The translations under genes and the position numbers were made by a program. Below are positions 1-64,000 of a stretch of DNA of 64,000 nucleotides, piece by piece (the stretch's first letter is position 1; each line of letters starts with the position of its first letter). Below the pieces are notes generated by a model. The model was not told the DNA's origin and did not search any database. It saw only the letters and a list, made by a program, of their open reading frames with translations. This DNA is from Methanoplanus sp. FWC-SCC4 (GTDB lineage Archaea > Halobacteriota > Methanomicrobia > Methanomicrobiales > Methanomicrobiaceae): NCBI RefSeq assembly GCF_032878975.1, contig NZ_CP043875.1, positions 558,001 to 622,000 of the forward strand, given 5' to 3'.

Positions 1-1045
1 ATATTTCCCTGTAAAATTCGATGATATTATTTTTTTTGTTAATTCCAACGCATAGCTCAACATCTTTTAGATTGTAGTCTATCAGCTTCTGGGGATCATT
101 TTCCCAGAGGTCAGAGATTGTGCCTGTGTATCTTATTTTTCCTTCTCCAAGCTCTTCTTCTCCGATTGCGTCAAGGCGGTATGACTCCTTTCTGGAGCCC
201 TGCATTTTTTTATAAGCTGTGAGAAGATCGAAAAGAGATCGTCCTCTTGCCGGATTTCTTGCACCCTGGCCGGGGATTCTTGCCAGTGAATCTTCATTTA
301 TACCCAGAATTTCCATTCTTTTAAGAATATAAGGTATGTCAAAATCTACAAAATTCCATCCCGAAAGGACATCAGGATCTTTTTCTGAGATATATTCCAC
401 AATAGCGGAAAGCATGGCATATTCTCCTTGGTAAATTCTGATATTATGGTTTGAATACGAAGGATTCAGTGAAATATCGGTATTCCCGTCTTTTGGCCAG
501 AAAAATGTAATATATTCATCATCAAAAGAGTCCCATGCAGTTACACAGTTTATTTTTTCAGTGCTTGCCTCAGGAAATCCGTTTTTATCTTCACATTCAA
601 TATCCATCAGGCAGATTCTTGCAGGGGCATTAACTTCAACCGGTTTAATATCATGAAAATCCGGCATTTCGGACGGTGCCTCGACACCTCCTGTCAGATT
701 GTTGTCAATCATAAAGCGGGTTGCAAAAGGAATGTCTGCTTCAAAATGCCTGTAAGATTCACGCATCTCACGGACTTTTCCCGGATTTGGAGTGTAAATT
801 CTGAGGAGTTCTTCTCCTCTTATTGAATGGGAAACATTTTCTGTGTCAACCTCGGCACCTTCCTGTGCCGCCATGCTTTCTGCCTGTTCTTTTAGTGCAT
901 AAAAATAAGGTTTAAAGCCTGTTACTGTGATCTGGTGTGCTTTTCCTGATTCTTCACGTCCAAAAATATGTACAACTGTCCCATCAACTGTATTTGAATA
1001 TTCAACCTGGTTTATTGCGATTTTTACAGGCACAGTTTTCTCCAA
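1..1045 (-). CDS. polB: Family B DNA polymerase, N-terminal part (cut by window edge)
   Basis: Replicative/repair DNA polymerase of family B. About 348 codons are visible and the gene runs off the left edge, so only the N-terminal and 3'-5' exonuclease domains can be seen. Exonuclease motif I is DIEC at about residues 148-151. Motif II (NFVDFDIPY) and motif III (YNLKDVEL) follow. The polymerase palm is outside the window. I chose the TTG start at 1045: a strong Shine-Dalgarno (AGGAGGG, 1054-1060) precedes it inside the end of mdh, and only 3 nt separate the genes, so the two are probably co-transcribed. Family assignment is firm; the exact start is less so. Confidence 0.9.
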   Translation of the reverse strand, partial: MEKTVPVKIAINQVEYSNTVDGTVVHIFGREESGKAHQITVTGFKPYFYALKEQAESMAAQEGAEVDTENVSHSIRGEELLRIYTPNPGKVREMRESYRHFEADIPFATRFMIDNNLTGGVEAPSEMPDFHDIKPVEVNAPARICLMDIECEDKNGFPEASTEKINCVTAWDSFDDEYITFFWPKDGNTDISLNPSYSNHNIRIYQGEYAMLSAIVEYISEKDPDVLSGWNFVDFDIPYILKRMEILGINEDSLARIPGQGARNPARGRSLFDLLTAYKKMQGSRKESYRLDAIGEEELGEGKIRYTGTISDLWENDPQKLIDYNLKDVELCVGINKKNNIIEFYREI

Positions 1046-1048
1046 TTT

Positions 1049-1912
1049 TTATACCCTCCTGCAAAGATCTTTAAGGTGACTGGCAGCACAGCTGAATTTC
1101 TCTTCTTCCCATGAATCAAGGTGGCATTCAATAATTTCACTGATTCCGTTCCTGCCGACTCTCACGGGTACGCATATAGAACATCCTTCTGTGTTATATT
1201 CTCCTCTCAAGACACATGAGCATGGAAGCAATTTGTTTTCATCATTTATTATGGCTTTAATGAGTGAGAATACATTGTATGCAGGTCCGAAAACCGTTCC
1301 TCCCTTTCCTTTAATTACCGGCATACTTGCGCCACGCATTTCGAGGAGTATTTCATTGCGAATATTCTCCGGAACTTCTTCTTTCATTCCAGAGAATACC
1401 GGCACCTGGTGCTCTCCGTGTTCTCCCATAACCCATGCACCTTTTGTGTCATATCCTCTTTTTGAGAGGAAATATTTTAATCGTGCAAGATCAAGCTGTC
1501 CACCAAATCCAATGCATTTCTCTCTTTTAATTCCTGATTCTTTCTGGATGAAGTAGTTATTGGCATCCATCGGGTTTGTAATGGTTATTACAATTCCGTC
1601 ATAATTTTTAATCATCCTGCAAAATTCGCGGGCAACAGGAAGATTTGATTCCAGAAGATCTGCACGTGTTTTAATATCCGGAGTTCTTGGCATCCCTGCT
1701 GAAAATACGATTATGTCTGATTCAGTCAGCATTTCAGGATCTGTGTTTAGGTTGATGTCAATTCCTGTATGGAGAAGATCGAGTTTTTGTGCAGTGAGAA
1801 GGGAAGGCACGCTGTCGTAGATATTTATTGTGTCTGCTATCTGCGTTACGGTGGAGAGGTAAGCTACCTCGGCCCCTACTTTCCCTACTCCCATTATGGA
1901 GAGGCTTGTCAT
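1049..1912 (-). CDS. mdh: Malate dehydrogenase (LDH/MDH superfamily)
   Basis: NAD(P)-dependent interconversion of malate and oxaloacetate. The Rossmann glycine motif GVGKVG is at residues 8-13. Substrate arginines are R76 (in GMPRTP) and R83. The Asp/His relay lies in DLAR (D141) and GEHGEH (H165). Arg at the substrate-discriminating position, where lactate dehydrogenases have Gln, favours malate over lactate. At 287 residues it is slightly short for the family but has all core motifs. It is the first gene of a pair with polB and shares a roughly 59-bp divergent spacer with pyrD. Confidence 0.9.
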   Translation of the reverse strand: MTSLSIMGVGKVGAEVAYLSTVTQIADTINIYDSVPSLLTAQKLDLLHTGIDINLNTDPEMLTESDIIVFSAGMPRTPDIKTRADLLESNLPVAREFCRMIKNYDGIVITITNPMDANNYFIQKESGIKREKCIGFGGQLDLARLKYFLSKRGYDTKGAWVMGEHGEHQVPVFSGMKEEVPENIRNEILLEMRGASMPVIKGKGGTVFGPAYNVFSLIKAIINDENKLLPCSCVLRGEYNTEGCSICVPVRVGRNGISEIIECHLDSWEEEKFSCAASHLKDLCRRV

Positions 1913-1971
1913 TCTAGATCAGATTTAGGTTATGCTAATAATAAAATAACTCCAATCTATTTCTATTCCAA

Positions 1972-2859
1972 ATGGTTGCGTTAATAAAAGAAGACAAAAT
2001 ATCTGTTGGCGGAGTTGAAACAGACAACCACTTGATTCTTGCAGCGGGAGTTCTTGGTACAACCGGTGCTTCACTTCGGCGTATGCTTGATCTGGGTGCG
2101 GGCGCAGCAGTTACAAAATCAATTGGTCCTTTTCCAAAAGAGGGGCATAAAGGGCCATGTGTTTATGTAATGGAAGGCGCGGTAATGAATGCGATGGGAC
2201 TTCCAAATCCATCTTCTGACTTTGTGAATGAACTGGAATGTTTAGGTGGTAAACCTGTAATTGCCAGTATATTCGGAGCAAATCCTGATGAATTTTCTGA
2301 GGTGGCCTCATGGTTTGAAGGAAAAGTCAGAGGGTTTGAATTAAATGTCTCATGCCCCCATGCACAGGGTTACGGCGCACAAATCGGGAGTGATCCCGAT
2401 ATGGTCAGGGAGTGCACCCGTGCGGTTGCGAAGACCGGTGTGCCTACATGGGTAAAACTTACTCCCAATGTAACTGATATTACAGAGATTGGCATTGCGG
2501 CAGAAGAAGGAGGCGCATCTGCCGTTGTTGCAATTAATACAGTTAAGGCACTTCGGATATCAACAGGACTGCGCCGTCCTCTTTTGGGAAACGGAACAGG
2601 CGGACTTTCCGGCCCTGCTGTTTTTCCGATAGCTCTCAGATGTGTATGGGAACTTTATGAAGCCCTTTCCATTCCTGTTGTCGGGTGCGGAGGAGTATCT
2701 TCTGCCGATAATGTAATTGAAATGATTATGGCAGGAGCAAGTGCTGTTGAAATAGGCAGTGCCGTTCTTGACGGTGTTGATATATTTGAAAAAATATCCT
2801 CTGAGCTATATTCTGATGAGGGTGAAAAAATAGGTGATATTCTGGGGTGCGCACATTGA
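1972..2859 (+). CDS. pyrD: Dihydroorotate dehydrogenase, catalytic subunit (class 1B)
   Basis: Oxidises dihydroorotate to orotate in pyrimidine synthesis, using FMN. The cysteine base of class 1 enzymes is C128 in NVSCPHAQGYG, and the C-terminal FMN phosphate site (GCGGVSSADN, then MAGASAVEIGS) is intact. The stop overlaps the start of pyrK, the electron-transfer subunit, which identifies class 1B (an FMN/FAD/2Fe-2S heterotetramer). No clear Shine-Dalgarno precedes the ATG, so a short or leaderless mRNA is possible. Length 295 is normal. Confidence 0.95.
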   Translation: MVALIKEDKISVGGVETDNHLILAAGVLGTTGASLRRMLDLGAGAAVTKSIGPFPKEGHKGPCVYVMEGAVMNAMGLPNPSSDFVNELECLGGKPVIASIFGANPDEFSEVASWFEGKVRGFELNVSCPHAQGYGAQIGSDPDMVRECTRAVAKTGVPTWVKLTPNVTDITEIGIAAEEGGASAVVAINTVKALRISTGLRRPLLGNGTGGLSGPAVFPIALRCVWELYEALSIPVVGCGGVSSADNVIEMIMAGASAVEIGSAVLDGVDIFEKISSELYSDEGEKIGDILGCAH

Positions 2860-3641
2860 AAGAGATACCATCATTTCCTGTAAAAATAACAAAAATTATT
2901 GAAGAGACGCCCGGAATAAAGACATTTGAATTTGACAGGGATTTTGAATTTCTACCTGGTCAGTTTTGTATGGTATGGATTCCCGGAGTGGATGAAATAC
3001 CAATGGGTCTGTCATCAAAAAATTCCATAACAGTCCAAAAGATAGGTGAAGCTACATCTGCGTTATTTAATCTGAAGGCAGGTGATCTGATTGGTATTAA
3101 AGCACCTCTGGGCAATGGTTTTTCACTAAAAGAGGGTCGTACCCTTGCAATTGCGGGCGGTGTCGGTGCAGCGCCATTAAGACCTCTTGCACTTTTAGGC
3201 ATAGCGGATGCCTTTCTTTTAGGGGCAAGGACAAAGGAAGATCTTGTATATGCAGAAGAACTAAGTGAGTTGACAGATCTGCATATTGCAACAGATGATG
3301 GCACTTTTGGGCATCATGGTTTTGTAACCGATCTTTTATCTGAAGTAGATCCGCTGTCTTTTGACACAATCTGTGTATGCGGCCCCGAGATAATGATGGC
3401 CGGTATTTTGAGGATTCTTGAATCCCTTGGTATAGCAGAAAAAGGTCAGTTTTCACTTGTAAGATATATGAAATGCGGCGTAGGGATTTGTGGATCATGC
3501 TGTCTTGATGATGACGGCCTGAGGGTTTGCAGGGACGGTCCTGTTTTTACCGGTGATAAACTTTTGAAAAGCAGTGAGTTTGCAAAATATTCCCGTGATG
3601 CTTCCGGAAGAAGGATTTATGGAGGCAGTGGGGGGCATTAA
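2847..3641 (+). CDS. pyrK: Dihydroorotate dehydrogenase electron-transfer subunit
   Basis: FAD and 2Fe-2S subunit that passes electrons from PyrD to the acceptor. An N-terminal ferredoxin-reductase-like FAD domain (LPGQFCMVW) is followed by the NAD-binding half (AIAGGVGAAPLRPL). The C-terminal 2Fe-2S loop has cysteines at C210, C215, C218 and C228. The GTG at 2847 overlaps the end of pyrD by 13 nt. A TTG at 2856, with GGGGTG just upstream, is an alternative start that would remove only three residues. Confidence 0.93.
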   Translation: MRTLKEIPSFPVKITKIIEETPGIKTFEFDRDFEFLPGQFCMVWIPGVDEIPMGLSSKNSITVQKIGEATSALFNLKAGDLIGIKAPLGNGFSLKEGRTLAIAGGVGAAPLRPLALLGIADAFLLGARTKEDLVYAEELSELTDLHIATDDGTFGHHGFVTDLLSEVDPLSFDTICVCGPEIMMAGILRILESLGIAEKGQFSLVRYMKCGVGICGSCCLDDDGLRVCRDGPVFTGDKLLKSSEFAKYSRDASGRRIYGGSGGH

Positions 3642-3660
3642 AAAAGTCCCTTTTTTGGAC
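3640..3660 (+). terminator. Possible terminator after pyrD-pyrK
   Basis: An A-run, GTCC, a T6 run and GGAC follow the pyrK stop directly. AAAAAAG (3640-3646) can pair with CTTTTTT (3650-3656) around a three-base loop, and more T-rich sequence follows. A U-rich tract is the usual archaeal termination signal. Weak but well placed between convergent genes. Confidence 0.4.
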
Positions 3661-3733
3661 ATTGATTTCTTTTTATTTTAAAGGAGTAAAAAGAAGATTT
3701 ATTTTTTATTTGAATAATCGGTTTTATTATTAC

Positions 3734-4219
3734 CTAACGGTGATATCTTTCGCCTCTGTTAATCTTAAATGCCCTGTATAACTGCTCCATTAAAATTAGT
3801 TTTACAAACTGATGAGGAAATGTAAGGGGTGAGAGACACCACCTCATATCAGCTCTTTTAATTAAATCGGCGGAAATACCGAGACTTCCTCCAATAACAA
3901 ATACGATCCCCGACTTACCTGAAATTTCAATATTATTTATTTTATCTGCCAGAATTTCAGAAGACCACAATTCTCCTGCAAGGTCCATAACAATTACAAT
4001 ATCGTCTGGTTTTATATGTCCGAGAACCTTTTTTCCTTCAATACTGATTATCTTTGTAATTTGCGAATCTGAAGCATTGTTTGGTATTTTTTCATCGGGA
4101 ACTTCGGTAAAATCAAGTTTGGTGTATGAAGAAAGTCTTTTTTGAAATTCAGAAATGCCATCCTGGAAAAATTTTTCCTTAATTTTTCCAACAGATATCA
4201 CTTTTATGTGGAGTGGCAT
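3734..4219 (-). CDS. rlmH: 23S rRNA pseudouridine-1915 N3-methyltransferase-like protein (RlmH family)
   Basis: SPOUT-fold methyltransferase. In bacteria RlmH methylates pseudouridine 1915 of 23S rRNA in the subunit interface. The SAM-knot signature FVIGGSLGIS and the conserved C-terminus RGERYHR are present, and 161 residues matches the family (about 155-160). The family is mainly bacterial but occurs in some Methanomicrobia. The start overlaps the stop of mobA (TAATG), so the two are translationally coupled. The archaeal substrate is not proven. Confidence 0.88.
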   Translation of the reverse strand: MPLHIKVISVGKIKEKFFQDGISEFQKRLSSYTKLDFTEVPDEKIPNNASDSQITKIISIEGKKVLGHIKPDDIVIVMDLAGELWSSEILADKINNIEISGKSGIVFVIGGSLGISADLIKRADMRWCLSPLTFPHQFVKLILMEQLYRAFKINRGERYHR

Positions 4220-4821
4220 TAATCTGATTCTCCGCGGGTCAATTTTGTCAGTTCTTCGAGGTTGTTTATATTAGTGAAGGTCTTCAACTCCGAATCATTG
4301 TCTGTCAGCGAATTAACGTCAACGTAATATGAATTGAGTTTTTTTATCATTGCTCTTAATGACAGGGATTCGTGAGAAATTATGTATTTTTCGACCGCCT
4401 CTTTTTTGTAGACTGCATGAAGCGGTTCGAGCATTTCGTTATTCCATGAGGGGATAACCGCATCATATTCATTAATCATATCAAACAGTTTTCTGACAAT
4501 ACCCCCGTTTACAAAAGGCATGTCACATGCCACAAGAAAGACAGTATCTCCTTTGGCATAATTGATTCCTGCATGAAGGCCTCCCAGTGGACCTTTCTCT
4601 TTTCGGATGTCACAAACTGTTTTGATTCCTTTGAGGTCATCAAACTGTTTTGATTGTTCCTCATCCCTTGCAACTACAATTATCTCATCCACAACTTCAC
4701 TGAGAGTAGAAATAAGTATTTCAATGAATGTCTCTCCTTTGTAGGAAAAAAGGCATTTTTCCCTTCCGCCGGCTCTTTTGCCCTTTCCTCCTGCAAGAAT
4801 GATCCCTGTCTTCAACAACAT
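4219..4821 (-). CDS. mobA: Molybdenum cofactor guanylyltransferase
   Basis: Nucleotidyltransferase adding GMP to molybdopterin (or tungstopterin) to make the dinucleotide cofactor. The N-terminal GTP loop LAGGKGKRAGGREK is typical of MobA, with a metal-binding Asp in VACDMPF. About 200 residues is the usual length. The product would serve formylmethanofuran dehydrogenase and formate dehydrogenase in a methanogen. The related MobB-MoaE fusion lies about 50 kb away in the window. Overlaps rlmH. Confidence 0.9.
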   Translation of the reverse strand: MLLKTGIILAGGKGKRAGGREKCLFSYKGETFIEILISTLSEVVDEIIVVARDEEQSKQFDDLKGIKTVCDIRKEKGPLGGLHAGINYAKGDTVFLVACDMPFVNGGIVRKLFDMINEYDAVIPSWNNEMLEPLHAVYKKEAVEKYIISHESLSLRAMIKKLNSYYVDVNSLTDNDSELKTFTNINNLEELTKLTRGESD

Positions 4822-4834
4822 CCCCTTTATGATT

Positions 4835-5755
4835 TTACTTTGATAATATCAGGTCTTCTTTGAATTTAATTAGATTAACAATTGTTTTGTTCACAGGAGT
4901 TTTTATACCATTGTTTTTTCCTTTGGCTACAATTGCTCCGTTAATAAAGTCTATTTCGGTTTTTCTGGAAAATTCCAGGTCCTGATACATTGATGAATGG
5001 TGACCGGCTGTTGACGGCAGCTGATTTTCATGGAGGAATTCAAGATAATCTTCCGGCTTGTTCCATGCGAGTTTAACTCCTTCTGCATTGCATACCAAAA
5101 ATGCCTCTTTAACGATTTCTTCAATGATATTCCATGCATTTTGATCAAGAAGGTTTCCGTAGGGAACTTTCATAATTGCTCCGAGGGGATTCAATGCAGA
5201 ATTATAGAGTGTTTTTCCCCATAATGAGCCTGTTATATTCTCATCTGCCAAAATTTCCATTCCGGCGGTCTTGAACAGATCAACAATCTTTGTTACAGCC
5301 TCATCAGTACCTTTTGGGAATCTTCCAAGTTTTATCGGTGATGCCTGGACAGATACGTGAACATATGCATCATCCCGCCATTCAAAACCGGTGATAATCA
5401 TTCCTCCGATGACTTTATCTGTGTATTCGGATATGATCTCCTCGTTTCCAATTCCGTTTTGAAGGCTGATTACTTCTGTGTCTTTTAAATAATCTTTAAA
5501 CTGTTCACAGATGCCTCTTGTTGCGGTTGATTTTGAAGTAATTATAATGTAGTCAAATTTTTCATCTTTCGGAAGTTGTTCTGAGCAGGGGAAAGTAAAT
5601 TTTTCTTCTCCCCAGATGCCTGTCATAACAAATCCACGTTTTTTTACTGCATCTGCATGGCGTTTTCTGCACACAGCATAAACATCACAAACTTTTGAGA
5701 GCATTGCAGCGACACTGAGACCGACTGCACCTGCACCGAGAACTGCTATTTTCAT
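4835..5755 (-). CDS. panE: 2-dehydropantoate 2-reductase (ketopantoate reductase)
   Basis: NADPH-dependent reduction of ketopantoate to pantoate in coenzyme A synthesis. The N-terminal dinucleotide loop is GAGAVGLSVA (residues 7-16). The catalytic Lys is in GKTLYNSALNPL, and the substrate-binding Ser and Glu are in HHSSMYQDLEFSRKTEID. Length 306 is standard. The gene ends 13 nt before mobA on the same strand, so they may share a transcript although the functions are unrelated. Confidence 0.92.
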   Translation of the reverse strand: MKIAVLGAGAVGLSVAAMLSKVCDVYAVCRKRHADAVKKRGFVMTGIWGEEKFTFPCSEQLPKDEKFDYIIITSKSTATRGICEQFKDYLKDTEVISLQNGIGNEEIISEYTDKVIGGMIITGFEWRDDAYVHVSVQASPIKLGRFPKGTDEAVTKIVDLFKTAGMEILADENITGSLWGKTLYNSALNPLGAIMKVPYGNLLDQNAWNIIEEIVKEAFLVCNAEGVKLAWNKPEDYLEFLHENQLPSTAGHHSSMYQDLEFSRKTEIDFINGAIVAKGKNNGIKTPVNKTIVNLIKFKEDLILSK

Positions 5756-5781
5756 ATTTTCACCTAAAAATTAGAGTTTAT

Positions 5782-6234
5782 TCATGATAAATTAAGACTT
5801 TTACTGAATTTTTGTTCCATTAATAAAAGCGATTTTTTAATTTCAATATCAGGTGTAAATCCGCCGATTCCTTCCTTTGCAACCACCCTGTGACATGGGA
5901 TTATTAGTGGTGTGGGATTTCTTTTCATTGCGTTTCCTACAAGACGCGGATTTGTTTTTGTTATTTCTGCAATTTCAGAATAGGTTTTTGTTATACCATA
6001 TGGAATTTTAGAAACTTCCCTGTAAATTTTAGAATAAGGATAATCGCTTTCAAGTGCAACTGAAGTTAAAGGTGATATCCCGTTCACCTTTCCGTTAAGG
6101 TATTGTCTAAGCTGAAGCGGAATATCAGCTTCTTCACCGGTCCGTGAAAAACTGACTTTATGCACAATTGTTCCTGCCCATGTTACATGAATCCACCAGT
6201 AACCAAACTGGAAGGCCCCCCTTCTCATTTCCAT
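5782..6234 (-). CDS. ogt: Methylated-DNA--[protein]-cysteine S-methyltransferase
   Basis: Suicide repair protein that transfers the methyl group from O6-methylguanine to its own cysteine. The active-site motif IPCHRVV places the acceptor at C114. The upstream winged-helix segment (PYGITKTYSEIAE, then RLVGNAMKRNP) contains the arginine-finger and helix-turn-helix residues. The N-terminal domain is short, giving 150 residues. The start lies inside the 3' end of the xpd-type helicase gene (10-nt overlap), so two DNA-repair functions are coupled. Confidence 0.93.
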   Translation of the reverse strand: MEMRRGAFQFGYWWIHVTWAGTIVHKVSFSRTGEEADIPLQLRQYLNGKVNGISPLTSVALESDYPYSKIYREVSKIPYGITKTYSEIAEITKTNPRLVGNAMKRNPTPLIIPCHRVVAKEGIGGFTPDIEIKKSLLLMEQKFSKSLNLS

Positions 6235-8231
6235 CCGGTAATTCCTTTTTTGAACTCTTCAATATTGCATTCAGTCATTTCCGCCTGCATCCAGGGTGGG
6301 AGACCCTTTCTGACAGAATCTTCAAGGAAGCGGGATTCACCCAGCAAAAGCACTCCTTTGTCATCAGGTGTCCTAAGCACTCTTCCAAGTGCCTGAAGTG
6401 CCTTGTTTATGGCAGGGAGTGTGTATGATATAAATTCCCCTTCTTTTCCGAATTTTGATTTGAAATAACTGTTGATCATTCTTCTTACGTCATTGTAAGG
6501 TGCAAGGGGAAGACCAATTACTATGGCGCCGTTTAACATTTCTCCACGGTAATCAAGCCCTTCACTCCATTTTCCACCGCATACACCAAACAATATCCCG
6601 GATTTTCCTGTTTCCGGCAGAGACATGAATTCTCTTAAATCATTCGTTGCTTTTGATGAATCCTGTGATTCAATGAATACATTTTTACCCCTGATTTTTT
6701 GGGGAAGTCTGTCTGTGTATGTGTTAAGGAGATCATATGACGGGAAATAAACTGCAAGATTTCCTCTGAGACCGGCAAATTCATTGATGTAGCTTTTAAT
6801 TTTGTCTGTGTTTTCAGGATCGCGCCTTTTGCTGTAAGATGAAGTAATGTCCCGTGAACAGAATATTATTCTGTTCTCTTTTGGAAAGGCATTTGGAAGG
6901 GAGAGAGTCCTTACTTCAATATTTCCAAAATACAATTTTTTGTAACTTTCAACCGGAGAAAGTGTTCCGCTGATAAGAATGCATGCAGAATGTTCATTTG
7001 CGGTTTTTATCAGAGTTTCTGAAGGATCGATATTTCTGACTTCGAGTGCAATGACGTCCTGATCCACTTTTTTATAAATTGTAAGATATGCGGCGTCTCC
7101 TGATGAATTTATGATTCTTAAGAAAAATTCAGTCAGTTTTTCGACAGGACTTTCTTTAAAATCCCCTTTTTGAAGTTTTGCTTCATGGACTGCCTCATTT
7201 ATTCTCAGCAGATCATCTGCAATTTCTTCCATTTTATTGTAAAGAGAACCGTTGAGTATGAAACGGCTGAAGATTACAGGATCAAACCAGTCTTCGTTTT
7301 TCATTGATCTCTTCAGCCCGTTCATGAAATTCTGGACGCGTGGTATAAGGTTTAATACGGCCTCCACTCCCCCGACCTGTCCACGCATATGTGAGAGTTC
7401 ATTTTGAGCATTTATCAGATTGGATTCACTAAGAGTTACGGTCTGAATGCTTTGAACAGTATCCCCACAGTTGTGAGCCTCGTCAATTAAGAGAATTGTA
7501 TTTTCAGGCTCTATTCCTATTGACTGGTACATCTGTTCACGAATGGTTTCATTAAAAATATGATGGAAATTCAGAAGTATCACATCTGCATCCCGTGCAG
7601 CCTGAAGCATAACTTCATATGGGCAGATATCTCCGCAGGTTTCATGAATTTTGTCAGGAGTGACAATCCTTCTGGAAGTCTGCTCTGCCTTGGTGCGGAG
7701 AGTGTTTGACGGAATCATTTTGAGTCCGTCGCCGCCCTCCTGATATATCCTCGATCTGATGAAATAAGGACAAAGAAGAGGATGATCATAATCCTGTCTT
7801 TTCAGCTGGGTTTTTAAAACAGGATCATTTGAAGGTACAAGCGAACCTCTCTGTGCACGCTCCCGCATAAGTGACGTTGAAAAGGCTTTAAGACCCTCAC
7901 AAAGGCGGTATATGTCGCCTTCTCCACCCATCATGCACATTTTTCTTTTTCCGACAAGATATGCTACTTTTACGTTATTCTTTTTCTTCCTGATAAGTTC
8001 GAGTTCACGAATAAAAGTGTTCAGCTGACTTACAGTTCTTACAGCTACAAGTATTTTTTTCCCTTTTGCTTGTGATAACAGAGCAGATAAAACACTTGAC
8101 TTGCCGCTTCCTGTGGGAGCATCTATCATGCATGTCAAACCGTTCTTTGTACATTCCGCAGCCAGGTCTAACATTTCCTGCTGGTGCGGTCTGTATGTAT
8201 CATAAGGGAACCAGTCATCAAGACAATCCAT
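6225..8231 (-). CDS. xpd: XPD/Rad3-family ATP-dependent DNA helicase
   Basis: Superfamily 2 5'-3' helicase of the XPD/DinG type. Walker A is DAPTGSGKSS at residues 38-46, the DEAH box is IDEAH at about 249-253, and motif VI is QALGRVLRTPDDKG. Cysteines at 99, 111, 154, 199 and 203 lie between motifs Ia and II, where XPD holds its 4Fe-4S cluster; which four bind iron cannot be decided by eye. Length 668 is normal for archaeal XPD. The downstream ogt gene overlaps the stop. Confidence 0.92.
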   Translation of the reverse strand: MDCLDDWFPYDTYRPHQQEMLDLAAECTKNGLTCMIDAPTGSGKSSVLSALLSQAKGKKILVAVRTVSQLNTFIRELELIRKKKNNVKVAYLVGKRKMCMMGGEGDIYRLCEGLKAFSTSLMRERAQRGSLVPSNDPVLKTQLKRQDYDHPLLCPYFIRSRIYQEGGDGLKMIPSNTLRTKAEQTSRRIVTPDKIHETCGDICPYEVMLQAARDADVILLNFHHIFNETIREQMYQSIGIEPENTILLIDEAHNCGDTVQSIQTVTLSESNLINAQNELSHMRGQVGGVEAVLNLIPRVQNFMNGLKRSMKNEDWFDPVIFSRFILNGSLYNKMEEIADDLLRINEAVHEAKLQKGDFKESPVEKLTEFFLRIINSSGDAAYLTIYKKVDQDVIALEVRNIDPSETLIKTANEHSACILISGTLSPVESYKKLYFGNIEVRTLSLPNAFPKENRIIFCSRDITSSYSKRRDPENTDKIKSYINEFAGLRGNLAVYFPSYDLLNTYTDRLPQKIRGKNVFIESQDSSKATNDLREFMSLPETGKSGILFGVCGGKWSEGLDYRGEMLNGAIVIGLPLAPYNDVRRMINSYFKSKFGKEGEFISYTLPAINKALQALGRVLRTPDDKGVLLLGESRFLEDSVRKGLPPWMQAEMTECNIEEFKKGITGWK

Positions 8232-8311
8232 TACTTACTTATTTGTAGCTGACACATTTTGTAATATTGTGCCGTGCACTGTGAAAGTGAATAAATCATG
8301 GTGAATTATAA

Positions 8312-8533
8312 GTGAACAAAATTTACAGATCAAGGGATGATCGCATACTTGCAGGAGTATGCGGCGGTATGGGAAAAGCACTGGGTATAGACTCAAATCT
8401 TTTAAGATTAATCTGGATAATTCTTGTAATACCATACGGAATAGGTTTAATTGCATATATTGCCGCCTGGTTTTTGTTTCCGCAGGAAGACGATGAAGAT
8501 GTAATTAATGCAGAATACAGGGTAAAAGAATAA
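8312..8533 (+). CDS. PspC-domain small membrane protein
   Basis: A 73-residue protein made almost entirely of a PspC domain: a basic N-terminus with GVCGGMGKALGID, then one long hydrophobic segment (about residues 31-55) ending in PQEDDED. In bacteria PspC works in the phage-shock envelope-stress response; archaeal single-domain copies have no proven role. GTG start. It stands alone, divergent from xpd and upstream of purB. Confidence 0.85.
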   Translation: MNKIYRSRDDRILAGVCGGMGKALGIDSNLLRLIWIILVIPYGIGLIAYIAAWFLFPQEDDEDVINAEYRVKE

Positions 8534-8672
8534 ATCTCCCTTTTAGGACGACAAAACAGGCCACTGCCGGTAATTTGCCTTCTTTTTAAATTCACGTTTT
8601 CTAAAATATCATAATATATCACATAATAACCATCACTGTTTTACCCGACGAATTACATATGAATAAAGCACT

Positions 8673-10010
8673 ATGGCAATCCACCCAATTGATTTTAGGT
8701 ATGGGACGGTTGAGATGCGCAATGTCTGGGATGAAGAGAACAGATTTGTCTCAATCGTAAAAGCTGAAGTTGCCCTCGCACAGGCAGAGAGTGTTCACGG
8801 GCTGATTCCAAAAGATGCAGGTGATGAGATCTCCTCTAATGCTTTGACTGCTTCACTTGAGCGTTCTAAAGAGATCGAAGCTGAAATAAATCACGACATG
8901 ATGGCTGTTGTAAAAGCTGTCACCGAAGTATGTGGTGAATCCGGCAGATGGATACACTATGGTGCAACATCAAATGATATACTTGATACGGCAACCGGTC
9001 TTCAGATAAAAGAGAGTCTTGATATAATTGAGATCAAATTGAAGAAGCTCCTTTCTGTCCTTTTGGATAAAGCGGGTGAAACGAGGGATCTTGTATGTGC
9101 AGGCAGGACTCATGGTCAGATTGGAGTTCCTACGACCTATGGACTTAGATTTGCAATATGGGCAAGTGAAGTGTCCAGACATATTGAGAGACTTGAGCAG
9201 ATGAGGCCGCGTGTTGCAGTGGGTCAGATGACCGGCGCTGTCGGAACACAGGCATCTCTTGGCGACAAGGGCCATGATGTAATGGTCACAATGATGGAGA
9301 TTCTAAAGCTGAATCCTGTTGACGTATCAAACCAGCTTATTCAGCGTGACAGGTATGCTGAATATTTCATGTTCCTTGCAAATATGTCAACGACTCTCGA
9401 TAAAATCGGTGTTGAAATTCGTATGATGCAGAGATCTGAAATCGGAGAACTGGAAGAGGCTTTTGGTAAGAATCAGGTTGGTTCATCAACAATGCCGCAT
9501 AAAAGAAATCCAATCAAATCTGAACAGGTGTGCGGTCTTGCAAGAATTGTGAGATCTTTTATCGAGCCTGCGCTTTTAAACAATACACTTTGGGATGAGC
9601 GTGATCTGACAAATTCCTCTACTGAAAGAGTAATTTTCCCGGAAGCTACAATTCTTGCCGATCATATCCTGAATGTAATGATTAAAGTTCTTGAAGGCCT
9701 TAAATTCAATCCAGAAAATATCCGCAGAAATCTTGAGATGCTTCACGGAGTAAATATGGCCGAGTCTGTCATGATTGAATTAACCAAAAAAGGAATGGAC
9801 AGACAGGACGCTCATGAATTTGTGAGGGTTGCCAGTATGACCGCTTTTGAACAGAAGCAGCAGGTATCAGAGATATTGTCATCAAATCCGGAAGTCTCCA
9901 AATACCTTAAAAAAGACGAGATTGAAGGACTTCTTCTTCCTGACAATTATATCGGTACAGCAAAGTGGCAGGTTGAATATATAATCAAAAAACTGACACC
10001 ACTTGTTTAA
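8673..10010 (+). CDS. purB: Adenylosuccinate lyase
   Basis: Catalyses two fumarate-releasing steps of purine synthesis (SAICAR to AICAR, adenylosuccinate to AMP). The superfamily signature GSSTMPHKRNPIK is at about residues 270-282 and contains the mobile catalytic loop serine. The HYGATSNDILDTA and AGRTHGQIGVPTT segments carry the other active-site histidines. Length 445 is normal. TATA-like ATAATATATC about 60 nt upstream is a plausible promoter. Monocistronic by spacing. Confidence 0.95.
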   Translation: MAIHPIDFRYGTVEMRNVWDEENRFVSIVKAEVALAQAESVHGLIPKDAGDEISSNALTASLERSKEIEAEINHDMMAVVKAVTEVCGESGRWIHYGATSNDILDTATGLQIKESLDIIEIKLKKLLSVLLDKAGETRDLVCAGRTHGQIGVPTTYGLRFAIWASEVSRHIERLEQMRPRVAVGQMTGAVGTQASLGDKGHDVMVTMMEILKLNPVDVSNQLIQRDRYAEYFMFLANMSTTLDKIGVEIRMMQRSEIGELEEAFGKNQVGSSTMPHKRNPIKSEQVCGLARIVRSFIEPALLNNTLWDERDLTNSSTERVIFPEATILADHILNVMIKVLEGLKFNPENIRRNLEMLHGVNMAESVMIELTKKGMDRQDAHEFVRVASMTAFEQKQQVSEILSSNPEVSKYLKKDEIEGLLLPDNYIGTAKWQVEYIIKKLTPLV

Positions 10011-10059
10011 GCAGGATTTGTAGGGTATTTTTGAATTAACAAAATAAATATTATTTAAA

Positions 10060-10067
10060 TTTTTTTT
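10060..10067 (+). terminator. T8 tract downstream of purB
   Basis: A run of eight T residues about 50 nt after the purB stop, within an AT-rich dyad (ATTTAAA ... TTTAAAT), between convergent genes. Fits an archaeal oligo-U terminator. Confidence 0.4.
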
Positions 10068-10111
10068 AAATGTTCGCTGCTGATTTATTTGATCAGTCAA
10101 AAAAGCAAAAT

Positions 10112-11149
10112 TTAAAGTTTAAGGTAATAATTTTTCATTTTGTCCGACCATTCTGAGATCTCATGCCAGTTTCTGAAATCACCAAATCTTTCCTTGTTGA
10201 ACATCGATCCGAGGCGTTCCATTACCGGAAGATATTCAGGAATGATTTTGCCGCCAAACATTCCAATGTCGACTATATCAACATAGTCGCGAATTTTATC
10301 TGCCATTTTACTGCATTCAATTATAGTTTCATCATTTTTGTTTCTTAGCGATTCTCCAATAATAAATACTGCAATTGAACATTTACAGAGCCATGATTTA
10401 TGCAATCTTGTAAATTCCACAGATTCCGGGAGAATATCTCCGTTGTATATGGGTGTTCCGATAATTACAAGTTTATATGGTCTGACGTCCTCTACATCCT
10501 GTATTCTTTTGACAACCGCATTTATTCCTATGTCGTGAAATGAGTTTCCTATTGCCCAGGCAATATCGGGGGTTGTACCATGTCGGGTCGTATATGTTAT
10601 CAGGACATCAGCTTTTTTTCTGTCTGCAAGAGGTTTTATAGAATTGTTTTCTTTTTTGTTTCTGATGTCATTTTGGTCTGCAACTTTTTGAGAAAGAATA
10701 CGTTTTTCCTTATCTCCTTTCATTGCAAGAGCAGCAAATTTATTTCCTTTTGGGGTTTTTGCCCAACCGTAAGATGCAATTTCTGAGAGAACAATTAAAT
10801 CTGATATATAAGGCACATAACTTATATTAAGGACCTGTCCGTTTGTTTCCATTTGCCAGTCCTTAAGATATTTGTGTAATGAAACAGGACCTTCAATATT
10901 TTCTTCATTTTCAATGGAAAGGACTTTTTCTTTACTGATTAATTCAATTGCAGCCTCGATTAAGGGATATTCAATAGGCACATCTATAGAGCCTTCTTTT
11001 TTTATTATGATCTGGCTGTTTTCATCATCTACAGCGGAAATTGTGAATTCTTCTTTTGTACCTTTTCCAAACAGTACTCTTGGTGACTGAAAGGTTTCGC
11101 CTGAATTTTCAATGGCAAAGGTAATTAGTTTATCAATGTTATTTGTCAT
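10112..11149 (-). CDS. Two-domain protein with C-terminal flavodoxin domain
   Basis: Residues 1 to about 175 form a domain I do not recognise (it contains SLHKYLKDWQMETNGQV and an ASYGWAKTPKGNKF stretch). Residues about 180-345 are a flavodoxin-like domain: the FMN phosphate loop is YTTRHGTTPDIA and the second FMN loop is GTPIYNGDILPE. The C-terminus GDFRNWHEISEW closely resembles the end of the single-domain flavodoxin encoded at 12138-12644 (GDFRDFSKVENW), so the two are paralogous. Such HemG-like flavodoxins often act as electron carriers or flavin reductases. The partner here is unknown. Confidence 0.75.
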   Translation of the reverse strand: MTNNIDKLITFAIENSGETFQSPRVLFGKGTKEEFTISAVDDENSQIIIKKEGSIDVPIEYPLIEAAIELISKEKVLSIENEENIEGPVSLHKYLKDWQMETNGQVLNISYVPYISDLIVLSEIASYGWAKTPKGNKFAALAMKGDKEKRILSQKVADQNDIRNKKENNSIKPLADRKKADVLITYTTRHGTTPDIAWAIGNSFHDIGINAVVKRIQDVEDVRPYKLVIIGTPIYNGDILPESVEFTRLHKSWLCKCSIAVFIIGESLRNKNDETIIECSKMADKIRDYVDIVDIGMFGGKIIPEYLPVMERLGSMFNKERFGDFRNWHEISEWSDKMKNYYLKL

Positions 11150-11305
11150 TTGTTCACCGGATAATGAATATTATTATTATTTTGTTTCAAGATTGAAATA
11201 CTTCCTTTTTTACCAATTATATCTCTGTTTATAGTCCTGGGTAAAAGTGTTCTCATAAAATATTTTCTCTGAAAATATATATGCCTGATTTTTGTAAATC
11301 TGAAT

Positions 11306-12046
11306 TCATTTTATTATGATAGTTGCATCATCATCAAACGGGTTTGTTCTAAGCGCAAGTGAGAACAGATAAGGATAATTTGACTTAAGATACTGCATAT
11401 ACTCAAGCCATTCGTCAGCAAGCAAATCATAGACTCTGTTTATATCCCCTTCAAGATGTTTTATGTCTGTTTCAGGGCAGAGGGACAGTTCATTTCTTTT
11501 GTGGAGTTCTTCTGTTAAATGAAAAGTTGCCCTCAGGAGTTCGGTAAACTTTTCATGCTCTAATAAAACAGGATTCTCAAGAAGTCTTATCATAAAATCT
11601 TCTTTTTGAATAAGGAAGGCCTTGAGTTTTTCAAGGTTTAATGATGATATATCGATTTCAAAGTCATAAACCTTCATCTTTTTTTCAACTGAATCAAATT
11701 CGGAATCTGTCCATTTGTCTGTAATTCTGAGAAGATTTTTGACATCAGTAATATTTGGATTGTTCTTAGAAAAACAGCTTATAAGGCTTGTTCCAATTAC
11801 GCTGAAAAATGTCCCGATTACCATATTCATCTTTTCAAGCTGCTTTTTTTTCTCTCTTGTATCAAGCAGTTTGTGTATTACAAGTGTTACTATTAAGACT
11901 TCAAGCGGCAGGAAAGCAAGTTCATGTAATGCAAACACACCGATATGATGAAGATCGTGGAATATCAGGAAATGCAATGAATAAAGTGAAGCAGATGCAA
12001 TAAACAGAACCAGTGCAAGCGTCATTATCCATTTTTTATCATCCAT
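11306..12046 (-). CDS. Membrane protein with two N-terminal TM helices and a cytoplasmic helical domain
   Basis: Not assigned to a family. Residues about 7-29 and 37-59 are hydrophobic helices, and a basic KKKQLEKMN segment marks the cytoplasmic side. The remaining roughly 180 residues are charged and helical with a conserved-looking DEWLEYMQYLKSNYPYLFSLALRTNPF near the end. It lies between two flavodoxin-like genes on the same strand, but spacers of 91 nt and 156 nt argue against one tight operon. Small-molecule sensing or membrane anchoring are guesses only. Confidence 0.6.
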   Translation of the reverse strand: MDDKKWIMTLALVLFIASASLYSLHFLIFHDLHHIGVFALHELAFLPLEVLIVTLVIHKLLDTREKKKQLEKMNMVIGTFFSVIGTSLISCFSKNNPNITDVKNLLRITDKWTDSEFDSVEKKMKVYDFEIDISSLNLEKLKAFLIQKEDFMIRLLENPVLLEHEKFTELLRATFHLTEELHKRNELSLCPETDIKHLEGDINRVYDLLADEWLEYMQYLKSNYPYLFSLALRTNPFDDDATIIIK

Positions 12047-12137
12047 AGAATACTCCTGAAATTTATAATTGATATTATCGGGAACTGCTAAATACTATTT
12101 GTGCTCTTTTTTGGAGAGATAAAAATTTTAAAATGTT

Positions 12138-12644
12138 TTAATGATTAAAATATTTTTCTGCAATAGTTTTTGTCCAATTCTCAACTTTGGAAAAGTCCCT
12201 AAAGTCTCCTGTTTCCGGCTTTGCCAGGATAATGATTTGTTTATCATTCTCATTTAATTCGTTTGAATTGAGATTTCCGGCAAAGAAACCTGTTTCTTTA
12301 GGCTGAACGTATGGAAGTATTTCATCGGTTGCAAATTTTGCTTTCAGGATGTTGTGTTCAGTCGGGTTTTTCAGGGTAATTCCTGTTGTAAAGGCAATAA
12401 CCGGAACCTTATTCAGTTCATTTTTACGAAACTGCATGAATTCCTTTGCTTCCGGAAGCCATTTTCCCATATTGAGAGGACTTCCCACAATTATTGCATC
12501 ATAGGATTCTATAGAATCAATATCCAGAATATTTGCAGTCTTTGTTTCATATCCAAGTTCAGATAATTTATTTTGAATTGTCTCTGCAATTTTTGTTGTG
12601 GAGCCATATCTGGTAGCATAAGCGATGAGTATCTTTTTTATCAT
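12138..12644 (-). CDS. Flavodoxin / HemG-like flavin protein
   Basis: Single-domain flavodoxin-fold protein of 168 residues. The FMN phosphate loop is YATRYGSTTKIAETI (residues 9-23), then VGSPLNMGKWLPEA as the second loop and TTGITLKNP as the third. The C-terminus GDFRDFSKVENW matches protoporphyrinogen-oxidase-type (HemG) flavodoxins and the two-domain paralogue at 10112-11149. A haem role is unlikely to be inferable here; a general redox role is more cautious. Confidence 0.82.
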   Translation of the reverse strand: MIKKILIAYATRYGSTTKIAETIQNKLSELGYETKTANILDIDSIESYDAIIVGSPLNMGKWLPEAKEFMQFRKNELNKVPVIAFTTGITLKNPTEHNILKAKFATDEILPYVQPKETGFFAGNLNSNELNENDKQIIILAKPETGDFRDFSKVENWTKTIAEKYFNH

Positions 12645-12774
12645 TATTTTGATCTCCGGATGATTTTTTCTGTTTATTATTGGAATGAATTAATATTTTA
12701 TCTACCTCTTCATTCAAAAATATGAGTGATAAAAGAAGGGTAATTATATCGTCTGTTGAATTTATTAAAATCAT

Positions 12775-13422
12775 ATGAATTTAAAAAATTTTCATCCTGT
12801 CAGATTTTCAGGGCTTATTATGTTTTTTTCTATAATGCTAATCCCGGCGGCTGTCATGGGATTTTCAGGTTATGTCGGGGATACTATTGAAATCTCAGGA
12901 GCAGCGCCCGGTGCTGACTATGTATACTTATTTTTGTATGGACCAAATCTTGCTTCAAACGGTGTTAATCCTGAGGATATTTCATCAGAAGTTGTTTCAG
13001 GTGACGGAAGTTCTTTTGCAAAAGTTTCTGTCAGGAATAATGTATGGACTTATAAATGGGACACAAAAACCGGTTCCGGAACGCCTGATGCAGGAACATA
13101 CTTTATTTATGCAGTTGATCGCCCGGCAGGAAAAAAGGATCTTTCAGGTGCGGAATACGCGGTTAAAACAGTTGAACTGAAAAGACCATCTGTTCAGGTT
13201 GATCCAAAAATTACTGAAAAGCAAACGGAAATAGAAATATTGCCTTCTTTAGAAGAGGATGAAACAAAAGATCTCTCTGAAAAACCTTTAGAAAATAATT
13301 ATTCGGTAACCGGTACTAACGCTTCCTCTACGAAAGATTCCCCTTTGGGATTATTTATGCCACTAATAGCTGTGTTAATAAGTTGTTTGATCATCTGCAA
13401 AGTCGTAATAAATAGGAAATAA
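12775..13422 (+). CDS. Predicted surface protein, C-terminally membrane anchored
   Basis: A 215-residue protein with an N-terminal signal/anchor (about residues 13-29, ending AAVMGFSG), one extracellular beta-rich domain (GYVGDTIEISGAAPGADYVYLF to DAGTYFIYAVDRPAG), a low-complexity Glu/Ser/Thr linker (about 140-185) and a C-terminal TM helix followed by NRK. This is the usual layout of Methanomicrobiales envelope proteins that carry S-layer-like beta domains. No family was recognised with certainty. It starts divergently from the flavodoxin gene at 12138. Confidence 0.65.
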   Translation: MNLKNFHPVRFSGLIMFFSIMLIPAAVMGFSGYVGDTIEISGAAPGADYVYLFLYGPNLASNGVNPEDISSEVVSGDGSSFAKVSVRNNVWTYKWDTKTGSGTPDAGTYFIYAVDRPAGKKDLSGAEYAVKTVELKRPSVQVDPKITEKQTEIEILPSLEEDETKDLSEKPLENNYSVTGTNASSTKDSPLGLFMPLIAVLISCLIICKVVINRK

Positions 13423-13479
13423 ATTAATTTGTTGCATTTAACATAAATTTTATATGATTTTTTGTGGTAGTGATAATTA

Positions 13480-13827
13480 ATGCCAAGAGAATTGTCAGAA
13501 AAGGATATTGAAATATTAAAGAAACTTGCACCTGAATATTCAATAGATATATGCCCTGGTTCGGGGCAGGTATTCAGATCGATTCTTCCGCCTCTATCCA
13601 ACCATATTTCTGAAAATATTAATGATTTCAGGGACAGGTTATCCATACTTTTGCCTGTGGACTGGGAATACCTGACTTCACTGATTCTGAGTGGTGAAGA
13701 AAGTGTCGGATGCCTTGATGTAGAATATCTGGATGTGGTTCTGGCTTATATTGGAGAATGTGTGTCAGAAAAGGATGCAGAGCGAATAAAAGTCATATAT
13801 GAACTTTCATCCTGTGGAATGATTTAA
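13480..13827 (+). CDS. Hypothetical soluble protein, 115 residues
   Basis: Small, acidic and probably helical. Begins MPRELSEKDIEILKKLAPEYS, with DWEYLTSLILSGEESVGCLDVEYLDVVLAYIGECVSEKDAERI later. I recognise no family. The codon use looks coding, an AT-rich promoter-like stretch precedes it and it does not overlap its neighbours. It follows the surface-protein gene by 57 nt in the same direction and may share its transcript. Confidence 0.55.
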   Translation: MPRELSEKDIEILKKLAPEYSIDICPGSGQVFRSILPPLSNHISENINDFRDRLSILLPVDWEYLTSLILSGEESVGCLDVEYLDVVLAYIGECVSEKDAERIKVIYELSSCGMI

Positions 13828-13841
13828 AAACAGAATTATTT

Positions 13842-14477
13842 TTAGGCACTGTCATAAATCAGACAGAGGTATCTTGATGAAAAGATGGCAATGGCCGGCA
13901 AAAGTGCAATATAAATCAGGAATCCTATTATTGGAATAATATTAACGACAAATACAAGAATTCCAATTGCAATCGACAATACAAAGATTTTGATAAAGTA
14001 ATCCACCCATCCGAGGCTATGAATCTTTTCAATAATCTCTTTGAAGTTGAATGATTCCTCAATTTTTTCAGTACGTGCATATCTGATGATTGCGATGTTT
14101 GCGATAAGTGAGATTATTATTGCGGCAATACAAGTCAGCAGCATCCCGATTCCGAAAAAGCCCGCCCCTGCTCCCATTGAGTATGGATTTGCCATAATTG
14201 CATACATTCCGGTGCCCATTGTAAGAGTAGCAATAATAAATACCGGAATTGAGTAGATGAAGCCAATGATGAGGACAATAATCCCGTCAATCAGTAATTT
14301 AATCCAGTTCTCTGGTTCGGGGGCTGGTTTTTCACCACGAAGAACTGCGAGAAGATAACCTGCAAGAAGGGGGAAAATAATAGCAGAAATTATTAAAAGA
14401 ATCCATCTCATCCATTTATCAATAAGTGCCTCTTTTGTGTAATCAAAAGAATCACCAAACAATTCACCAATCTCCAT
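13842..14477 (-). CDS. DUF4013-type integral membrane protein
   Basis: A 211-residue protein with about six hydrophobic segments (near 25-45, 65-88, 108-128, 158-178, 180-200). The N-terminus GDSFDYTKEALIDKWMRWILLIISAIIFPLLAGYLLAVLRGE matches the DUF4013 pattern of an amphipathic start followed by a Pro/Gly-rich first helix. Function of the family is unknown. A second polytopic protein of similar style is encoded at 39524-40468. It ends 14 nt from the convergent hypothetical gene. Confidence 0.7.
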   Translation of the reverse strand: MEIGELFGDSFDYTKEALIDKWMRWILLIISAIIFPLLAGYLLAVLRGEKPAPEPENWIKLLIDGIIVLIIGFIYSIPVFIIATLTMGTGMYAIMANPYSMGAGAGFFGIGMLLTCIAAIIISLIANIAIIRYARTEKIEESFNFKEIIEKIHSLGWVDYFIKIFVLSIAIGILVFVVNIIPIIGFLIYIALLPAIAIFSSRYLCLIYDSA

Positions 14478-14627
14478 TTTAATTCACTCCTTAATCCTGA
14501 AAATCACCCTGATTTCCCTGAAGATTTGAAAGCATTCTTTATATAAAAATGTATGTGGTGATAATAATATATTTTTTTGCAGGCATTGTGTGGAAAAAAT
14601 AGGGTATGGGTTATTTTTGGATATTAT

Positions 14628-15068
14628 CTATTGTTTTTTATATGAAAAACCGTTGAGATCGCATGAACCTTTACATGGTTCATCATTTGTATCAAGGACA
14701 CGATATGCATCGGCAAGAACAGATGCCTGTGCAAGAGAACCTGCAAGAAGGATTACTTCGAGGATCTCATCCTTTGTGGCTCCTCTTTTATATGCTGCAC
14801 GCATGTGATATTCGGTGCAGTGTTTACAGTTTAGTGCAGCACCAACTGCAAGAGATATTAGTTCAACAATTTTTGGATCAAGAGTGCTGGTTTCGGTGAC
14901 AGCGCCCTTATAGAGCAAATGTGATATTAAAACTTCAGGCCTTTTTGCCATTCTTTGAAAGATTAAGGGGATAGTTCCATTTTCATCTTCAATATTTTTA
15001 AGCCATTCCTTTGCGGATTCTTCCTTACCTTTCTGTGCTATATTGCTTAGTACATTTTCAAATTCCAC
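14628..15068 (-). CDS. Carboxymuconolactone decarboxylase / AhpD-like protein
   Basis: An all-alpha AhpD-fold protein of 146 residues. The redox-active pair and acid-base residues are in ALNCKHCTEYHMRAAYKRGATKDEI (CxxC then His). AhpD-like CxxC proteins act as peroxidase partners or thiol-disulfide carriers; true carboxymuconolactone decarboxylases lack the CxxC, so a redox role is more likely. It lies 64 nt downstream of mmp7 on the same strand and may be read through from the MCR-activation operon. Confidence 0.82.
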   Translation of the reverse strand: MEFENVLSNIAQKGKEESAKEWLKNIEDENGTIPLIFQRMAKRPEVLISHLLYKGAVTETSTLDPKIVELISLAVGAALNCKHCTEYHMRAAYKRGATKDEILEVILLAGSLAQASVLADAYRVLDTNDEPCKGSCDLNGFSYKKQ

Positions 15069-15132
15069 TGGTCACACCTGTCTGTTGCTGAAGTAATTGT
15101 AAAAATATATGATTCAAAGGGTGTCTGATATT

Positions 15133-16074
15133 TTACACCATTATATTAGTTTCAGAAAATGGTCTTATCTTAATCCATATGTAATTACGCATGCGGGAAG
15201 GCAAAACTTCTGCAATATCTTCAATTTTTATGCCTTTATCCACTTCAATCGCGCGAACGTATTTAAAATAATCGTCATATGGAATTTTCAGTCGTAGACC
15301 TGCGATCTGAATAGTTATGGGTGTTGGATGAGTGGATGTTTTTATGACACTAAGGTCCTCTTCGATTATTGACATAAGACGTGCAGGAGAAATGGACAAT
15401 TCGTCTTTGGACATATCCTCGCGTTTAATCCCGAGGACAGTTGAAACCTCATCAACCATATCGTCCAGAAATTCAATTTCTCCTTCCTGCTTTTTCATAC
15501 GGTGACCGATTCTTCCAATTCCCCCCACATATCCTTCAACCGGAGGATCTGTAATTGCTTTTAATGCCTCTTTGTCAGGCCCTCCTGTAAGAATAAGCGG
15601 AACATGAATTCCACGTCTTAATGCAGGTAGTTTGTGTTTAATGCAGTCCTCAAAATTTCCCAGCATAAAAATAGCGCAATCATGCTCGTTTATGATGTCT
15701 CTTTCTTCAATATTGAGATTTGCAATTCTCTTTCCAAATCCCCTTGAAAGTCCTATCATATTCGTTTTGGCACCGGATCTGCGCAGGTATTCCGCAACAT
15801 CACAGGAAGTGTGCGGAAGGTGATGAATATCAAGGCTTGGGGACACAACTGCAATTTCTGTCCCCACAAGGGGGGATTCAAACACTTCACCTCCAAGAGG
15901 CCTTCCTACTTTACGGATAAGTTCAATATCATCTTTGGGTACAAGTGACTGGAGAACAACTTCCTGGGCAATCATGTGTTTCTGGACGATATAGCCTCCA
16001 AGATCATCTATGAGGTCGACAATAATGTCATGTCTGTAAACACCGCCTTTGTATGTTATTGGAACAAGTGCCAT
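15133..16074 (-). CDS. mmp7: Methanogenesis marker protein 7
   Basis: One of the methanogen-only marker proteins, reported to co-purify with the ATP-dependent methyl-coenzyme M reductase activation complex (component A3a, with McrC, Mmp3, Mmp17 and A2). The call rests on the N-terminus (LVPITYKGGVYRHDIIVDLIDD), the segment PLVGTEIAVVSPSLDIHHLPHTSCDVAEYLRRSGAKTN..., length 313 and last position in the atwA-mmp operon. It starts 3 nt after mmp17. Cytosolic; no membrane segment. Confidence 0.85.
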   Translation of the reverse strand: MALVPITYKGGVYRHDIIVDLIDDLGGYIVQKHMIAQEVVLQSLVPKDDIELIRKVGRPLGGEVFESPLVGTEIAVVSPSLDIHHLPHTSCDVAEYLRRSGAKTNMIGLSRGFGKRIANLNIEERDIINEHDCAIFMLGNFEDCIKHKLPALRRGIHVPLILTGGPDKEALKAITDPPVEGYVGGIGRIGHRMKKQEGEIEFLDDMVDEVSTVLGIKREDMSKDELSISPARLMSIIEEDLSVIKTSTHPTPITIQIAGLRLKIPYDDYFKYVRAIEVDKGIKIEDIAEVLPSRMRNYIWIKIRPFSETNIMV

Positions 16075-16077
16075 TTT

Positions 16078-16656
16078 CTAAAGACCTCCAATTTTATCAA
16101 AGTATTTTCTGACATATTTCTCCATCACATCTTCAGGGAGAGTGTTTTCGCTTGCGATATACCAGAAATATCCTTTGTCAACCCATTCACGACGCACCCT
16201 GAAACCTTCAGGGGCAATCCACTGCATTGCATAAATCAGATCCTTATACATTGCCTCACTTGGATCATAGACTTCAATATTTTCAATCTCGGGGACTGAA
16301 GCAATTGATGAACTTATTGTAACAGTAAATCTGTCAGGCTGAACGATCTCCTCGCGTGAGTATTTTTTCCAGAGGATTGTGAGCATCCTTGCAAGGTATG
16401 TTTCATTTGCAATGTTGATGACAATTTTACCCTCATCCTCTATAACACTTGAAAAATCATTGATGTGAACAGGAGACGGGAGTTTTGTTGTTTTTCCCAC
16501 TGCAAGGAAAAAGGGGAAATCCAGGTCTATATAGATGTGAAGTTTGTCTATGATTTTGATGAGGTCAAGGTCTTTTAACACATCTGATGCAATATCGATG
16601 TATGCAAGTCTGCCCATTTCTTCCCTGCATTCGACCTCAAAGTAACCAATTGCCAT
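16078..16656 (-). CDS. mmp17: Methanogenesis marker protein 17
   Basis: Small methanogen-specific protein (192 residues), also found in the MCR activation complex. It has no classical enzyme motif that I can see. Alternating beta/alpha segments include SSVIEDEGKIVINIANETYLARMLTILWKKYSREEI and the C-terminal GYFWYIASENTLPEDVMEKYVRKYFDKI. Identification relies on resemblance and its fixed place between mmp15 and mmp7. The spacers on both sides are under 10 nt, so it is translated from the operon mRNA. Confidence 0.83.
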   Translation of the reverse strand: MAIGYFEVECREEMGRLAYIDIASDVLKDLDLIKIIDKLHIYIDLDFPFFLAVGKTTKLPSPVHINDFSSVIEDEGKIVINIANETYLARMLTILWKKYSREEIVQPDRFTVTISSSIASVPEIENIEVYDPSEAMYKDLIYAMQWIAPEGFRVRREWVDKGYFWYIASENTLPEDVMEKYVRKYFDKIGGL

Positions 16657-16664
16657 ATCAAAAC

Positions 16665-17906
16665 CTACCTGTCCTTAATAAAACCTGATGCCAGCAGGGC
16701 CGAACCAACAGAGCCGATATACTGTGAATGATGTGGAACGACAATTTCGGTCTGCAAAAGTCTTCCCATTTCGTTTACAAGACCTTCTATTAGTGAAGTT
16801 CCCCCAACCATTATGACAGGCTCTTTAATATCTACTTCCTGAAGCTGCTGTTCAAAAACCTGTTCGGCAACACTGCGACAGGCGGCGGCTGCCACATCTT
16901 CTTTTGTATGTCCCTCTGCAAGTGCATTTACAAGACTTTGTGTTCCAAACACTATGCAGTAACTGTTCATTGGAACTGTTTTTGAAAGTCCCTTCATTGC
17001 CAGAGGGCCGAGAGCAGTGATGTCAACCCCGAGGCGCTTTGCAGTCATTTCAAGGAACCTTCCTGAAGCTCCTGCACAGATGCCTCCCATTGTGAATGTT
17101 CCGGGGATACCGTCCTGAACAGATATGGCCTTGTTATCCATTCCTCCTATGTCGATTACAGTTGCTTCTCCTCTCTGTTTATCTGCAAGATATACAGCAC
17201 CTTTTGAGTTTACGGTAAGTTCTTCCTGTATAAGATCTGCATTAAATTTCTGGCCAATCAAAAACCTTCCGTATCCTGTAGTTCCTATTGCTTCAATATC
17301 CGACATGCTGATCCCGGCTTCTTCAAGTGCTGAATTAACAACTGTCTCCGCACTTTCAAGAACGGCAGTTGTCGGAGTCCATCCTGTACCCACAATTTCA
17401 TTGTCTTTCATTACAATTGCCTTTGTAGTGGACGATCCTGAGTCAATTCCAAGAGTTATTCCTACCTGTTTTTCACGTGCCAGAAGTGCCCTTCTTCTTG
17501 CAATAGTGGTCAGTGCCTCCATTCTTGTGAGAAGAGTTCCTGAAGTTGTTCTTTCTGTAAATGAATAGCTTACAACAGGAAGCTTGGAATTATTATGGAT
17601 ATAGTGCCTGAGTTCATTTCTGACTATTGCGGCTTCAGAGCATCTGAAGCATGTTGCAATAAAGACTGCATCAGCATCGACTGAACCGTCTACAAGTGCT
17701 TTTGCCCTTGCAATTGCAAGTTTCAAATCAGCTGATCTGGCTTCCAGACCAAATTCATCATATGCGCTTTGAATATCGGATAATGCTACGTCCGGGAAGA
17801 ACATCTCTGCATTAACCATCGCTGCCGCATCATAGATTTCTTTTTGAACACCGCTGTGTTCCGGTCCGCATGAAAGCTGTGCTACCCTGACAGGTTGTTC
17901 GCTCAT
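16665..17906 (-). CDS. mmp15: Methanogenesis marker protein 15 (BadF/BcrA-type ATPase)
   Basis: ASKHA-fold ATPase of the 2-hydroxyacyl-CoA dehydratase activator family. After a roughly 140-residue N-terminal extension (with a CFRC pair) come phosphate 1 ([13 protein letters not shown]), phosphate 2 ([10 protein letters not shown]) and the adenosine motif ([11 protein letters not shown]). Two cysteines, in [13 protein letters not shown] and [11 protein letters not shown], sit where the dehydratase activator binds its bridging 4Fe-4S cluster. That suggests ATP-driven low-potential electron delivery, fitting a role in MCR maturation. Length 413. The start overlaps the mmp5 stop (ATGA). Confidence 0.87.
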
Positions 17907-18367
17907 TCTTCCATTCCCCCTGTGTTTTTAGAAAGTCCTTCAAGAAATTCTTTTATTGCCCCTACAAATGCAATACCTTCTTCCTCAGATGACGGATATT
18001 TCAGTTCAAGAATTGGAATCTCTTTTCTCTTTCTTATGGAAAATTTAACAAGCTCATTAGTTCTTGCACATCCCATGCATCCAAAAGCAAGGTCAGAGTC
18101 ATTTATTATTATTGCAGCTTCAGCCTCTTCGATCATCGGGCCGAATAATGCCATTCGGCCTCTGACTCCTGAAGGGACCTCGACAGCGGCGTACTTTAGA
18201 CCTTTTTTTGGATCTTCGGGGGTCATTTGAAGTGGTGGAGAGTCAAATCCGGGAGTCTGGATCCTCTCTCTGATGGCTATTGCAGCACCAAGAGGGTTAT
18301 GTCCAAAGCGTTCAACCATATCCGAAAGGATAAGGCTTGTTGATGGATAGATAAAAACTTTAACCAT
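17903..18367 (-). CDS. mmp5: Methanogenesis marker protein 5
   Basis: Methanogen-specific 154-residue protein. It contains a cysteine pair in [15 protein letters not shown], possibly metal or cluster binding, and the conserved [32 protein letters not shown] block. Biochemical role unknown. It sits between mmp6 and mmp15 in the operon, 4 nt after mmp6 and overlapping mmp15 by four bases. Confidence 0.84.
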
Positions 18368-18371
18368 TTTT

Positions 18372-18842
18372 TTAGGGCTCCTGTGTTTCTATGATTTTTT
18401 GAAGTTTTTCAGCAGGCAGTTTATCGGTACTTTTCTTTTTAAGTTTTGAAAGAATATCTTTATTGTAGCCTTTTTTTGAATCAGATTCCAAAAGACCTTT
18501 TGAGATATACTTTATAAGTCTCATCTCAAATTCGTGACCGAAATATCCCGGACGGGCACCTCCAAGATTTGCACGGCATCTTCTGGGGTCTCCCGGAGGA
18601 AATGCCCTGTCTTTTACGAAGATATGTGTTGGATCAATATTCCGGAGTTGTATGATTATATTGTTTACTTCTTCAGGTTTTCCTGTTATTTGTAGTCCGA
18701 AACAGGTCTCTTTAATCATCACACCCTCAGATAATTCATATGCTCTTATTGCAAGTGTCTGAGGGGTTGTGTCAGGTGACTCAATAAAGACATATTTGGT
18801 GATTGTGCCTGTATAATCTGGTTTATATGGTTTATTTGCCAT
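18372..18842 (-). CDS. mmp6: Methanogenesis marker protein 6
   Basis: Methanogen-specific protein of 156 residues. The recognisable block runs from PQTLAIRAYELSEGVMIKETCFGLQITG to VKDRAFPPGDPRRCRANLGGARPG, with two well-placed cysteines. No enzymatic motif is evident. The TAATG overlap with mmp3 upstream shows translational coupling. Confidence 0.84.
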   Translation of the reverse strand: MANKPYKPDYTGTITKYVFIESPDTTPQTLAIRAYELSEGVMIKETCFGLQITGKPEEVNNIIIQLRNIDPTHIFVKDRAFPPGDPRRCRANLGGARPGYFGHEFEMRLIKYISKGLLESDSKKGYNKDILSKLKKKSTDKLPAEKLQKIIETQEP

Positions 18843-20392
18843 TATTCCATCTCCCTCAGGTAGACAATGTCACCTTCTTTTATGTCTTTAAGTTTTTCAG
18901 ATTCAATTACTTCTCCAATAATATTGGTGGCAGGCAGTGGCTCGGATGTTGGTCCGAATTCACTGTTGGGAGACATTCTCATGCCGACCATACCCGCACT
19001 CTTTCTGGAATCATTTGTCATTGCAAGAGTGTTTGCAGGAACCTCTCCTTTTGGTGTGTTTTCATTTGTAATTGTAATCTTTGTTGATACTTTCGGATTG
19101 AAGAGATAAACATCCTCAAACTTAAAAATCATAGGCATTTTTCCGATTTTGTACCACCTGAGGCCGGTCACTTCACGGAAAATACCGCATGTTCTTGGTG
19201 CATTTTCATCATCAAGACGGATAGTGATTACATTAGACAGGGGGACTGTCAAAAGTCGGACTTCCCCTTTGTCAAGGATTTCAAGTGTTGTCTTCGGGCT
19301 GTGATCTGTAACTACCGAATTATCAGCATCACCGTCAATAGTAACTTTTATGCCCCTTTCTTCAGCTATTTGTATAGCTTTTGAAATAGCAAGACCTCTT
19401 AGATCAATCTGTTCGGGAGTTGTTTTTATAGTAAATTTATCGCCTCTGGCAGCAAGTTTTACAAGTTCAATTCCATGATTGATCTGACCGGTTACTGTGT
19501 GGTTTGGACTTCCAGGAATGTCTTTTGTATAAATGTATATACTTCCAATCTGTTTTCCTGATGTTCTTACAGTGACTGTACCTTCAAGCCTGGACTTTTT
19601 TGCTTCCTGTTTTACAATGGATTTTTTCATCCTTTCATCCATCGCAAATACCGATGAGTTGAGGTCAATGGCAAATTCATTCCCGGAAAATGTCAGAAGC
19701 ATATGTTCAACGCTTTCAGATGTGCTTGTGTCAATTTTGTCATTAGAATAACCGTTTGCAATCACACTGACATAGCTGATAATTTCCATGCCTGTTTCAA
19801 GGACAAGGTTTCTGTCTTTTGTAACGAAGGCGTTTTTTGTATCTTCACGGCTTATAATCCTTTCAGCTGAATTAATGGAGTCTCCTATTTTCCATCGTTC
19901 AAGAACACTTCTGCCGCTTACAATTTTTCCGATTACGCCTCCTTTTTTAGCTGCCCCGTGATCTGCAGAGTGGGTGATTTTAGAAAAAATCAGGTATGAA
20001 TTTTCTTTATCATACCCACCACAACCGATAATAACATCTCCTTTCGTATACCGAAATGGTTTTTTTTCTGAAATAATTTCAGATTCAAAAGGGCCAAATG
20101 AAGCCGTCTGTCTGTCAGACCATTTTAGTTCCAAAAAATTTTCTAAATTGTTTTTATTGGAGATTTTTTTAAAAAAGTCTTCAGAAATTATTTCCTGACC
20201 TTCTTTTGTCAGTTCAATAATTACTTCTCCGGCTGATGTTGTCAGCTTAATATTCTGAGTTTTCTGTTCTTTTGTTTTTGAAGGTTTTATTATTGCAACA
20301 GAATGTAAATGAGGCAAATCAGGGATAATTGATCCAAGTTTTGCTCCATCCTCCAGTTCCATCTTTGTTCCATCGAGATGGATTTCAATCAA
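18842..20392 (-). CDS. mmp3: Methanogenesis marker protein 3
   Basis: A 516-residue methanogen-specific protein reported in the MCR activation complex. It has a ubiquitin-like N-terminus (MIEIHLDGTKMELEDGAKL), a long beta-rich middle and a cyclophilin-like peptidyl-prolyl isomerase segment around residues 285-330 (IYTKDIPGSPNHTVTGQINHG). The C-terminus (PANTLAMTNDSRKSAGMVGMRMSPNSEFGPTSEPLPATN) is highly ordered in composition. Isomerase activity is inferred, not shown. It begins 11 nt after atwA. Confidence 0.85.
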   Translation of the reverse strand: MIEIHLDGTKMELEDGAKLGSIIPDLPHLHSVAIIKPSKTKEQKTQNIKLTTSAGEVIIELTKEGQEIISEDFFKKISNKNNLENFLELKWSDRQTASFGPFESEIISEKKPFRYTKGDVIIGCGGYDKENSYLIFSKITHSADHGAAKKGGVIGKIVSGRSVLERWKIGDSINSAERIISREDTKNAFVTKDRNLVLETGMEIISYVSVIANGYSNDKIDTSTSESVEHMLLTFSGNEFAIDLNSSVFAMDERMKKSIVKQEAKKSRLEGTVTVRTSGKQIGSIYIYTKDIPGSPNHTVTGQINHGIELVKLAARGDKFTIKTTPEQIDLRGLAISKAIQIAEERGIKVTIDGDADNSVVTDHSPKTTLEILDKGEVRLLTVPLSNVITIRLDDENAPRTCGIFREVTGLRWYKIGKMPMIFKFEDVYLFNPKVSTKITITNENTPKGEVPANTLAMTNDSRKSAGMVGMRMSPNSEFGPTSEPLPATNIIGEVIESEKLKDIKEGDIVYLREME

Positions 20393-20403
20393 AATGTTTC
20401 ACC

Positions 20404-22014
20404 TCATGCTTCAGGCCGGGACATAATTTCTCTTTCTTCCTGGGTAAGATACTCAAGAACTTCTTCTGTCGGGCCGATTTTAACAATTTTTCCATGACGC
20501 ATCAATGCTGCACGGTCACATATTTCACGGACAAAGTCCATGTCGTGCGAAACCACGATAAATGTTTCATCCATATCTTCGCGGGCATGCATAATTGAAT
20601 GTTTCACATCAATCTTTGTTATTGGATCCATTGTACCTGTCGGTTCGTCAAGAAGAATTATTCTTGGTTCACGGATTAATACCTGGGCAAGTGCGACACG
20701 GTGTTTTTCACCTTCGCTTAACTGATCAGGAAGACGGTTTAATATTTCGCGACTTTTATCTTCATTGAATCCTGCCATTTTAAGAGTGATTATCGCTTTT
20801 CTCATGGCAAGCTCTTTTGGAAATTCAAGGCCTATTGAGTCAGTGAGGTTATCAAGGACATTTCTGTGCGGATAGAGATCATATTCCTGATGTAAAAGGC
20901 CAATGTAGCCTTTGGCACGTCCTCTGTTTTGAATGCCTGGCTTTGTCATGTCAACCCATTCTTCACCAATCCGGATATTCATCTCCCCTCCGGTAGGCTC
21001 AATAATTCCTGAAATTATTCTTGAGAGGGTGGTTTTTCCTGCACCGCTTGTACCAATTATTCCAAAAATCTCTCTCTCTGATACTTCAAATGTGACGCCG
21101 TCAACTGCTTTAATCATTCCCCGGTCGACTGTAATGTACCTTTTTATAACATCCTTTGCGTGAAGAAGCTCATCACCAAGGTCACCTTTTTCAAAAATTT
21201 CATCGTCCGCAGCATCTTTCATGAAAGTATCAATTATTTCCTTTGGATCGCCTATTTTTTTGATTTCACCATCTTCAAGGAAAATTGCACGGTTGCATAT
21301 GTCTTCTATTATCTGGGAAAAATGTGATGAGACAAGCATTGCCATATGATTGCCGATGGAAGACTCATGAAGCATTTCGTGGACGATTTTAGCCGTACGG
21401 GGATCAAGTGTTCCGGTTGGTTCGTCTGCGCACAATAAAAACGGCTCTTTTGCGAGTTGTCTTGCAAGAACCACGCGCTGTTTTTCTCCACCTGAGAGAT
21501 CACGTGCTATATGCATCATACGATGAGACAGTCTTACTTCATCAAGAAGATCTGCTGCCCTTGAAACCTGTTTTTCCGGAGGATAATTAATGTCACTTAA
21601 TGCATGCATAACATTTTCAATGACGCGGTCATCACCATAGAGTGCAAATGTGCGCTGAAACATCATTGCAGACCGGGTCATGATCCTTCGTTTCATAGAT
21701 CTGTTTTCTTCAGCCCAGAGATCAACATCCACTTTGACGAGTTCTCCTCCGCATTTTGGGCATTTATCACCGGTTTTGCTCTGTAGATCTATATGACTGC
21801 ATTTATTGCATGCCGATATGTGAAAAATAATTTTTCCTGAAGTCGGCGGTTCATCAACACCTCTGATAAGGTGCATCAAAACAGTTTTTCCTGCTCCGCT
21901 TCTTCCAATGATTCCCAGAATTTCTCCTTCATCAATACTGAAATTTATATTTTTAAGAACCGGAATCCCGTTAAATTCCTTACATAAATTTTCAACCGTG
22001 ATTAGTGATGCCAT
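20404..22014 (-). CDS. atwA: Methyl-coenzyme M reductase activation component A2 (twin ABC ATPase)
   Basis: Component A2, the ATP-binding protein needed for reductive activation of the nickel cofactor F430 in MCR. It has two ABC ATPase domains: Walker A at about 38-45 (GRSGAGKT) with signature [12 protein letters not shown] and Walker B LLCADEP; then [20 protein letters not shown] and IILLDEP. A zinc-ribbon insert (two CxxC pairs, about 66-85) lies inside the first domain and is typical of AtwA. There are no membrane segments, so it is not a transporter. Lead gene of the operon, with GAGG 9 nt before the ATG. Confidence 0.92.
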
Positions 22015-22050
22015 AAGACTTGTCCTCGATAACTAAATGTAATGTTTTTT

Positions 22051-22066
22051 TATTATATAATTCGGT
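22051..22066 (-). promoter_or_regulatory. Promoter of the atwA-mmp operon
   Basis: Read on the minus strand: CCGAA (BRE-like) followed by TTATATAAT, about 40 nt before the atwA start. A transcript starting about 25 nt downstream would have a leader of roughly 15-20 nt containing the GAGG ribosome site. It is the only good TATA box in the 260-nt spacer in this direction. Confidence 0.6.
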
Positions 22067-22275
22067 TTTGGAACAATGATCAATTTTTTAATTGTCTAAA
22101 CAAAATTTTGTGCAGGTAAGTTATTAGCCTTTATATTGTTACAACATCTTGTTTTGAATAAATTTTAATTTATTCTAAAAAATGAGGTTTTTTTTCAAAA
22201 AGAAGTGATTTGTCTGATTATATATTATGTCGGGCATATGGCGTTGAATTAAATGAAATTCAATATTTCCCAAAA

Positions 22276-23079
22276 TTAAATTCTTTCTATTATGCCTGTT
22301 ACTTCAGATACATCCTTTATTATGTAATCCGCTGCATCCACCAGTATCCTTGGTTTTTGTTTCTGCTGCTGTTCTGTTAATATTGCAATGTCAGCAACTT
22401 TCATTGCAGCAATGTCATTTACGCCGTCACCGACCATTACAACATTATCATAATGTACCCTTAAATCCTCAACAACCTGCGCTTTTATTGAAGGCGTTGC
22501 AACTCCGTGTATGTTTCCGTGTGGAATTCCAAGGTAATCAGCCATTTTCATGAGTTTGTCGGTTCTGTCGCCTGATGCAACGTATGTGGCAACTTCCATC
22601 TGCTGAAGTTTTTGAATTGTTGCTCTTGCATTTGAAAATGGCCGCCCGCCGGAAGTGATTGCAAATTCAATTCCTCCCGTGTATTTGTTTACAATGACTC
22701 CGCTGTTCATTGCAACTACGGGAAGTTTCTTACAACAGTTCCAGACCATTTTTATACAGGTCTGGAGATCACTGACCTGGGCATTTTTATCTTTGTATAG
22801 TAGTGCTGAGACTTCATCTGCTGTTACGATTCCGCATGAACATGCAATCCCAAAAGAAATTTTGTTCTCTTCGAGATATTTAGAAAGGAGTTTTTCATAA
22901 GGTGCGTCCACTATATCCTGGGAGTGTGCATATAACAGGATTAATGCTCTCCCTTTTGCAGAGCAGGTAAGGGTTGTTGTTTCCACTCCTTCCACTATTT
23001 TGTTATTGGATATATCTCTTGCAACACGATATGTACGAAGAAGAGTGCCTGCACTGTCAAAAACTACTGCAGTTGTCAT
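22276..23079 (-). CDS. HAD-superfamily phosphatase, soluble P-type-ATPase-like (MJ0968 type)
   Basis: A 267-residue cytosolic HAD protein resembling the archaeal soluble P-type-ATPase-like proteins (MJ0968 of Methanocaldococcus). Motif I is FDSAGT (nucleophile D8); the usual second Asp is Ala, as in phosphonatases. Motif II is VASGD and motif IV is VGDGVNDIAAM. The DGxND form is that of P-type ATPases, but there are no membrane helices. The middle cap domain has the cysteine-rich ACSCG and WNCC stretches. Substrate unknown. Monocistronic. Confidence 0.8.
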   Translation of the reverse strand: MTTAVVFDSAGTLLRTYRVARDISNNKIVEGVETTTLTCSAKGRALILLYAHSQDIVDAPYEKLLSKYLEENKISFGIACSCGIVTADEVSALLYKDKNAQVSDLQTCIKMVWNCCKKLPVVAMNSGVIVNKYTGGIEFAITSGGRPFSNARATIQKLQQMEVATYVASGDRTDKLMKMADYLGIPHGNIHGVATPSIKAQVVEDLRVHYDNVVMVGDGVNDIAAMKVADIAILTEQQQKQKPRILVDAADYIIKDVSEVTGIIERI

Positions 23080-23222
23080 TGTAATTCTGTTTTGTTGTTG
23101 ATGTTAATTATTGCATTTATTAGTGCACTGATTCTTTACGAATTAGATCTTTGTCATGACTGAATACTTTAGAATTAGCAAAAAGAATTTCTATTACAGA
23201 GATAATTAAGAGACTGAGAATT

Positions 23223-24422
23223 ATGCCTGACGTTATTGCAGAATATTATTATGAACCAAGGGGTGACACATCACCTGAGTTTGCCGCACAGGCAATTGCT
23301 GATGAAGAAACCACAGGTACATGGACTGATATTTCAACCAGAATGGAATATGTCCAAAGACTTGACGGCGTGGTTGAGTCGGTTGAGAAAAGTGGTTCAG
23401 GTTACATTACCAGAATTCACTATCCTGCGGAAATTTTTGAAGCCGGAAATGTACCTCAGTATCTTTCTGTTGTTGCCGGGAATTTATTTGGTCTGGGGAG
23501 ACTTGATTCGGTAAGACTTTTGGATGTTGAATTTCCAAAAGAGCTTGTTTCCTTTAAAGGTCCAAAATTTGGAATAGACGGGGTTAGAAAACTCATTGGA
23601 ACAGATGTTTCCAAAAGACCGCATGTTGGAACAATTATAAAACCAAAAGTTGGTCTGAATCCCAAAGATACGGCAGAAGTGGCTTATCTTGCGGCTGTAG
23701 GCGGTGTTGATTTCATAAAGGATGACGAAACACTCACCAATCAAGACTTCTGTCCGATGGAAGAGAGAGTTCAGGAGGTTATGAGCCGTCTTGATGATGC
23801 CATGAGTGAGACCGGACGTACGATTCTTTACGCGGCTAATGTATCTGACAGGGCAGATAAAATTGTTGAACGTGCGAAAAAGGCTCTTGAATGCGGGGCA
23901 AATGCAATTATGGTTGATGTTATAACCTGTGGTTTTTCAGCTGTTCAGGCACTATCGGAGGATGCTTCAATAAATGTTCCTGTACATGTTCACCGGACTA
24001 TGCATGCCGCAATGACACGTTACAAAAAGCATGGTATAGCAATGCGCCCTATCGCCCGCCTTGTAAGAATGTCAGGGGGAGATCAGCTGCATACCGGAAC
24101 TGTAAGTGGAAAAATGGGACATGATCCAGATGAGCTAACAGGAGACAATATGGTCCTTAAGGGAGATTATTTTGGATTGAAACCTGTTTTTCCCGTTGCA
24201 AGCGGTGGATTGCATCCGGGAAAAGTACATGCCGAACTTGAAAATCTGGGTACTGATTTGATACTGCAGGCAGGCGGAGGAATTCACGGTCATCCGAAAG
24301 GAACAATGGCGGGAGCTGCTGCAATGCGGCAGGCTGTTGATGCATTCATGGAAGGTTTTTCAGCAGAAGAGTATGCAGAAGATCATAGTGAACTCAAACT
24401 GGCACTTGAGAAGTGGAAGTAA
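23223..24422 (+). CDS. rbcL: Ribulose-1,5-bisphosphate carboxylase, archaeal form III
   Basis: Carboxylates RuBP to two 3-phosphoglycerates. In archaea it serves the AMP salvage pathway, or, with phosphoribulokinase, the reductive hexulose-phosphate pathway known from Methanospirillum. All key residues are visible: K140 (GTIIKPK), the carbamylated K166 with D168 and E169 (GGVDFIKDDE), the HRTMHA and QLHTG histidines, loop-6 K297 (SGKMGHD) and the PVASGG and QAGGG phosphate loops. So it is probably active, not a RuBisCO-like protein. At 399 residues it is shorter than the usual 420-440. No AMP-pathway or kinase gene is nearby. The start is preceded by GAGACTGAG. Confidence 0.92.
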   Translation: MPDVIAEYYYEPRGDTSPEFAAQAIADEETTGTWTDISTRMEYVQRLDGVVESVEKSGSGYITRIHYPAEIFEAGNVPQYLSVVAGNLFGLGRLDSVRLLDVEFPKELVSFKGPKFGIDGVRKLIGTDVSKRPHVGTIIKPKVGLNPKDTAEVAYLAAVGGVDFIKDDETLTNQDFCPMEERVQEVMSRLDDAMSETGRTILYAANVSDRADKIVERAKKALECGANAIMVDVITCGFSAVQALSEDASINVPVHVHRTMHAAMTRYKKHGIAMRPIARLVRMSGGDQLHTGTVSGKMGHDPDELTGDNMVLKGDYFGLKPVFPVASGGLHPGKVHAELENLGTDLILQAGGGIHGHPKGTMAGAAAMRQAVDAFMEGFSAEEYAEDHSELKLALEKWK

Positions 24423-24456
24423 ATTATCCATGTGACTTATATAAAAATATATTAAA

Positions 24457-24475
24457 CAAAAAAATTCATTTTTTT
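24457..24475 (+). terminator. A-run/T-run terminator after RuBisCO
   Basis: A run of seven A and a run of seven T separated by TC/CA about 35-50 nt after the RuBisCO stop. It could form a weak stem and gives the oligo-U tract expected of archaeal termination. Confidence 0.4.
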
Positions 24476-24521
24476 ATTGGTATTTAATAACCATTTTTAG
24501 AATTAAATATAATATCTATAT

Positions 24522-25349
24522 GTGCTAAAACCTGTTGTCAAATGGGCCGGAGGAAAAAGGCAACTCATAGATGAGATATTTCTTAGAATTCCTGAGAAAT
24601 GGAATACATATTATGAGCCTTTTATTGGGGGCGGGGCTGTATTTATACATCTCTATAATGAAAATCTGATTCAAAATGCTGTAATTAATGATATTAACCG
24701 GGAATTAGTCAATCTCTATTTAACAATTCAGGAAAATCACTGTGATTTATCAATGGAACTAAAATCTGAGGATTTTAAAAATGACAGTGAAGTCTTTTAT
24801 AATCTCAGGGATGAGTTCAATATGATCCTGGGGGATGAATCCCAAAAAATACGACGGGCTGCCCTTTTTATTTACTTAAACCGTCACTGCTTCAACGGCC
24901 TTTGGAGAGAAAACAAATCCGGTTTATTTAATGTGCCGTTTGGGCGGTACAAAAGCCCCAAACTCCCTGATGAAGAGTTTATTCTCTCTTTTGGAAAAAT
25001 GCTTGAAAGAACCAAAATAAAAAATGAAGGTTTTGAAAGTTCTGTAGCCGGGGCCAAAGAAGGTGATTTTGTATATTTTGATCCTCCTTATATGCCGGTA
25101 TCAAAAACAGCTGATTTTACTTCATATAGTTCTTCAGGTTTTTGTTATAATGATCAGAAAAGACTCTCTTTATTATTTCGTGAATTATCAGACAATGGTG
25201 TAAATGTAATGCTCAGCAATTCCAACAATCCGGAAATTCATCAGCTATATTCAGGCTACAATATTCATGTCGTAGAAGCCCGGCGGAATATAAATAGTAA
25301 TCCGGATAAAAGGCTTGGTGCAAGTGAGGTCATTGTTACAAATTATTAA
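24522..25349 (+). CDS. D12-class DNA adenine-N6 methyltransferase (Dam-like)
   Basis: Methylates adenine N6, most likely in GATC. The N-terminus VKWAGGKRQL and motif I YEPFIGGGAVF (about residues 29-40) bind SAM. Motif IV is FDPPY, and the D12 signature RHCFNGLWRENKSGLFNVPFGRY lies between. GTG start with no obvious Shine-Dalgarno. No restriction endonuclease gene is next to it, so it is an orphan methylase or the remains of a restriction-modification system. Length 275 is typical of M.DpnII/Dam. Recognition of GATC is inferred from family. Confidence 0.88.
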   Translation: MLKPVVKWAGGKRQLIDEIFLRIPEKWNTYYEPFIGGGAVFIHLYNENLIQNAVINDINRELVNLYLTIQENHCDLSMELKSEDFKNDSEVFYNLRDEFNMILGDESQKIRRAALFIYLNRHCFNGLWRENKSGLFNVPFGRYKSPKLPDEEFILSFGKMLERTKIKNEGFESSVAGAKEGDFVYFDPPYMPVSKTADFTSYSSSGFCYNDQKRLSLLFRELSDNGVNVMLSNSNNPEIHQLYSGYNIHVVEARRNINSNPDKRLGASEVIVTNY

Positions 25350-25695
25350 ATTTTTTTGTAATTCTCTGAATTTTTATTGCATAAATTTTGGTAAAGATCA
25401 GGTGCCGGATTTTAATTAAACGATTTAGTCGATAAAAACCTAATTGATATCAGGGCATTTTAAAAATCGAACAAATGCCGCTTCACCCTTCATATTCAGT
25501 TGTAAGGCATGTGACCTGCCAATTATGGCAGAATTGTGAAAAAACATTAATAAATTATTGAAAGCCTATTTACTCTCATAAATACAGTAACCAGGGAACA
25601 GATCTTTGTTTATATTTTTACAGATATTTCAATATCTTTGGAAAAAGTAGTTACTTAATATTAACATACAATTTAAGGCAGAGGTGTATTTTATA
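25350..25695. other. 346-bp gene-free spacer with two hairpins
   Basis: No credible ORF. Two perfect inverted repeats lie close together: GGCATTT (25454-25460) with AAATGCC (25473-25479), loop 12; and CTGCC (25516-25520) with GGCAG (25527-25531), loop 6. This stretch is visibly richer in G/C than its surroundings. It may be a small structured RNA or a dapF leader. No tRNA or C/D-box pattern was found. Confidence 0.4.
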
Positions 25696-26520
25696 ATGGA
25701 AATACCATTTGTAAAACTTCAGGGAAACGGAAATGATTTCATACTTATTGATGAGACTAAAGGGAATGTCATCCCTGATGAAATGAAGGGCCAGTTTGCA
25801 AAACTCTATTGCGACAGGCGTTTTGGAATTGGCGGTGACGGAGTTCTTTTTATATCTTCCTCAGAAAAAGCAGATATTAAGATGAGGCTTTTTCAGCCTG
25901 ATGAAAGTGAAGCGGAGATGTGTGGTAACGGAATTCGCTGCCTTGTAAAATATGCTTATGATATGAAATATATCAAAGAGGAATGTTCGGTTGAAACCCT
26001 TGCAGGAATCCTTTTGGTAGAGGCCGGCTATCACAGTGAGGATGAATTTTTTGCTGTAATTGACATGGGAAGAGTAAAATATGACCGTCCTGAAATTCCT
26101 GCAAAGGGAGAGGGAGAATATATAGAAGAAATTGAAGGTTTTACAGTTTATGCGGTGAATACCGGTGTACCCCATGCCGTTGTATTTGTTGAAAACCTGG
26201 ATGAATTTGATATTTGCTCAGTTGCTCCAAAAATAAGGTATCATGAGACATTTTTAGAAGGTGCAAATGTCAATTTTGTCAGCGTAACTGGCGACAGTGA
26301 GATAAAAATCCGCACATATGAGCGTGGAGTTGAGGATGAAACATTCAGCTGTGGAACAGGCTCCACTGCATCTGCAGTAGTGTCTTTTAAAACCGGAAAA
26401 ACGGGTGATAAAGTTCTGGTAAATACAGTCGGGGGGCCGCTTACCATTTATATTTCAAAAAGCGGGGCAAAAATGGAAGGTTCTGCTGAAACAGTATTCT
26501 CAGGTTTTATACCTTTATAA
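25696..26520 (+). CDS. dapF: Diaminopimelate epimerase
   Basis: Interconverts LL- and meso-diaminopimelate in lysine synthesis, without cofactor. The two catalytic cysteines are in MCGNGIRC and FSCGTGSTASAV, and the N-terminus KLQGNGNDFILID is diagnostic. I chose ATG 25696 (274 residues) over the GTG at 25684 because AGAGGTG ends about 9 nt before it and the family starts at this point. The 3' end overlaps the convergent radB by 14 nt, so the two transcripts are antisense there. Confidence 0.94.
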   Translation: MEIPFVKLQGNGNDFILIDETKGNVIPDEMKGQFAKLYCDRRFGIGGDGVLFISSSEKADIKMRLFQPDESEAEMCGNGIRCLVKYAYDMKYIKEECSVETLAGILLVEAGYHSEDEFFAVIDMGRVKYDRPEIPAKGEGEYIEEIEGFTVYAVNTGVPHAVVFVENLDEFDICSVAPKIRYHETFLEGANVNFVSVTGDSEIKIRTYERGVEDETFSCGTGSTASAVVSFKTGKTGDKVLVNTVGGPLTIYISKSGAKMEGSAETVFSGFIPL

Positions 26521-27178
26521 TCCCTTCATTTATTATTTTAAAATCAAAAGACCTGCCTTCCGGTTTTGATCTGTGTTTTTCAAGAATTGCAGTTTTATGC
26601 GAATTTTGTTTTTCAAGTCTGACAATTACTTTGGATATGTGCCTGAGGGAAGTACCTCCAAGACCTGTGAGCATCTCATTGTTTATATCCATATAAACCT
26701 GATTTGTCACAATAACAGGAATATCATATTTTCTTGCATATCCAAGCAAATGTATTAACTGTTGTCCCAGCCTTCGCTGCCCTTCCCCTGAATTCCCAAG
26801 CTCTACTCTGTAAAGTGCAGTTGCTGAATCAAGAATAATCAGACCTATATCATTATCTCTTAGAAGGGTGTCACACTGTGCAATCATAAGTCCTTGTTCA
26901 GAAAAATCCAGTGGTTCAAAAAGGAATAATCTCTCTGCAAGATTTTTTGATTCATCACTTCCTGCAATTTGTTCAAATCTTTCTGCTGAAAAGCCTTCAC
27001 TGTCAATAATAATTGCGCATTTACCGCTTTTTAAAATATTTACAGCACAAAGGGTGCAAATTGTACTTTTACCTGAGCCGGGCTCTCCGTACATCTGAGT
27101 TATGACACGCCTTTCGAGGCCCCCTCCGATTAATTCATCAAAATCAGAAGACCCGGTATTTATCTTTGAAAAGTCCAT
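26507..27178 (-). CDS. radB: DNA repair and recombination protein RadB
   Basis: RadA/RecA paralogue of euryarchaea, only the core ATPase. Walker A GEPGSGKST is at residues 31-39 and Walker B is GLIILDSATAL. The loop LTGLGGTSLRHISKVIVRLEK is characteristic. There is no N-terminal helix-hairpin-helix domain, which separates RadB (about 220 residues) from RadA. It binds DNA and modulates recombination. It starts 2 nt after the larC stop on the same strand. Confidence 0.92.
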   Translation of the reverse strand: MDFSKINTGSSDFDELIGGGLERRVITQMYGEPGSGKSTICTLCAVNILKSGKCAIIIDSEGFSAERFEQIAGSDESKNLAERLFLFEPLDFSEQGLMIAQCDTLLRDNDIGLIILDSATALYRVELGNSGEGQRRLGQQLIHLLGYARKYDIPVIVTNQVYMDINNEMLTGLGGTSLRHISKVIVRLEKQNSHKTAILEKHRSKPEGRSFDFKIINEGIIKV

Positions 27179-27180
27179 AT

Positions 27181-28368
27181 TTATTTAGCTCCGTTATCAA
27201 TCTTTTCTGAAGCTATTCTTTCAGCCATTGCAGCTATCTTTTTGATTGGAAGACCTGTTTCTTCTGCACATTTTTTTGCATCTTCATATTCTGCTTTTAA
27301 AGTAACAGGTTCTGTTTCGATCCAGCCTATTTTAACATTTATTGCATATATTCTGCCTTTTAATTCCAGTGATACCGTTTCAAAGGTTCTTTTAAGAATA
27401 GATCTGTGTATTGAGCGTATGTGCCTAATACCAAGAGTTCCCAGTTCTTCTGATAATATCCTTACAAACATGTCCGCTTCTTCAGGTTTGCAAATCACTC
27501 TGATCAGTGATCCGTTTCTTCCCTTTTTCATATTTATCGGGATTGAAGAAGCATCTCTTGCGCCTTCATCCATAAGTCGCTGTATAGTATATGCTATGAC
27601 TTCCCCTGTTGCATCATCGACATTTGTTTCAAGGATGTCAACTCTGTCAGATAGTTCATTATTTTGCTCTATTATCAGAGTTCTAAGGACATTGGGGGTA
27701 TTTTGAGGATTCTTTGTTCCTGCACCATATCCTGTTGCAATTATTCTGCCTTCAGGTTCAGTATTGGAATATGTTGAGAATTCAGAGAGAAGTGCAGCAC
27801 CTGTGGGTGTACAAAGTTCTCCTTCTTCAGGGTCTTTTCCGTAGATCACCTGAAGGCCGCTTTCTTTCAGGATTTCAATTGTTGCGGGTGCAGGAACGGG
27901 TATTTTACCATGCTCACTGTTTACAAACCCGCACCCAAGAGCTAACGGTTTTATATATACTGCATCAGGATTAAGTGATAGAAATGCCGTGCATGCCCCT
28001 ATCACATCTGCGATTGCATCATCGGCCCCGACTTCATGAAAATGAGTCATTTTTGTGCCGTGAACATTAATCTCTCCTGTATTTATTCTTCCAAAAACAC
28101 GCTTTGCCATCAGTACTGCTTCTTTTGGGGCAATGCATGTGTCAATAATATTATTTACTTCATCAAGTGTCCTGTGTGCCTTGCCTGCATTGGTTTCGAC
28201 TTTTACTGCCGAAATACCACATCTTTCAACATTTTTAAAATCCGGTTTTGATACGACAGAGCTCATTGCTTTTTCGACAGAATCTTTATCGGCACCAAGA
28301 TCCAGCAGTGCACCGATAATCATATCGCCTGCTGCACCATGAAAAGGATCAAAGAGGAGAATTTTCAT
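27181..28368 (-). CDS. larC: Pyridinium-3,5-bisthiocarboxylate mononucleotide nickel insertion protein (LarC)
   Basis: CTP-dependent enzyme that inserts nickel into the pincer cofactor of lactate racemase-type enzymes (former DUF111). It shows the N-terminus MKILLFDPFHGAAGDMIIGALLDLG, the metal-rich THFHEVGADDAIADVIG and CTPTGAALL. The ORF is uninterrupted, unlike the frameshifted larC1/larC2 of some bacteria. I prefer ATG 28368, where the family begins; an ATG at 28383 adds MYLLL. LarA, LarB and LarE are not in the window, so the target enzyme is unknown. Confidence 0.88.
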   Translation of the reverse strand: MKILLFDPFHGAAGDMIIGALLDLGADKDSVEKAMSSVVSKPDFKNVERCGISAVKVETNAGKAHRTLDEVNNIIDTCIAPKEAVLMAKRVFGRINTGEINVHGTKMTHFHEVGADDAIADVIGACTAFLSLNPDAVYIKPLALGCGFVNSEHGKIPVPAPATIEILKESGLQVIYGKDPEEGELCTPTGAALLSEFSTYSNTEPEGRIIATGYGAGTKNPQNTPNVLRTLIIEQNNELSDRVDILETNVDDATGEVIAYTIQRLMDEGARDASSIPINMKKGRNGSLIRVICKPEEADMFVRILSEELGTLGIRHIRSIHRSILKRTFETVSLELKGRIYAINVKIGWIETEPVTLKAEYEDAKKCAEETGLPIKKIAAMAERIASEKIDNGAK

Positions 28369-28419
28369 AAGTAACAAGTACATATAAGCGAGAGCATATA
28401 TGAGTGTTAAGGTGGACTT

Positions 28420-30957
28420 ATGATTTGTCTAAAAGTAGATAGTGCATATCCCGAGGATCAGGGCGGAGGCAGGGCAAGGCTTGATCCTGAGACCATGCTT
28501 CATCTCCATTTATCTCCCGGAGATCTGGTCTATATTGACGGCAAAAAGAGGACAGTAGCAAAAGTCTGGAGAATGCTTGTCAATGACTGGAATCAGGAAA
28601 AAGTACGTATTGATAATTATATCAGGTTAAATGCCGAGGTTAGCATCGGAGACAAGGTAGACATTTCTCCTGTAAAAGATGTTGTCGCAGCTGAGCATGT
28701 AATACTGGCACCGCCTGAAGATCTTCCAAAACAGCTTCCTATAAATTATAACAGCGCGGTTTCAAGACTGATTGACTTCCCTGTTGTAAAAGGTGATAGT
28801 GTGCCTGTTTCTGCCGGGCTGCCATTCATGCAGCCGCAGAGTGTTGCTTTTAAAGTTGTTCACATTGAACCTGAAAATGCTGTAATTATTAACAAGGATA
28901 CTGATATTGAGTTTTCTGATAAACCGGCAGCAGGATTTGAGGGCTTAAAAATGATATCCTATGAGGATATCGGTGGTCTGAAAGGCGAGCTCCAGAATGT
29001 CAGGGAGACAATTGAGCTTCCTATGCGTCATCCCGAGCTTTTTAGAAAACTTGGAATTGACCCTCCCAAAGGAGTTCTTTTGTACGGGCCCCCTGGTACC
29101 GGAAAAACTCTTATAGCCAAGGCTGTTGCAAATGAAAGCGGTGCACATTTTATCTCTATTGCAGGTCCTGAGGTTATATCAAAGTATTACGGTGAGAGTG
29201 AGCAGCGTTTAAGGGAAATTTTCGATGAAGCTGAAGAGAATGCTCCTGCGATAATTTTTATTGATGAACTTGACTCAATTGCACCAAAACGTGAAGATGT
29301 AACCGGTGAAGTCGAAAGAAGGGTTGTAGCCCAGCTTCTGACAATGATGGACGGTCTTGAGGAAAGAGGACAGGTAGTTGTAATTGGCGCTACCAACCGT
29401 CTTGATGCAATTGATCAGGCTCTTCGCCGTCCCGGCAGATTTGACCGGGAGATCGAGATTGGTGCCCCGAGTGAGGAAGACAGAATTGAAATTCTAAGGA
29501 TCCATACTCGTGGAATGCCGATAGAGGGTGAAAACCGTCTTATCTTAAAGAGAAATGAATTCAATTGTTCATCAGGAACTGAAAAGATCACTCTTGAAAA
29601 AGAGCTCAAGCAGATTGATGATGAAGTGCACAGAGTTCGTGAGAAGATGCTGGAGGAATTTGGCTCAAAGACGAATGGATTTGTAGGTGCTGATCTCGCT
29701 GCACTGGCGCGTGAAGCTGCAATGAGGGCACTTAGAAGATATCTTCCAATTATTGATCTTGAGACGGATGAAGTTCCTCAGGAAATACTTGAATCAATGG
29801 AGATTAAATTAAGTGATTTCCGTGATGCATTCCGTGAAATAAATCCAAGTGCCATGCGTGAAGTGTTTTTGGAAGTATCGCATATTACATGGGGCGATGT
29901 TGGAGGATTAAAGGAAGAGAAAGAAGAAGTCAGAGAAGCTGTTGAGTATCCCCTTATACACCGTGACAGGTTTGAGAACTTAGGTATTGAACCTCCAAAG
30001 GGAGTTCTTCTATACGGACCTCCCGGAACCGGAAAAACACTGATTGCAAAAGCGGTTGCTAATGAAAGCGGAGCAAATTTCATACCTGTAAGAGGTCCCC
30101 AGCTTCTTTCAAAATGGGTTGGTGAAAGTGAGCGTGCTGTTCGTGAAATTTTCCGGAAAGCCCGCCAGGTGTCTCCTTCAATAATTTTCTTTGATGAACT
30201 TGATGCGCTTGCGCCTGCCAGAGGAAGTTCTGACACTCATGTAATTGAGAGCGTTGTAAACCAGATTCTGACTGAATTTGACGGACTTGAAGATATGACA
30301 GGGGTTGTTGTGATGGGTGCGACAAACCGTCCGGATATGATAGATCCTGCGCTCCTTCGTGCAGGGAGGTTTGACAGACTTGTGTATGTTGGTGAACCGG
30401 ACGAAATATCCCGGAAAAAGATTCTTCAGATTCATTCCAGACATATGCCGATTGAAGGATCAGTCATTGAAGAATTAATTGATTTTACAAAATTGTTTGA
30501 TGAAAGTGCATTTGAAAATGCTTTTGAAGAGATTGGAAAAAAGAAGGATATCTCGATAAACAGAACAATAAACGCAGATGAGCTAAAATCCCGCTTTGGA
30601 ATTGTTGAAAAGGAAACGGGATCGGTGATTTCCGCCCTGCGTAGAAGAAAACTGATAGTATCAGGGCTTCAGGAAAATGCTCTTTATATAAATGACCCAA
30701 AAAGAGACGAGCTTATTGATAAACTGGCAAAGAAAACTGCTGGTTATGTAGGATCAGATCTTGAGCTTTTGTGCCGTGAAGCGGCAATGTTTGCTATGCG
30801 TGATGGTTCTGCCTCGATTTCAGAAGTACATTTCAATAAAGCTCTTAAAAAAGTTCATCCAATGATGAATGAAAGGCTGAGGGAGCAGTATTCAAGAATA
30901 AAACAGCATTTCAAAGGCGGACTCCCTGCTCAGGTTCAGCCTGTTGAATACCAATAA
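28420..30957 (+). CDS. cdcH: CDC48/VCP-type AAA+ unfoldase with enlarged lid domains
   Basis: Hexameric two-ring ATPase that extracts and unfolds proteins, probably for the proteasome. N-domain 1 to about 190; D1 Walker A 223-230 with [15 protein letters not shown]2 Walker A 533-540 with [15 protein letters not shown]. It is 845 residues, longer than usual (about 740-810). The D1 lid has an extra charged stretch of about 35 residues (after MPIEGENRL). The D2 lid has about 75 extra residues (about 690-767), including a winged-helix-like part ([25 protein letters not shown]). AAGGTGG precedes the ATG. Only about 50 bp separate it from divergent larC. Confidence 0.93.
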
Positions 30958-31137
30958 TAATTTTTTAGTATTTATCCTGAGCAGTATTTTCTTATTTTGG
31001 ATAATAATTTTATTTCTGATTGCAGTTTTTCTTTTTGTGTAAAAACTTATCACAATTATTATGCTGTAATGGACAAAAAAATACATTGAAGATCTGTAAT
31101 TCGTATATGATGCAGATAAATACGGAGGATAAAAATA

Positions 31138-32667
31138 TTGTCAAACTGTACAACATTTCTCGATAATAACTCTAAAATATACAATAAGGATGCATTGATC
31201 TTTCCATCGGAAAACAGGATTTATACATATGCGGGTATTCTTGATACTGTAAACCGTTATGCAAATATTCTGTCATCTTACGGGGTAAAAAAAGGTGACC
31301 GGGTATGCATCTATCTTCCTGCAATACCTGAATATCTATTGTTTTACTTTGCAATATGGAGAATAGGAGCTATATCAGTTCCATTAAATATTGTGTTAAA
31401 AGAGTCAGAGGTTTCTTACATGCTTAAAGACTCTGATTCATGTGCAATAATAACTGACACTAACTCCGGAGATGTTGCAGAAAGGGCATCAGCGGAAATA
31501 TCATCTGATATTTTGGTTCTAACAATTGGAAACAATGAATGGAATGATATCGTTTCTTCAGCCTCTAATGAATTCAGGGCAGTTTATTGTGATTCAGATG
31601 ATCTATGCCAGCTTCAGTACACGTCCGGCACTACCGGGAAGCAAAAAGGGGCAATGCTTACTCATGGAAACTGGATTGCTGCAATGGATGCGGAAAAAGA
31701 GCTTTTGGGTTTTAATTCTGAAGATATTTACCTTGGAATCTATCCGATGGCCCATGTTGGTGTTTCATGGGGTATTTCGGCTCTTAAGTCCGGTGCAACA
31801 TGGATAATTCTGGAGAGATTTGAACTTGAAAAATACATCTCTTATATTGCTGAATATAAGGCAACCGTTGTTGCAGCAATGCCTCCTGTCATACATTCAT
31901 TGTTGAAAACATCTCCCGGTACTGAATCTGTTTTTGCTTGTGTAAGAGAGATGATAAGCGGGGGAGGTCCTCTTCACCCAAGTATCTGGAAAGAATTTTA
32001 CAGTCGTTTTGGTGTTCCTGTCGTAAATGCATACGGATTATCAGAAACAATTGTTGTAGGAACAGGCACTGCAATCAGACCATGTGACTATGAAAGAGCT
32101 GATGAATTTCGAAGTGTTGGCAGACCTGTCGGGTATTCTGAGGTAAAAATTGTTGATGTAAATGATGCTTTGGAAGAACTGTCCGTTGGAGAGATTGGGG
32201 AGATTGCCCTTCGCGGTCCGGCAGTTGCAAAAGGCTACTGGAAAATGGAAGAAGAAACCAGAAGTGTCTTTTTGCCTGAAGGATGGTTTTTAACAGGAGA
32301 TATTGGATATATTGATGATAGTGGCATGGTTGCAATAACAGATCGCAAAAAAGACATGATTGTAATGTCAGGCTGGAAAATTTATCCGACCGAGGTTGAA
32401 AAAGCAATGATAGAACACCCTGATATTGATGATATTGCAATTTTCGGCTGTCCTGACTCACACAGAGGTGAAATCCCTGTTGCAGCGGTTGTTCTAAGGA
32501 CTGGCAAAAAACCTGATAAGGAGGCATTGAAAAATTTTGCAAAGGAAAGACTTGCAGGCTACAAAGTCCCGAGAGAATATATTTTTGTAGATATTCTTCC
32601 CCGTGTAAACCAGTGGAAACTTCTGCGTCGTCAACTAAGGGATGATTATTGCAGAGATTGTAATTAA
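31138..32667 (+). CDS. AMP-forming acyl-CoA synthetase
   Basis: ANL-superfamily adenylating enzyme (509 residues) activating a carboxylic acid as acyl-AMP and then acyl-CoA. The P-loop-like motif is YTSGTTGKQKGAMLTH; others are NAYGLSET, LTGDIGYIDDSG and KDMIVMSGWKIYPTEVE. The C-terminal catalytic Lys is kept in an unusual setting, PRVNQWKLLRR, where most family members have TxSGKxLRR. The substrate cannot be read from the sequence; medium or branched acyl groups are possible. TTG start with a clear GGAGGAT 8 nt upstream. Confidence 0.85.
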   Translation: MSNCTTFLDNNSKIYNKDALIFPSENRIYTYAGILDTVNRYANILSSYGVKKGDRVCIYLPAIPEYLLFYFAIWRIGAISVPLNIVLKESEVSYMLKDSDSCAIITDTNSGDVAERASAEISSDILVLTIGNNEWNDIVSSASNEFRAVYCDSDDLCQLQYTSGTTGKQKGAMLTHGNWIAAMDAEKELLGFNSEDIYLGIYPMAHVGVSWGISALKSGATWIILERFELEKYISYIAEYKATVVAAMPPVIHSLLKTSPGTESVFACVREMISGGGPLHPSIWKEFYSRFGVPVVNAYGLSETIVVGTGTAIRPCDYERADEFRSVGRPVGYSEVKIVDVNDALEELSVGEIGEIALRGPAVAKGYWKMEEETRSVFLPEGWFLTGDIGYIDDSGMVAITDRKKDMIVMSGWKIYPTEVEKAMIEHPDIDDIAIFGCPDSHRGEIPVAAVVLRTGKKPDKEALKNFAKERLAGYKVPREYIFVDILPRVNQWKLLRRQLRDDYCRDCN

Positions 32668-32739
32668 ACACTTTTTTATAAAAAAATCCTTTAATTTACG
32701 GATATCTATTTATTTGAATAAATCTCATTTATTAACCAG

Positions 32740-33354
32740 ATGGTAGCAGAAATCGAAGTGATAACTTCCATTGGTGATCATAAGAGATCTACAGGAGTTG
32801 TCGGTCTTGATTTTCAACTGGGAGGAGGCATTCCAAAAGGAAAAACAGTAATAATATACGGCGACGCTCTCTCAGGTTGTGATCGCTTTGCCCACCAGTT
32901 CTGGCTTGCTGATAAATCAGGTGAAAGTACATATTTTATGATTGATGGAAAGTGCGAAGAGGGAATGATTCCGGCCGGTGATTTATCAATAGAAGAGATA
33001 CAGTCCGGGATGAAAGGAAACTGGGTTGTGGTGGATTCACTGTCTTCAATTATTGAAAAATATGGCATTAAAGAAGCAGTTTCCATTTTAACAAAAGGAT
33101 CTGAGGCCATACTAAATTCCGGCGGAAATATTATGATGACATTGTACAGGGGTATTCATTCTCCGCAGGATGAAACAAAAATAATGCGTTCTGCGGATAT
33201 TTTTATATCACTCACAGATTTGATGCACGGAAGTGAGATCGAAAGAACTCTTGCAATAAATAAAATACCGGGTGAAGATGTACCGAGAAGGGCATACCCG
33301 TATAATATAATGGCAGACGGAATTGAACTTTCAACAACAGCAAGGGTCGTTTGA
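32740..33354 (+). CDS. RecA/KaiC-like protein with degenerate Walker A
   Basis: A 204-residue single-domain member of the RecA/KaiC superfamily. The opening TGVVGLDFQLGGGIPKGKTVIIYG is typical, but the P-loop reads GDALSGCDRF in place of GxxGxGKT, so the ATP-binding Lys and Thr are missing. The Walker B strand NWVVVDSLSS is kept. It is probably a non-hydrolysing partner or regulatory subunit. It stands alone, downstream of the acyl-CoA synthetase by about 70 nt; a common operon is possible. Confidence 0.75.
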   Translation: MVAEIEVITSIGDHKRSTGVVGLDFQLGGGIPKGKTVIIYGDALSGCDRFAHQFWLADKSGESTYFMIDGKCEEGMIPAGDLSIEEIQSGMKGNWVVVDSLSSIIEKYGIKEAVSILTKGSEAILNSGGNIMMTLYRGIHSPQDETKIMRSADIFISLTDLMHGSEIERTLAINKIPGEDVPRRAYPYNIMADGIELSTTARVV

Positions 33355-33375
33355 ATTCTTAAAAAAATAAAAAAA

Positions 33376-34395
33376 TTATATATTTTGTTTTTCTATTGAT
33401 TTATTCACGAAAAAATCTGTATTTTTTAGTGTTAAAACTCTTTTTTCAACGAGATGCCATGAAAGGATTGAAACAGGTATTATAATAAGAAATGAAAGTC
33501 CGATCAATGCACCTATGCCGATTCCCGGGAAAAAGTGAATAATGGTCTGCTGCAGAGGATATCCAAAAATATACATGCCGAATGAAAAATCCCCGAATTT
33601 TCCAAAACTGTTGAGTTTCTTTGACGGTATATTTGCGATGTACAAAACGGTATATGGTATTGCAAAGAATGCAAAGAAGAACATAAATATTGTCCCGTAT
33701 GAGAGAATTGCCGGTATCCATAATGCTGCCAGAATCCACCATTTAAACCCGATTGTTTCTCTTTTTGTGTAGAGATAAGCTCCGATAAGGAAGTAGAGGA
33801 CGAATCTTATTTTGTTGAGTGCAGGGTTTTCATACCACATAAGCCAGAGGAGCAGAACTGAAAACATGAAGGGGAAAAGACATTTCCTTCTCATCAAAAG
33901 TCCCGTAATTCCCAAAAACACTATTAGTATGTAGAGGATGAATTCCACGGGAATTGTCCAGAACGGGGCGTTTACATAAGTTACAGGATTGTCAGTAAAA
34001 ATTCCCAGTATGGCCCCGTTTGTATAGAAAGGAATTGCTGCCCAAGTTGACGGATTAAAAAGTGATTCAAAGTACTGGTTTATACTCATGTTTGTCACAA
34101 GCGGGCCAATTAGAAACATTACAAAAACAATTGATAATATCATTCCCGGAAAAATTCTCAGACTTCTTTTCCAGAAAAATCTTTTCAAATCCGGTTTTCT
34201 CTCCCAGCTCTGGGTAATAAGATAACCGCTTATTACAAGTAGTGTTGCAAGTCCCAACTGTCCTATTAAAAGATGCCAGTCAAACAGGAATACATTTGAA
34301 TAACCAAGAATCAGTGCAAAAGAGTGCGAAAAAATAATTGTTGCCGCTGCAAAAAATCTTAAAATGTCAAAATTGTTTGTAAAACGTTCATCCAT
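33376..34395 (-). CDS. Membrane O-acyltransferase (acyltransferase family 3)
   Basis: Polytopic membrane enzyme of 339 residues with about ten hydrophobic helices. The family signature NFDILRFFAAATIIFSHSF is at residues 8-26, with the catalytic His in the SHS triplet, and RFFWKRSLRIFPGM follows. Members acylate sugars of surface polysaccharides or glycans. Substrate unknown. It ends near a convergent gene and starts 18 nt from the metE stop, so it may be the last gene of an aspS-metE transcript. Confidence 0.85.
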   Translation of the reverse strand: MDERFTNNFDILRFFAAATIIFSHSFALILGYSNVFLFDWHLLIGQLGLATLLVISGYLITQSWERKPDLKRFFWKRSLRIFPGMILSIVFVMFLIGPLVTNMSINQYFESLFNPSTWAAIPFYTNGAILGIFTDNPVTYVNAPFWTIPVEFILYILIVFLGITGLLMRRKCLFPFMFSVLLLWLMWYENPALNKIRFVLYFLIGAYLYTKRETIGFKWWILAALWIPAILSYGTIFMFFFAFFAIPYTVLYIANIPSKKLNSFGKFGDFSFGMYIFGYPLQQTIIHFFPGIGIGALIGLSFLIIIPVSILSWHLVEKRVLTLKNTDFFVNKSIEKQNI

Positions 34396-34413
34396 TTAAA
34401 TGACTCACATTTT

Positions 34414-35310
34414 TTATAATTCAGATCGGACTTTGTCTGTTGCAGATACCATATTTTTTAGTTTGGCAAAAGCAACTTCCCTTGTGTGCATCCTCAGTCC
34501 GCAGTCAGGATCGATTAAAAGTTTTTCAGGTCCGAATATATCAACACCTTTTTCGATGCGTTTAACAATTGTTTCCATACTGTCTATTTCAGTATCAGAG
34601 GAGTCAACTGCACCAAAACCGATCTGCTTGTCTGCAATTTCTTTTTTAGAGACGGCTTCGAGATTATCTTTGTTGCATGAAAATTCAAAGTCAAGAATGT
34701 CTACCGGGAATTTTAACACATCATCAAGTACGTTTTCAATATTTCCACAGATGTGAAGGCATGTCGGGACACGCAGAACTCCGGTAATTGCGTTAACTGC
34801 CTCATAAGCTGTATTCATATTGGCAATGCCTGTTGATAATATGGGTTCATCAATCTGGAATATTGTTATTCCTAGTGATTCGAGCTTTGATGCTTCTGAT
34901 GCAATAACCTGGGCGAGATCAAGTACAAGTTCATCACGGTTTCGATAATTTGGTGTTTCAATTTTAAGAGCATGAGAAATTGTAGATGGTCCTGCAAGCA
35001 TGGCTTTTACTTTAGGATGTCTGGATAAGGCATATCTGGTGTCATCTGCTGTAATTGCCTTTGGAGATGGCAATACCGGACCTGACACTGTCTGATTTTT
35101 AATGCCAGGTATCTGGGATGTAAATGATGTAATCATATCTCCACGGATCTGTCCGCTGGATATAATGTCAATTCCTGCATTGATCTGATCAGAAACAGCT
35201 GTTTCGAGAGCTCCTGCAAAAGGGTTTATGATTGATTTTAAACCCTTTCCTCTAACTGCCGGATAACTTCCGACAACGGTTGTCGGAAGAAGTTTTCTAA
35301 CTATCGTCAT
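34414..35310 (-). CDS. metE: Archaeal methionine synthase (MetE C-terminal-like)
   Basis: Zinc methyltransferase consisting only of the catalytic half of cobalamin-independent methionine synthase (298 residues). Related methanogen enzymes take the methyl group from methylcobalamin or a corrinoid protein. It begins TTVVGSYPA. Zinc ligands lie in LHICGN and LLIDPDCGLRMHTRE, and homocysteine contacts in QIDEP. The ATG overlaps the aspS stop (ATGA), so translation is coupled to the tRNA synthetase. Confidence 0.88.
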   Translation of the reverse strand: MTIVRKLLPTTVVGSYPAVRGKGLKSIINPFAGALETAVSDQINAGIDIISSGQIRGDMITSFTSQIPGIKNQTVSGPVLPSPKAITADDTRYALSRHPKVKAMLAGPSTISHALKIETPNYRNRDELVLDLAQVIASEASKLESLGITIFQIDEPILSTGIANMNTAYEAVNAITGVLRVPTCLHICGNIENVLDDVLKFPVDILDFEFSCNKDNLEAVSKKEIADKQIGFGAVDSSDTEIDSMETIVKRIEKGVDIFGPEKLLIDPDCGLRMHTREVAFAKLKNMVSATDKVRSEL

Positions 35311-36596
35311 GGTGTAACTCTGTGACGGTCACGCGGGAAGAGAACAGCTTCTCTGATGTTTGGAAGGTCGAGCATAGTCATAATTAAACGCTCCATTCCC
35401 ATTCCCCATCCTGCGTGAGGCGGCATGCCGTATTTAAACGGCTTTAAGTAAAATTCAAAGCTTTCAGGAGATAAACCTTTGCTCTGAATCTGTTCAACAA
35501 GGAGATCATGCTGATGAACACGCTGTGCACCGCTTGAAAGTTCCATTCTTGGATGCATCATATCAAATGCCTTGCAGATTTCAGGTTCGTCTTCGTATGG
35601 CATTGCGTAATATGGTTTTATTGCCGTTGGCCAGTCGGTGATGAAGTAGTGGACACCCATTTCCTCTCCGATTGCACGCTCTGCAGCGGTTGAGAGGTCA
35701 TCTCCGTATCCTATGTCTTCTTCAATTCTTGCTGCTGCAATATCTATTGCCTCGGCATATGATATTCTGGGGAATGACTTTTTTGGAATCTCAAAATCAA
35801 TTCCGAGTGTTGCAATTTCATCACTGCAGTTTTTCTCAACATTTTCATATGCTGCAATTACAACATCTTCCAAAAGATCCATTGCATCATTATGATCTGC
35901 AAAAGAGAATTCAACATCAATAGATGTGGCTTCGTTTAAGTGTCTTGTAGTGTTGTGTTCTTCTGCCCTGAATATTGGAGCAATCTCAAACACTTTTTCA
36001 AAACCTGCTGCCATCATCATCTGTTTATAGAGCTGTGGACTCTGGTTTAAGAAAGCCTCTTTTTCAAAGTATGCAATAGGGAATAATTCTGTTCCTCCTT
36101 CGGTCGCTGCAGCAACAATCTTTGACGTATTGATGTTTATGAAACCGTTGTTGAAGAAATAATCATTAATTCCGTGTGTTACAGCACTTCTTATCTGAAA
36201 TATTGCCCCTACCTTTGGTCTTCTTGCATCAAGGTAGCGGTTGTCAAGTCTTGTTTCTACTTCAGCAAGAACTTTTTCCGAAACATCAAGCGGAAGGGGT
36301 GTTTCTGCTTTGCTGATGATCTCAAAAGAATCCGGAATTAGTTCTCTTCCGCCCGGAGCTTTTTCGGTTGGTTTTACTGTACCGGAGATTTTTACAACAG
36401 ATTCGCGTGAAACTTCCTTTGCAGCTTCTAAGACTGCTTCAGGTGCTTTTTTCTTAACGACAGTTGCCTGTAAAAATCCTGTTCTGTCTCTTAATATATA
36501 AAAAGAGAGTCCGCCAAGGTCACGTACTTCATGTACCCATCCTATGACCTCTGCAGTCTCAGTTTCTGCTGTTACTTCTTTCAGTGAAATTCTCAT
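35307..36596 (-). CDS. aspS: Aspartyl-tRNA synthetase, non-discriminating archaeal type
   Basis: Class IIb synthetase (429 residues): N-terminal OB-fold anticodon domain, then motif 2 ([20 protein letters not shown]) and motif 3 ([21 protein letters not shown]). H22 ([11 protein letters not shown]) and P81 (KAPGGRE) fall at the positions called 26 and 85 in the Thermococcus enzyme, where His/Pro marks relaxed anticodon recognition and Trp/Lys marks strict tRNA-Asp use. Therefore it should also charge tRNA-Asn with Asp for later amidation by GatCAB. First gene of the aspS-metE pair. Confidence 0.93.
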
Positions 36597-36792
36597 AAAA
36601 TATCTGCAATAGTGTGTGTTCTAAACTCTTATTTTTGTTTTGCACTGCATCCGATTAATCATGAAAACAATTTACCAAAAATTGGGTATTCTTAATTTAT
36701 ATTTGATGAATTTTTTTGGAAAATATTTTGATAATCTTTAGTATTTTTTCTTTGGTTTCATCGTAATCATAAAATATAATCCTGATGAATAT

Positions 36793-36805
36793 ACTTTTTA
36801 TATAA
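36793..36805 (+). promoter_or_regulatory. TATA box of the universal stress protein gene
   Basis: CTTTTTATATAA, a near-consensus methanogen TATA box, centred about 30 nt upstream of the ATG at 36829. The transcript would have a very short leader; GGGATG at about 36815 could act as ribosome site if the start lies a little upstream. Confidence 0.6.
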
Positions 36806-36828
36806 TATATGCTAGGGATGTATTCGTT

Positions 36829-37278
36829 ATGATAAAGAAAATAATGGTTGCTCTTGATGGCTCTGCACAGTCTGAAAAAGCTTTGCAGGTTGCAGTTCAG
36901 GAAACAAAACTCAGGGGAGGAGAGCTTCATGCAGTATATGTGGTACAGCATATAATTACACACCAGATGATGTTTGATTCAGGAACCAAAACTCCCCAGA
37001 TCGCAGGTTTTGATCTTGCAAATGAAATTCTTGTAAAAGAGGCCGAAAGAGTACTTACTTCTGCTGAGGAGACGGCCCGTGATAGTGAAGTGAATTTTAT
37101 TGCGCACAGATTGTTTGGAGATCCAAGAGATGAGATCATCTCGTTTGCAGAGGAAAAGGGTATTGATCTTATAATTCTGGGAACCAAGGGCAAAAGCAAT
37201 CTTGAAAGAATGGTTCTTGGAAGTGTAAGTTCGGCGGTTGTTAAGAACAGCGGAAAAACAACTCTTCTTGTGAGGTAA
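36829..37278 (+). CDS. Universal stress protein (UspA family)
   Basis: Cytosolic nucleotide-binding stress protein of 149 residues. The strand MVALDGSAQSEKAL starts the fold, and the ATP-binding loop GTKGKSNLERMVLGSVSSAVV (G-x2-G-x9-G-S) near the C-terminus is intact, so it is probably an ATP-binding type. Monocistronic behind a strong TATA box. Confidence 0.92.
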   Translation: MIKKIMVALDGSAQSEKALQVAVQETKLRGGELHAVYVVQHIITHQMMFDSGTKTPQIAGFDLANEILVKEAERVLTSAEETARDSEVNFIAHRLFGDPRDEIISFAEEKGIDLIILGTKGKSNLERMVLGSVSSAVVKNSGKTTLLVR

Positions 37279-37326
37279 GACTGACAAACCCTTTATATTT
37301 TCAAAAAGAACAATTAAAATTTAATA

Positions 37327-38550
37327 ATGAGCTGCTTAAAACCGGAAACTGTAATAATTTTTTTATCAATATTCTTTGCACTTTTAATTTTGCCATTTGT
37401 CGTCTCTGCAGGAGATGGAACACAAATATGGGGTTATGTAAATCCTGAAGGTGATCTTGCACCAGGACAGGAAACCTTTGTTCATTATACTGTGCAGTAT
37501 GATTTTGATTCTGATGCAGAATCTCTTCAGTTATATACAGATCTTCTAAGTCCAAAATGGCAGTTTGCAACAGTAATTGATGGTGCCAGACAGGAGATGC
37601 CAAAAAGATTTGGCAGGTATGAAACAATATCAGGATTTCAGCTTTATTATCCACGTACTTATCAGACACAGGTGGAGGTTAACCTGACCGGAACAGTTCC
37701 GGAGGTATCAGGGACTGCAAATTATAGTGTTTTGGAAGTTATTCACTACAATGCAGTGGGAGAGGAGGTCTCAAAAAATAGTGTTGAGAAAATATTTATC
37801 AACCCCGGTGATCTTGATATCCTTCAAAACAGGTTAGAAAACGATCTTGAATCTCTAAGGAAAGAAATCGATATTTTGCGTGAAACAGGGGCTGATGTTA
37901 AATCTGCCAAAATAAAATATTTGGATGCATTAAATGCAATATCAGCTGCAAAATATTCTGAAACCTCTCAAAAAAGCAGTTATCTTTCTTTGGGGCATGC
38001 CCGTATTGATGAAGCAAAAAGTATTTTGGATGTGGAATCTGCAAAAAATTCAATAGATAAAGTGAAAAGAAAGGTAGAATCTGTTGATTCAATGGTTGAT
38101 TATTTTGAGAACAATAAGGGACTTTTAAAAGATTCACGCGTTTGGGTTATAAAATCATACAATGATAATGCAAGAACTATTCTGGTTCTTGCTGAAGATA
38201 AGTTTCTAATAAAGAATTATGATCAGACGAGAATTTACGCAGATCAGGCCGCAAAAAAAGCGGATGAGGCTTATAGTTATGCTATAAGTCTTAATAACAA
38301 ACTTGGTCTTGACGTCCCAACACCTGATAATTCAAATTTGATACCTGCGGCAACCAAAAATCATGATACTCAAAATCCTTCTAATTCTGTGTCCATAACA
38401 AACACGGGGGAATTAGATGATATTGATGAAATCCTCCATTCCGATGTCAATGTGGAAAGTTTCCTGAAGATTCTTGGTAAAACAAAAGATATGATTTTTG
38501 ATGTTATGGATTTCCTGAATGATTTAATGGCTCTGGCTTCTGATAACTGA
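37327..38550 (+). CDS. Secreted protein with beta domain and long coiled coil
   Basis: Unrecognised 407-residue protein. Signal peptide about 1-28 (hydrophobic core IIFLSIFFALLILPFVVSA). Then a beta-rich domain with several aromatic repeats (VHYTVQYDFDSDAESLQLYTDL), and from about residue 160 to 330 heptad-like helices (LQNRLENDLESLRKEIDILRETG and SAKNSIDKVKRKVESVDSM). A Ser/Asn/Thr linker and an acidic amphipathic C-terminus follow. Extracellular or envelope location is likely. It begins 48 nt after usp. The last 27 nt overlap the convergent cofD-like gene. Confidence 0.65.
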   Translation: MSCLKPETVIIFLSIFFALLILPFVVSAGDGTQIWGYVNPEGDLAPGQETFVHYTVQYDFDSDAESLQLYTDLLSPKWQFATVIDGARQEMPKRFGRYETISGFQLYYPRTYQTQVEVNLTGTVPEVSGTANYSVLEVIHYNAVGEEVSKNSVEKIFINPGDLDILQNRLENDLESLRKEIDILRETGADVKSAKIKYLDALNAISAAKYSETSQKSSYLSLGHARIDEAKSILDVESAKNSIDKVKRKVESVDSMVDYFENNKGLLKDSRVWVIKSYNDNARTILVLAEDKFLIKNYDQTRIYADQAAKKADEAYSYAISLNNKLGLDVPTPDNSNLIPAATKNHDTQNPSNSVSITNTGELDDIDEILHSDVNVESFLKILGKTKDMIFDVMDFLNDLMALASDN

Positions 38551-39411
38551 AAGAAGATCCCATGCCAGAGATTCTGCCCTGTTTCTGGAGGAAAGGGTTG
38601 TATCAAGATAAATAACATCCTTTTCCGTTTTGTCTTCCCTGATGTTTTTCACAGAAATGTCTGAGAAGGAATTGTATTTCTCTGTTATTTTTAGAAGTGA
38701 CGGGTATTTATCAGTACAAAAATCTTCAGGCAAATCCGGAGGAAATGCGATCGTAAAACTATTCTTTAGTGCTTTAATCATTCCTTCACATGCGAGAATG
38801 GGGGATATTGTAGTATTAAATCTGCCGGGTCCTACGATGACAGCATCACTTTGTTTAATAATATCTGATACATCTTTTGTTATTATGGGTTTTTTGAAAA
38901 AATCCAGATTAACAGATGCCCTGTTTTCCATGTCCCTGTCTTCTTTAAATCTTTGCCTGAATTCAAGGACATGCATTGTTTCCTCATCAACAGATACATA
39001 TGATGAATAGCGTGAATTTGAAACAGGCAGGATTTTTGATGTTATTTTTAAATTCTGACAGAGTATTTCACTGGCCTGCGTAAGATTCTTTTTATCCCTT
39101 AAGAGATCGCTTATCGCGATATGTAATGATCTTTCCTTATCCCCGACAGGATAGAATTCATCTCTGTGAATTTTGGTCAAAAAGTTTCCTGTTGAATAAG
39201 TGTCTCCCTTTATTCCTGACCACTTTGCTGTATTCAGGATGCCTGAAAAAAGAAAGATTAAATCATACAGATCAGGAGATACAAGATTTCCACTCATCCA
39301 GATATTGTCTGATGTATTGGCGATAACGGATATTTCATTATCATAATGGATTGTTCTAAAAGCTCTTATTAATTTTAAGGATTCGGGACCGCCGGAGATG
39401 AATGTAATCAT
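38524..39411 (-). CDS. CofD paralogue with altered active site
   Basis: A 295-residue homologue of 2-phospho-L-lactate transferase that aligns end to end with the true CofD at 40509-41417. The phosphate loop GGTGTPKL has become GGPESLKL. The Asp corresponding to D50 is Tyr (SPDLYD against SPDIDT). The Arg of GDRDR is Lys (GDKER). GPSNPVTSISPIL reads GPGRFNTTISPIL, and the SPFIGNEPISGPA loop is replaced. WGIKGDT-like (WSGIKGDT) and the general fold are kept. It may act on a different flavin or phosphate donor, or be regulatory. Overlaps the convergent secreted-protein gene. Confidence 0.75.
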   Translation of the reverse strand: MITFISGGPESLKLIRAFRTIHYDNEISVIANTSDNIWMSGNLVSPDLYDLIFLFSGILNTAKWSGIKGDTYSTGNFLTKIHRDEFYPVGDKERSLHIAISDLLRDKKNLTQASEILCQNLKITSKILPVSNSRYSSYVSVDEETMHVLEFRQRFKEDRDMENRASVNLDFFKKPIITKDVSDIIKQSDAVIVGPGRFNTTISPILACEGMIKALKNSFTIAFPPDLPEDFCTDKYPSLLKITEKYNSFSDISVKNIREDKTEKDVIYLDTTLSSRNRAESLAWDLLSVIRSQSH

Positions 39412-39523
39412 TTTTGTATAAATATCTGGTTATACAGAGATAAATTCATTTGAAACCGATATTTCGGAATTTGGAAAAGAGGGTGAAATTATGATATGAT
39501 TGTTTTGGTTTAAAAAATTGTTT

Positions 39524-40468
39524 TTATTCTATCATTTTATAATTTGGTTCCATTTTCCCAAGAACATCAAGGCTGTAATATTTCAGAAATGTTGCAAAAG
39601 GCACACTCATTAATAGTGCGACCGGAATTAAAAGTATTATAAATACAATCAAAAGGAGAACAAATGCAGCCTCACCTGCAGCAAAACCCAAAGCCAAAAG
39701 CGCCAGTATGAAGAATGGTATAGCGATAATCAGGGCGGCGATCATTATTGCAATGAACATAAGGAGCATTACAACAATTGAGAGGATAATTTTCATAACC
39801 AGATAGACAATCGTCTGCCACCAGTCTTTTTTCATAACACTCCAGCAGTGCTTCCAGCCTTCTATTATCCCGCAGTTTTCCCTGATCATAATAGGAACAA
39901 CAAAGTCGATTGTGAATAATGTTACAATAAGAACCGGGATTGATAAAAGAAATACCAATAAGAATACCGATATAATCGCTCCCAATATTGCTGTGTTTGG
40001 TATATCACCAAAGCCTGAGATTCCTGCAAACATCAGCAGACCGGCTATTATGATTATTGCAACAAAGGCGATTGCAAGCAAAATCTGAAATGCAAAAAGT
40101 CTTGCTCCTCTTCCAAGCTCCTGCCTGAAGAATTTTCTTAATGTGAATTCTTCTTTGGAAAGACAATCTACAAATACAAACTGGAATACGCTTGAAAGAT
40201 AACCAAATATCAGGGCAAGGAAGATTATCAGTGCAGTTATGGCAATAATAATCGGCATTATATTCATTATTTCATTAATGCCTGCACTATCTATGGAACC
40301 GTTTCCTGAGGGACTGGTAAACTGGAATGGATTTATTCCGGATATCCCCCCAACAAAAAATGATATTATTGCAATCCTTAACCATATGCTCCAGTTAAAT
40401 GGCCACAATAATGCTTTTGTTTTTGATATTGCATCATCTATGCTTGAAAATGCAAAGTAATCTGACAT
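39524..40468 (-). CDS. Polytopic membrane protein (DUF4013/DUF7544-like)
   Basis: A 314-residue protein with about six to seven hydrophobic segments, rich in Ile/Ala/Phe. The N-terminus FSSIDDAISKTKALLWPFNWSIWLRIAIISFFVGG is an amphipathic helix followed by TM1. A central conserved-looking block is FVVPIMIRENCGIIEGWKHCWSVMKKDWW, as in glycerophosphoryl-diester-linked DUF families. No enzymatic residues are recognised. It lies between the two cofD genes on the same strand, with 112 nt and 40 nt spacers. Confidence 0.7.
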   Translation of the reverse strand: MSDYFAFSSIDDAISKTKALLWPFNWSIWLRIAIISFFVGGISGINPFQFTSPSGNGSIDSAGINEIMNIMPIIIAITALIIFLALIFGYLSSVFQFVFVDCLSKEEFTLRKFFRQELGRGARLFAFQILLAIAFVAIIIIAGLLMFAGISGFGDIPNTAILGAIISVFLLVFLLSIPVLIVTLFTIDFVVPIMIRENCGIIEGWKHCWSVMKKDWWQTIVYLVMKIILSIVVMLLMFIAIMIAALIIAIPFFILALLALGFAAGEAAFVLLLIVFIILLIPVALLMSVPFATFLKYYSLDVLGKMEPNYKMIE

Positions 40469-40508
40469 CTTAAATAAACTGTGAAGAGGATGGTAATAAA
40501 TATAGAGG

Positions 40509-41417
40509 TCAGATCTTTTCCCTGAATACTTTTAGAATATCCTCTGCAAGTCTGCTGCTTACTTCCTCATTTATCATAAGTGTATCAAATTTAATGGCGT
40601 TTTTGATTATTTCACTGTCTCTTACGTCCTGAATAAAAAGATCAATGAAATCTTTGTATAATTCAAAAGTTCCTTTTGAAGTGGGAGGTAAATTCCATGC
40701 CTCCATAAGTTCTTTTGCAGGTCCGCTTATAGGTTCGTTTCCAATAAAAGGACTTATCGCAATGACATATTTTTCTTTCAGTGCTTCTTTAATTCCTTTG
40801 CATTCAAGTATTGGCGATATGCTTGTAACAGGATTTGATGGCCCGATTATTACAAGATCAGCCTCTTTGATTGCTGAGACTGCCTCTTTAGTGGCAACAG
40901 GTTCGGTCTTGTAGTATCTTACAATTTCTTTAATTGGAATTTTTCCTCTGTGTTTAACCCAGAATTCCTGAAAGTGAATTAAGCCGGAATTGGTTTTTAT
41001 GTTTGTTGTTATTTCTGAATCAGCCATAGGGATGATATTGGCTGAAATATTAAGACTCCTGCAGATCTGTTTTGTGGACTTTGTTAGAGAAATACCTGAT
41101 TTTAACATTCTTCCTCTTGCAATATTTATCGCACGATCGCGATCACCCATTGTCAGATAGGTGTCTTCCCCGATTTCTTTAAGAAAGTCATTTGTTATTG
41201 TGGTGTCTCCCTTAATGCCCCACCATGTATCTGTATTCAAAAGTCCTGCAAAAAGATACATAACAGTGTCAATATCAGGTGAAAGGTGACTTCCGTATAT
41301 CCACATATCCTCTGCAGTGTTTACAATAACGGAAATTTCATCATCCTGAAGATGATTTCTAAAGCCACGGATTAGTTTTGGTGTGCCTGTACCCCCGGAA
41401 AGGAAAGTAATCTTCAT
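40509..41417 (-). CDS. cofD: 2-phospho-L-lactate transferase
   Basis: Transfers the phospholactyl group from lactyl-2-diphospho-guanosine to Fo, giving F420-0. The canonical loop GGTGTPKL is at residues 8-15. D48 and D50 (SPDID), the GDRDR block (R93) and GPSNPVTSISPIL are present. Length 302 is normal. F420 is the hydride carrier of methanogenesis. It lies upstream of the DUF membrane protein and the cofD paralogue, all on the minus strand. Confidence 0.93.
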   Translation of the reverse strand: MKITFLSGGTGTPKLIRGFRNHLQDDEISVIVNTAEDMWIYGSHLSPDIDTVMYLFAGLLNTDTWWGIKGDTTITNDFLKEIGEDTYLTMGDRDRAINIARGRMLKSGISLTKSTKQICRSLNISANIIPMADSEITTNIKTNSGLIHFQEFWVKHRGKIPIKEIVRYYKTEPVATKEAVSAIKEADLVIIGPSNPVTSISPILECKGIKEALKEKYVIAISPFIGNEPISGPAKELMEAWNLPPTSKGTFELYKDFIDLFIQDVRDSEIIKNAIKFDTLMINEEVSSRLAEDILKVFREKI

Positions 41418-41589
41418 TATAATTCTGGTTATGAAAGTAATACTTAATATATCCTGCAGAATCAGTGTTTTGTTAAATAATTCCTTTTCTGTAAGAAAAA
41501 TAATAATATTTTGAAGGGACAGGATTGTCCTTGTTTATTGATGATTATCTAAATATAATTCATAAACTTTTTTTACAGATATTCATGCA

Positions 41590-41608
41590 ATACATTTATC
41601 ATAATGTA
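41590..41608. promoter_or_regulatory. Palindrome 1 upstream of the HD-domain gene
   Basis: TACATT (41591-41596) and AATGTA (41604-41609) form a perfect 6-bp inverted repeat around a TATCATA spacer. It lies about 80 nt before the HD gene. It could be an operator, but AT-rich sequence produces such pairs by chance. Confidence 0.35.
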
Positions 41609-41633
41609 TATTTGATTGATAAATGAATTAACT

Positions 41634-41653
41634 AATGAACATTTTTGTTCATT
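41634..41653. promoter_or_regulatory. Palindromic operator candidate upstream of the HD-domain gene
   Basis: AATGAACA and TGTTCATT are perfect 8-bp arms around TTTT. The site ends just before an AAAATTTAAGG TATA-like element (about 41657-41667), which itself lies about 25 nt before the ATG at 41686. That geometry suggests a leaderless promoter with a dyad operator at the BRE side. Confidence 0.5.
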
Positions 41654-41685
41654 GGACAAAAATTTAAGGCGGGTCGGCTTTTCAG

Positions 41686-42891
41686 ATGAAAATAATAAAA
41701 GATCCTGTTCATGGTTATGTTGAAGTGGATGAAAGAATTCTTCCACTTCTTGATTCAGTACCTGTTCAGAGATTAAGGTATATCAAGCAGCTTGGTTTTT
41801 CCCACATGGTATATCCGGGTGCAAACCATACCCGATTTGAGCATTCTCTTGGTACAATGCACCTTGCACGTCTTATGAGTCAGAGTCTGAATCTATCTTC
41901 TGAAGATGTAATGCTTGTTACAGTCTCGGCACTTTTGCATGATATAGGACATGGGCCATATTCCCACGCAACAGAAGGGATTATGGAGAAATATACAAAA
42001 AGGAGTCATCAGGAAATAAAACACCTGGTTACTGAGGGGCCGGTTGCAGAGGAGCTTTTTAGAATCGGCATCGAACCGGCAGAAATTTGTTCTATGATTG
42101 AGGGAGAACACAATCTTGCGGGAATAATTCATGGCGACCTTGATGTTGACAGAATGGACTACCTCCTGCGTGATGCACATTATACGGGAGTTCCATATGG
42201 GACAGTAGATGCACATCGCCTGATTAGAAGTTCAATAATTACGGATAAAGGTCTTGTATTAAAAGAGAACGGGATTAATGCCGCGGAGTCACTGCTTATT
42301 GCAAGAACACTAATGAGGCCTGCTGTATATTTTCATCATGTAAGCAGAATTGCAGAGGCGATGGTAAAAAAGGCAGCAATAGAACATTTAAAATCAATAG
42401 GATTTGAGAATACCGAGTATCTGTTAAATCTTTATGACGGATCCTTTTTTATGGAGATCTCAAATTCCGCTTCTGATGTTTCAAAAAGACTCATGAAATC
42501 ACTTTATCAACGAAATCTCTATAAAAGAGCGATCTACGTGGGGATGGATCAGGTAAAGTATTCATCCCTTTTAAAAGTGATTTCTCTTAAAGATGAGGAC
42601 AGCATAGCAGCGGTGGTTTGTGAGGCAACAGGTCTGCCTGATGAAAAGGTGCTTGTAGACATACCCGCTCTGCCATCATCCATGTCAATAGAAGTTCAGG
42701 TTAGAAACCATAATGATCTGTTGTCTCTGGAAAGCCTTTCTCCTTTAACAAAAACCCTCAATGAGACAAGAAAGCAACAGTGGCGTCTTGGCATATATAC
42801 AACTCCCGATAACAGGAGGATTGTTGAGGAAGCGGCATATGAAATATTAAATATAGAAAAACCAACAAAGCAGGACAAACTAATTATATAG
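41686..42891 (+). CDS. HD-domain phosphohydrolase (SAMHD1/dGTPase-like)
   Basis: A 401-residue metal-dependent phosphohydrolase. The HD motif residues are H (NHTRFEHSLGTMHLA), HD (LLHDIGHGPYSH) and D (GDLDVDRMDYLLRDA). The N-terminus KIIKDPVHGYVEVDERILPLLDS is the SAMHD1-like family opening. Relatives hydrolyse dNTPs to nucleosides and triphosphate, limiting dNTP pools. Activity on dNTPs is inferred. Regulated, probably, through the two palindromes upstream. Confidence 0.88.
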   Translation: MKIIKDPVHGYVEVDERILPLLDSVPVQRLRYIKQLGFSHMVYPGANHTRFEHSLGTMHLARLMSQSLNLSSEDVMLVTVSALLHDIGHGPYSHATEGIMEKYTKRSHQEIKHLVTEGPVAEELFRIGIEPAEICSMIEGEHNLAGIIHGDLDVDRMDYLLRDAHYTGVPYGTVDAHRLIRSSIITDKGLVLKENGINAAESLLIARTLMRPAVYFHHVSRIAEAMVKKAAIEHLKSIGFENTEYLLNLYDGSFFMEISNSASDVSKRLMKSLYQRNLYKRAIYVGMDQVKYSSLLKVISLKDEDSIAAVVCEATGLPDEKVLVDIPALPSSMSIEVQVRNHNDLLSLESLSPLTKTLNETRKQQWRLGIYTTPDNRRIVEEAAYEILNIEKPTKQDKLII

Positions 42892-42988
42892 ACAGCATAT
42901 TGTTTTCAATTGTGGCAGGAGTTATGAAAAAAGTGTATTATGAATTATTTCTAAAAAATTTGGAATCAAAAGGGGGAACTAAAATCTT

Positions 42989-43540
42989 ATGAAAAAGTAT
43001 GTCGTGGCAGTAACCGGTGCAAGTGGGATAATTTATGCAAGAAGACTTCTTGAGGTCCTCACAGATAAGGCCGATGTTTCAGTAGTAATTTCAGACATTG
43101 CCAAAAAAATAGCTGATTATGAGGAAGTGGATCTTTCCGGGTTTAATGCGGTCTATGTAGATGAAAATGATATGTTTGCGGATATTGCAAGCGGCTCTTT
43201 TAAATATGATGGTATGGTTATCATCCCGTGCAGTATGAAGACCCTTGCGGCAATAAGTGCGGGATTTTCTAACAATCTTATTACAAGAGCTGCAGATGTC
43301 TGTCTTAAAGAAGGGAGAAAATGTATCCTGATGCCAAGAGAGATGCCGTTTTCAAGAATACATCTGAAAAATATGCTGAATCTGACAGAGTCCGGTGCGA
43401 CAATAATGGTTATGAGTCCGGGATTTTACAATAAGCCAAAAACAATAGATGATCTTGTCGACATGGTTGTTGCAAGAGCCCTTGATCATCTGGGAGTTGA
43501 ACACAATATAGGTAAACGATGGAGTGGATATGATGCGTGA
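42989..43540 (+). CDS. ubiX: Flavin prenyltransferase
   Basis: Makes prenylated FMN by joining dimethylallyl phosphate to FMN; the product is the cofactor of UbiD-family decarboxylases. The N-terminus VAVTGASGIIYARRLLEVL binds FMN. The phosphate-site residues are in IIPCSMKTLAAISAGFSNNLITRAADVCLKEGRK, with PREMPFSRIHLKNML following. Length 183 is typical. A good GGGGGA ribosome site precedes it. The UbiD gene begins inside its 3' end, which ties cofactor supply to use. Confidence 0.94.
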   Translation: MKKYVVAVTGASGIIYARRLLEVLTDKADVSVVISDIAKKIADYEEVDLSGFNAVYVDENDMFADIASGSFKYDGMVIIPCSMKTLAAISAGFSNNLITRAADVCLKEGRKCILMPREMPFSRIHLKNMLNLTESGATIMVMSPGFYNKPKTIDDLVDMVVARALDHLGVEHNIGKRWSGYDA

Positions 43541-44777
43541 TTTTATAGAAAAAATGAGAGAAGAGGGTTTGGTTGTTGACATAGAAGATGAGGTTTCGTC
43601 CATTTTTGAAGCTCCAAAAATTGCTTCTAAGACGGATAAACTTGTATTTTTCCATAAACTCGACCGTAAACACAGGGCTGTTATGAATGTTACTGCAAGC
43701 AGGAAAGCTCTTTCACTTGCTCTTGGTTACTCTGAAGATCAAACTGTTCAGAATCTTTCAAAGGCTGAATACAATGGAAATCTAAAATCTGCCGGAAAAC
43801 TTCAGATGCACCATCCTGATTTGTATTCCCTTCCTATAATGAAACATTTCCCAAAGGATGCAGGCAAATATCTTACGTCTGCCATAGTATTTTCTGAATA
43901 TAAGGGTATAACTAACGCCTCTATTCACAGGATGCTTGTTCTTGATGACAAAAGGCTTGCCGCAAGACTTGTTGAAGGGCGTCATACACATAATCTTTTA
44001 AAAGCGGCACTTGCAGACGGTGAAAAACTTCCTGTTGCAATAATAATCGGTGCACATCCTGCTGTAACTTTTGCATCATGCACCCGTGTTCCTGAAGAAA
44101 AGGAACTACCTTTTGCAGCAGAACTTCTGGGTGGCGAGATTGATGTCTACGAATGTCCTAACGGAGTAAAAGTTCCTGATGCGGAAATTGTACTTGAGGG
44201 GTATATAACAGCTGAATTGGTTGATGAAGCACCATTTGTGGATATCACAGGTACTTATGACCCTGTAAGGCTTGGACCTGTTATAGAAATTACCGGTATG
44301 CATATCAAAAATGATCCGATTTATCATGGTATTCTTCCGGGTGGAAATGAGCATAAGCTCTTAATGGGAATGCCTTATGAACCAAAAATTTACCGTACTG
44401 TTTCAGGAGTTACAACAGTTCGCAATGTTTCACTTACAACAGGCGGATGTGGTTATCTTCACGGTGTTGTCCAGATTCGTAAAAACACAGAAGGAGATGC
44501 TAAAAATGCCATAATGGCAGCTTTTGCGGCCCATACCTCTTTAAAGCATGTTGTTATTGTTGATGAGGATATTGATCTTTTCAATATGGAGGATGTTGAA
44601 TATGCAATTGCAACCCGTGTAAGAGGGGATAAAGATATAATGGTAATTGAAGGAGTAAGAGGCTCTTCACTTGATCCCTGCCGCATTGGTGACGGTTTAA
44701 ATGTTAAGGTCGGTGTTGATGCGACAATGGTAATGGGAAAAGAAGATGAATTTATTAGAGCTACATGGGATGACTGA
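43533..44777 (+). CDS. UbiD-family decarboxylase, probable anhydromevalonate phosphate decarboxylase
   Basis: Prenyl-FMN-dependent decarboxylase (about 414 residues). Placed with ubiX and the phosphomevalonate dehydratase large subunit, it most likely decarboxylates trans-anhydromevalonate 5-phosphate to isopentenyl phosphate in the archaeal mevalonate pathway. UbiD features are the AIIIGAHPAVTFASCTRVPEEKELPFAAELLGG core and the metal/cofactor Glu in EIVLEG. I chose ATG 43533, 8 nt after GGAG; ATG 43530 and GTG 43524 are alternatives. Overlaps the end of ubiX. Confidence 0.88.
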   Translation: MRDFIEKMREEGLVVDIEDEVSSIFEAPKIASKTDKLVFFHKLDRKHRAVMNVTASRKALSLALGYSEDQTVQNLSKAEYNGNLKSAGKLQMHHPDLYSLPIMKHFPKDAGKYLTSAIVFSEYKGITNASIHRMLVLDDKRLAARLVEGRHTHNLLKAALADGEKLPVAIIIGAHPAVTFASCTRVPEEKELPFAAELLGGEIDVYECPNGVKVPDAEIVLEGYITAELVDEAPFVDITGTYDPVRLGPVIEITGMHIKNDPIYHGILPGGNEHKLLMGMPYEPKIYRTVSGVTTVRNVSLTTGGCGYLHGVVQIRKNTEGDAKNAIMAAFAAHTSLKHVVIVDEDIDLFNMEDVEYAIATRVRGDKDIMVIEGVRGSSLDPCRIGDGLNVKVGVDATMVMGKEDEFIRATWDD

Positions 44778-44782
44778 TATTT

Positions 44783-45943
44783 ATGTATCTTGACAAAGAA
44801 GACGAACTGATTTTAGCGGGTGAATACGGTGAAACACGCCAGAAAATGATGGAAATTCTGGTTGCACTGGGTAAGGTTTTCGGTGCTGAGGATCTTGTAC
44901 CTATCTCAAGTGCCCAGATAAGTGGCGCATCTTACAAAACAATAGGAAAATGGGGGCTTGAATGGCTTAACAATCTTGATGCACATGTTGCTGTTCCGTC
45001 TGTACTAAACCCTATCGGCATGCCGCGGGAAAATTGGGAAGAAATAGGCATTTCAAAAGAATTTGCAGACAATCAAAAAGAAGTGATAAATGCGTACAGG
45101 AGACTTGGAATAAAATTAGAGTGCACCTGTACGCCATATTATCTAAATATTACAAATTATGGTGATCATCTTGCCTGGTCTGAGTCTTCTGCCGTATCCT
45201 ATGCAAATTCCGTTTTGGGAGCAAGAACCAACAGGGAAGGCGGCCCATCTGCCCTTGCAGCGGCAATGATTGGAAAGACTCCTAATTATGGCCTGCATCT
45301 TTTTAAGAACAGGATGCCGGGAATTTCAATAGAGGTTGAAAAAGGCGAAGGTGTTCATGCAAATCATTACGGAGCTATCGGTTACCTTACCGGAAAACTT
45401 GTAGGTAACAAAATACCCCTCTTTAAGGACATAAGACCGTCAAGGGATCAGCTAAAGGCCCTTGGAGCTGCAATGGCGGCATCCGGGGCAGTTGCCCTTT
45501 ATCATGTCAAAGGAATAACTCCTGAAACAAAGCTTCCTACTTTTTCACAGGATCCTTCCGAAGTAATTACGATTGAACAGTCTGAAATAGATGCACTTTT
45601 CTCTGATATTGATGTTGATGCTGTTGCTGTCGGATGCCCGCATTGTTCACCTGATGAACTTGCCAAACTAGCAATGCTGCTTGATGGTGAGAAGGTAAAA
45701 AGACCTTTTTATATTTTTGTTGCAAAGGGTGTGAAAGATGCAAACCTTCAATATGTTTCAAAGATCGAAAAAAGTGGTGCAAGGGTAATTGAGGATACCT
45801 GCATTGTAGTTTCTCCTGCGATGGATAAATTTGAAACAGTGATGGTGGATTCAGGAAAAGCATATTCATATGTTCCAAACATGTGCGGCTGTAATGTTAG
45901 AATCGGCACAACTGAGGAATGTGTCCGTGTTGCAATAAGCTAA
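44783..45943 (+). CDS. Phosphomevalonate dehydratase large subunit (aconitase X)
   Basis: AcnX-type dehydratase converting mevalonate 5-phosphate to trans-anhydromevalonate 5-phosphate; it carries an iron-sulfur cluster. Cysteines for it can be seen in ECTCTPYYLN, GCPHCSPDELAKL and EDTCIVVSPAMDK, with MCGCNVRIGTTEECVRVA at the C-terminus. The 386 residues are the large subunit only; the small subunit is not in the window. It begins 5 nt after the UbiD-type gene, so ubiX, ubiD and this gene form one operon. Confidence 0.9.
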   Translation: MYLDKEDELILAGEYGETRQKMMEILVALGKVFGAEDLVPISSAQISGASYKTIGKWGLEWLNNLDAHVAVPSVLNPIGMPRENWEEIGISKEFADNQKEVINAYRRLGIKLECTCTPYYLNITNYGDHLAWSESSAVSYANSVLGARTNREGGPSALAAAMIGKTPNYGLHLFKNRMPGISIEVEKGEGVHANHYGAIGYLTGKLVGNKIPLFKDIRPSRDQLKALGAAMAASGAVALYHVKGITPETKLPTFSQDPSEVITIEQSEIDALFSDIDVDAVAVGCPHCSPDELAKLAMLLDGEKVKRPFYIFVAKGVKDANLQYVSKIEKSGARVIEDTCIVVSPAMDKFETVMVDSGKAYSYVPNMCGCNVRIGTTEECVRVAIS

Positions 45944-46050
45944 AAAATATTAATAATTTATATTTTTTAAGAAAGAATCCTGGCAATATCAGGATCTTAA
46001 AAATAAAAGATGCTTTTTTGAATTATATGATATAAATGTTAATTCTTATA

Positions 46051-46959
46051 TTACAGATCATCGGGGATATCTTCAGCCCTGATAAAGTAAACTTTTGCAA
46101 AGTGATCAGGGTTGTATCTCATCTTTGCAATTCTAAGGCCGCCTACACCAAGATCGGATTCGCGATTAATATATTCATATTTTCCGTACAGGAATTTTGC
46201 AGTTTCATTGTTTACTGCTTTATAGTTCCCTTCACAGTCGGGTAGTCCCTTTTCGTAATGAATAACAACTGTTGTAGGGTTTAATTCCTCAAAAATTGAA
46301 ATTGCCGAAATATTTCCTTTAACTCTTAGTGCAATTCCTGATAGTTTAAGCTCTTTGAAATGCTTTACTGCGTAAACAGTTGCATTTTTTTCATAGTTTA
46401 AGATTGGATTTTTTTTGCATTCCTTCCATTTACACCATGCTATCAAAAATTCGTTGACTTCAAGCAGGTTATCCTGTGATATTTGTTCAACAGAAAAGTC
46501 GCATTCTCTTTTGAATTTATTTAGGTGCTTTCTTATTGAAAGAAAATGTTTTCCGGGGAGATCTTTTAGAATTTCAGTTTTATATACATAATCATAATAA
46601 TCCCTGTCCGGGTTTATTTTAATATCCGGGATTATTTTTTCAATTCTTTTCTTTGTATATTCATCAAATATCTGGTAAGCAAGATGAGAACCGTATTTTT
46701 TTGAAAGCCTCAGCGTGTCTTTTAGCAGTTCATCATCATAATCCCCAAAAGGTCCTCTGAATGAAATTTCTCCTTCTATTGTGCTTGAAATGATTACTGC
46801 ATCATTTATATGAAGATACTTGTATGTGGCATAGTCATTCCAGCAGATCATATTTGTAAAAGAATTGTCACTGTGCTGACGTGGATATTTTGTATAAAAA
46901 TTTTTAAAAAAGTCGTAATCACTGATCTCTACCAGTTTGAAGTCATTGATGTCAAGCAT
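46051..46959 (-). CDS. DUF2156 GNAT-like protein (phosphatidylglycerol lysyltransferase C-terminal domain-like)
   Basis: Double GNAT-fold protein of 302 residues, soluble. It has the DUF2156 features: FKNFYTKYPRQHSDNSFTNMICWNDYATYKY at the N-terminus, then SIRKHLNKFKRE and the second-domain core YEKGLPDCEGNYKAVNNETAKFLYGKYEYINRESDLGVGGLRIAKMRYNPDH. Relatives transfer aminoacyl groups from aminoacyl-tRNA to lipids or peptides; the membrane half is absent here. It is preceded on the same strand by another GNAT gene with only a 6-nt gap. Confidence 0.82.
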   Translation of the reverse strand: MLDINDFKLVEISDYDFFKNFYTKYPRQHSDNSFTNMICWNDYATYKYLHINDAVIISSTIEGEISFRGPFGDYDDELLKDTLRLSKKYGSHLAYQIFDEYTKKRIEKIIPDIKINPDRDYYDYVYKTEILKDLPGKHFLSIRKHLNKFKRECDFSVEQISQDNLLEVNEFLIAWCKWKECKKNPILNYEKNATVYAVKHFKELKLSGIALRVKGNISAISIFEELNPTTVVIHYEKGLPDCEGNYKAVNNETAKFLYGKYEYINRESDLGVGGLRIAKMRYNPDHFAKVYFIRAEDIPDDL

Positions 46960-46965
46960 ATTTTC

Positions 46966-47385
46966 TCATTTCCCGTAAAGCATTGGAATATGATCTTTCA
47001 TTACAGAAAAACCTTCAGATTTGTAAAATTTTTCGGTATCCGGTTCTGCAATGAGTCCAATCCATGTTAGGCCTCTCTTTTTGCATTCTTCAGTAAGTGA
47101 ATTCAGAATTTTTTTACCAATGCCTTTTCCACGAAAATCCCTGTGCACCACAAGGTCCTGAATATATCCGTCCGAAACACTGTCTGAGATTACTCTTCCC
47201 ATTCCTATTGCCTTTCTTTTATCTTTTAATACTGCAACTGCAAAGATGAAACTTCCACTTATAAGAGGTTTAATTCCTTCACTGTCCCATTCATCTTCCC
47301 ACCAGTTTCCATGCCGGTAAAGTTCCACAATATCCTCTGCCGGCCATTCGCTGACAAACAATATTTCAATTGAATCATTACTCAT
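46966..47385 (-). CDS. GNAT-family N-acetyltransferase
   Basis: Acetyl-CoA-dependent acetyltransferase of about 139 residues. The acetyl-CoA loop is LVVHRDFRGKGIGKKIL (motif A), and LIAEPDTEKFYKSEGFSVMKDHIPMLYGK is the C-terminal end. I chose ATG 47385; an in-frame TTG at 47424 would add 13 residues. Neither has a Shine-Dalgarno. Substrate unknown. Likely co-transcribed with the DUF2156 gene. Confidence 0.85.
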   Translation of the reverse strand: MSNDSIEILFVSEWPAEDIVELYRHGNWWEDEWDSEGIKPLISGSFIFAVAVLKDKRKAIGMGRVISDSVSDGYIQDLVVHRDFRGKGIGKKILNSLTEECKKRGLTWIGLIAEPDTEKFYKSEGFSVMKDHIPMLYGK

Positions 47386-47520
47386 TTGAATCAGATTTTT
47401 TTTATTTTCAGGATTTTCCTTCAACTTAAAATAATAAATAGTAATCGGAAAACCGTTAATTTTTTGGCATATTATGGAAGGTTAGATATGGTATAAAATC
47501 AATTTAAAAACCGGGATAGT

Positions 47521-47988
47521 ATGGGAAAACTGGATAATATCGAATCTGCAGTTCTTGTAATGGGATGCCCCCAGGTACCTGTACAGACAACAGCAGTATT
47601 ATACATAGCTTACAAATTAAAGCAAAAAGGAATCAGTGTTAATATTGCAGGTACGCCTGCTGCAAGAATGCTGATAAAGTATGCTGATCCTGAATCTCAT
47701 TATTTTGATGCAATTAAGGATCTCGATAAAACGATAGGGGATATTGTAGAAAAACGTGAAAAATATCCTTTGTGCTTTGTTTTCATTCATAATGATGCAG
47801 GTGTATCTTACGCCACAACAATGGATTCTGTAATGGATTCAGATGTTTACCCTGTAATTTTCGGGAGTAATGCAGAAGAATTGTCAGATGAAATAAAATT
47901 TGAGTGTGAAAAAATTGTGGCTGTTGCAGCACATAATCCAAAACCGCTTATAAATTCTATTGACGGGGTGATGAAATGGGATGCTTAG
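47521..47988 (+). CDS. DUF1890 protein (methanogen-specific)
   Basis: Rossmann-like 155-residue protein of a family seen essentially only in methanogens. The opening AVLVMGCPQVPVQTTAVLYIAYKLKQKGISVNIAGTPAARMLI suggests a nucleotide- or cobalamin-style flavodoxin-like fold; an IHNDAGVSYATTM segment follows. The function is unknown. The 3' end overlaps the DUF1894 gene by 13 nt, and this pairing is typical of the families. Confidence 0.85.
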   Translation: MGKLDNIESAVLVMGCPQVPVQTTAVLYIAYKLKQKGISVNIAGTPAARMLIKYADPESHYFDAIKDLDKTIGDIVEKREKYPLCFVFIHNDAGVSYATTMDSVMDSDVYPVIFGSNAEELSDEIKFECEKIVAVAAHNPKPLINSIDGVMKWDA

Positions 47989-48251
47989 ACAAATTGCCTT
48001 ATGAAATTTTACTTCGTAATTCAAGTTTTTCGGAGTGCAGGGAATATATAAAAAAGAACTTCAAAGAAATTTATGAAGTAAAACCAGGTTATAAAATATT
48101 TGACGTGTATATTATTGGTGTCCCGCCGATAACAATTGGTGTTGATGGAAATGATCTTGTTTTCCCATATACAAAACCGTGTCATGGTACATTTCTTGTG
48201 AAAGTGGCAAGTGATGAAGAAGCCGCAAGGTTAAGAAAAAACAAAAAATAA
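47976..48251 (+). CDS. DUF1894 protein (methanogen-specific)
   Basis: A 91-residue partner of DUF1890. It shows the conserved KIFDVYIIGVPPITIGVDGNDLVFPYTKPCHGTFLV core. Its ATG overlaps the 3' end of the DUF1890 gene, implying a stoichiometric complex. Unknown function. Confidence 0.85.
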   Translation: MGCLDKLPYEILLRNSSFSECREYIKKNFKEIYEVKPGYKIFDVYIIGVPPITIGVDGNDLVFPYTKPCHGTFLVKVASDEEAARLRKNKK

Positions 48252-48273
48252 TCTTTTTTTAAGGATATTAATA

Positions 48274-48840
48274 ATGAGTTTTTTTTCTGTACTTGCAATT
48301 GCTATTGGTCTTTCAATGGATTCTTTTGCTGTTTCTGTCTCCGCAGGAACTGCAAAAACACTAAACAAATCTGAAAAATTTAAGAATTCACTGAAGCTTG
48401 GAACTACATTCGGATTTTTTCAGGCATTTATGCCAGTTATCGGGTGGATTACAGGTGTACAGTTTCAGTCTTTTGTAATTTCCTATGCCCACTGGATAGC
48501 ATTTATATTATTATCAGCGATTGGTTGCAAGATGATATTTGAAGCATTATCTGATAATGGTGAGGATTCAGGAATTACTGGTACAATATCATTAAATATG
48601 CTGATACTTCTTGGAATTGCAACAAGCATTGATGCTCTTGCAGTTGGTTTTTCCTTTGCATTTTTAAACGAGGCGATATTAATACCAGCTATTATTATTG
48701 GCATAGTCACATTTTCAATGTCTTTTGCCGGAGTTTACCTGGGAGAAAAATTTGGTGAAATAATGGGTGAGAGGGCTGAAATTATTGGAGGGATTATCCT
48801 TATTGTCATTGGTGTAAAAATCCTGCTTGAAAATTTGTAG
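48274..48840 (+). CDS. mntP: MntP-type manganese efflux pump
   Basis: Six-helix membrane transporter of 188 residues with two internal repeats. The metal-path aspartates are D16 (LSMDSFAVS) and the matching Asp in TSIDALAVGFSFA. It exports Mn2+ in bacteria; substrate here is by homology. It begins 22 nt after DUF1894 and could be the third gene of that operon. Confidence 0.88.
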   Translation: MSFFSVLAIAIGLSMDSFAVSVSAGTAKTLNKSEKFKNSLKLGTTFGFFQAFMPVIGWITGVQFQSFVISYAHWIAFILLSAIGCKMIFEALSDNGEDSGITGTISLNMLILLGIATSIDALAVGFSFAFLNEAILIPAIIIGIVTFSMSFAGVYLGEKFGEIMGERAEIIGGIILIVIGVKILLENL

Positions 48841-49006
48841 ATTCCCCTGGTATTAAGTGACAATATAGAATAACTCACTCATCATTAAGATTTTTAAAAA
48901 TACTGTCATTATTTTTAATATAAATTTTCTTAATAACGGTTAAATCCCCCTGATAAATCGCACCGGATTTTAAATTTTAATTTTAAAAAATATTGTGGTA
49001 ATGATT

Positions 49007-49822
49007 TTAAAGTATAAAATAGGCGTAAACCGGTATTGCAATTATGTACACCATTGCTGTTGCAAGGAAGAGCAAATCATTTCTTTTCAGGCTCTTTTTG
49101 CTTACGTTAAGAAATGAATCTTTGCTGTATCCTCTGCAAAGCATACTAATGTAGGTTCTCTCTCCCTGTTCATATGATCTGATAAAAAGTGTTCCAATTG
49201 CAAATGAAAGTATTCTAAGCCTGTATTTGTGTGGAAGTCTCCTGTCAAATGCATTGAAGCATCTTGTCTCAAACACATTATTTACCTTGCCAAATATTTC
49301 TGCAAAAACAAAGAGATAACGAATCATAAGTCCTATGATCAGTGCAAATTCAGAAGGGAGTCCAAGTCTTCTTGAACCTTTGAGCATATCCTGCATTGTT
49401 GTGGTCGAAGAAAGCAGGATGATAAAAGAAATACACACAATGAATTTAACCAGCAGTATAGCTGCAAATTCCATTGATTCTGCATATATATGGATACCCA
49501 GTGGCAGATCAACAACCGGCGTAAAAACATCATAGTGCCTGTTTTCAAAGAATATCTGAAATAATATTATAAATATTCCAAAAGGAAGAATCAGAAATAC
49601 TCTTTTTAGGTATGTCATAAAAGAGAGGCCTGATAATATCCATGCTATAATAAAAAATGCAAAAAACAGTCCGCCAGGGATCCATACGTCCCATGTGTAA
49701 GGATATGCCACCATTGCTATGATTGCAGCAAAAGAAACAATTATTTTTACCCTTGAATCAAGATCATGGATTATACTTTTTTCAAGAGCCAGTCTTTCAA
49801 TTGAGTAGAGTTCTTCAATCAT
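49007..49822 (-). CDS. cbiQ: Cobalt/nickel ECF transporter permease CbiQ
   Basis: Transmembrane T-component (271 residues, about five to six helices) coupling the ATPase to CbiM. The cytoplasmic coupling motifs with the Ala-Arg-Gly-type signature are in FETRCFNAFDRR and ISMLCRGYS. The start overlaps the stop of cbiO (4 nt). Last gene of cbiMNOQ on the minus strand. Confidence 0.9.
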   Translation of the reverse strand: MIEELYSIERLALEKSIIHDLDSRVKIIVSFAAIIAMVAYPYTWDVWIPGGLFFAFFIIAWILSGLSFMTYLKRVFLILPFGIFIILFQIFFENRHYDVFTPVVDLPLGIHIYAESMEFAAILLVKFIVCISFIILLSSTTTMQDMLKGSRRLGLPSEFALIIGLMIRYLFVFAEIFGKVNNVFETRCFNAFDRRLPHKYRLRILSFAIGTLFIRSYEQGERTYISMLCRGYSKDSFLNVSKKSLKRNDLLFLATAMVYIIAIPVYAYFIL

Positions 49823-50652
49823 TTTAATTTTCCAAAAGCTTTCAGGAACGATTTTTCTGCATCGTCATACTTATAGGCCATTTCTATGTCAACATTCTGG
49901 TCTTTAAGTTTTTTTATTAATTTAGGAATTGGAGGGACATCAAGACGAAGATCTGATAAAAGCTGTTGCTGGTCAAAAATATCTTCAACAGTACCTTTTG
50001 CTACAATCTGACCGCCGTCCATAACATAGACATAATCCGCGATTTCGGATACAAGGTCAACATGGTGTGTTGAAAAAATAACTGTCATACCGTAATCTTC
50101 AGGAAGACGGTTTACAAAATTTGTAAGATCCAGTACACCTTTTGGATCAAGTCCTGCGGTTGGTTCATCAAGAACGAGAACCTGTGGTTCCATTGCAAGA
50201 ACACCTGCAATAGCTACCCTTTTTTTCTCACCTCCGCTTAAATGGTGTGGAGGTCTGTCTTTTAAATGTTCGACATCCAGTATTTTTAGTACTTCACTAA
50301 CTCTGTGTTCTATTGTGTGCTCATCCAGACCAAGATTTGTAGGGCCGAATGCCACATCCTGTTCAACCGTAGGGGAAAATACCTGGTCATCGGAGTTTTG
50401 GAATACTATTCCTACTGATTTTCTGACCTCTTTTATATTTGACTTTGTTATCGGCTCTCCGTGTATTAGTACATCTCCCGATGTTGGTTTTAAAATTCCA
50501 TTAAAATGTTTGAAAAGAGTACTTTTTCCCGCCCCGTTTGCACCGATGATTGCAATTCGCTGTTTTCTTCCGGCGATAAAGTCTACACCTTTTAGTGCAT
50601 CAATTGTTTTATTATATGTGTGAGTAAGGTTTCTTGTTTCAATTAGGTGCAT
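49819..50652 (-). CDS. cbiO: Cobalt/nickel ECF transporter ATPase CbiO
   Basis: ABC ATPase of 277 residues. Walker A is GANGAGKST, the Q-loop IVFQNSDDQVF is typical of ECF ATPases, the signature is LSGGEKKRVAIA and Walker B is VLVLDEPTAGLD. It powers uptake of cobalt or nickel for corrinoids or F430. It follows cbiN by 21 nt. Confidence 0.92.
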   Translation of the reverse strand: MHLIETRNLTHTYNKTIDALKGVDFIAGRKQRIAIIGANGAGKSTLFKHFNGILKPTSGDVLIHGEPITKSNIKEVRKSVGIVFQNSDDQVFSPTVEQDVAFGPTNLGLDEHTIEHRVSEVLKILDVEHLKDRPPHHLSGGEKKRVAIAGVLAMEPQVLVLDEPTAGLDPKGVLDLTNFVNRLPEDYGMTVIFSTHHVDLVSEIADYVYVMDGGQIVAKGTVEDIFDQQQLLSDLRLDVPPIPKLIKKLKDQNVDIEMAYKYDDAEKSFLKAFGKLK

Positions 50653-50673
50653 GATGTAAAAAAGTTAGGTTTT

Positions 50674-51012
50674 TTAAGATTTTGATGGTTTTGATGTGAT
50701 CGCCCAGGTAACACCGCCAATCAGAGCGAATGTAACAAAAATACCCACTATCAGTGAAAAGATTTCCCCGCCTTTTCCTGCGCCTTCCATTGAGTAATCA
50801 GGCAGTGGTGCCTCATATTCAAATGTACCTTCTCCTATTGCTTCAGCATCGCCGTCTTCAGGTGAAAGGCCTGTAAGTGTTTTTTCTCCCTGGACAACAA
50901 GGGCTGTGCTTTCCAGACCGTCAGGATCCCCTGATGCCATGAATACTGCGACTACCCCGATTACAATTGCCAGAATAATTCCTGCAGCTATGAATGTTTT
51001 ATTGTCAATCAT
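50674..51012 (-). CDS. cbiN: Small CbiN/NikN-like membrane subunit
   Basis: A 112-residue protein with two TM helices (about 7-26 and 85-105) and an extracellular loop starting GDPDGLESTALV. The PDGLE-type loop matches the CbiN/NikN auxiliary subunit that sits beside CbiM. The ATG overlaps the cbiM stop (ATGA). Its place between cbiM and cbiO supports the call. Confidence 0.85.
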   Translation of the reverse strand: MIDNKTFIAAGIILAIVIGVVAVFMASGDPDGLESTALVVQGEKTLTGLSPEDGDAEAIGEGTFEYEAPLPDYSMEGAGKGGEIFSLIVGIFVTFALIGGVTWAITSKPSKS

Positions 51013-51653
51013 GCAGTTATACCTCCTGATGTCTCAGTTTCGATTAGATCAGGTCTTGCTGTTGCTATCAGGTAAATACCTCCCGCTGTGAGTATACCTT
51101 CTATGATTCCAATTATTGCATGATAGAGTCCCATTGCAATAAGTCCTTCTACAAGTGGGAAAGTTCCTGCAACAAACATTTCAATTGCACATGCAAGTGC
51201 CGGTATCAGACATGCAAGCCATGCTGCAATTCCTGCCGATGCATATGTGTTTCCAATGACTTTTTTGACTCCGGTGAAGGTGTAATAACCGACAAAACCT
51301 CCGATTACACCCATATTAATGATGTTGGCTCCCATTGTTGTAATGCCTCCGTCACCGAATATGACTCCCTGAATGATCAGAACTATGGATAATACGAAAA
51401 CTGCGGCATAAGGTGATCCGAGGACTATCGCTGCAAGAGCTCCACCTACAAGATGTCCTGAAGTGCCCATTCCGACTGGCAGGTTGAATGCCTGAATTGC
51501 AAAAATTCCGGCTGCAAGAACAGCTATCAATGGTATTTTTTCTTCGCTTAATTCATTTCTGGCCCATTTAAGGGCAAGTGCAATAAAAACAATTGCTATT
51601 AACCAGTAAACCGCTGCCTGTGGAAGCGGTATGAAAGCATCAGGTATATGCAT
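51009..51653 (-). CDS. cbiM: Cobalt/nickel ECF transporter S-component CbiM
   Basis: Substrate-specificity subunit (214 residues, six to seven helices). The N-terminus MHIPDAFIP provides the metal-binding Met1/His2 site. Conserved LPVGMGTSGHLVGGALAA and GVIFGDGGITTMGANIINMG add the remaining His and Asp/Asn ligands. Sequence alone does not decide Co from Ni. First gene of the operon. Confidence 0.92.
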   Translation of the reverse strand: MHIPDAFIPLPQAAVYWLIAIVFIALALKWARNELSEEKIPLIAVLAAGIFAIQAFNLPVGMGTSGHLVGGALAAIVLGSPYAAVFVLSIVLIIQGVIFGDGGITTMGANIINMGVIGGFVGYYTFTGVKKVIGNTYASAGIAAWLACLIPALACAIEMFVAGTFPLVEGLIAMGLYHAIIGIIEGILTAGGIYLIATARPDLIETETSGGITA

Positions 51654-51683
51654 AATTTATCAACAAATCAAGTGTGACATTAT

Positions 51684-51694
51684 TGAATATAAGT
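51684..51694 (-). promoter_or_regulatory. Probable TATA box of cbiMNOQ
   Basis: On the minus strand, ACTTATATTC lies about 35 nt before the cbiM ATG, giving a short leader. I saw no riboswitch-like structure in the spacer. Confidence 0.4.
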
Positions 51695-51835
51695 ATTACT
51701 AAATTTGATCGAGATGTAGAATTGACAGAATACTTTTGTAAAGTGTAAATTTGAGTATGAATAGTGAGGTTTCAGTTTATTATTTATGGATTTATTGATC
51801 AACATTTTATTCTTATACGGTCTAAAGATCAGTTA

Positions 51836-52708
51836 ATGGCAAAGCATACCACAATAGAACTTAATGATGATCAGCCATTCAATCTGGACTTAACACTTTC
51901 ATGTGGACAGGCTCCAAGGTGGTATAAAGGAAATGGCTGGTGGTATGGCATTGTACGTGATTCTGTTTTGAAAATAAAGCAGGATGAAAACAAAATCCTG
52001 TTTATAGGCTCAGATGAAGAATTTATAAGAGATTATTTTTGCCTGGACTTTGATCTGGATCCGGTCTATTCAAAACTTAAGCAGGATCCTTATGCGAAAG
52101 ATGCCTGTGACTTTGGAAAGGGTCTCAGGCTTGTGAATCAGGATCCATGGGAGTGTATGATATTCCAGATGACTGTAAACAGGATCCGGACAAAAAGCAG
52201 GTGTGACAGAATTACAAGAATTTCCGATAAAATTGGAAAAAAAATCATTTTTGAAGGAAAAGAATATAGTATTTTTCCCAGACCAAAAGAAATCACTGAT
52301 GCCGGTCTTTCTGCTTTAAAATCCTGTAACATTGGTTATTTTGCTGACAATATTCTATTTGCAGCAGAGAAAGTGGGTGATAATCCAGACTGGGAAGAAA
52401 AAATAAAAAAGATGTCTTATCAAAATGCTGTTTTTTATCTTACTTCATTTAAAGGCATTAAATACAGGGTGGCGGAATGGATTCTTTTATTTTCTTTTCA
52501 GAAATATGAGGCTTTCCCTGTAGATGCGCATATCCGTGAAATTTTTATCAAAAATTATCTTAAAGGCCATTATTTTGGGAAACTAAATGATGAAAAGGTT
52601 GACGATGCGATAAGGGATATTGCCCGAGTAAATTTCGGGCAGTATGCCGGATATGCTCTTGAGTATCTTTTTAATTATGAAATAATCCAAAATTCCGGTA
52701 ATCGTTGA
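51836..52708 (+). CDS. OGG1/AlkA-like DNA glycosylase lacking the catalytic lysine
   Basis: HhH-GPD DNA glycosylase of about 290 residues. The OGG-type N-terminal domain FNLDLTLSCGQAPRW and the HhH-GPD loop FKGIKYRVAEWIL, ending in PVDAHI, are clear. A gap-free alignment over the 19 residues between the catalytic Lys and Asp of human OGG1 puts Arg (in IKYRVA) at the Lys-249 place; the Asp is kept. It may therefore be a monofunctional glycosylase or use the nearby Lys. I chose ATG 51836, where the family begins; a GTG at 51764 would add 24 unlike residues. Confidence 0.8.
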   Translation: MAKHTTIELNDDQPFNLDLTLSCGQAPRWYKGNGWWYGIVRDSVLKIKQDENKILFIGSDEEFIRDYFCLDFDLDPVYSKLKQDPYAKDACDFGKGLRLVNQDPWECMIFQMTVNRIRTKSRCDRITRISDKIGKKIIFEGKEYSIFPRPKEITDAGLSALKSCNIGYFADNILFAAEKVGDNPDWEEKIKKMSYQNAVFYLTSFKGIKYRVAEWILLFSFQKYEAFPVDAHIREIFIKNYLKGHYFGKLNDEKVDDAIRDIARVNFGQYAGYALEYLFNYEIIQNSGNR

Positions 52709-52811
52709 AAATTTATAGATTTCAGATGATAGCTTAAAAGGAATATACAAATCTGAAAGGAAAGATTAACTCTTATTTTTTATAAACAAAATTTTTTATG
52801 GCTTTTAAAAA

Positions 52812-54164
52812 TTATTGAATTGATTTAAAAATAATTGCTTTGAATTCTTCCGCTTCATCTTTTGTTTTTGCTTCAACAAAGAGTCTCATGAATGGTTCTG
52901 TCCCTGAAGGCCGTAAAAGTGCCCATGAGTCCTTTCTGTTTATTCTGATGCCGTCAGTCAAATCAAGTTTTTCTGTAGTAAATGCATTTGAAACCAGCTC
53001 AGTAACCTTATCAGGATTTTCTGTAAAAATTTTGTCTCTTAACATATGGCGTGGAGGCAGCTCTTTTCTAAGTTCTGATAGCTTTTTTCCCTCTTTTGAT
53101 AATAATGCCACCATTGCCGCTGCTGACATCCCTCCGTCACGACAGTGCTGATGCCTGGGGAAAATCAGACCTCCGTTACCTTCCCCTCCGAATAAAACAT
53201 TTTCTCCGTTACCTGAAAGTTCAAGCATTTTTCTGGCAACGTAGATACTTCCAACTTTAGTATAAACTATCCGGCAGTTTGTAGATTCTGCGATAGTCTC
53301 CACAATTTTTGATGTGCTGACAGGAGTTACTATGACTCCTTCTGAATCATTGCTGCAAAGATATTTTTGCATTAATGCGAATTCCTCGTTTTCTTCGAGA
53401 TATTCTCCTGTGTCATCAACAAATACGGCTCTGTCAGCATCGCCGTCATGAGCGACACCAAAAGCAGCGCCTGTTGATATTACAAGTTCGGATAATCCTT
53501 TCAGGCCTTCGGGAGATGGTTCCGGAAGTCTTCCTGGGAAAGTGCCGTCGGGCCGTCCGTTTATGGTATGAACTCTGCATCCCAGTTTTGTAAGTATTGG
53601 TGGGGTGGTGAGGCATGCAGGTCCTGATCCCGGATCTACAGCTATTGTAATATCATGGTTTATTTTAGGAAATGAATTTGCTACTGCTTCTATGTACTCG
53701 TTAATCATTTCAGGGATGCATTCTTCGTTTCCGGCTTCTTCCCATGATTTAATATCGAATTTTTCTGAGAAAAGAACAGTTTCAAGTTTTATTGTTTCCT
53801 CATCATCCATCTCCGTTCCATCAGAGTCGATCACTTTAACACCATTATATTCCGGAGGGTTATGAGAGGCTGTGATCATTGCACCTGCATCAAAATGATT
53901 TTTTACTATATACTGAAGTGCAGGGGTTGGAAGGATGCCGAGGTCAACAACATCACATCCTGTTGCAAGGATTCCTGCTTTGACAGCGCTTTTAAGTGAA
54001 GGCCCTGATGTACGTGTGTCCATTCCAACTGCAATTTTACCTTTTCTGATTGTTCCTAAGGCGAGCCCGATATTCATTACAAGCTGCGGGGTCATATCTT
54101 TTCCAATTACTCCCCTGACACCGTTAGTTCCGAAAAGTTGTTTTTTCAATATTTTTTCAGACAT
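52812..54164 (-). CDS. glmM: Phosphoglucosamine / phosphomannomutase
   Basis: Alpha-D-phosphohexomutase (450 residues). The phosphoserine is S100 in ITASHNP, the metal loop is DGDADRAVF, the sugar loop is GGEGNGG and the phosphate-binding loop is RPSGTEPFMR. The N-terminus FGTNGVRGVIG fits the archaeal GlmM/phosphomannomutase group; true sugar preference cannot be read. It supplies UDP-GlcNAc or mannose precursors. It stands alone and has the GATGCTATA motif about 85 nt upstream. Confidence 0.9.
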   Translation of the reverse strand: MSEKILKKQLFGTNGVRGVIGKDMTPQLVMNIGLALGTIRKGKIAVGMDTRTSGPSLKSAVKAGILATGCDVVDLGILPTPALQYIVKNHFDAGAMITASHNPPEYNGVKVIDSDGTEMDDEETIKLETVLFSEKFDIKSWEEAGNEECIPEMINEYIEAVANSFPKINHDITIAVDPGSGPACLTTPPILTKLGCRVHTINGRPDGTFPGRLPEPSPEGLKGLSELVISTGAAFGVAHDGDADRAVFVDDTGEYLEENEEFALMQKYLCSNDSEGVIVTPVSTSKIVETIAESTNCRIVYTKVGSIYVARKMLELSGNGENVLFGGEGNGGLIFPRHQHCRDGGMSAAAMVALLSKEGKKLSELRKELPPRHMLRDKIFTENPDKVTELVSNAFTTEKLDLTDGIRINRKDSWALLRPSGTEPFMRLFVEAKTKDEAEEFKAIIFKSIQ

Positions 54165-54247
54165 GTATAGATCTTCTCTTGATCATTGTTTGGTTTAATT
54201 GGAGAAATATTTTGTTTGTTTTTGTTCATTTACCCAAAATGTTGTAA

Positions 54248-54276
54248 CTAACTTATAGCATCCTCTGCTTTAAGGG
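54248..54276 (-). promoter_or_regulatory. GATGCTATA motif upstream of glmM
   Basis: Read towards glmM: TTAAAGCAGAG, then GATGCTATAAGTTAG (54248-54262). The second half differs at one position from the motif upstream of the DUF5806 gene (56130-56144). It ends about 84 nt before the glmM start. Confidence 0.4.
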
Positions 54277-54436
54277 GCTGATTTTTGCATATTAAAAATA
54301 TGAAATTATCAATTATCCATAATTGAGATCTAAAAAGTATGAATGGTAAATTATTGTCCTGCAGAAGTTAACAATTAAAAAATACTTTATGATTAGGTTT
54401 TTATTTTAAAAATTATTGAGACATCAGGTTTTATTT

Positions 54437-55213
54437 TTAGACAAGTTCTTTTCCGGCATCATGAAGTTTTTCTTTTAAAATATCAATTGCATTCATCATT
54501 GCAGTAAATGCTTCCTGCCTGTGTGATGCAATTACGGCTATATATGTAACATCTTCTCCTGCGTACAATCTTCCTTTGTTATGATGGAACCTGACACCTA
54601 AAATTCCGGGGACTTTCTCCATATCAATTTTTAGTTCATTTACAAGATTGTCAATTTTCTCGTAATCATAAAAGTCCATATATTCGGTTTTTTCATCACC
54701 GGTGATTTCACGTACAATTCCGTTGAATGATAGTATGGCCCCGGCTTTTGAAATGTCAGTGTTGTTTTTCAGATTTTTTATTATCCCCTGCATGGTGAAA
54801 TAATCATCAAAATTATCAAGGGAATTAATGACTGTATTAACATCCGGGTCACGAAGGATGCAGTTTTCTGCCTCAAGATCTCCTTTGATAATTTTCTTAA
54901 ATCCTTCTGTTTTAAATCCTTCAATGATTGTATATTCCATTCCGGAGTCTGAGAGGAAGTCCAGCATGTCTGATAATTTTCCGTTACGTATAGCAACCAT
55001 TGCTTTTTCTGCATCAATCCCGGCAACATATGCTGCTCCGTGTTCATAATGTGTGGATGTATCTTTATCGGAAACCTGATCATAAATGTGGTGACCGAGA
55101 TGTTTTATTACTCCAACTTTTCCCGGAAACATTACCGTCATTTTGTCAAGAAGCTGGTGTATGAACAGGGTTTTTCCGGAATTTGAGGTTCCTGCAACGT
55201 GTATTATTTTCAT
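54437..55213 (-). CDS. Bifunctional MobB-MoaE fusion
   Basis: Residues 1 to about 150 are MobB-like: P-loop GTSNSGKT (8-15), then IKHLGHH and DTSTHYEHGA. The rest (about 155-258) is MoaE-like, the large subunit of molybdopterin synthase: GAILSFNGIVRE, VRFHHNKGRLYAGEDVTYIAVIASHRQEAFTA. The C-terminal IWKKE segment of MoaE reads LKEKLHDAGKELV, so one catalytic lysine may be shifted. Such fusions are known in archaea. The start overlaps the DUF5806 stop by 4 nt. Confidence 0.85.
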   Translation of the reverse strand: MKIIHVAGTSNSGKTLFIHQLLDKMTVMFPGKVGVIKHLGHHIYDQVSDKDTSTHYEHGAAYVAGIDAEKAMVAIRNGKLSDMLDFLSDSGMEYTIIEGFKTEGFKKIIKGDLEAENCILRDPDVNTVINSLDNFDDYFTMQGIIKNLKNNTDISKAGAILSFNGIVREITGDEKTEYMDFYDYEKIDNLVNELKIDMEKVPGILGVRFHHNKGRLYAGEDVTYIAVIASHRQEAFTAMMNAIDILKEKLHDAGKELV

Positions 55214-55956
55214 ATTATTGTCTCCTGGTTTTGGATTTCATCTTCACTTTTGTCATTTTTTGTATTTCTGAGCATTGAGGCTGCTTCTGCAACACTTCGC
55301 ATAATTTCAGTAATTCTGTCTTCGATGTCTATTTCATCGTCGATATCAACTGATGTACCTTCGACTTCCAGAAGAAATCTGGCAATTTCACTTGATTCAA
55401 AAAGAATGTCGTCCAGTTCATCGGCAGTGAAGAAACCACATAGTGCTCCGTAAAAAAAAGAAGCCCCTGATTTTTTTACTTTTTTCTTGAATGAGCTTCT
55501 TGCCTGATTAACGGCCTGTGGCGTGTAAGTATCTGTCATGAAAGGAACTAAATCCGGCAGGTTTTCTCCGATGAATGTCATTTCAGATCCGCTTCTCGTG
55601 GTAAAGTCGGCACAGAGCCGTGCAATTGCCCATTCTCTTGCTGTTATGTAGGTGTGTTTTCTTAAAAATTTGTTAACCCTTTCGTATGCAGCGCCGTCGA
55701 CTTTTTTGAATTTCTTGTATTTATTTATCCTTTCTTTTTCTTCTTTTGTGAGAAGTCTTGGCTGTGGTGCTACGATGTGGGTTTGTCCCTCTTCTTTAAT
55801 TATTGGAGTATTTGGTGATGCTGAAGATTCATTTGGATTGTCGCTTTTAGTTTTATTTTCAGAATCATTGTTTTCCTGTTGTATGGGAAGATCTGTGTCT
55901 TTAATTTCTAAATTCTGATCCTGATATTCTTCAGTTTCTTCATTTGGTTCATCCAT
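55210..55956 (-). CDS. DUF5806 protein
   Basis: A 248-residue protein. An acidic, low-complexity N-terminus (1 to about 65, rich in Glu/Asn/Ser) precedes the conserved core YKKFKKVDGAAYERVNKFLRKHTYITAREWAIARLCADF, then GENLPDLVPFMTDTYTPQAVNQARSSFKKKVKKSGASFFYGALCGFFTADELDD. The family occurs in Methanomicrobiales and haloarchaea; function unknown. A DNA-binding role is a guess. GGAGGAT precedes the ATG. It overlaps the MobB-MoaE gene and shares its promoter. Confidence 0.8.
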   Translation of the reverse strand: MDEPNEETEEYQDQNLEIKDTDLPIQQENNDSENKTKSDNPNESSASPNTPIIKEEGQTHIVAPQPRLLTKEEKERINKYKKFKKVDGAAYERVNKFLRKHTYITAREWAIARLCADFTTRSGSEMTFIGENLPDLVPFMTDTYTPQAVNQARSSFKKKVKKSGASFFYGALCGFFTADELDDILFESSEIARFLLEVEGTSVDIDDEIDIEDRITEIMRSVAEAASMLRNTKNDKSEDEIQNQETII

Positions 55957-57505
55957 GTATTGTTTAATCCTCCGTTTTTTGTCAATTAAAAATTTGTGTT
56001 AAATAAATCATCAATATTTTTTAATATGGTAGATTGGGCGAATTAGTGATATTTTCCATTAATCAATTCCGTTATTTTTGATTTATAATCATAAGGAACC
56101 ATTTCAGATTATACTTGAAAACCTCTTATCTAACATATAGCATCATATAGTTTATAGAATTTATGAAATGAGTTACTGACATCTGATAATTTGTCCAATC
56201 CGAAAAATAATATAGGAAATATTCCCGATTCATTCAAATTTAAGAAAATTTACTGGTTGTTCTGCTTGAAACTTGGAGAAAAATATTGGCGCAATTTTTT
56301 TTGTATGGATTTAGATAAACTGATTGTTAGGGATTTTATTTTTCATATTTGCATGAGAGATTTATTGAAAAATTAACTCTGTGGGAGAATTTCAAAGAAT
56401 TAAAAATAGAAAACCGGATAATTATTTAACTATTCAATCTAATCCGTAAAATCGTATTATTGTCGATTAAGTTCTGATAAAAGTATTATATAAATTCTTT
56501 AACCAAATAATTCAAAAGATAAATTGGCGGAATTCAGATTAAATTTTATCAAAAGAAGATTGTTAATCTTTTAAAAATATAATGGGATATCTTTTGATCT
56601 TTTGAAAAATATCCTGGAAGTGTTGTAATATTTATCTATATTAAATTCTTAAATTTTTTCAACTGAAACAAAATATTCTAATCCCCTATTTATCTAAATT
56701 TCCGAAATTAGCATTGAATAATTATTTTTTAAGTAAGTAATTCTCCCTGTTAAAAACATAAATCTGGATTTCTGATGTTAAAATTAAATTTCATCTGGAA
56801 ATTCGTTATAATCCAATACGGATTTGTATTTTAAAAAGAAGCAGATTTAAAATATTAATGAGTACATTTCTTTGACCTGGGTCTAAAATAATTCATGAAT
56901 GTACCAGGGATAACTGTGGGCATAATCTGTAATTTTTGTTCATAGATTTAAATTTAAGATTTTCTCTCAAAAAATCCTGTGGAGATAATTAATGATTATA
57001 TGATAATATATACAAAAAAATTGTAGGAACTTGCGTTTTTGGATGAAATTTTGACAGATTATTGAAATTTTGAAAATGAATAAATTTTTTTTGTTTTAAA
57101 CAGATTTTTATTATGAAGAATTAATATGTCAATTTTGAAAATTTGATTTTAATTAAGAAAAACACTATTTGGGATAATTTCCATAAAAAATTAAATTGAA
57201 ATCTCTTTTTTAGGAATTATAATATTATTTTCCTTTGAATGAAGCTACTAATTTACGCTGATAAAAAAAGAGATATGATATGCCTGCGCTGTTCTTTTTG
57301 TTTAGATGGTGATGTTATGGACTATTTTTGAAAAAAACATCTATTATGGGTCTTAATTAAGAGCCTGTATTTTGATGATTGGGATAAAATGGATACGCGG
57401 TAGGATTAGAATGAATGACGCCATAGATTGCTGATATGGCACTTTTAAAAATAATTAATATTTATCTGATAATTTTTGAACCTGCTCAAAAATATGGATT
57501 TTAAA
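55957..57505. other. 1.55-kb AT-rich gene-free spacer left of xerA
   Basis: Roughly 28% GC by eye, with stops in all frames. The longest reading frames are a 61-residue TTG frame (56191-56376) and a 31-residue frame (57239-57334), neither convincing. Contains the motif copy at 56130-56156, a short CTTAATTAAG palindrome (57352-57361) and a hairpin GCCATA/TATGGC (57420-57440) just past the xerA 3' end. No RNA gene, IS or CRISPR recognised. Confidence 0.6.
56130..56156 (-). repeat. Inverted-repeat copy 1 / motif upstream of the DUF5806 operon
   Basis: A 23-nt core (56134-56156, plus strand CATATAGCATC then ATATAGTTTATA) matches the reverse complement of 59565-59587 at 22 of 23 positions. Read towards the DUF5806 gene it is TATAAACT followed by GATGCTATATGTTAG, about 175 nt before the start codon. 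Confidence 0.6.
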
Positions 57506-58423
57506 TTAATTTTTGTTATTATCTGACAGGGGGAAATATTGCTGGTAAACCTGTTTTCTTTCATCAAGGTCGGTATGAAGATAAATTTCGGTAGTCTGTA
57601 TTGAACTATGGCCCAGATTTTCCTGAACGACGCGGAGATTTTTTGACCTTTTGTATAGTTCACTGGCATAACTGTGTCTTATTTTATGGGGTGTTATTCC
57701 ATCAGGTGCATATTTTTTGAACAAATGCTGAACTGTTCTTGGAGATATATGCTTTCCCAGCTGCCCTTTGAAAAGAGGTCCTTCTATTTCCCCGGCTGTA
57801 AATTCATCGATCTCTTTTAATGTTTCATCATCTATGAAAACAGTTCTGATTTTGCCTCCTTTTCCTTTAACTCTTATCGTACGATCTTCATAGTCAATAT
57901 CTCCCAGATTTATTGAGCAGAGTTCTGAAACACGGACTCCTGTTGAATATATTGTCCGAAAAATCAGTCTGTCTCTTTTGTCCTGAATTGAATTCAGGAG
58001 TTTTATAACCTGGTTGTGTTTTAGGTATTTTAGCTCTTTTTCCTTTATCTTGGGCCTGTCTATTGCAAGCATGGGGTTGACTTCAATTATTTCCTGTGTG
58101 TAGCAGTAACGGTAAAAAGAGCTTAATGATGAGATAATCCTTTGCAGGGTGGCTGGTTTGTATTTTCTTGTGGATGAGAGAAATAGAAGAAAATCATTTA
58201 TCATTATGGGGGTAGTTTCAATTTCTGTGTCCATTCTTGCCTGTGAAAGATCACACCAGTACATTGAAATTTTTTCTTCTTCGACATTTCTTTTGATCCA
58301 GACATAATAAGCAAATTTCTGAATTACATTTTCATAACTCTGGATTGTTCTTTGAGAATAATTTCTCATATTGAGGTAGTGACTAAAGCGTTTTTGCCAT
58401 TCAGAAAAATAAGCTCCATGCAT
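57506..58423 (-). CDS. xerA: Tyrosine recombinase (XerA family)
   Basis: Site-specific recombinase, about 305 residues. An N-terminal SAM-like core-binding domain is followed by the catalytic domain with the R-K-H-R-H-Y set: GVRVSEL, VKGKGGKIR, HKIRHSYASELY, LGHSSIQ and TEIYLHT. Archaeal XerA resolves chromosome dimers at dif; an element integrase is the alternative. I chose ATG 58423: a TATTTAAAT box is centred about 25 nt upstream, giving a leaderless mRNA. A TTG at 58483 would lie inside the palindrome. It is the only gene in about 3.8 kb. Confidence 0.88.
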   Translation of the reverse strand: MHGAYFSEWQKRFSHYLNMRNYSQRTIQSYENVIQKFAYYVWIKRNVEEEKISMYWCDLSQARMDTEIETTPIMINDFLLFLSSTRKYKPATLQRIISSLSSFYRYCYTQEIIEVNPMLAIDRPKIKEKELKYLKHNQVIKLLNSIQDKRDRLIFRTIYSTGVRVSELCSINLGDIDYEDRTIRVKGKGGKIRTVFIDDETLKEIDEFTAGEIEGPLFKGQLGKHISPRTVQHLFKKYAPDGITPHKIRHSYASELYKRSKNLRVVQENLGHSSIQTTEIYLHTDLDERKQVYQQYFPLSDNNKN

Positions 58424-58440
58424 ACTTATTTTATTGATAT

Positions 58441-58455
58441 CTCTATTTAAATAAC
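58441..58455 (-). promoter_or_regulatory. xerA TATA box
   Basis: On the minus strand GTTATTTAAATAGAG; the TATTTAAAT core is about 25 nt upstream of ATG 58423, fitting a leaderless transcript. The palindrome at 58456-58485 abuts its BRE side. Confidence 0.5.
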
Positions 58456-58485
58456 TTTTGCGTAGAATATACATTCTGCGCAAAA
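58456..58485. promoter_or_regulatory. 30-bp near-perfect palindrome upstream of xerA
   Basis: TTTTGCGTAGAAT (58456-58468), spacer ATAC, ATTCTGCGCAAAA (58473-58485): the arms match at 12 of 13 positions. It can be extended by AAC/GTTT with one indel. The 13-4-13 (or 11-8-11) layout is that of a recombinase or repressor dimer site. Candidates: Xer/dif-like core site, or an autoregulatory operator. Confidence 0.6.
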
Positions 58486-59745
58486 AGTTTCATGGGCTGG
58501 TCTGAATGTAAAAAATTCGGGATTGATATGGTTTGCAAAAAATTTGGAAAATTTCTATTGATGCAGATTATGCTTTTCGGATTTTTTTTGATTTGCTAAT
58601 TGTGATAATGGGAGAGTCTGCCGGTGTCGGGCATCCCAAATTTCTTTTCACTTTTTTTGGATTCATGTTTTTACAATTTTTCTGAAGAACCGGATGCAGT
58701 TACTTTTCTACTAAAGCAGATTTTTTTAATTTAATTTTGGTGGGTATCATAAATATTCAAATAAGAAACATATGTTATACTGCCTGGTTGCTTTAATCTA
58801 TTAAATGAAAAAAATATGGGTGCATTATTCTTATTTGGTAAATGTAATTTATTTTAGAAATCATGTTGGGGAGATAACCTGATTTAAAAACTTTAGTAAA
58901 TATCTGCAATATATGCAATAATTTATCATCAAAACCCGCTGCTTTAATCATTTGTAAAATTATTGATATTCAATAATTATTATTCCTCTTAATTAAGTCA
59001 ATGAGCAGAATCAAAGCAATTTATTATGTAGGATTTGGAAATACTTATTGGGCGTATTCTTCACTCTTAAAACAAATTTTTTGAAAAACTAGTATTTTTA
59101 TAAGAATAATTGTAATATTTGAAAATATAATCTGCCCGGGTGAATTCCTAAGGAAGTTGTGTATATCATTAACAATCTCTAAAAAATTGCTCATTTTAAA
59201 AAATATCATAACTGTATTAATCCTATAAAGGCAGTCTATTTTACAGTATTTCAAAAGTTACGAAAATCCTTGGAAGACAATGGCAAATTGTGAATTTACT
59301 GTCAGAATATTTTAATGTGTTCTATTGGGCTGTAATAAAATATCCTGCTGTTATGTTTAATTTTATACTCAACAAAATTGTCTTTGGATTGGTTGCTTTA
59401 AAAATCATAGAGAATTTATCAGATTGTTTCTTTCTTTTATTTAATTTGGTTTTTGGAATTTTAGAAGAATCTTGTGCTGAATAATTGTTGTTTAATGAAG
59501 CCGGATTTTTATTAATTATCGAAATTTTCTTTTTTTAATTGTCAATATTTAAATTTATAATTCATATAAACTGTATGATGCTATATGGATCGGTGGTTGC
59601 GTGGCAGTCCAATTTCATGAACCTGATTATCCAAAAAGATCTGCATTAAAAAAGCCTGATAGCATTATTTGGTTTATTGAGAATTTTCAATATGTGCACT
59701 CTTAAAAAACCATATTGCTTAGGGTAACAAATAGTTAATACAGAA
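58486..59745. other. 1.26-kb AT-rich gene-free spacer right of xerA
   Basis: No convincing gene; a 64-residue hydrophobic GTG frame (59290-59484) has no ribosome site or recognised similarity. It includes a second CTTAATTAAG (58988-58997), motif copy 2 (59565-59587) and, directly after it, a short GC-rich patch (59587-59615) that stands out. The last 160 nt form the mutS leader or promoter. Confidence 0.6.
59565..59587 (+). repeat. Inverted-repeat copy 2 / motif upstream of mutS-mutL
   Basis: TATAAACTGTATGATG then CTATATG, the inverted partner of 56134-56156 (22 of 23). Read towards mutS it lies about 160 nt before the start. Preceded by TTCA, which makes partial dyad symmetry (CATATA ... 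TATATG). Confidence 0.6.
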
Positions 59746-62385
59746 ATGAATAAAGGACCCACGCCCGCAATGCGGCAGTTTTACGAGATGAAAGAGCGTT
59801 ATCCGGGAACTGTTCTCTTTTTCCAGATGGGTGATTTTTATGAAACATTTGGAGAAGACGCAGAGGTTGTTTCACGTGAACTCGACATAACCCTTACTTC
59901 AAGAGGAAGAGATTCAAAAGGCGAAAAAATGCCTCTTGCAGGTGTGCCCATTCATGCCGGAGATTTGTATATCTCAAGACTTGTCAAAAAGGGTTACAGG
60001 GTTGCGGTATGTGACCAGGTTGAAGATCCAAAGAAAGCAAAAGGTGTGGTTAAGAGGGATGTTGTTCGTGTAATCACACCCGGAACTGTAATAGATTCTG
60101 AAATGCTGGGGACAAACGGTCCTTCATATCTTATGTCGGTTATATACGACAAAAAAAGAAAAGAATATGGAATTTCATTTCTGGATATATCCACCGGAGA
60201 ATTTTTCATATCTTTAGCTGATGCGGGATGTGGTTTTGTTGATCTGAATTCAGAAATTGCGAAGAATAATCCTTCCGAATGCATTGTTCCTTCCAACAGT
60301 CCGTATGAATTGATTGAAAATATCAAAAACAAAAATGTCCTTGTAACGACTTTCAGGGACAGTGCATATGATTTAGACTATGCATCATCAAGTCTTAAAA
60401 ATCATTTTGGTGTAAATTCACTTGAAGGATATGGATGCATCGGAATGGATAATTCAGTCCGCGCTGCCGGTGCCTGTCTGTCTTATGCCTGTGAAACGCA
60501 GATGACAGGTCTTGATCATATCAGGACTCTATCGACAAAACTCCCCTCAAAAAATATGGTTCTTGATGCAATCACACTAAGGAACCTTGAAGTTTTGGAA
60601 AACATAAGAAGCCGTGGAAGTGACACTTCATTGTACGGGGTCTTAAACGGAACAAAGACACCCATGGGGAACAGAATATTAAGATCATTTATTTCAGGTC
60701 CTCTTATTGAAAAGGAAGATATTGACAAAAGACTTGATGCAGTAGAATTTTTTGTAAACCAGCCTCTGCTTCGCTCCAATCTGAGGTCATATCTTGAAAA
60801 ATATTCTGATATTGAAAGAATTGCCGGAAGAATATCATATGGAAATGCAGGCCCCCGTGATCTTGTAACACTGAAAAACTCACTTGAGAAAATTCCCCTC
60901 ATAAAATCTATTTTTTCGGCAGATGATACGCTAAATATTCCTGAGAATCTCTCAGACGTGCTGATGGGAATTGACGGAATGAAGAGTTTTGCAGCCCTTA
61001 TTGAAAGTGCCATTGTTGACGATCCTCCGGTTCTCGCAAAAAACGGAGGAGTAATTCGTGAGGGTTATGATGAAGGGCTTGATGAACTCCGTTACATTGC
61101 AACATCCGGGAAGGACTGGATTGCGGACTTTCAGCAAAGAGAAAGGGAAAGAACCGGAATAAAATCACTGAAAGTCGGATATAACAAAGTTTTTGGATAT
61201 TTCATAGAAGTCACAAAATCAAATTTAAACCTTGTTCCTCCTGAATATCAGCGAAAACAGACAATGTCAAACGGTGAACGATATACTCTTCTAATACTTC
61301 AGGAAAAAGAGTCCTTAATTGCAAATGCCGAAGAGAAACTTTTAGCTATTGAATATGACTTATTTAAAGATCTCATTTTTAAACTGAAAGAACAGGTGGA
61401 AATACTTCAAAAGACTGCAAGAAACATCGGTCTTCTTGATGTATATGCAAATATGGGTGACATTGCCCACAGTCAGAATTATGTACGGCCCGTTATCGAA
61501 AATTCAAAGAGACTTCTGGTCAGCAATGGCAGGCATCCCGTTGTTGAAAGAAGTCTCTTAGACAGTTTTGTGCCTAATGATGCAGATATTGATGCTTCCG
61601 GGAATCAGATTTTGATAATAACCGGTGCAAATATGGCGGGAAAGTCCACCTACATGCGAGAGATTGCACTTATTTGTATTATGTCGCAGATGGGAAGTTT
61701 TGTTCCTGCTGATAGTGCGGTTGTAGGGATTGTCGATCGTATATTCACCCGTGTCGGAGCTTTCGATGACCTTGCAAGTGGTCAGAGTACTTTTATGGTT
61801 GAGATGATTGAGCTTGCAAATATTCTCAACAATGTCACAGACAAAAGCCTCGTAATATTGGATGAGATTGGAAGGGGAACAAGTACTCTTGACGGTTACT
61901 CCATTGCAAAATCTGTACTGGAATTTCTTCACGGTAAAGGTGCAACTGGTCCAAGAACTCTGTTTGCAACACATTTCCATGAAATGGTTGACATTGAAAC
62001 TGAACTGAAGAGAGCAAGGAACTACCATTTTGCGGTAAAAGATACCGGTAATGATGTTGTATTTTTAAGAAAACTCATTCCGGGAGCAACCGATAAAAGT
62101 TATGGTATACACGTTGCAAGACTTGCAGGAATCCCTAAAAAAGTAATTGAAAGGTCTGAGTTAATCCTGAAGGAAGAACAGGATAAACAATATAATGATG
62201 GAAACGGTAAAAAACAACCCCGTTATACCCAGATGCTTTTGATAGATTCACCAAAACCGGTTGATCCACCTAAAAGGGATGATCCTGTAATTAAAAAGAT
62301 AGAAGGAATTGATATTGATTCCATGTCTCCCCGTGAGGCTCTTACATTTCTTTACGGTTTAAAAAATGATTTAGAGGGGGATTAA
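59746..62385 (+). CDS. mutS: DNA mismatch repair protein MutS (MutS1)
   Basis: Mismatch-recognition ATPase of 879 residues. The mismatch-reading motif GDFYETF is at 29-35 (F31, E33). The clamp and lever domains are followed by Walker A TGANMAGKST (626-635), Walker B VILDEIGRGTST and the His of FATHFHEM. It is a full-length bacterial-type MutS1; among archaea only some groups, including Methanosarcina and relatives, have mutSL, which were probably acquired from bacteria. mutL begins 4 nt after its stop. Confidence 0.95.
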   Translation: MNKGPTPAMRQFYEMKERYPGTVLFFQMGDFYETFGEDAEVVSRELDITLTSRGRDSKGEKMPLAGVPIHAGDLYISRLVKKGYRVAVCDQVEDPKKAKGVVKRDVVRVITPGTVIDSEMLGTNGPSYLMSVIYDKKRKEYGISFLDISTGEFFISLADAGCGFVDLNSEIAKNNPSECIVPSNSPYELIENIKNKNVLVTTFRDSAYDLDYASSSLKNHFGVNSLEGYGCIGMDNSVRAAGACLSYACETQMTGLDHIRTLSTKLPSKNMVLDAITLRNLEVLENIRSRGSDTSLYGVLNGTKTPMGNRILRSFISGPLIEKEDIDKRLDAVEFFVNQPLLRSNLRSYLEKYSDIERIAGRISYGNAGPRDLVTLKNSLEKIPLIKSIFSADDTLNIPENLSDVLMGIDGMKSFAALIESAIVDDPPVLAKNGGVIREGYDEGLDELRYIATSGKDWIADFQQRERERTGIKSLKVGYNKVFGYFIEVTKSNLNLVPPEYQRKQTMSNGERYTLLILQEKESLIANAEEKLLAIEYDLFKDLIFKLKEQVEILQKTARNIGLLDVYANMGDIAHSQNYVRPVIENSKRLLVSNGRHPVVERSLLDSFVPNDADIDASGNQILIITGANMAGKSTYMREIALICIMSQMGSFVPADSAVVGIVDRIFTRVGAFDDLASGQSTFMVEMIELANILNNVTDKSLVILDEIGRGTSTLDGYSIAKSVLEFLHGKGATGPRTLFATHFHEMVDIETELKRARNYHFAVKDTGNDVVFLRKLIPGATDKSYGIHVARLAGIPKKVIERSELILKEEQDKQYNDGNGKKQPRYTQMLLIDSPKPVDPPKRDDPVIKKIEGIDIDSMSPREALTFLYGLKNDLEGD

Positions 62386-62389
62386 GTAA

Positions 62390-64000
62390 TTGAAAGAAAT
62401 TAAACAGGCTAAAACAATTCATGTACTTGATGAGGCCACAATAAACAAGATAGCAGCAGGAGAAGTAATTGAAAGGCCTGCGTCTGTTGTAAAAGAGCTT
62501 GTCGAGAATTCAATAGATGCCGGTGCAAAGTCAGTAAAGGTGGACATCGGCTCAGATTCAAAAGGAATTTTCAGAATACGTGTTGTTGATGACGGAACAG
62601 GAATGGACAGGGATTCAGCAGTTTTGTCATTTACCCGTCATGCAACAAGTAAACTAAGTGACATTTCTGATCTCTTAAAGCTTCATACAATGGGATTTCG
62701 TGGAGAAGCTCTTGCAAGCATTGCAGGTGTTTCAAAAGTAACAATGATCACAAAAATGCAGACTATTGACGTTTCTCCCGGTACAAAAATTGTCATCGAA
62801 GGAGGGGATGTTCTTGATGTAAGTGACATCGGCGCACCGGACGGGACAAGTATCCTTATAGAAAATCTGTTTTTCAATACCCCTGCAAGAAAGAAATTTT
62901 TAAAGTCCCGTCAGACGGAATTTTCACATGTCCACAAGGCTGTTCAGAATCTTGCCCTTGCAAATCCCGGAATATCCTTTCAGCTTAATCATAACGGGAA
63001 GGAAAAACTTGCGACAATAAGAACATCCAACCTTAAAGAGACTGTTGCATATATCTATGGAGGTGAAATTGCAGACCAGCTTCTTGAAGTAAAAGGTATG
63101 ACACCTTATATGAAGGTTGAAGGTCTTTGTGCTGTTCCTTCCAAAAATCTTCCAAACAGCCGTGATATAATAATATCAATTAATAACCGATCGGTAAACT
63201 CAGTTTCTCTTTCAAGGGCAATTAAGAGAGGTTATGGAACACTTCTTCCAAAAGACAGGTATCCTGTGGCATTTTTGAATATCATTCTTGATAAAAAAAT
63301 TGTTGATGTAAATGTTCACCCCACAAAGCGGGAAGTCAGGCTTTCAAGAGAAAAAGAGATTGAAGGTGAAATCTCCGCACTTGTAAAAAAAACTCTTGAA
63401 TCAGGGGATCTTTTATCTTCAAAAAATCCGGTTGCAGCTGAGAGTTTTTCATACCAGAAGAGTCTTTCATTTTCAGACGATAAGCCCCTGTTTAGTGTTG
63501 AATCAAAAACAAAGGAATATAAGGTTAATAATGAAGTTTTAAATCTTGATTTTCAGAAAGATGAGAAATCATATCACCCGCGTTTTTCTGCCACCGATAC
63601 TCAGTTAAGGCTTACTGAAAATTTTGATGAAGAAAATTTTGGTGAATATAAGATTCCCCCTATGAAGCCTCTGGGCCAGGTCGATGCATCCTACATTCTT
63701 GCCAGAAGGCAGACTTGTGATGGAGAGGAACTTGTAATAGTTGATCAACATGCTGCCCATGAGAGAATCCTTTATGATCAGGTACTTAAAATCCGCGAGA
63801 CCGGCAAAAATTCTCAGGAACTTCTTGTACCGGTTGTGCTTACATTAAGAACTGATGAGGCTGCCGTCTTGGTTTCCAATATAGACTCAATAATTGAAGA
63901 AGGCTTTTTTATTGAAGAGTTTGGAAAAAATACTTTTGCTGTGAGAGCAGTTCCTCTTATTTTGGGAAAGAGAGTAGGTACTGAAATAATAAAGGATATT
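62390..64000 (+). CDS. mutL: DNA mismatch repair protein MutL (cut by window edge)
   Basis: GHKL ATPase and presumed nicking endonuclease. 537 codons are visible and the C-terminus is missing. The ATPase motifs are KELVENSIDAG, DDGTGM, FTRHATSKL and GFRGEALASIAG. A linker of about 100 residues (about 335-425) precedes the C-terminal domain with DQHAAHERILYD, the endonuclease metal motif, whose last Glu is Asp. Later endonuclease motifs are beyond the edge. TTG start at 62390 just after the mutS stop, with GAGGGGG inside mutS acting as ribosome site. Confidence 0.93.
   Translation, partial: MKEIKQAKTIHVLDEATINKIAAGEVIERPASVVKELVENSIDAGAKSVKVDIGSDSKGIFRIRVVDDGTGMDRDSAVLSFTRHATSKLSDISDLLKLHTMGFRGEALASIAGVSKVTMITKMQTIDVSPGTKIVIEGGDVLDVSDIGAPDGTSILIENLFFNTPARKKFLKSRQTEFSHVHKAVQNLALANPGISFQLNHNGKEKLATIRTSNLKETVAYIYGGEIADQLLEVKGMTPYMKVEGLCAVPSKNLPNSRDIIISINNRSVNSVSLSRAIKRGYGTLLPKDRYPVAFLNIILDKKIVDVNVHPTKREVRLSREKEIEGEISALVKKTLESGDLLSSKNPVAAESFSYQKSLSFSDDKPLFSVESKTKEYKVNNEVLNLDFQKDEKSYHPRFSATDTQLRLTENFDEENFGEYKIPPMKPLGQVDASYILARRQTCDGEELVIVDQHAAHERILYDQVLKIRETGKNSQELLVPVVLTLRTDEAAVLVSNIDSIIEEGFFIEEFGKNTFAVRAVPLILGKRVGTEIIKDI

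Follow-up and report, generated by a model that had tools for sequence, protein, structure and literature searches.

As far as the accessible parts of the relevant papers go, the reaction of XerA at dif, the 11-6-11 organisation of the site and the linkage of recombinase and site in modules are already known (PMC2958812, PMC5357621, PMC2731167), and chromosome dimers of archaea are resolved without FtsK (PMC2958812). In the Thermococcales, with Pyrococcus abyssi as the example, dif is described as a 28-bp sequence of the 11-6-11 type which is unique in each genome, is served by a single recombinase and lies 122–142 degrees from oriC rather than at 180 degrees; according to the excerpts of that study it is situated apart from xerA and has immediate conserved flanks (PMC2958812). 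The same excerpts state that distance of dif from oriC is not a rule in the Sulfolobales, where Cortez et al. placed dif close to xerA in contrast to the Euryarchaeota, and the flank which they describe there is one-sided and 13 bp long, with no mention of a mirrored pair (PMC2958812). Linked modules of recombinase and site were attributed to some archaea in the available portion of a later review (PMC5357621). In bacteria, the genes of XerS and XerH likewise form linked modules with their sites difSL and difH. These involve other recombinases, difSL has 31 bp with an 11-bp centre, and a fixed overlap with the promoter is not mentioned in the accessible passages (PMC5357621, PMC2731167). A further system to be considered is Ter/Tus, in which polar sites are mirrored around dif and additional copies are mostly of equal polarity. 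Archaea are without known Ter sites according to the accessible part of a 2020 review (PMC7776575).

The locus presented here is contained in a window of 64,000 nucleotides, the whole stretch of DNA that was analysed, from the genome of Methanoplanus sp. FWC-SCC4 (G000), a member of the Methanomicrobiales. As in the Thermococcales, a 28-bp site of the 11-6-11 type which is unique in the genome is combined with a single recombinase, and the site is found 115 degrees from orc1-1, which served as proxy for oriC in all angle measurements, in G000 and 121 degrees in a second genome (G001). Unlike in the Thermococcales, the site is part of the xerA promoter and the innermost of the conserved elements that accompany it are 0.5–10 kb off, and in contrast to the Sulfolobales these elements form a mirrored pair and belong to a euryarchaeal order. 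The features are compiled in Table 1.

Table 1. Features of the dif-xerA locus, in coordinates of the window
Feature	Position	Strand	Remarks	Basis
xerA, archaeal chromosome-dimer resolvase	57506..58423	-	305 aa from ATG at 58423	NCBIfam NF040815, Pfam Phage_integrase
TATA-like box of xerA promoter, TATTTAAATA	58444..58453	-		sequence; alignment of 15 upstream regions
dif-like candidate XerA site, 11-6-11	58457..58484		arms 58457-58467 (proximal to xerA) and 58474-58484; spacer 58468-58473	sequence, conservation upstream of xerA, single copy
Left polar element, TATAAACTATATGATGCTATAT	56135..56156	-	points away from dif	
Right polar element, TATAAACTGTATGATGCTATAT	59565..59586	+	points away from dif	
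Weak convergent partner of right element	59657..59677	-	91 bp away, 4 mismatches	
DUF5806 gene	55210..55956	-	beyond left element; often adjoins the locus at one side	Pfam PF19122
mutS	59746..62385	+	beyond right element here; other neighbours in some relatives	Pfam

The protein encoded by xerA was recognised at equivalog level by the recomb_XerA_Arch profile NF040815 (274.9 bits, cut-off 220). Upstream of the gene lies the 30-bp palindrome TTTTGCGTAGAAT-ATAC-ATTCTGCGCAAAA (58456-58485), and its two 13-nt arms match at 12 of 13 positions, exactly as reported in the preliminary description of this DNA. It is best read as the 28-bp sequence TTTGCGTAGAA TATACA TTCTGCGCAAA. The earlier suggestion of a Xer core site is supported by the conservation described below, while its 11-8-11 spacing has to be replaced by 11-6-11 with a 6-bp centre; the arms would allow the longer spacing, but published dif sites favour the shorter. 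The features expected of a dif were found together, namely inverted arms of 11 bp on either side of a 6-bp spacer, a single copy, and a cognate XerA in the genome. The palindrome had also been described as abutting the TATA box of a leaderless promoter, and two bases were indeed found between it and the TATA-like box. Leaderless transcription of xerA is suggested by the spacing from the ATG to the TATA-like box and the palindrome, and the proximal arm would reach with its outer end into the position of the BRE. On the other side, an AT-rich intergenic stretch (58490-59740, 27% G+C) separates the site from mutS, and no convincing gene was found when this stretch was read for genes. With 36% G+C the palindrome is richer in G and C than this intergenic DNA, as had been noted before. 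A 36-bp stretch upstream of xerA (58648-58683) has a second copy of 89% identity at G000:C1:820690-820725 (L002).

By itself the palindrome is weak evidence, being only mildly unusual. Three palindromes of the 11-6-11 type with at least 10 of 11 matching positions occur in the window, whereas 30 simulated windows contained 1.4 on average. When the local 400 bp were simulated 500 times, such a palindrome appeared in 7 cases. It is single-copy in the 2.31-Mb genome when up to three mismatches are allowed, and it was not among the repeats listed by a repeat search at default settings. A chance origin is ruled out by the conservation of the palindrome upstream of xerA in relatives and not by the statistics of the window.

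For this comparison 60 genomes were searched for XerA, which yielded a match in 56 and none in four. The upstream regions were inspected in 30 and then in 49 loci, each from a different genome among the 56 with a match and including that of G000. In 45 of the 49 a dif-like palindrome immediately precedes xerA, the best-scoring site near each gene being counted without a score threshold, and the conservation upstream of xerA orthologues which the preliminary description had envisaged was thus found. The distance from palindrome to start codon is 33 nt in 41 of the 45 loci, 32 nt in two, and 40 and 44 nt in one each. The weakest of the 45, on a short contig of the draft genome G014, agrees with the consensus at 15 of 24 positions and has a shortened centre. 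A search of the 60 genomes with the consensus, allowing up to three mismatches, gave a match in 36, at one place each, and none with the reversed pattern as control; among the 24 genomes without such a match are several families with diverged arms. Across relatives the arms are kept and the centre is variable, a pattern likewise given for bacterial dif in the accessible part of PMC2731167.

The dif sequence of E. coli, taken from a table in the accessible part of PMC2731167, served as the reference for dif likeness, which was thus judged against E. coli letters and not against published archaeal ones. A stretch of 20 bp in G047 is identical to E. coli dif at 19 positions, and two more loci reach 18 of 20, as compared to a best background match of 16 in 400 kb of the G000 genome. 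The site in the window agrees at 19 of 28 positions, the next best place in the window at 18, and three positions at 19 were found in 464 kb. No viral contig of IMG/VR contained the exact dif core pattern. Outside the order, 32 genomes were examined, and the best locus was inspected in each of the four with a XerA above the cut-off. One of them (G503, L215) has a perfect 11-6-11 palindrome, ACTGCGTATAA GATACA TTATACGCAGT, whose first base is 11 bp upstream of the point where the xerA frame opens. In another (G239) a palindrome precedes the frame by about 125 bp, and none was found at the best xerA loci of G253 and G254. Because two of the four have the palindrome and two do not, the linkage of dif and xerA may extend beyond the Methanomicrobiales, yet it is not general.

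Another finding, absent from the preliminary description, was a second conserved sequence, TATAAACYRTATGATGCTATAT, which was noticed between dif and xerA in relatives where the two are displaced from each other. Two copies of this polar element are present in the window against a chance expectation of 0.01, and with up to two mismatches these two copies, of 21–22 bp, remain the only ones in the whole genome. In its 21-bp form it was found with up to three mismatches in 57 of the 60 genomes (two hits with the control), and with up to two mismatches in 196 of 232 genomes of the order (one with the control). In an alignment of 40 copies the conservation stops sharply after 21 bp, which suggests that the element, a non-palindromic sequence, is the site of a DNA-binding protein. 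For the analysis of polarity, the element sites of the 60-genome search were typed against 56 dif positions, 20 of which gave no consensus match and were estimated from the start of xerA. On contigs with a located dif in these 56 genomes, 119 of the 123 sites within 120 kb of dif point outward. This includes all 100 innermost elements and 19 of the 23 farther ones, a polarity resembling that of Ter sites around bacterial dif. The four sites which do not point outward are weaker convergent partners at 91-92 bp from an outward site. The window has such a partner as well, and with up to three mismatches a partner at this distance is found in G007, G013, G017, and G019. Both sides of dif are occupied in 45 of the 56 genomes, one side in 10, and none in one; the remaining 19 of the 142 typed sites have other locations or belong to contigs on which dif was not located. 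In a set of named loci which overlaps with these genomes, 34 left elements were on the minus strand and one on the plus strand, while 49 right elements were on the plus strand and none on the minus strand. In the draft genome G134 the matches listed comprise a mirrored pair around dif and four sites on contigs where dif was not seen; among these listed off-dif sites (L124, L125) there is also a mirrored pair without dif. A function of the elements as promoters of outward genes was considered as well and is unsupported at loci where the next reading frames, as mechanically called, converge.

Outside the order the element was found with up to two mismatches in 8 of 309 genomes. In seven of these eight (all but G352) the surroundings were scanned, and a gene for a tyrosine integrase is located near the site in four. 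There, single or paired near-matches adjoin the integrase genes (L114, L115, L117, L120); those around the integrase of L115 form a weak mirrored pair, and L120 also has a DUF5805. The element was matched by seven viral contigs, none of which carries dif or shows similarity to proteins of the window. In two GC-rich (0.61–0.63) viral contigs, copies of the AT-rich element lie inside long open reading frames (L308 8047-8067, L309 4671-4691).

Loci in which dif and xerA have become separated are informative for the function of both kinds of site. Four genomes of one genus have the full palindrome 657–1281 bp upstream of the XerA match but keep the half-site ATTCTGCGCAAT at the xerA promoter. In the three genomes measured, this half-site precedes the start codon by 30–32 nt; a promoter half-site is kept likewise in L191 and L193. 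In this genus, and also in L191 and L193, xerA is outside the mirrored pair of 21-bp elements and dif is inside, and the pair therefore follows dif and not xerA. The reverse situation is seen in G014, where the palindrome persists, flanked by both 21-bp elements, beside a decayed xerA which is broken in three pieces and begins 33 nt after it. The whole xerA of this genome is on another contig, which may be foreign because its G+C content differs (0.556 as compared to 0.602). As the full site can outlast its link to the promoter and the half-site can outlast the full site, we infer two functions, one as dif, which would maintain the palindrome, and one in the promoter, most simply autorepression by XerA, which would maintain the near arm. 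The operator for self-repression considered in the preliminary description thus fits the data as well as the core site does. Such a promoter role is likely since the half-site stayed in place where the full site sits 0.7–1.3 kb off. Binding of XerA to a single arm is plausible by analogy, because XerA of Pyrococcus cleaves half-site substrates in vitro, as described in the accessible part of PMC3646895.

The fixed distance of 33 nt in 41 of 45 loci and the retained half-sites could also be explained if the palindrome served only as an operator at which XerA or another repressor controls xerA, with the true dif elsewhere. This is distinctly unlikely in view of the full palindromes remote from xerA in one genus, the persistence of the site beside the decayed gene in G014, the likeness to E. 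coli dif of up to 19 of 20 positions, and the absence from the G000 genome of a second similar site at up to three mismatches. Even less credible is the view that an old transposon, or an integrated element, carried xerA and that the mirrored elements are its terminal inverted repeats. An inverted pair does surround a recombinase gene, but xerA is outside the pair in one genus, further copies are mostly of one repeated polarity, and the similarity of the aligned copies ends at 21 bp. More weight has to be given to the elements as operators of flanking genes, chiefly that of DUF5806 and possibly in the form of autoregulation, although this too is rather doubtful. DUF5806 is a highly conserved family spread over the phylum, above the cut-off in 223 of 392 sampled genomes. 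A set of loci based on it, 80 kept of 431, included Methanomicrobium, Methanoculleus, Methanogenium, Methanoregula, Methanospirillum, and Methanocorpusculum. At 56 of 73 loci with enough sequence the 900 bp that precede the DUF5806 core contain an element on its coding strand, and several Methanoregula loci have an extra copy about 105–140 bp before the core. Against the operator function, the genes on the other side of the locus vary, and after the right element in G002, G004, and G017 the next mechanically called frames run toward the element. Furthermore, DUF5806 occurs in 144 of the 309 sampled genomes outside the order but the element in eight, and 20 upstream regions from outside the order are free of it (best match with at least five mismatches). 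For DUF5806 as the protein which might bind the element, the association within the order is suggestive, and outside the order this assignment is unsupported. A sequence search for a solved relative of DUF5806 gave nothing significant (best E 0.71), and two AlphaFold2 runs yielded mean pLDDT values of 55.8 and 47.2, which are too low for a usable model.

A sharp, non-palindromic 21-bp site mirrored about dif would also suit a polar replication fork barrier, an archaeal counterpart of Ter that traps forks around dif. Besides the mirrored arrangement, this reading is favoured by the farther copies, which mostly keep their polarity (19 of 23), and by G159, where the matches listed include, at one side of dif, four copies on the plus strand within 160 kb. 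It was nevertheless judged unlikely from the replication context. As plain GC skew around dif was ambiguous, strand-balanced skew at third codon positions (GC3) was calculated from sampled stretches. In G000 it shows an origin-type switch near orc1-1 (2.19 Mb) and the other switch at 0.97–1.08 Mb, while its sign is equal on both sides of dif at 0.616 Mb, and the earlier idea that the skew shift point might lie at the palindrome has to be abandoned. In G001 the sign is unchanged across dif as well, with a similar offset (switches 0.3–0.5 Mb away); the switches of G005 are 0.1–0.3 Mb from dif, and the profile of G041 is flat. The GC-skew switch at the site which marks a dif of the bacterial type is thus absent in G000 and G001, and a strict fork trap is disfavoured because the GC3 skew does not switch at dif. 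In 17 genomes, three of them with two contigs, dif was found 42–170 degrees from orc1-1 and not at 180 degrees (above 90 degrees in 15, 86 and 42 degrees in the others). Of 17 complete or near-complete genomes, 11 have a second orc1/cdc6 gene, orc1-2, at a distance of about 43–106 kb from dif; this proximity, within about 110 kb, likewise weighs against a fork trap. In contrast to the Ter/Tus system, no member of the Tus family (PF05472, cut-off 22) was found above the cut-off in 40 genomes, the only sub-threshold match being one of 19.5 bits in G038, whereas the E. coli control was found. The opposite view, that the locus is a replication origin with the mirrored elements as origin-recognition boxes, draws on the bracketing of an AT-rich intergenic stretch by polar sites. 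It is very improbable, as the skew does not switch at the locus, the switch of origin type in G000 is near orc1-1, and the element is present in G000 at dif only and absent at orc1-1.

The palindrome is therefore very probably the site where XerA resolves joined chromosomes, placed inside the promoter of its own gene. The wider reading from the sequence data, which combines a chromosomal dif, autorepression of xerA, and a mirrored pair organising or delimiting the dif region, is considered likely as a whole. XerA would bind in the form of monomers to the 11-bp arms, and strand exchange at both edges of the 6-bp spacer would convert chromosome dimers back to monomers. On the near arm XerA should also block transcription of xerA, and such autorepression is expected because the site is fixed at 33 nt from the start codon, against the TATA/BRE region. 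The outward pair of 21-bp elements would be bound by some DNA-binding protein which marks the dif region and most likely organises or delimits it, so that resolution would occur in the right place. This organising or delimiting role, to which regulation of DUF5806 may be added as a side role, is favoured because the skew, the Tus result, and the element-free DUF5806 regions outside the order disfavour the alternatives. A hitherto undescribed terminus-marking system of the Methanomicrobiales may tentatively be proposed as well, in which a protein reads the outward sites and in this way directs replication forks, guides a DNA translocase or shapes the folding of the chromosome around dif.

As far as the open-access literature reaches, the linkage of dif and xerA across the sampled families of a euryarchaeal order, with the exception of the genus with displaced sites, is new, as is the near-constant coupling of dif to the xerA promoter at 33 nt; the mirrored outward elements are apparently undescribed in that literature. 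With these results a candidate dif is supplied for an order of methanogens. How XerA is confined to the right place and time becomes testable by means of the overlap of dif with the promoter and the mirrored sites, and a terminus-marking system, if true, would give the archaea, which are said to have neither Ter/Tus nor guidance by FtsK, a functional counterpart of one or the other.
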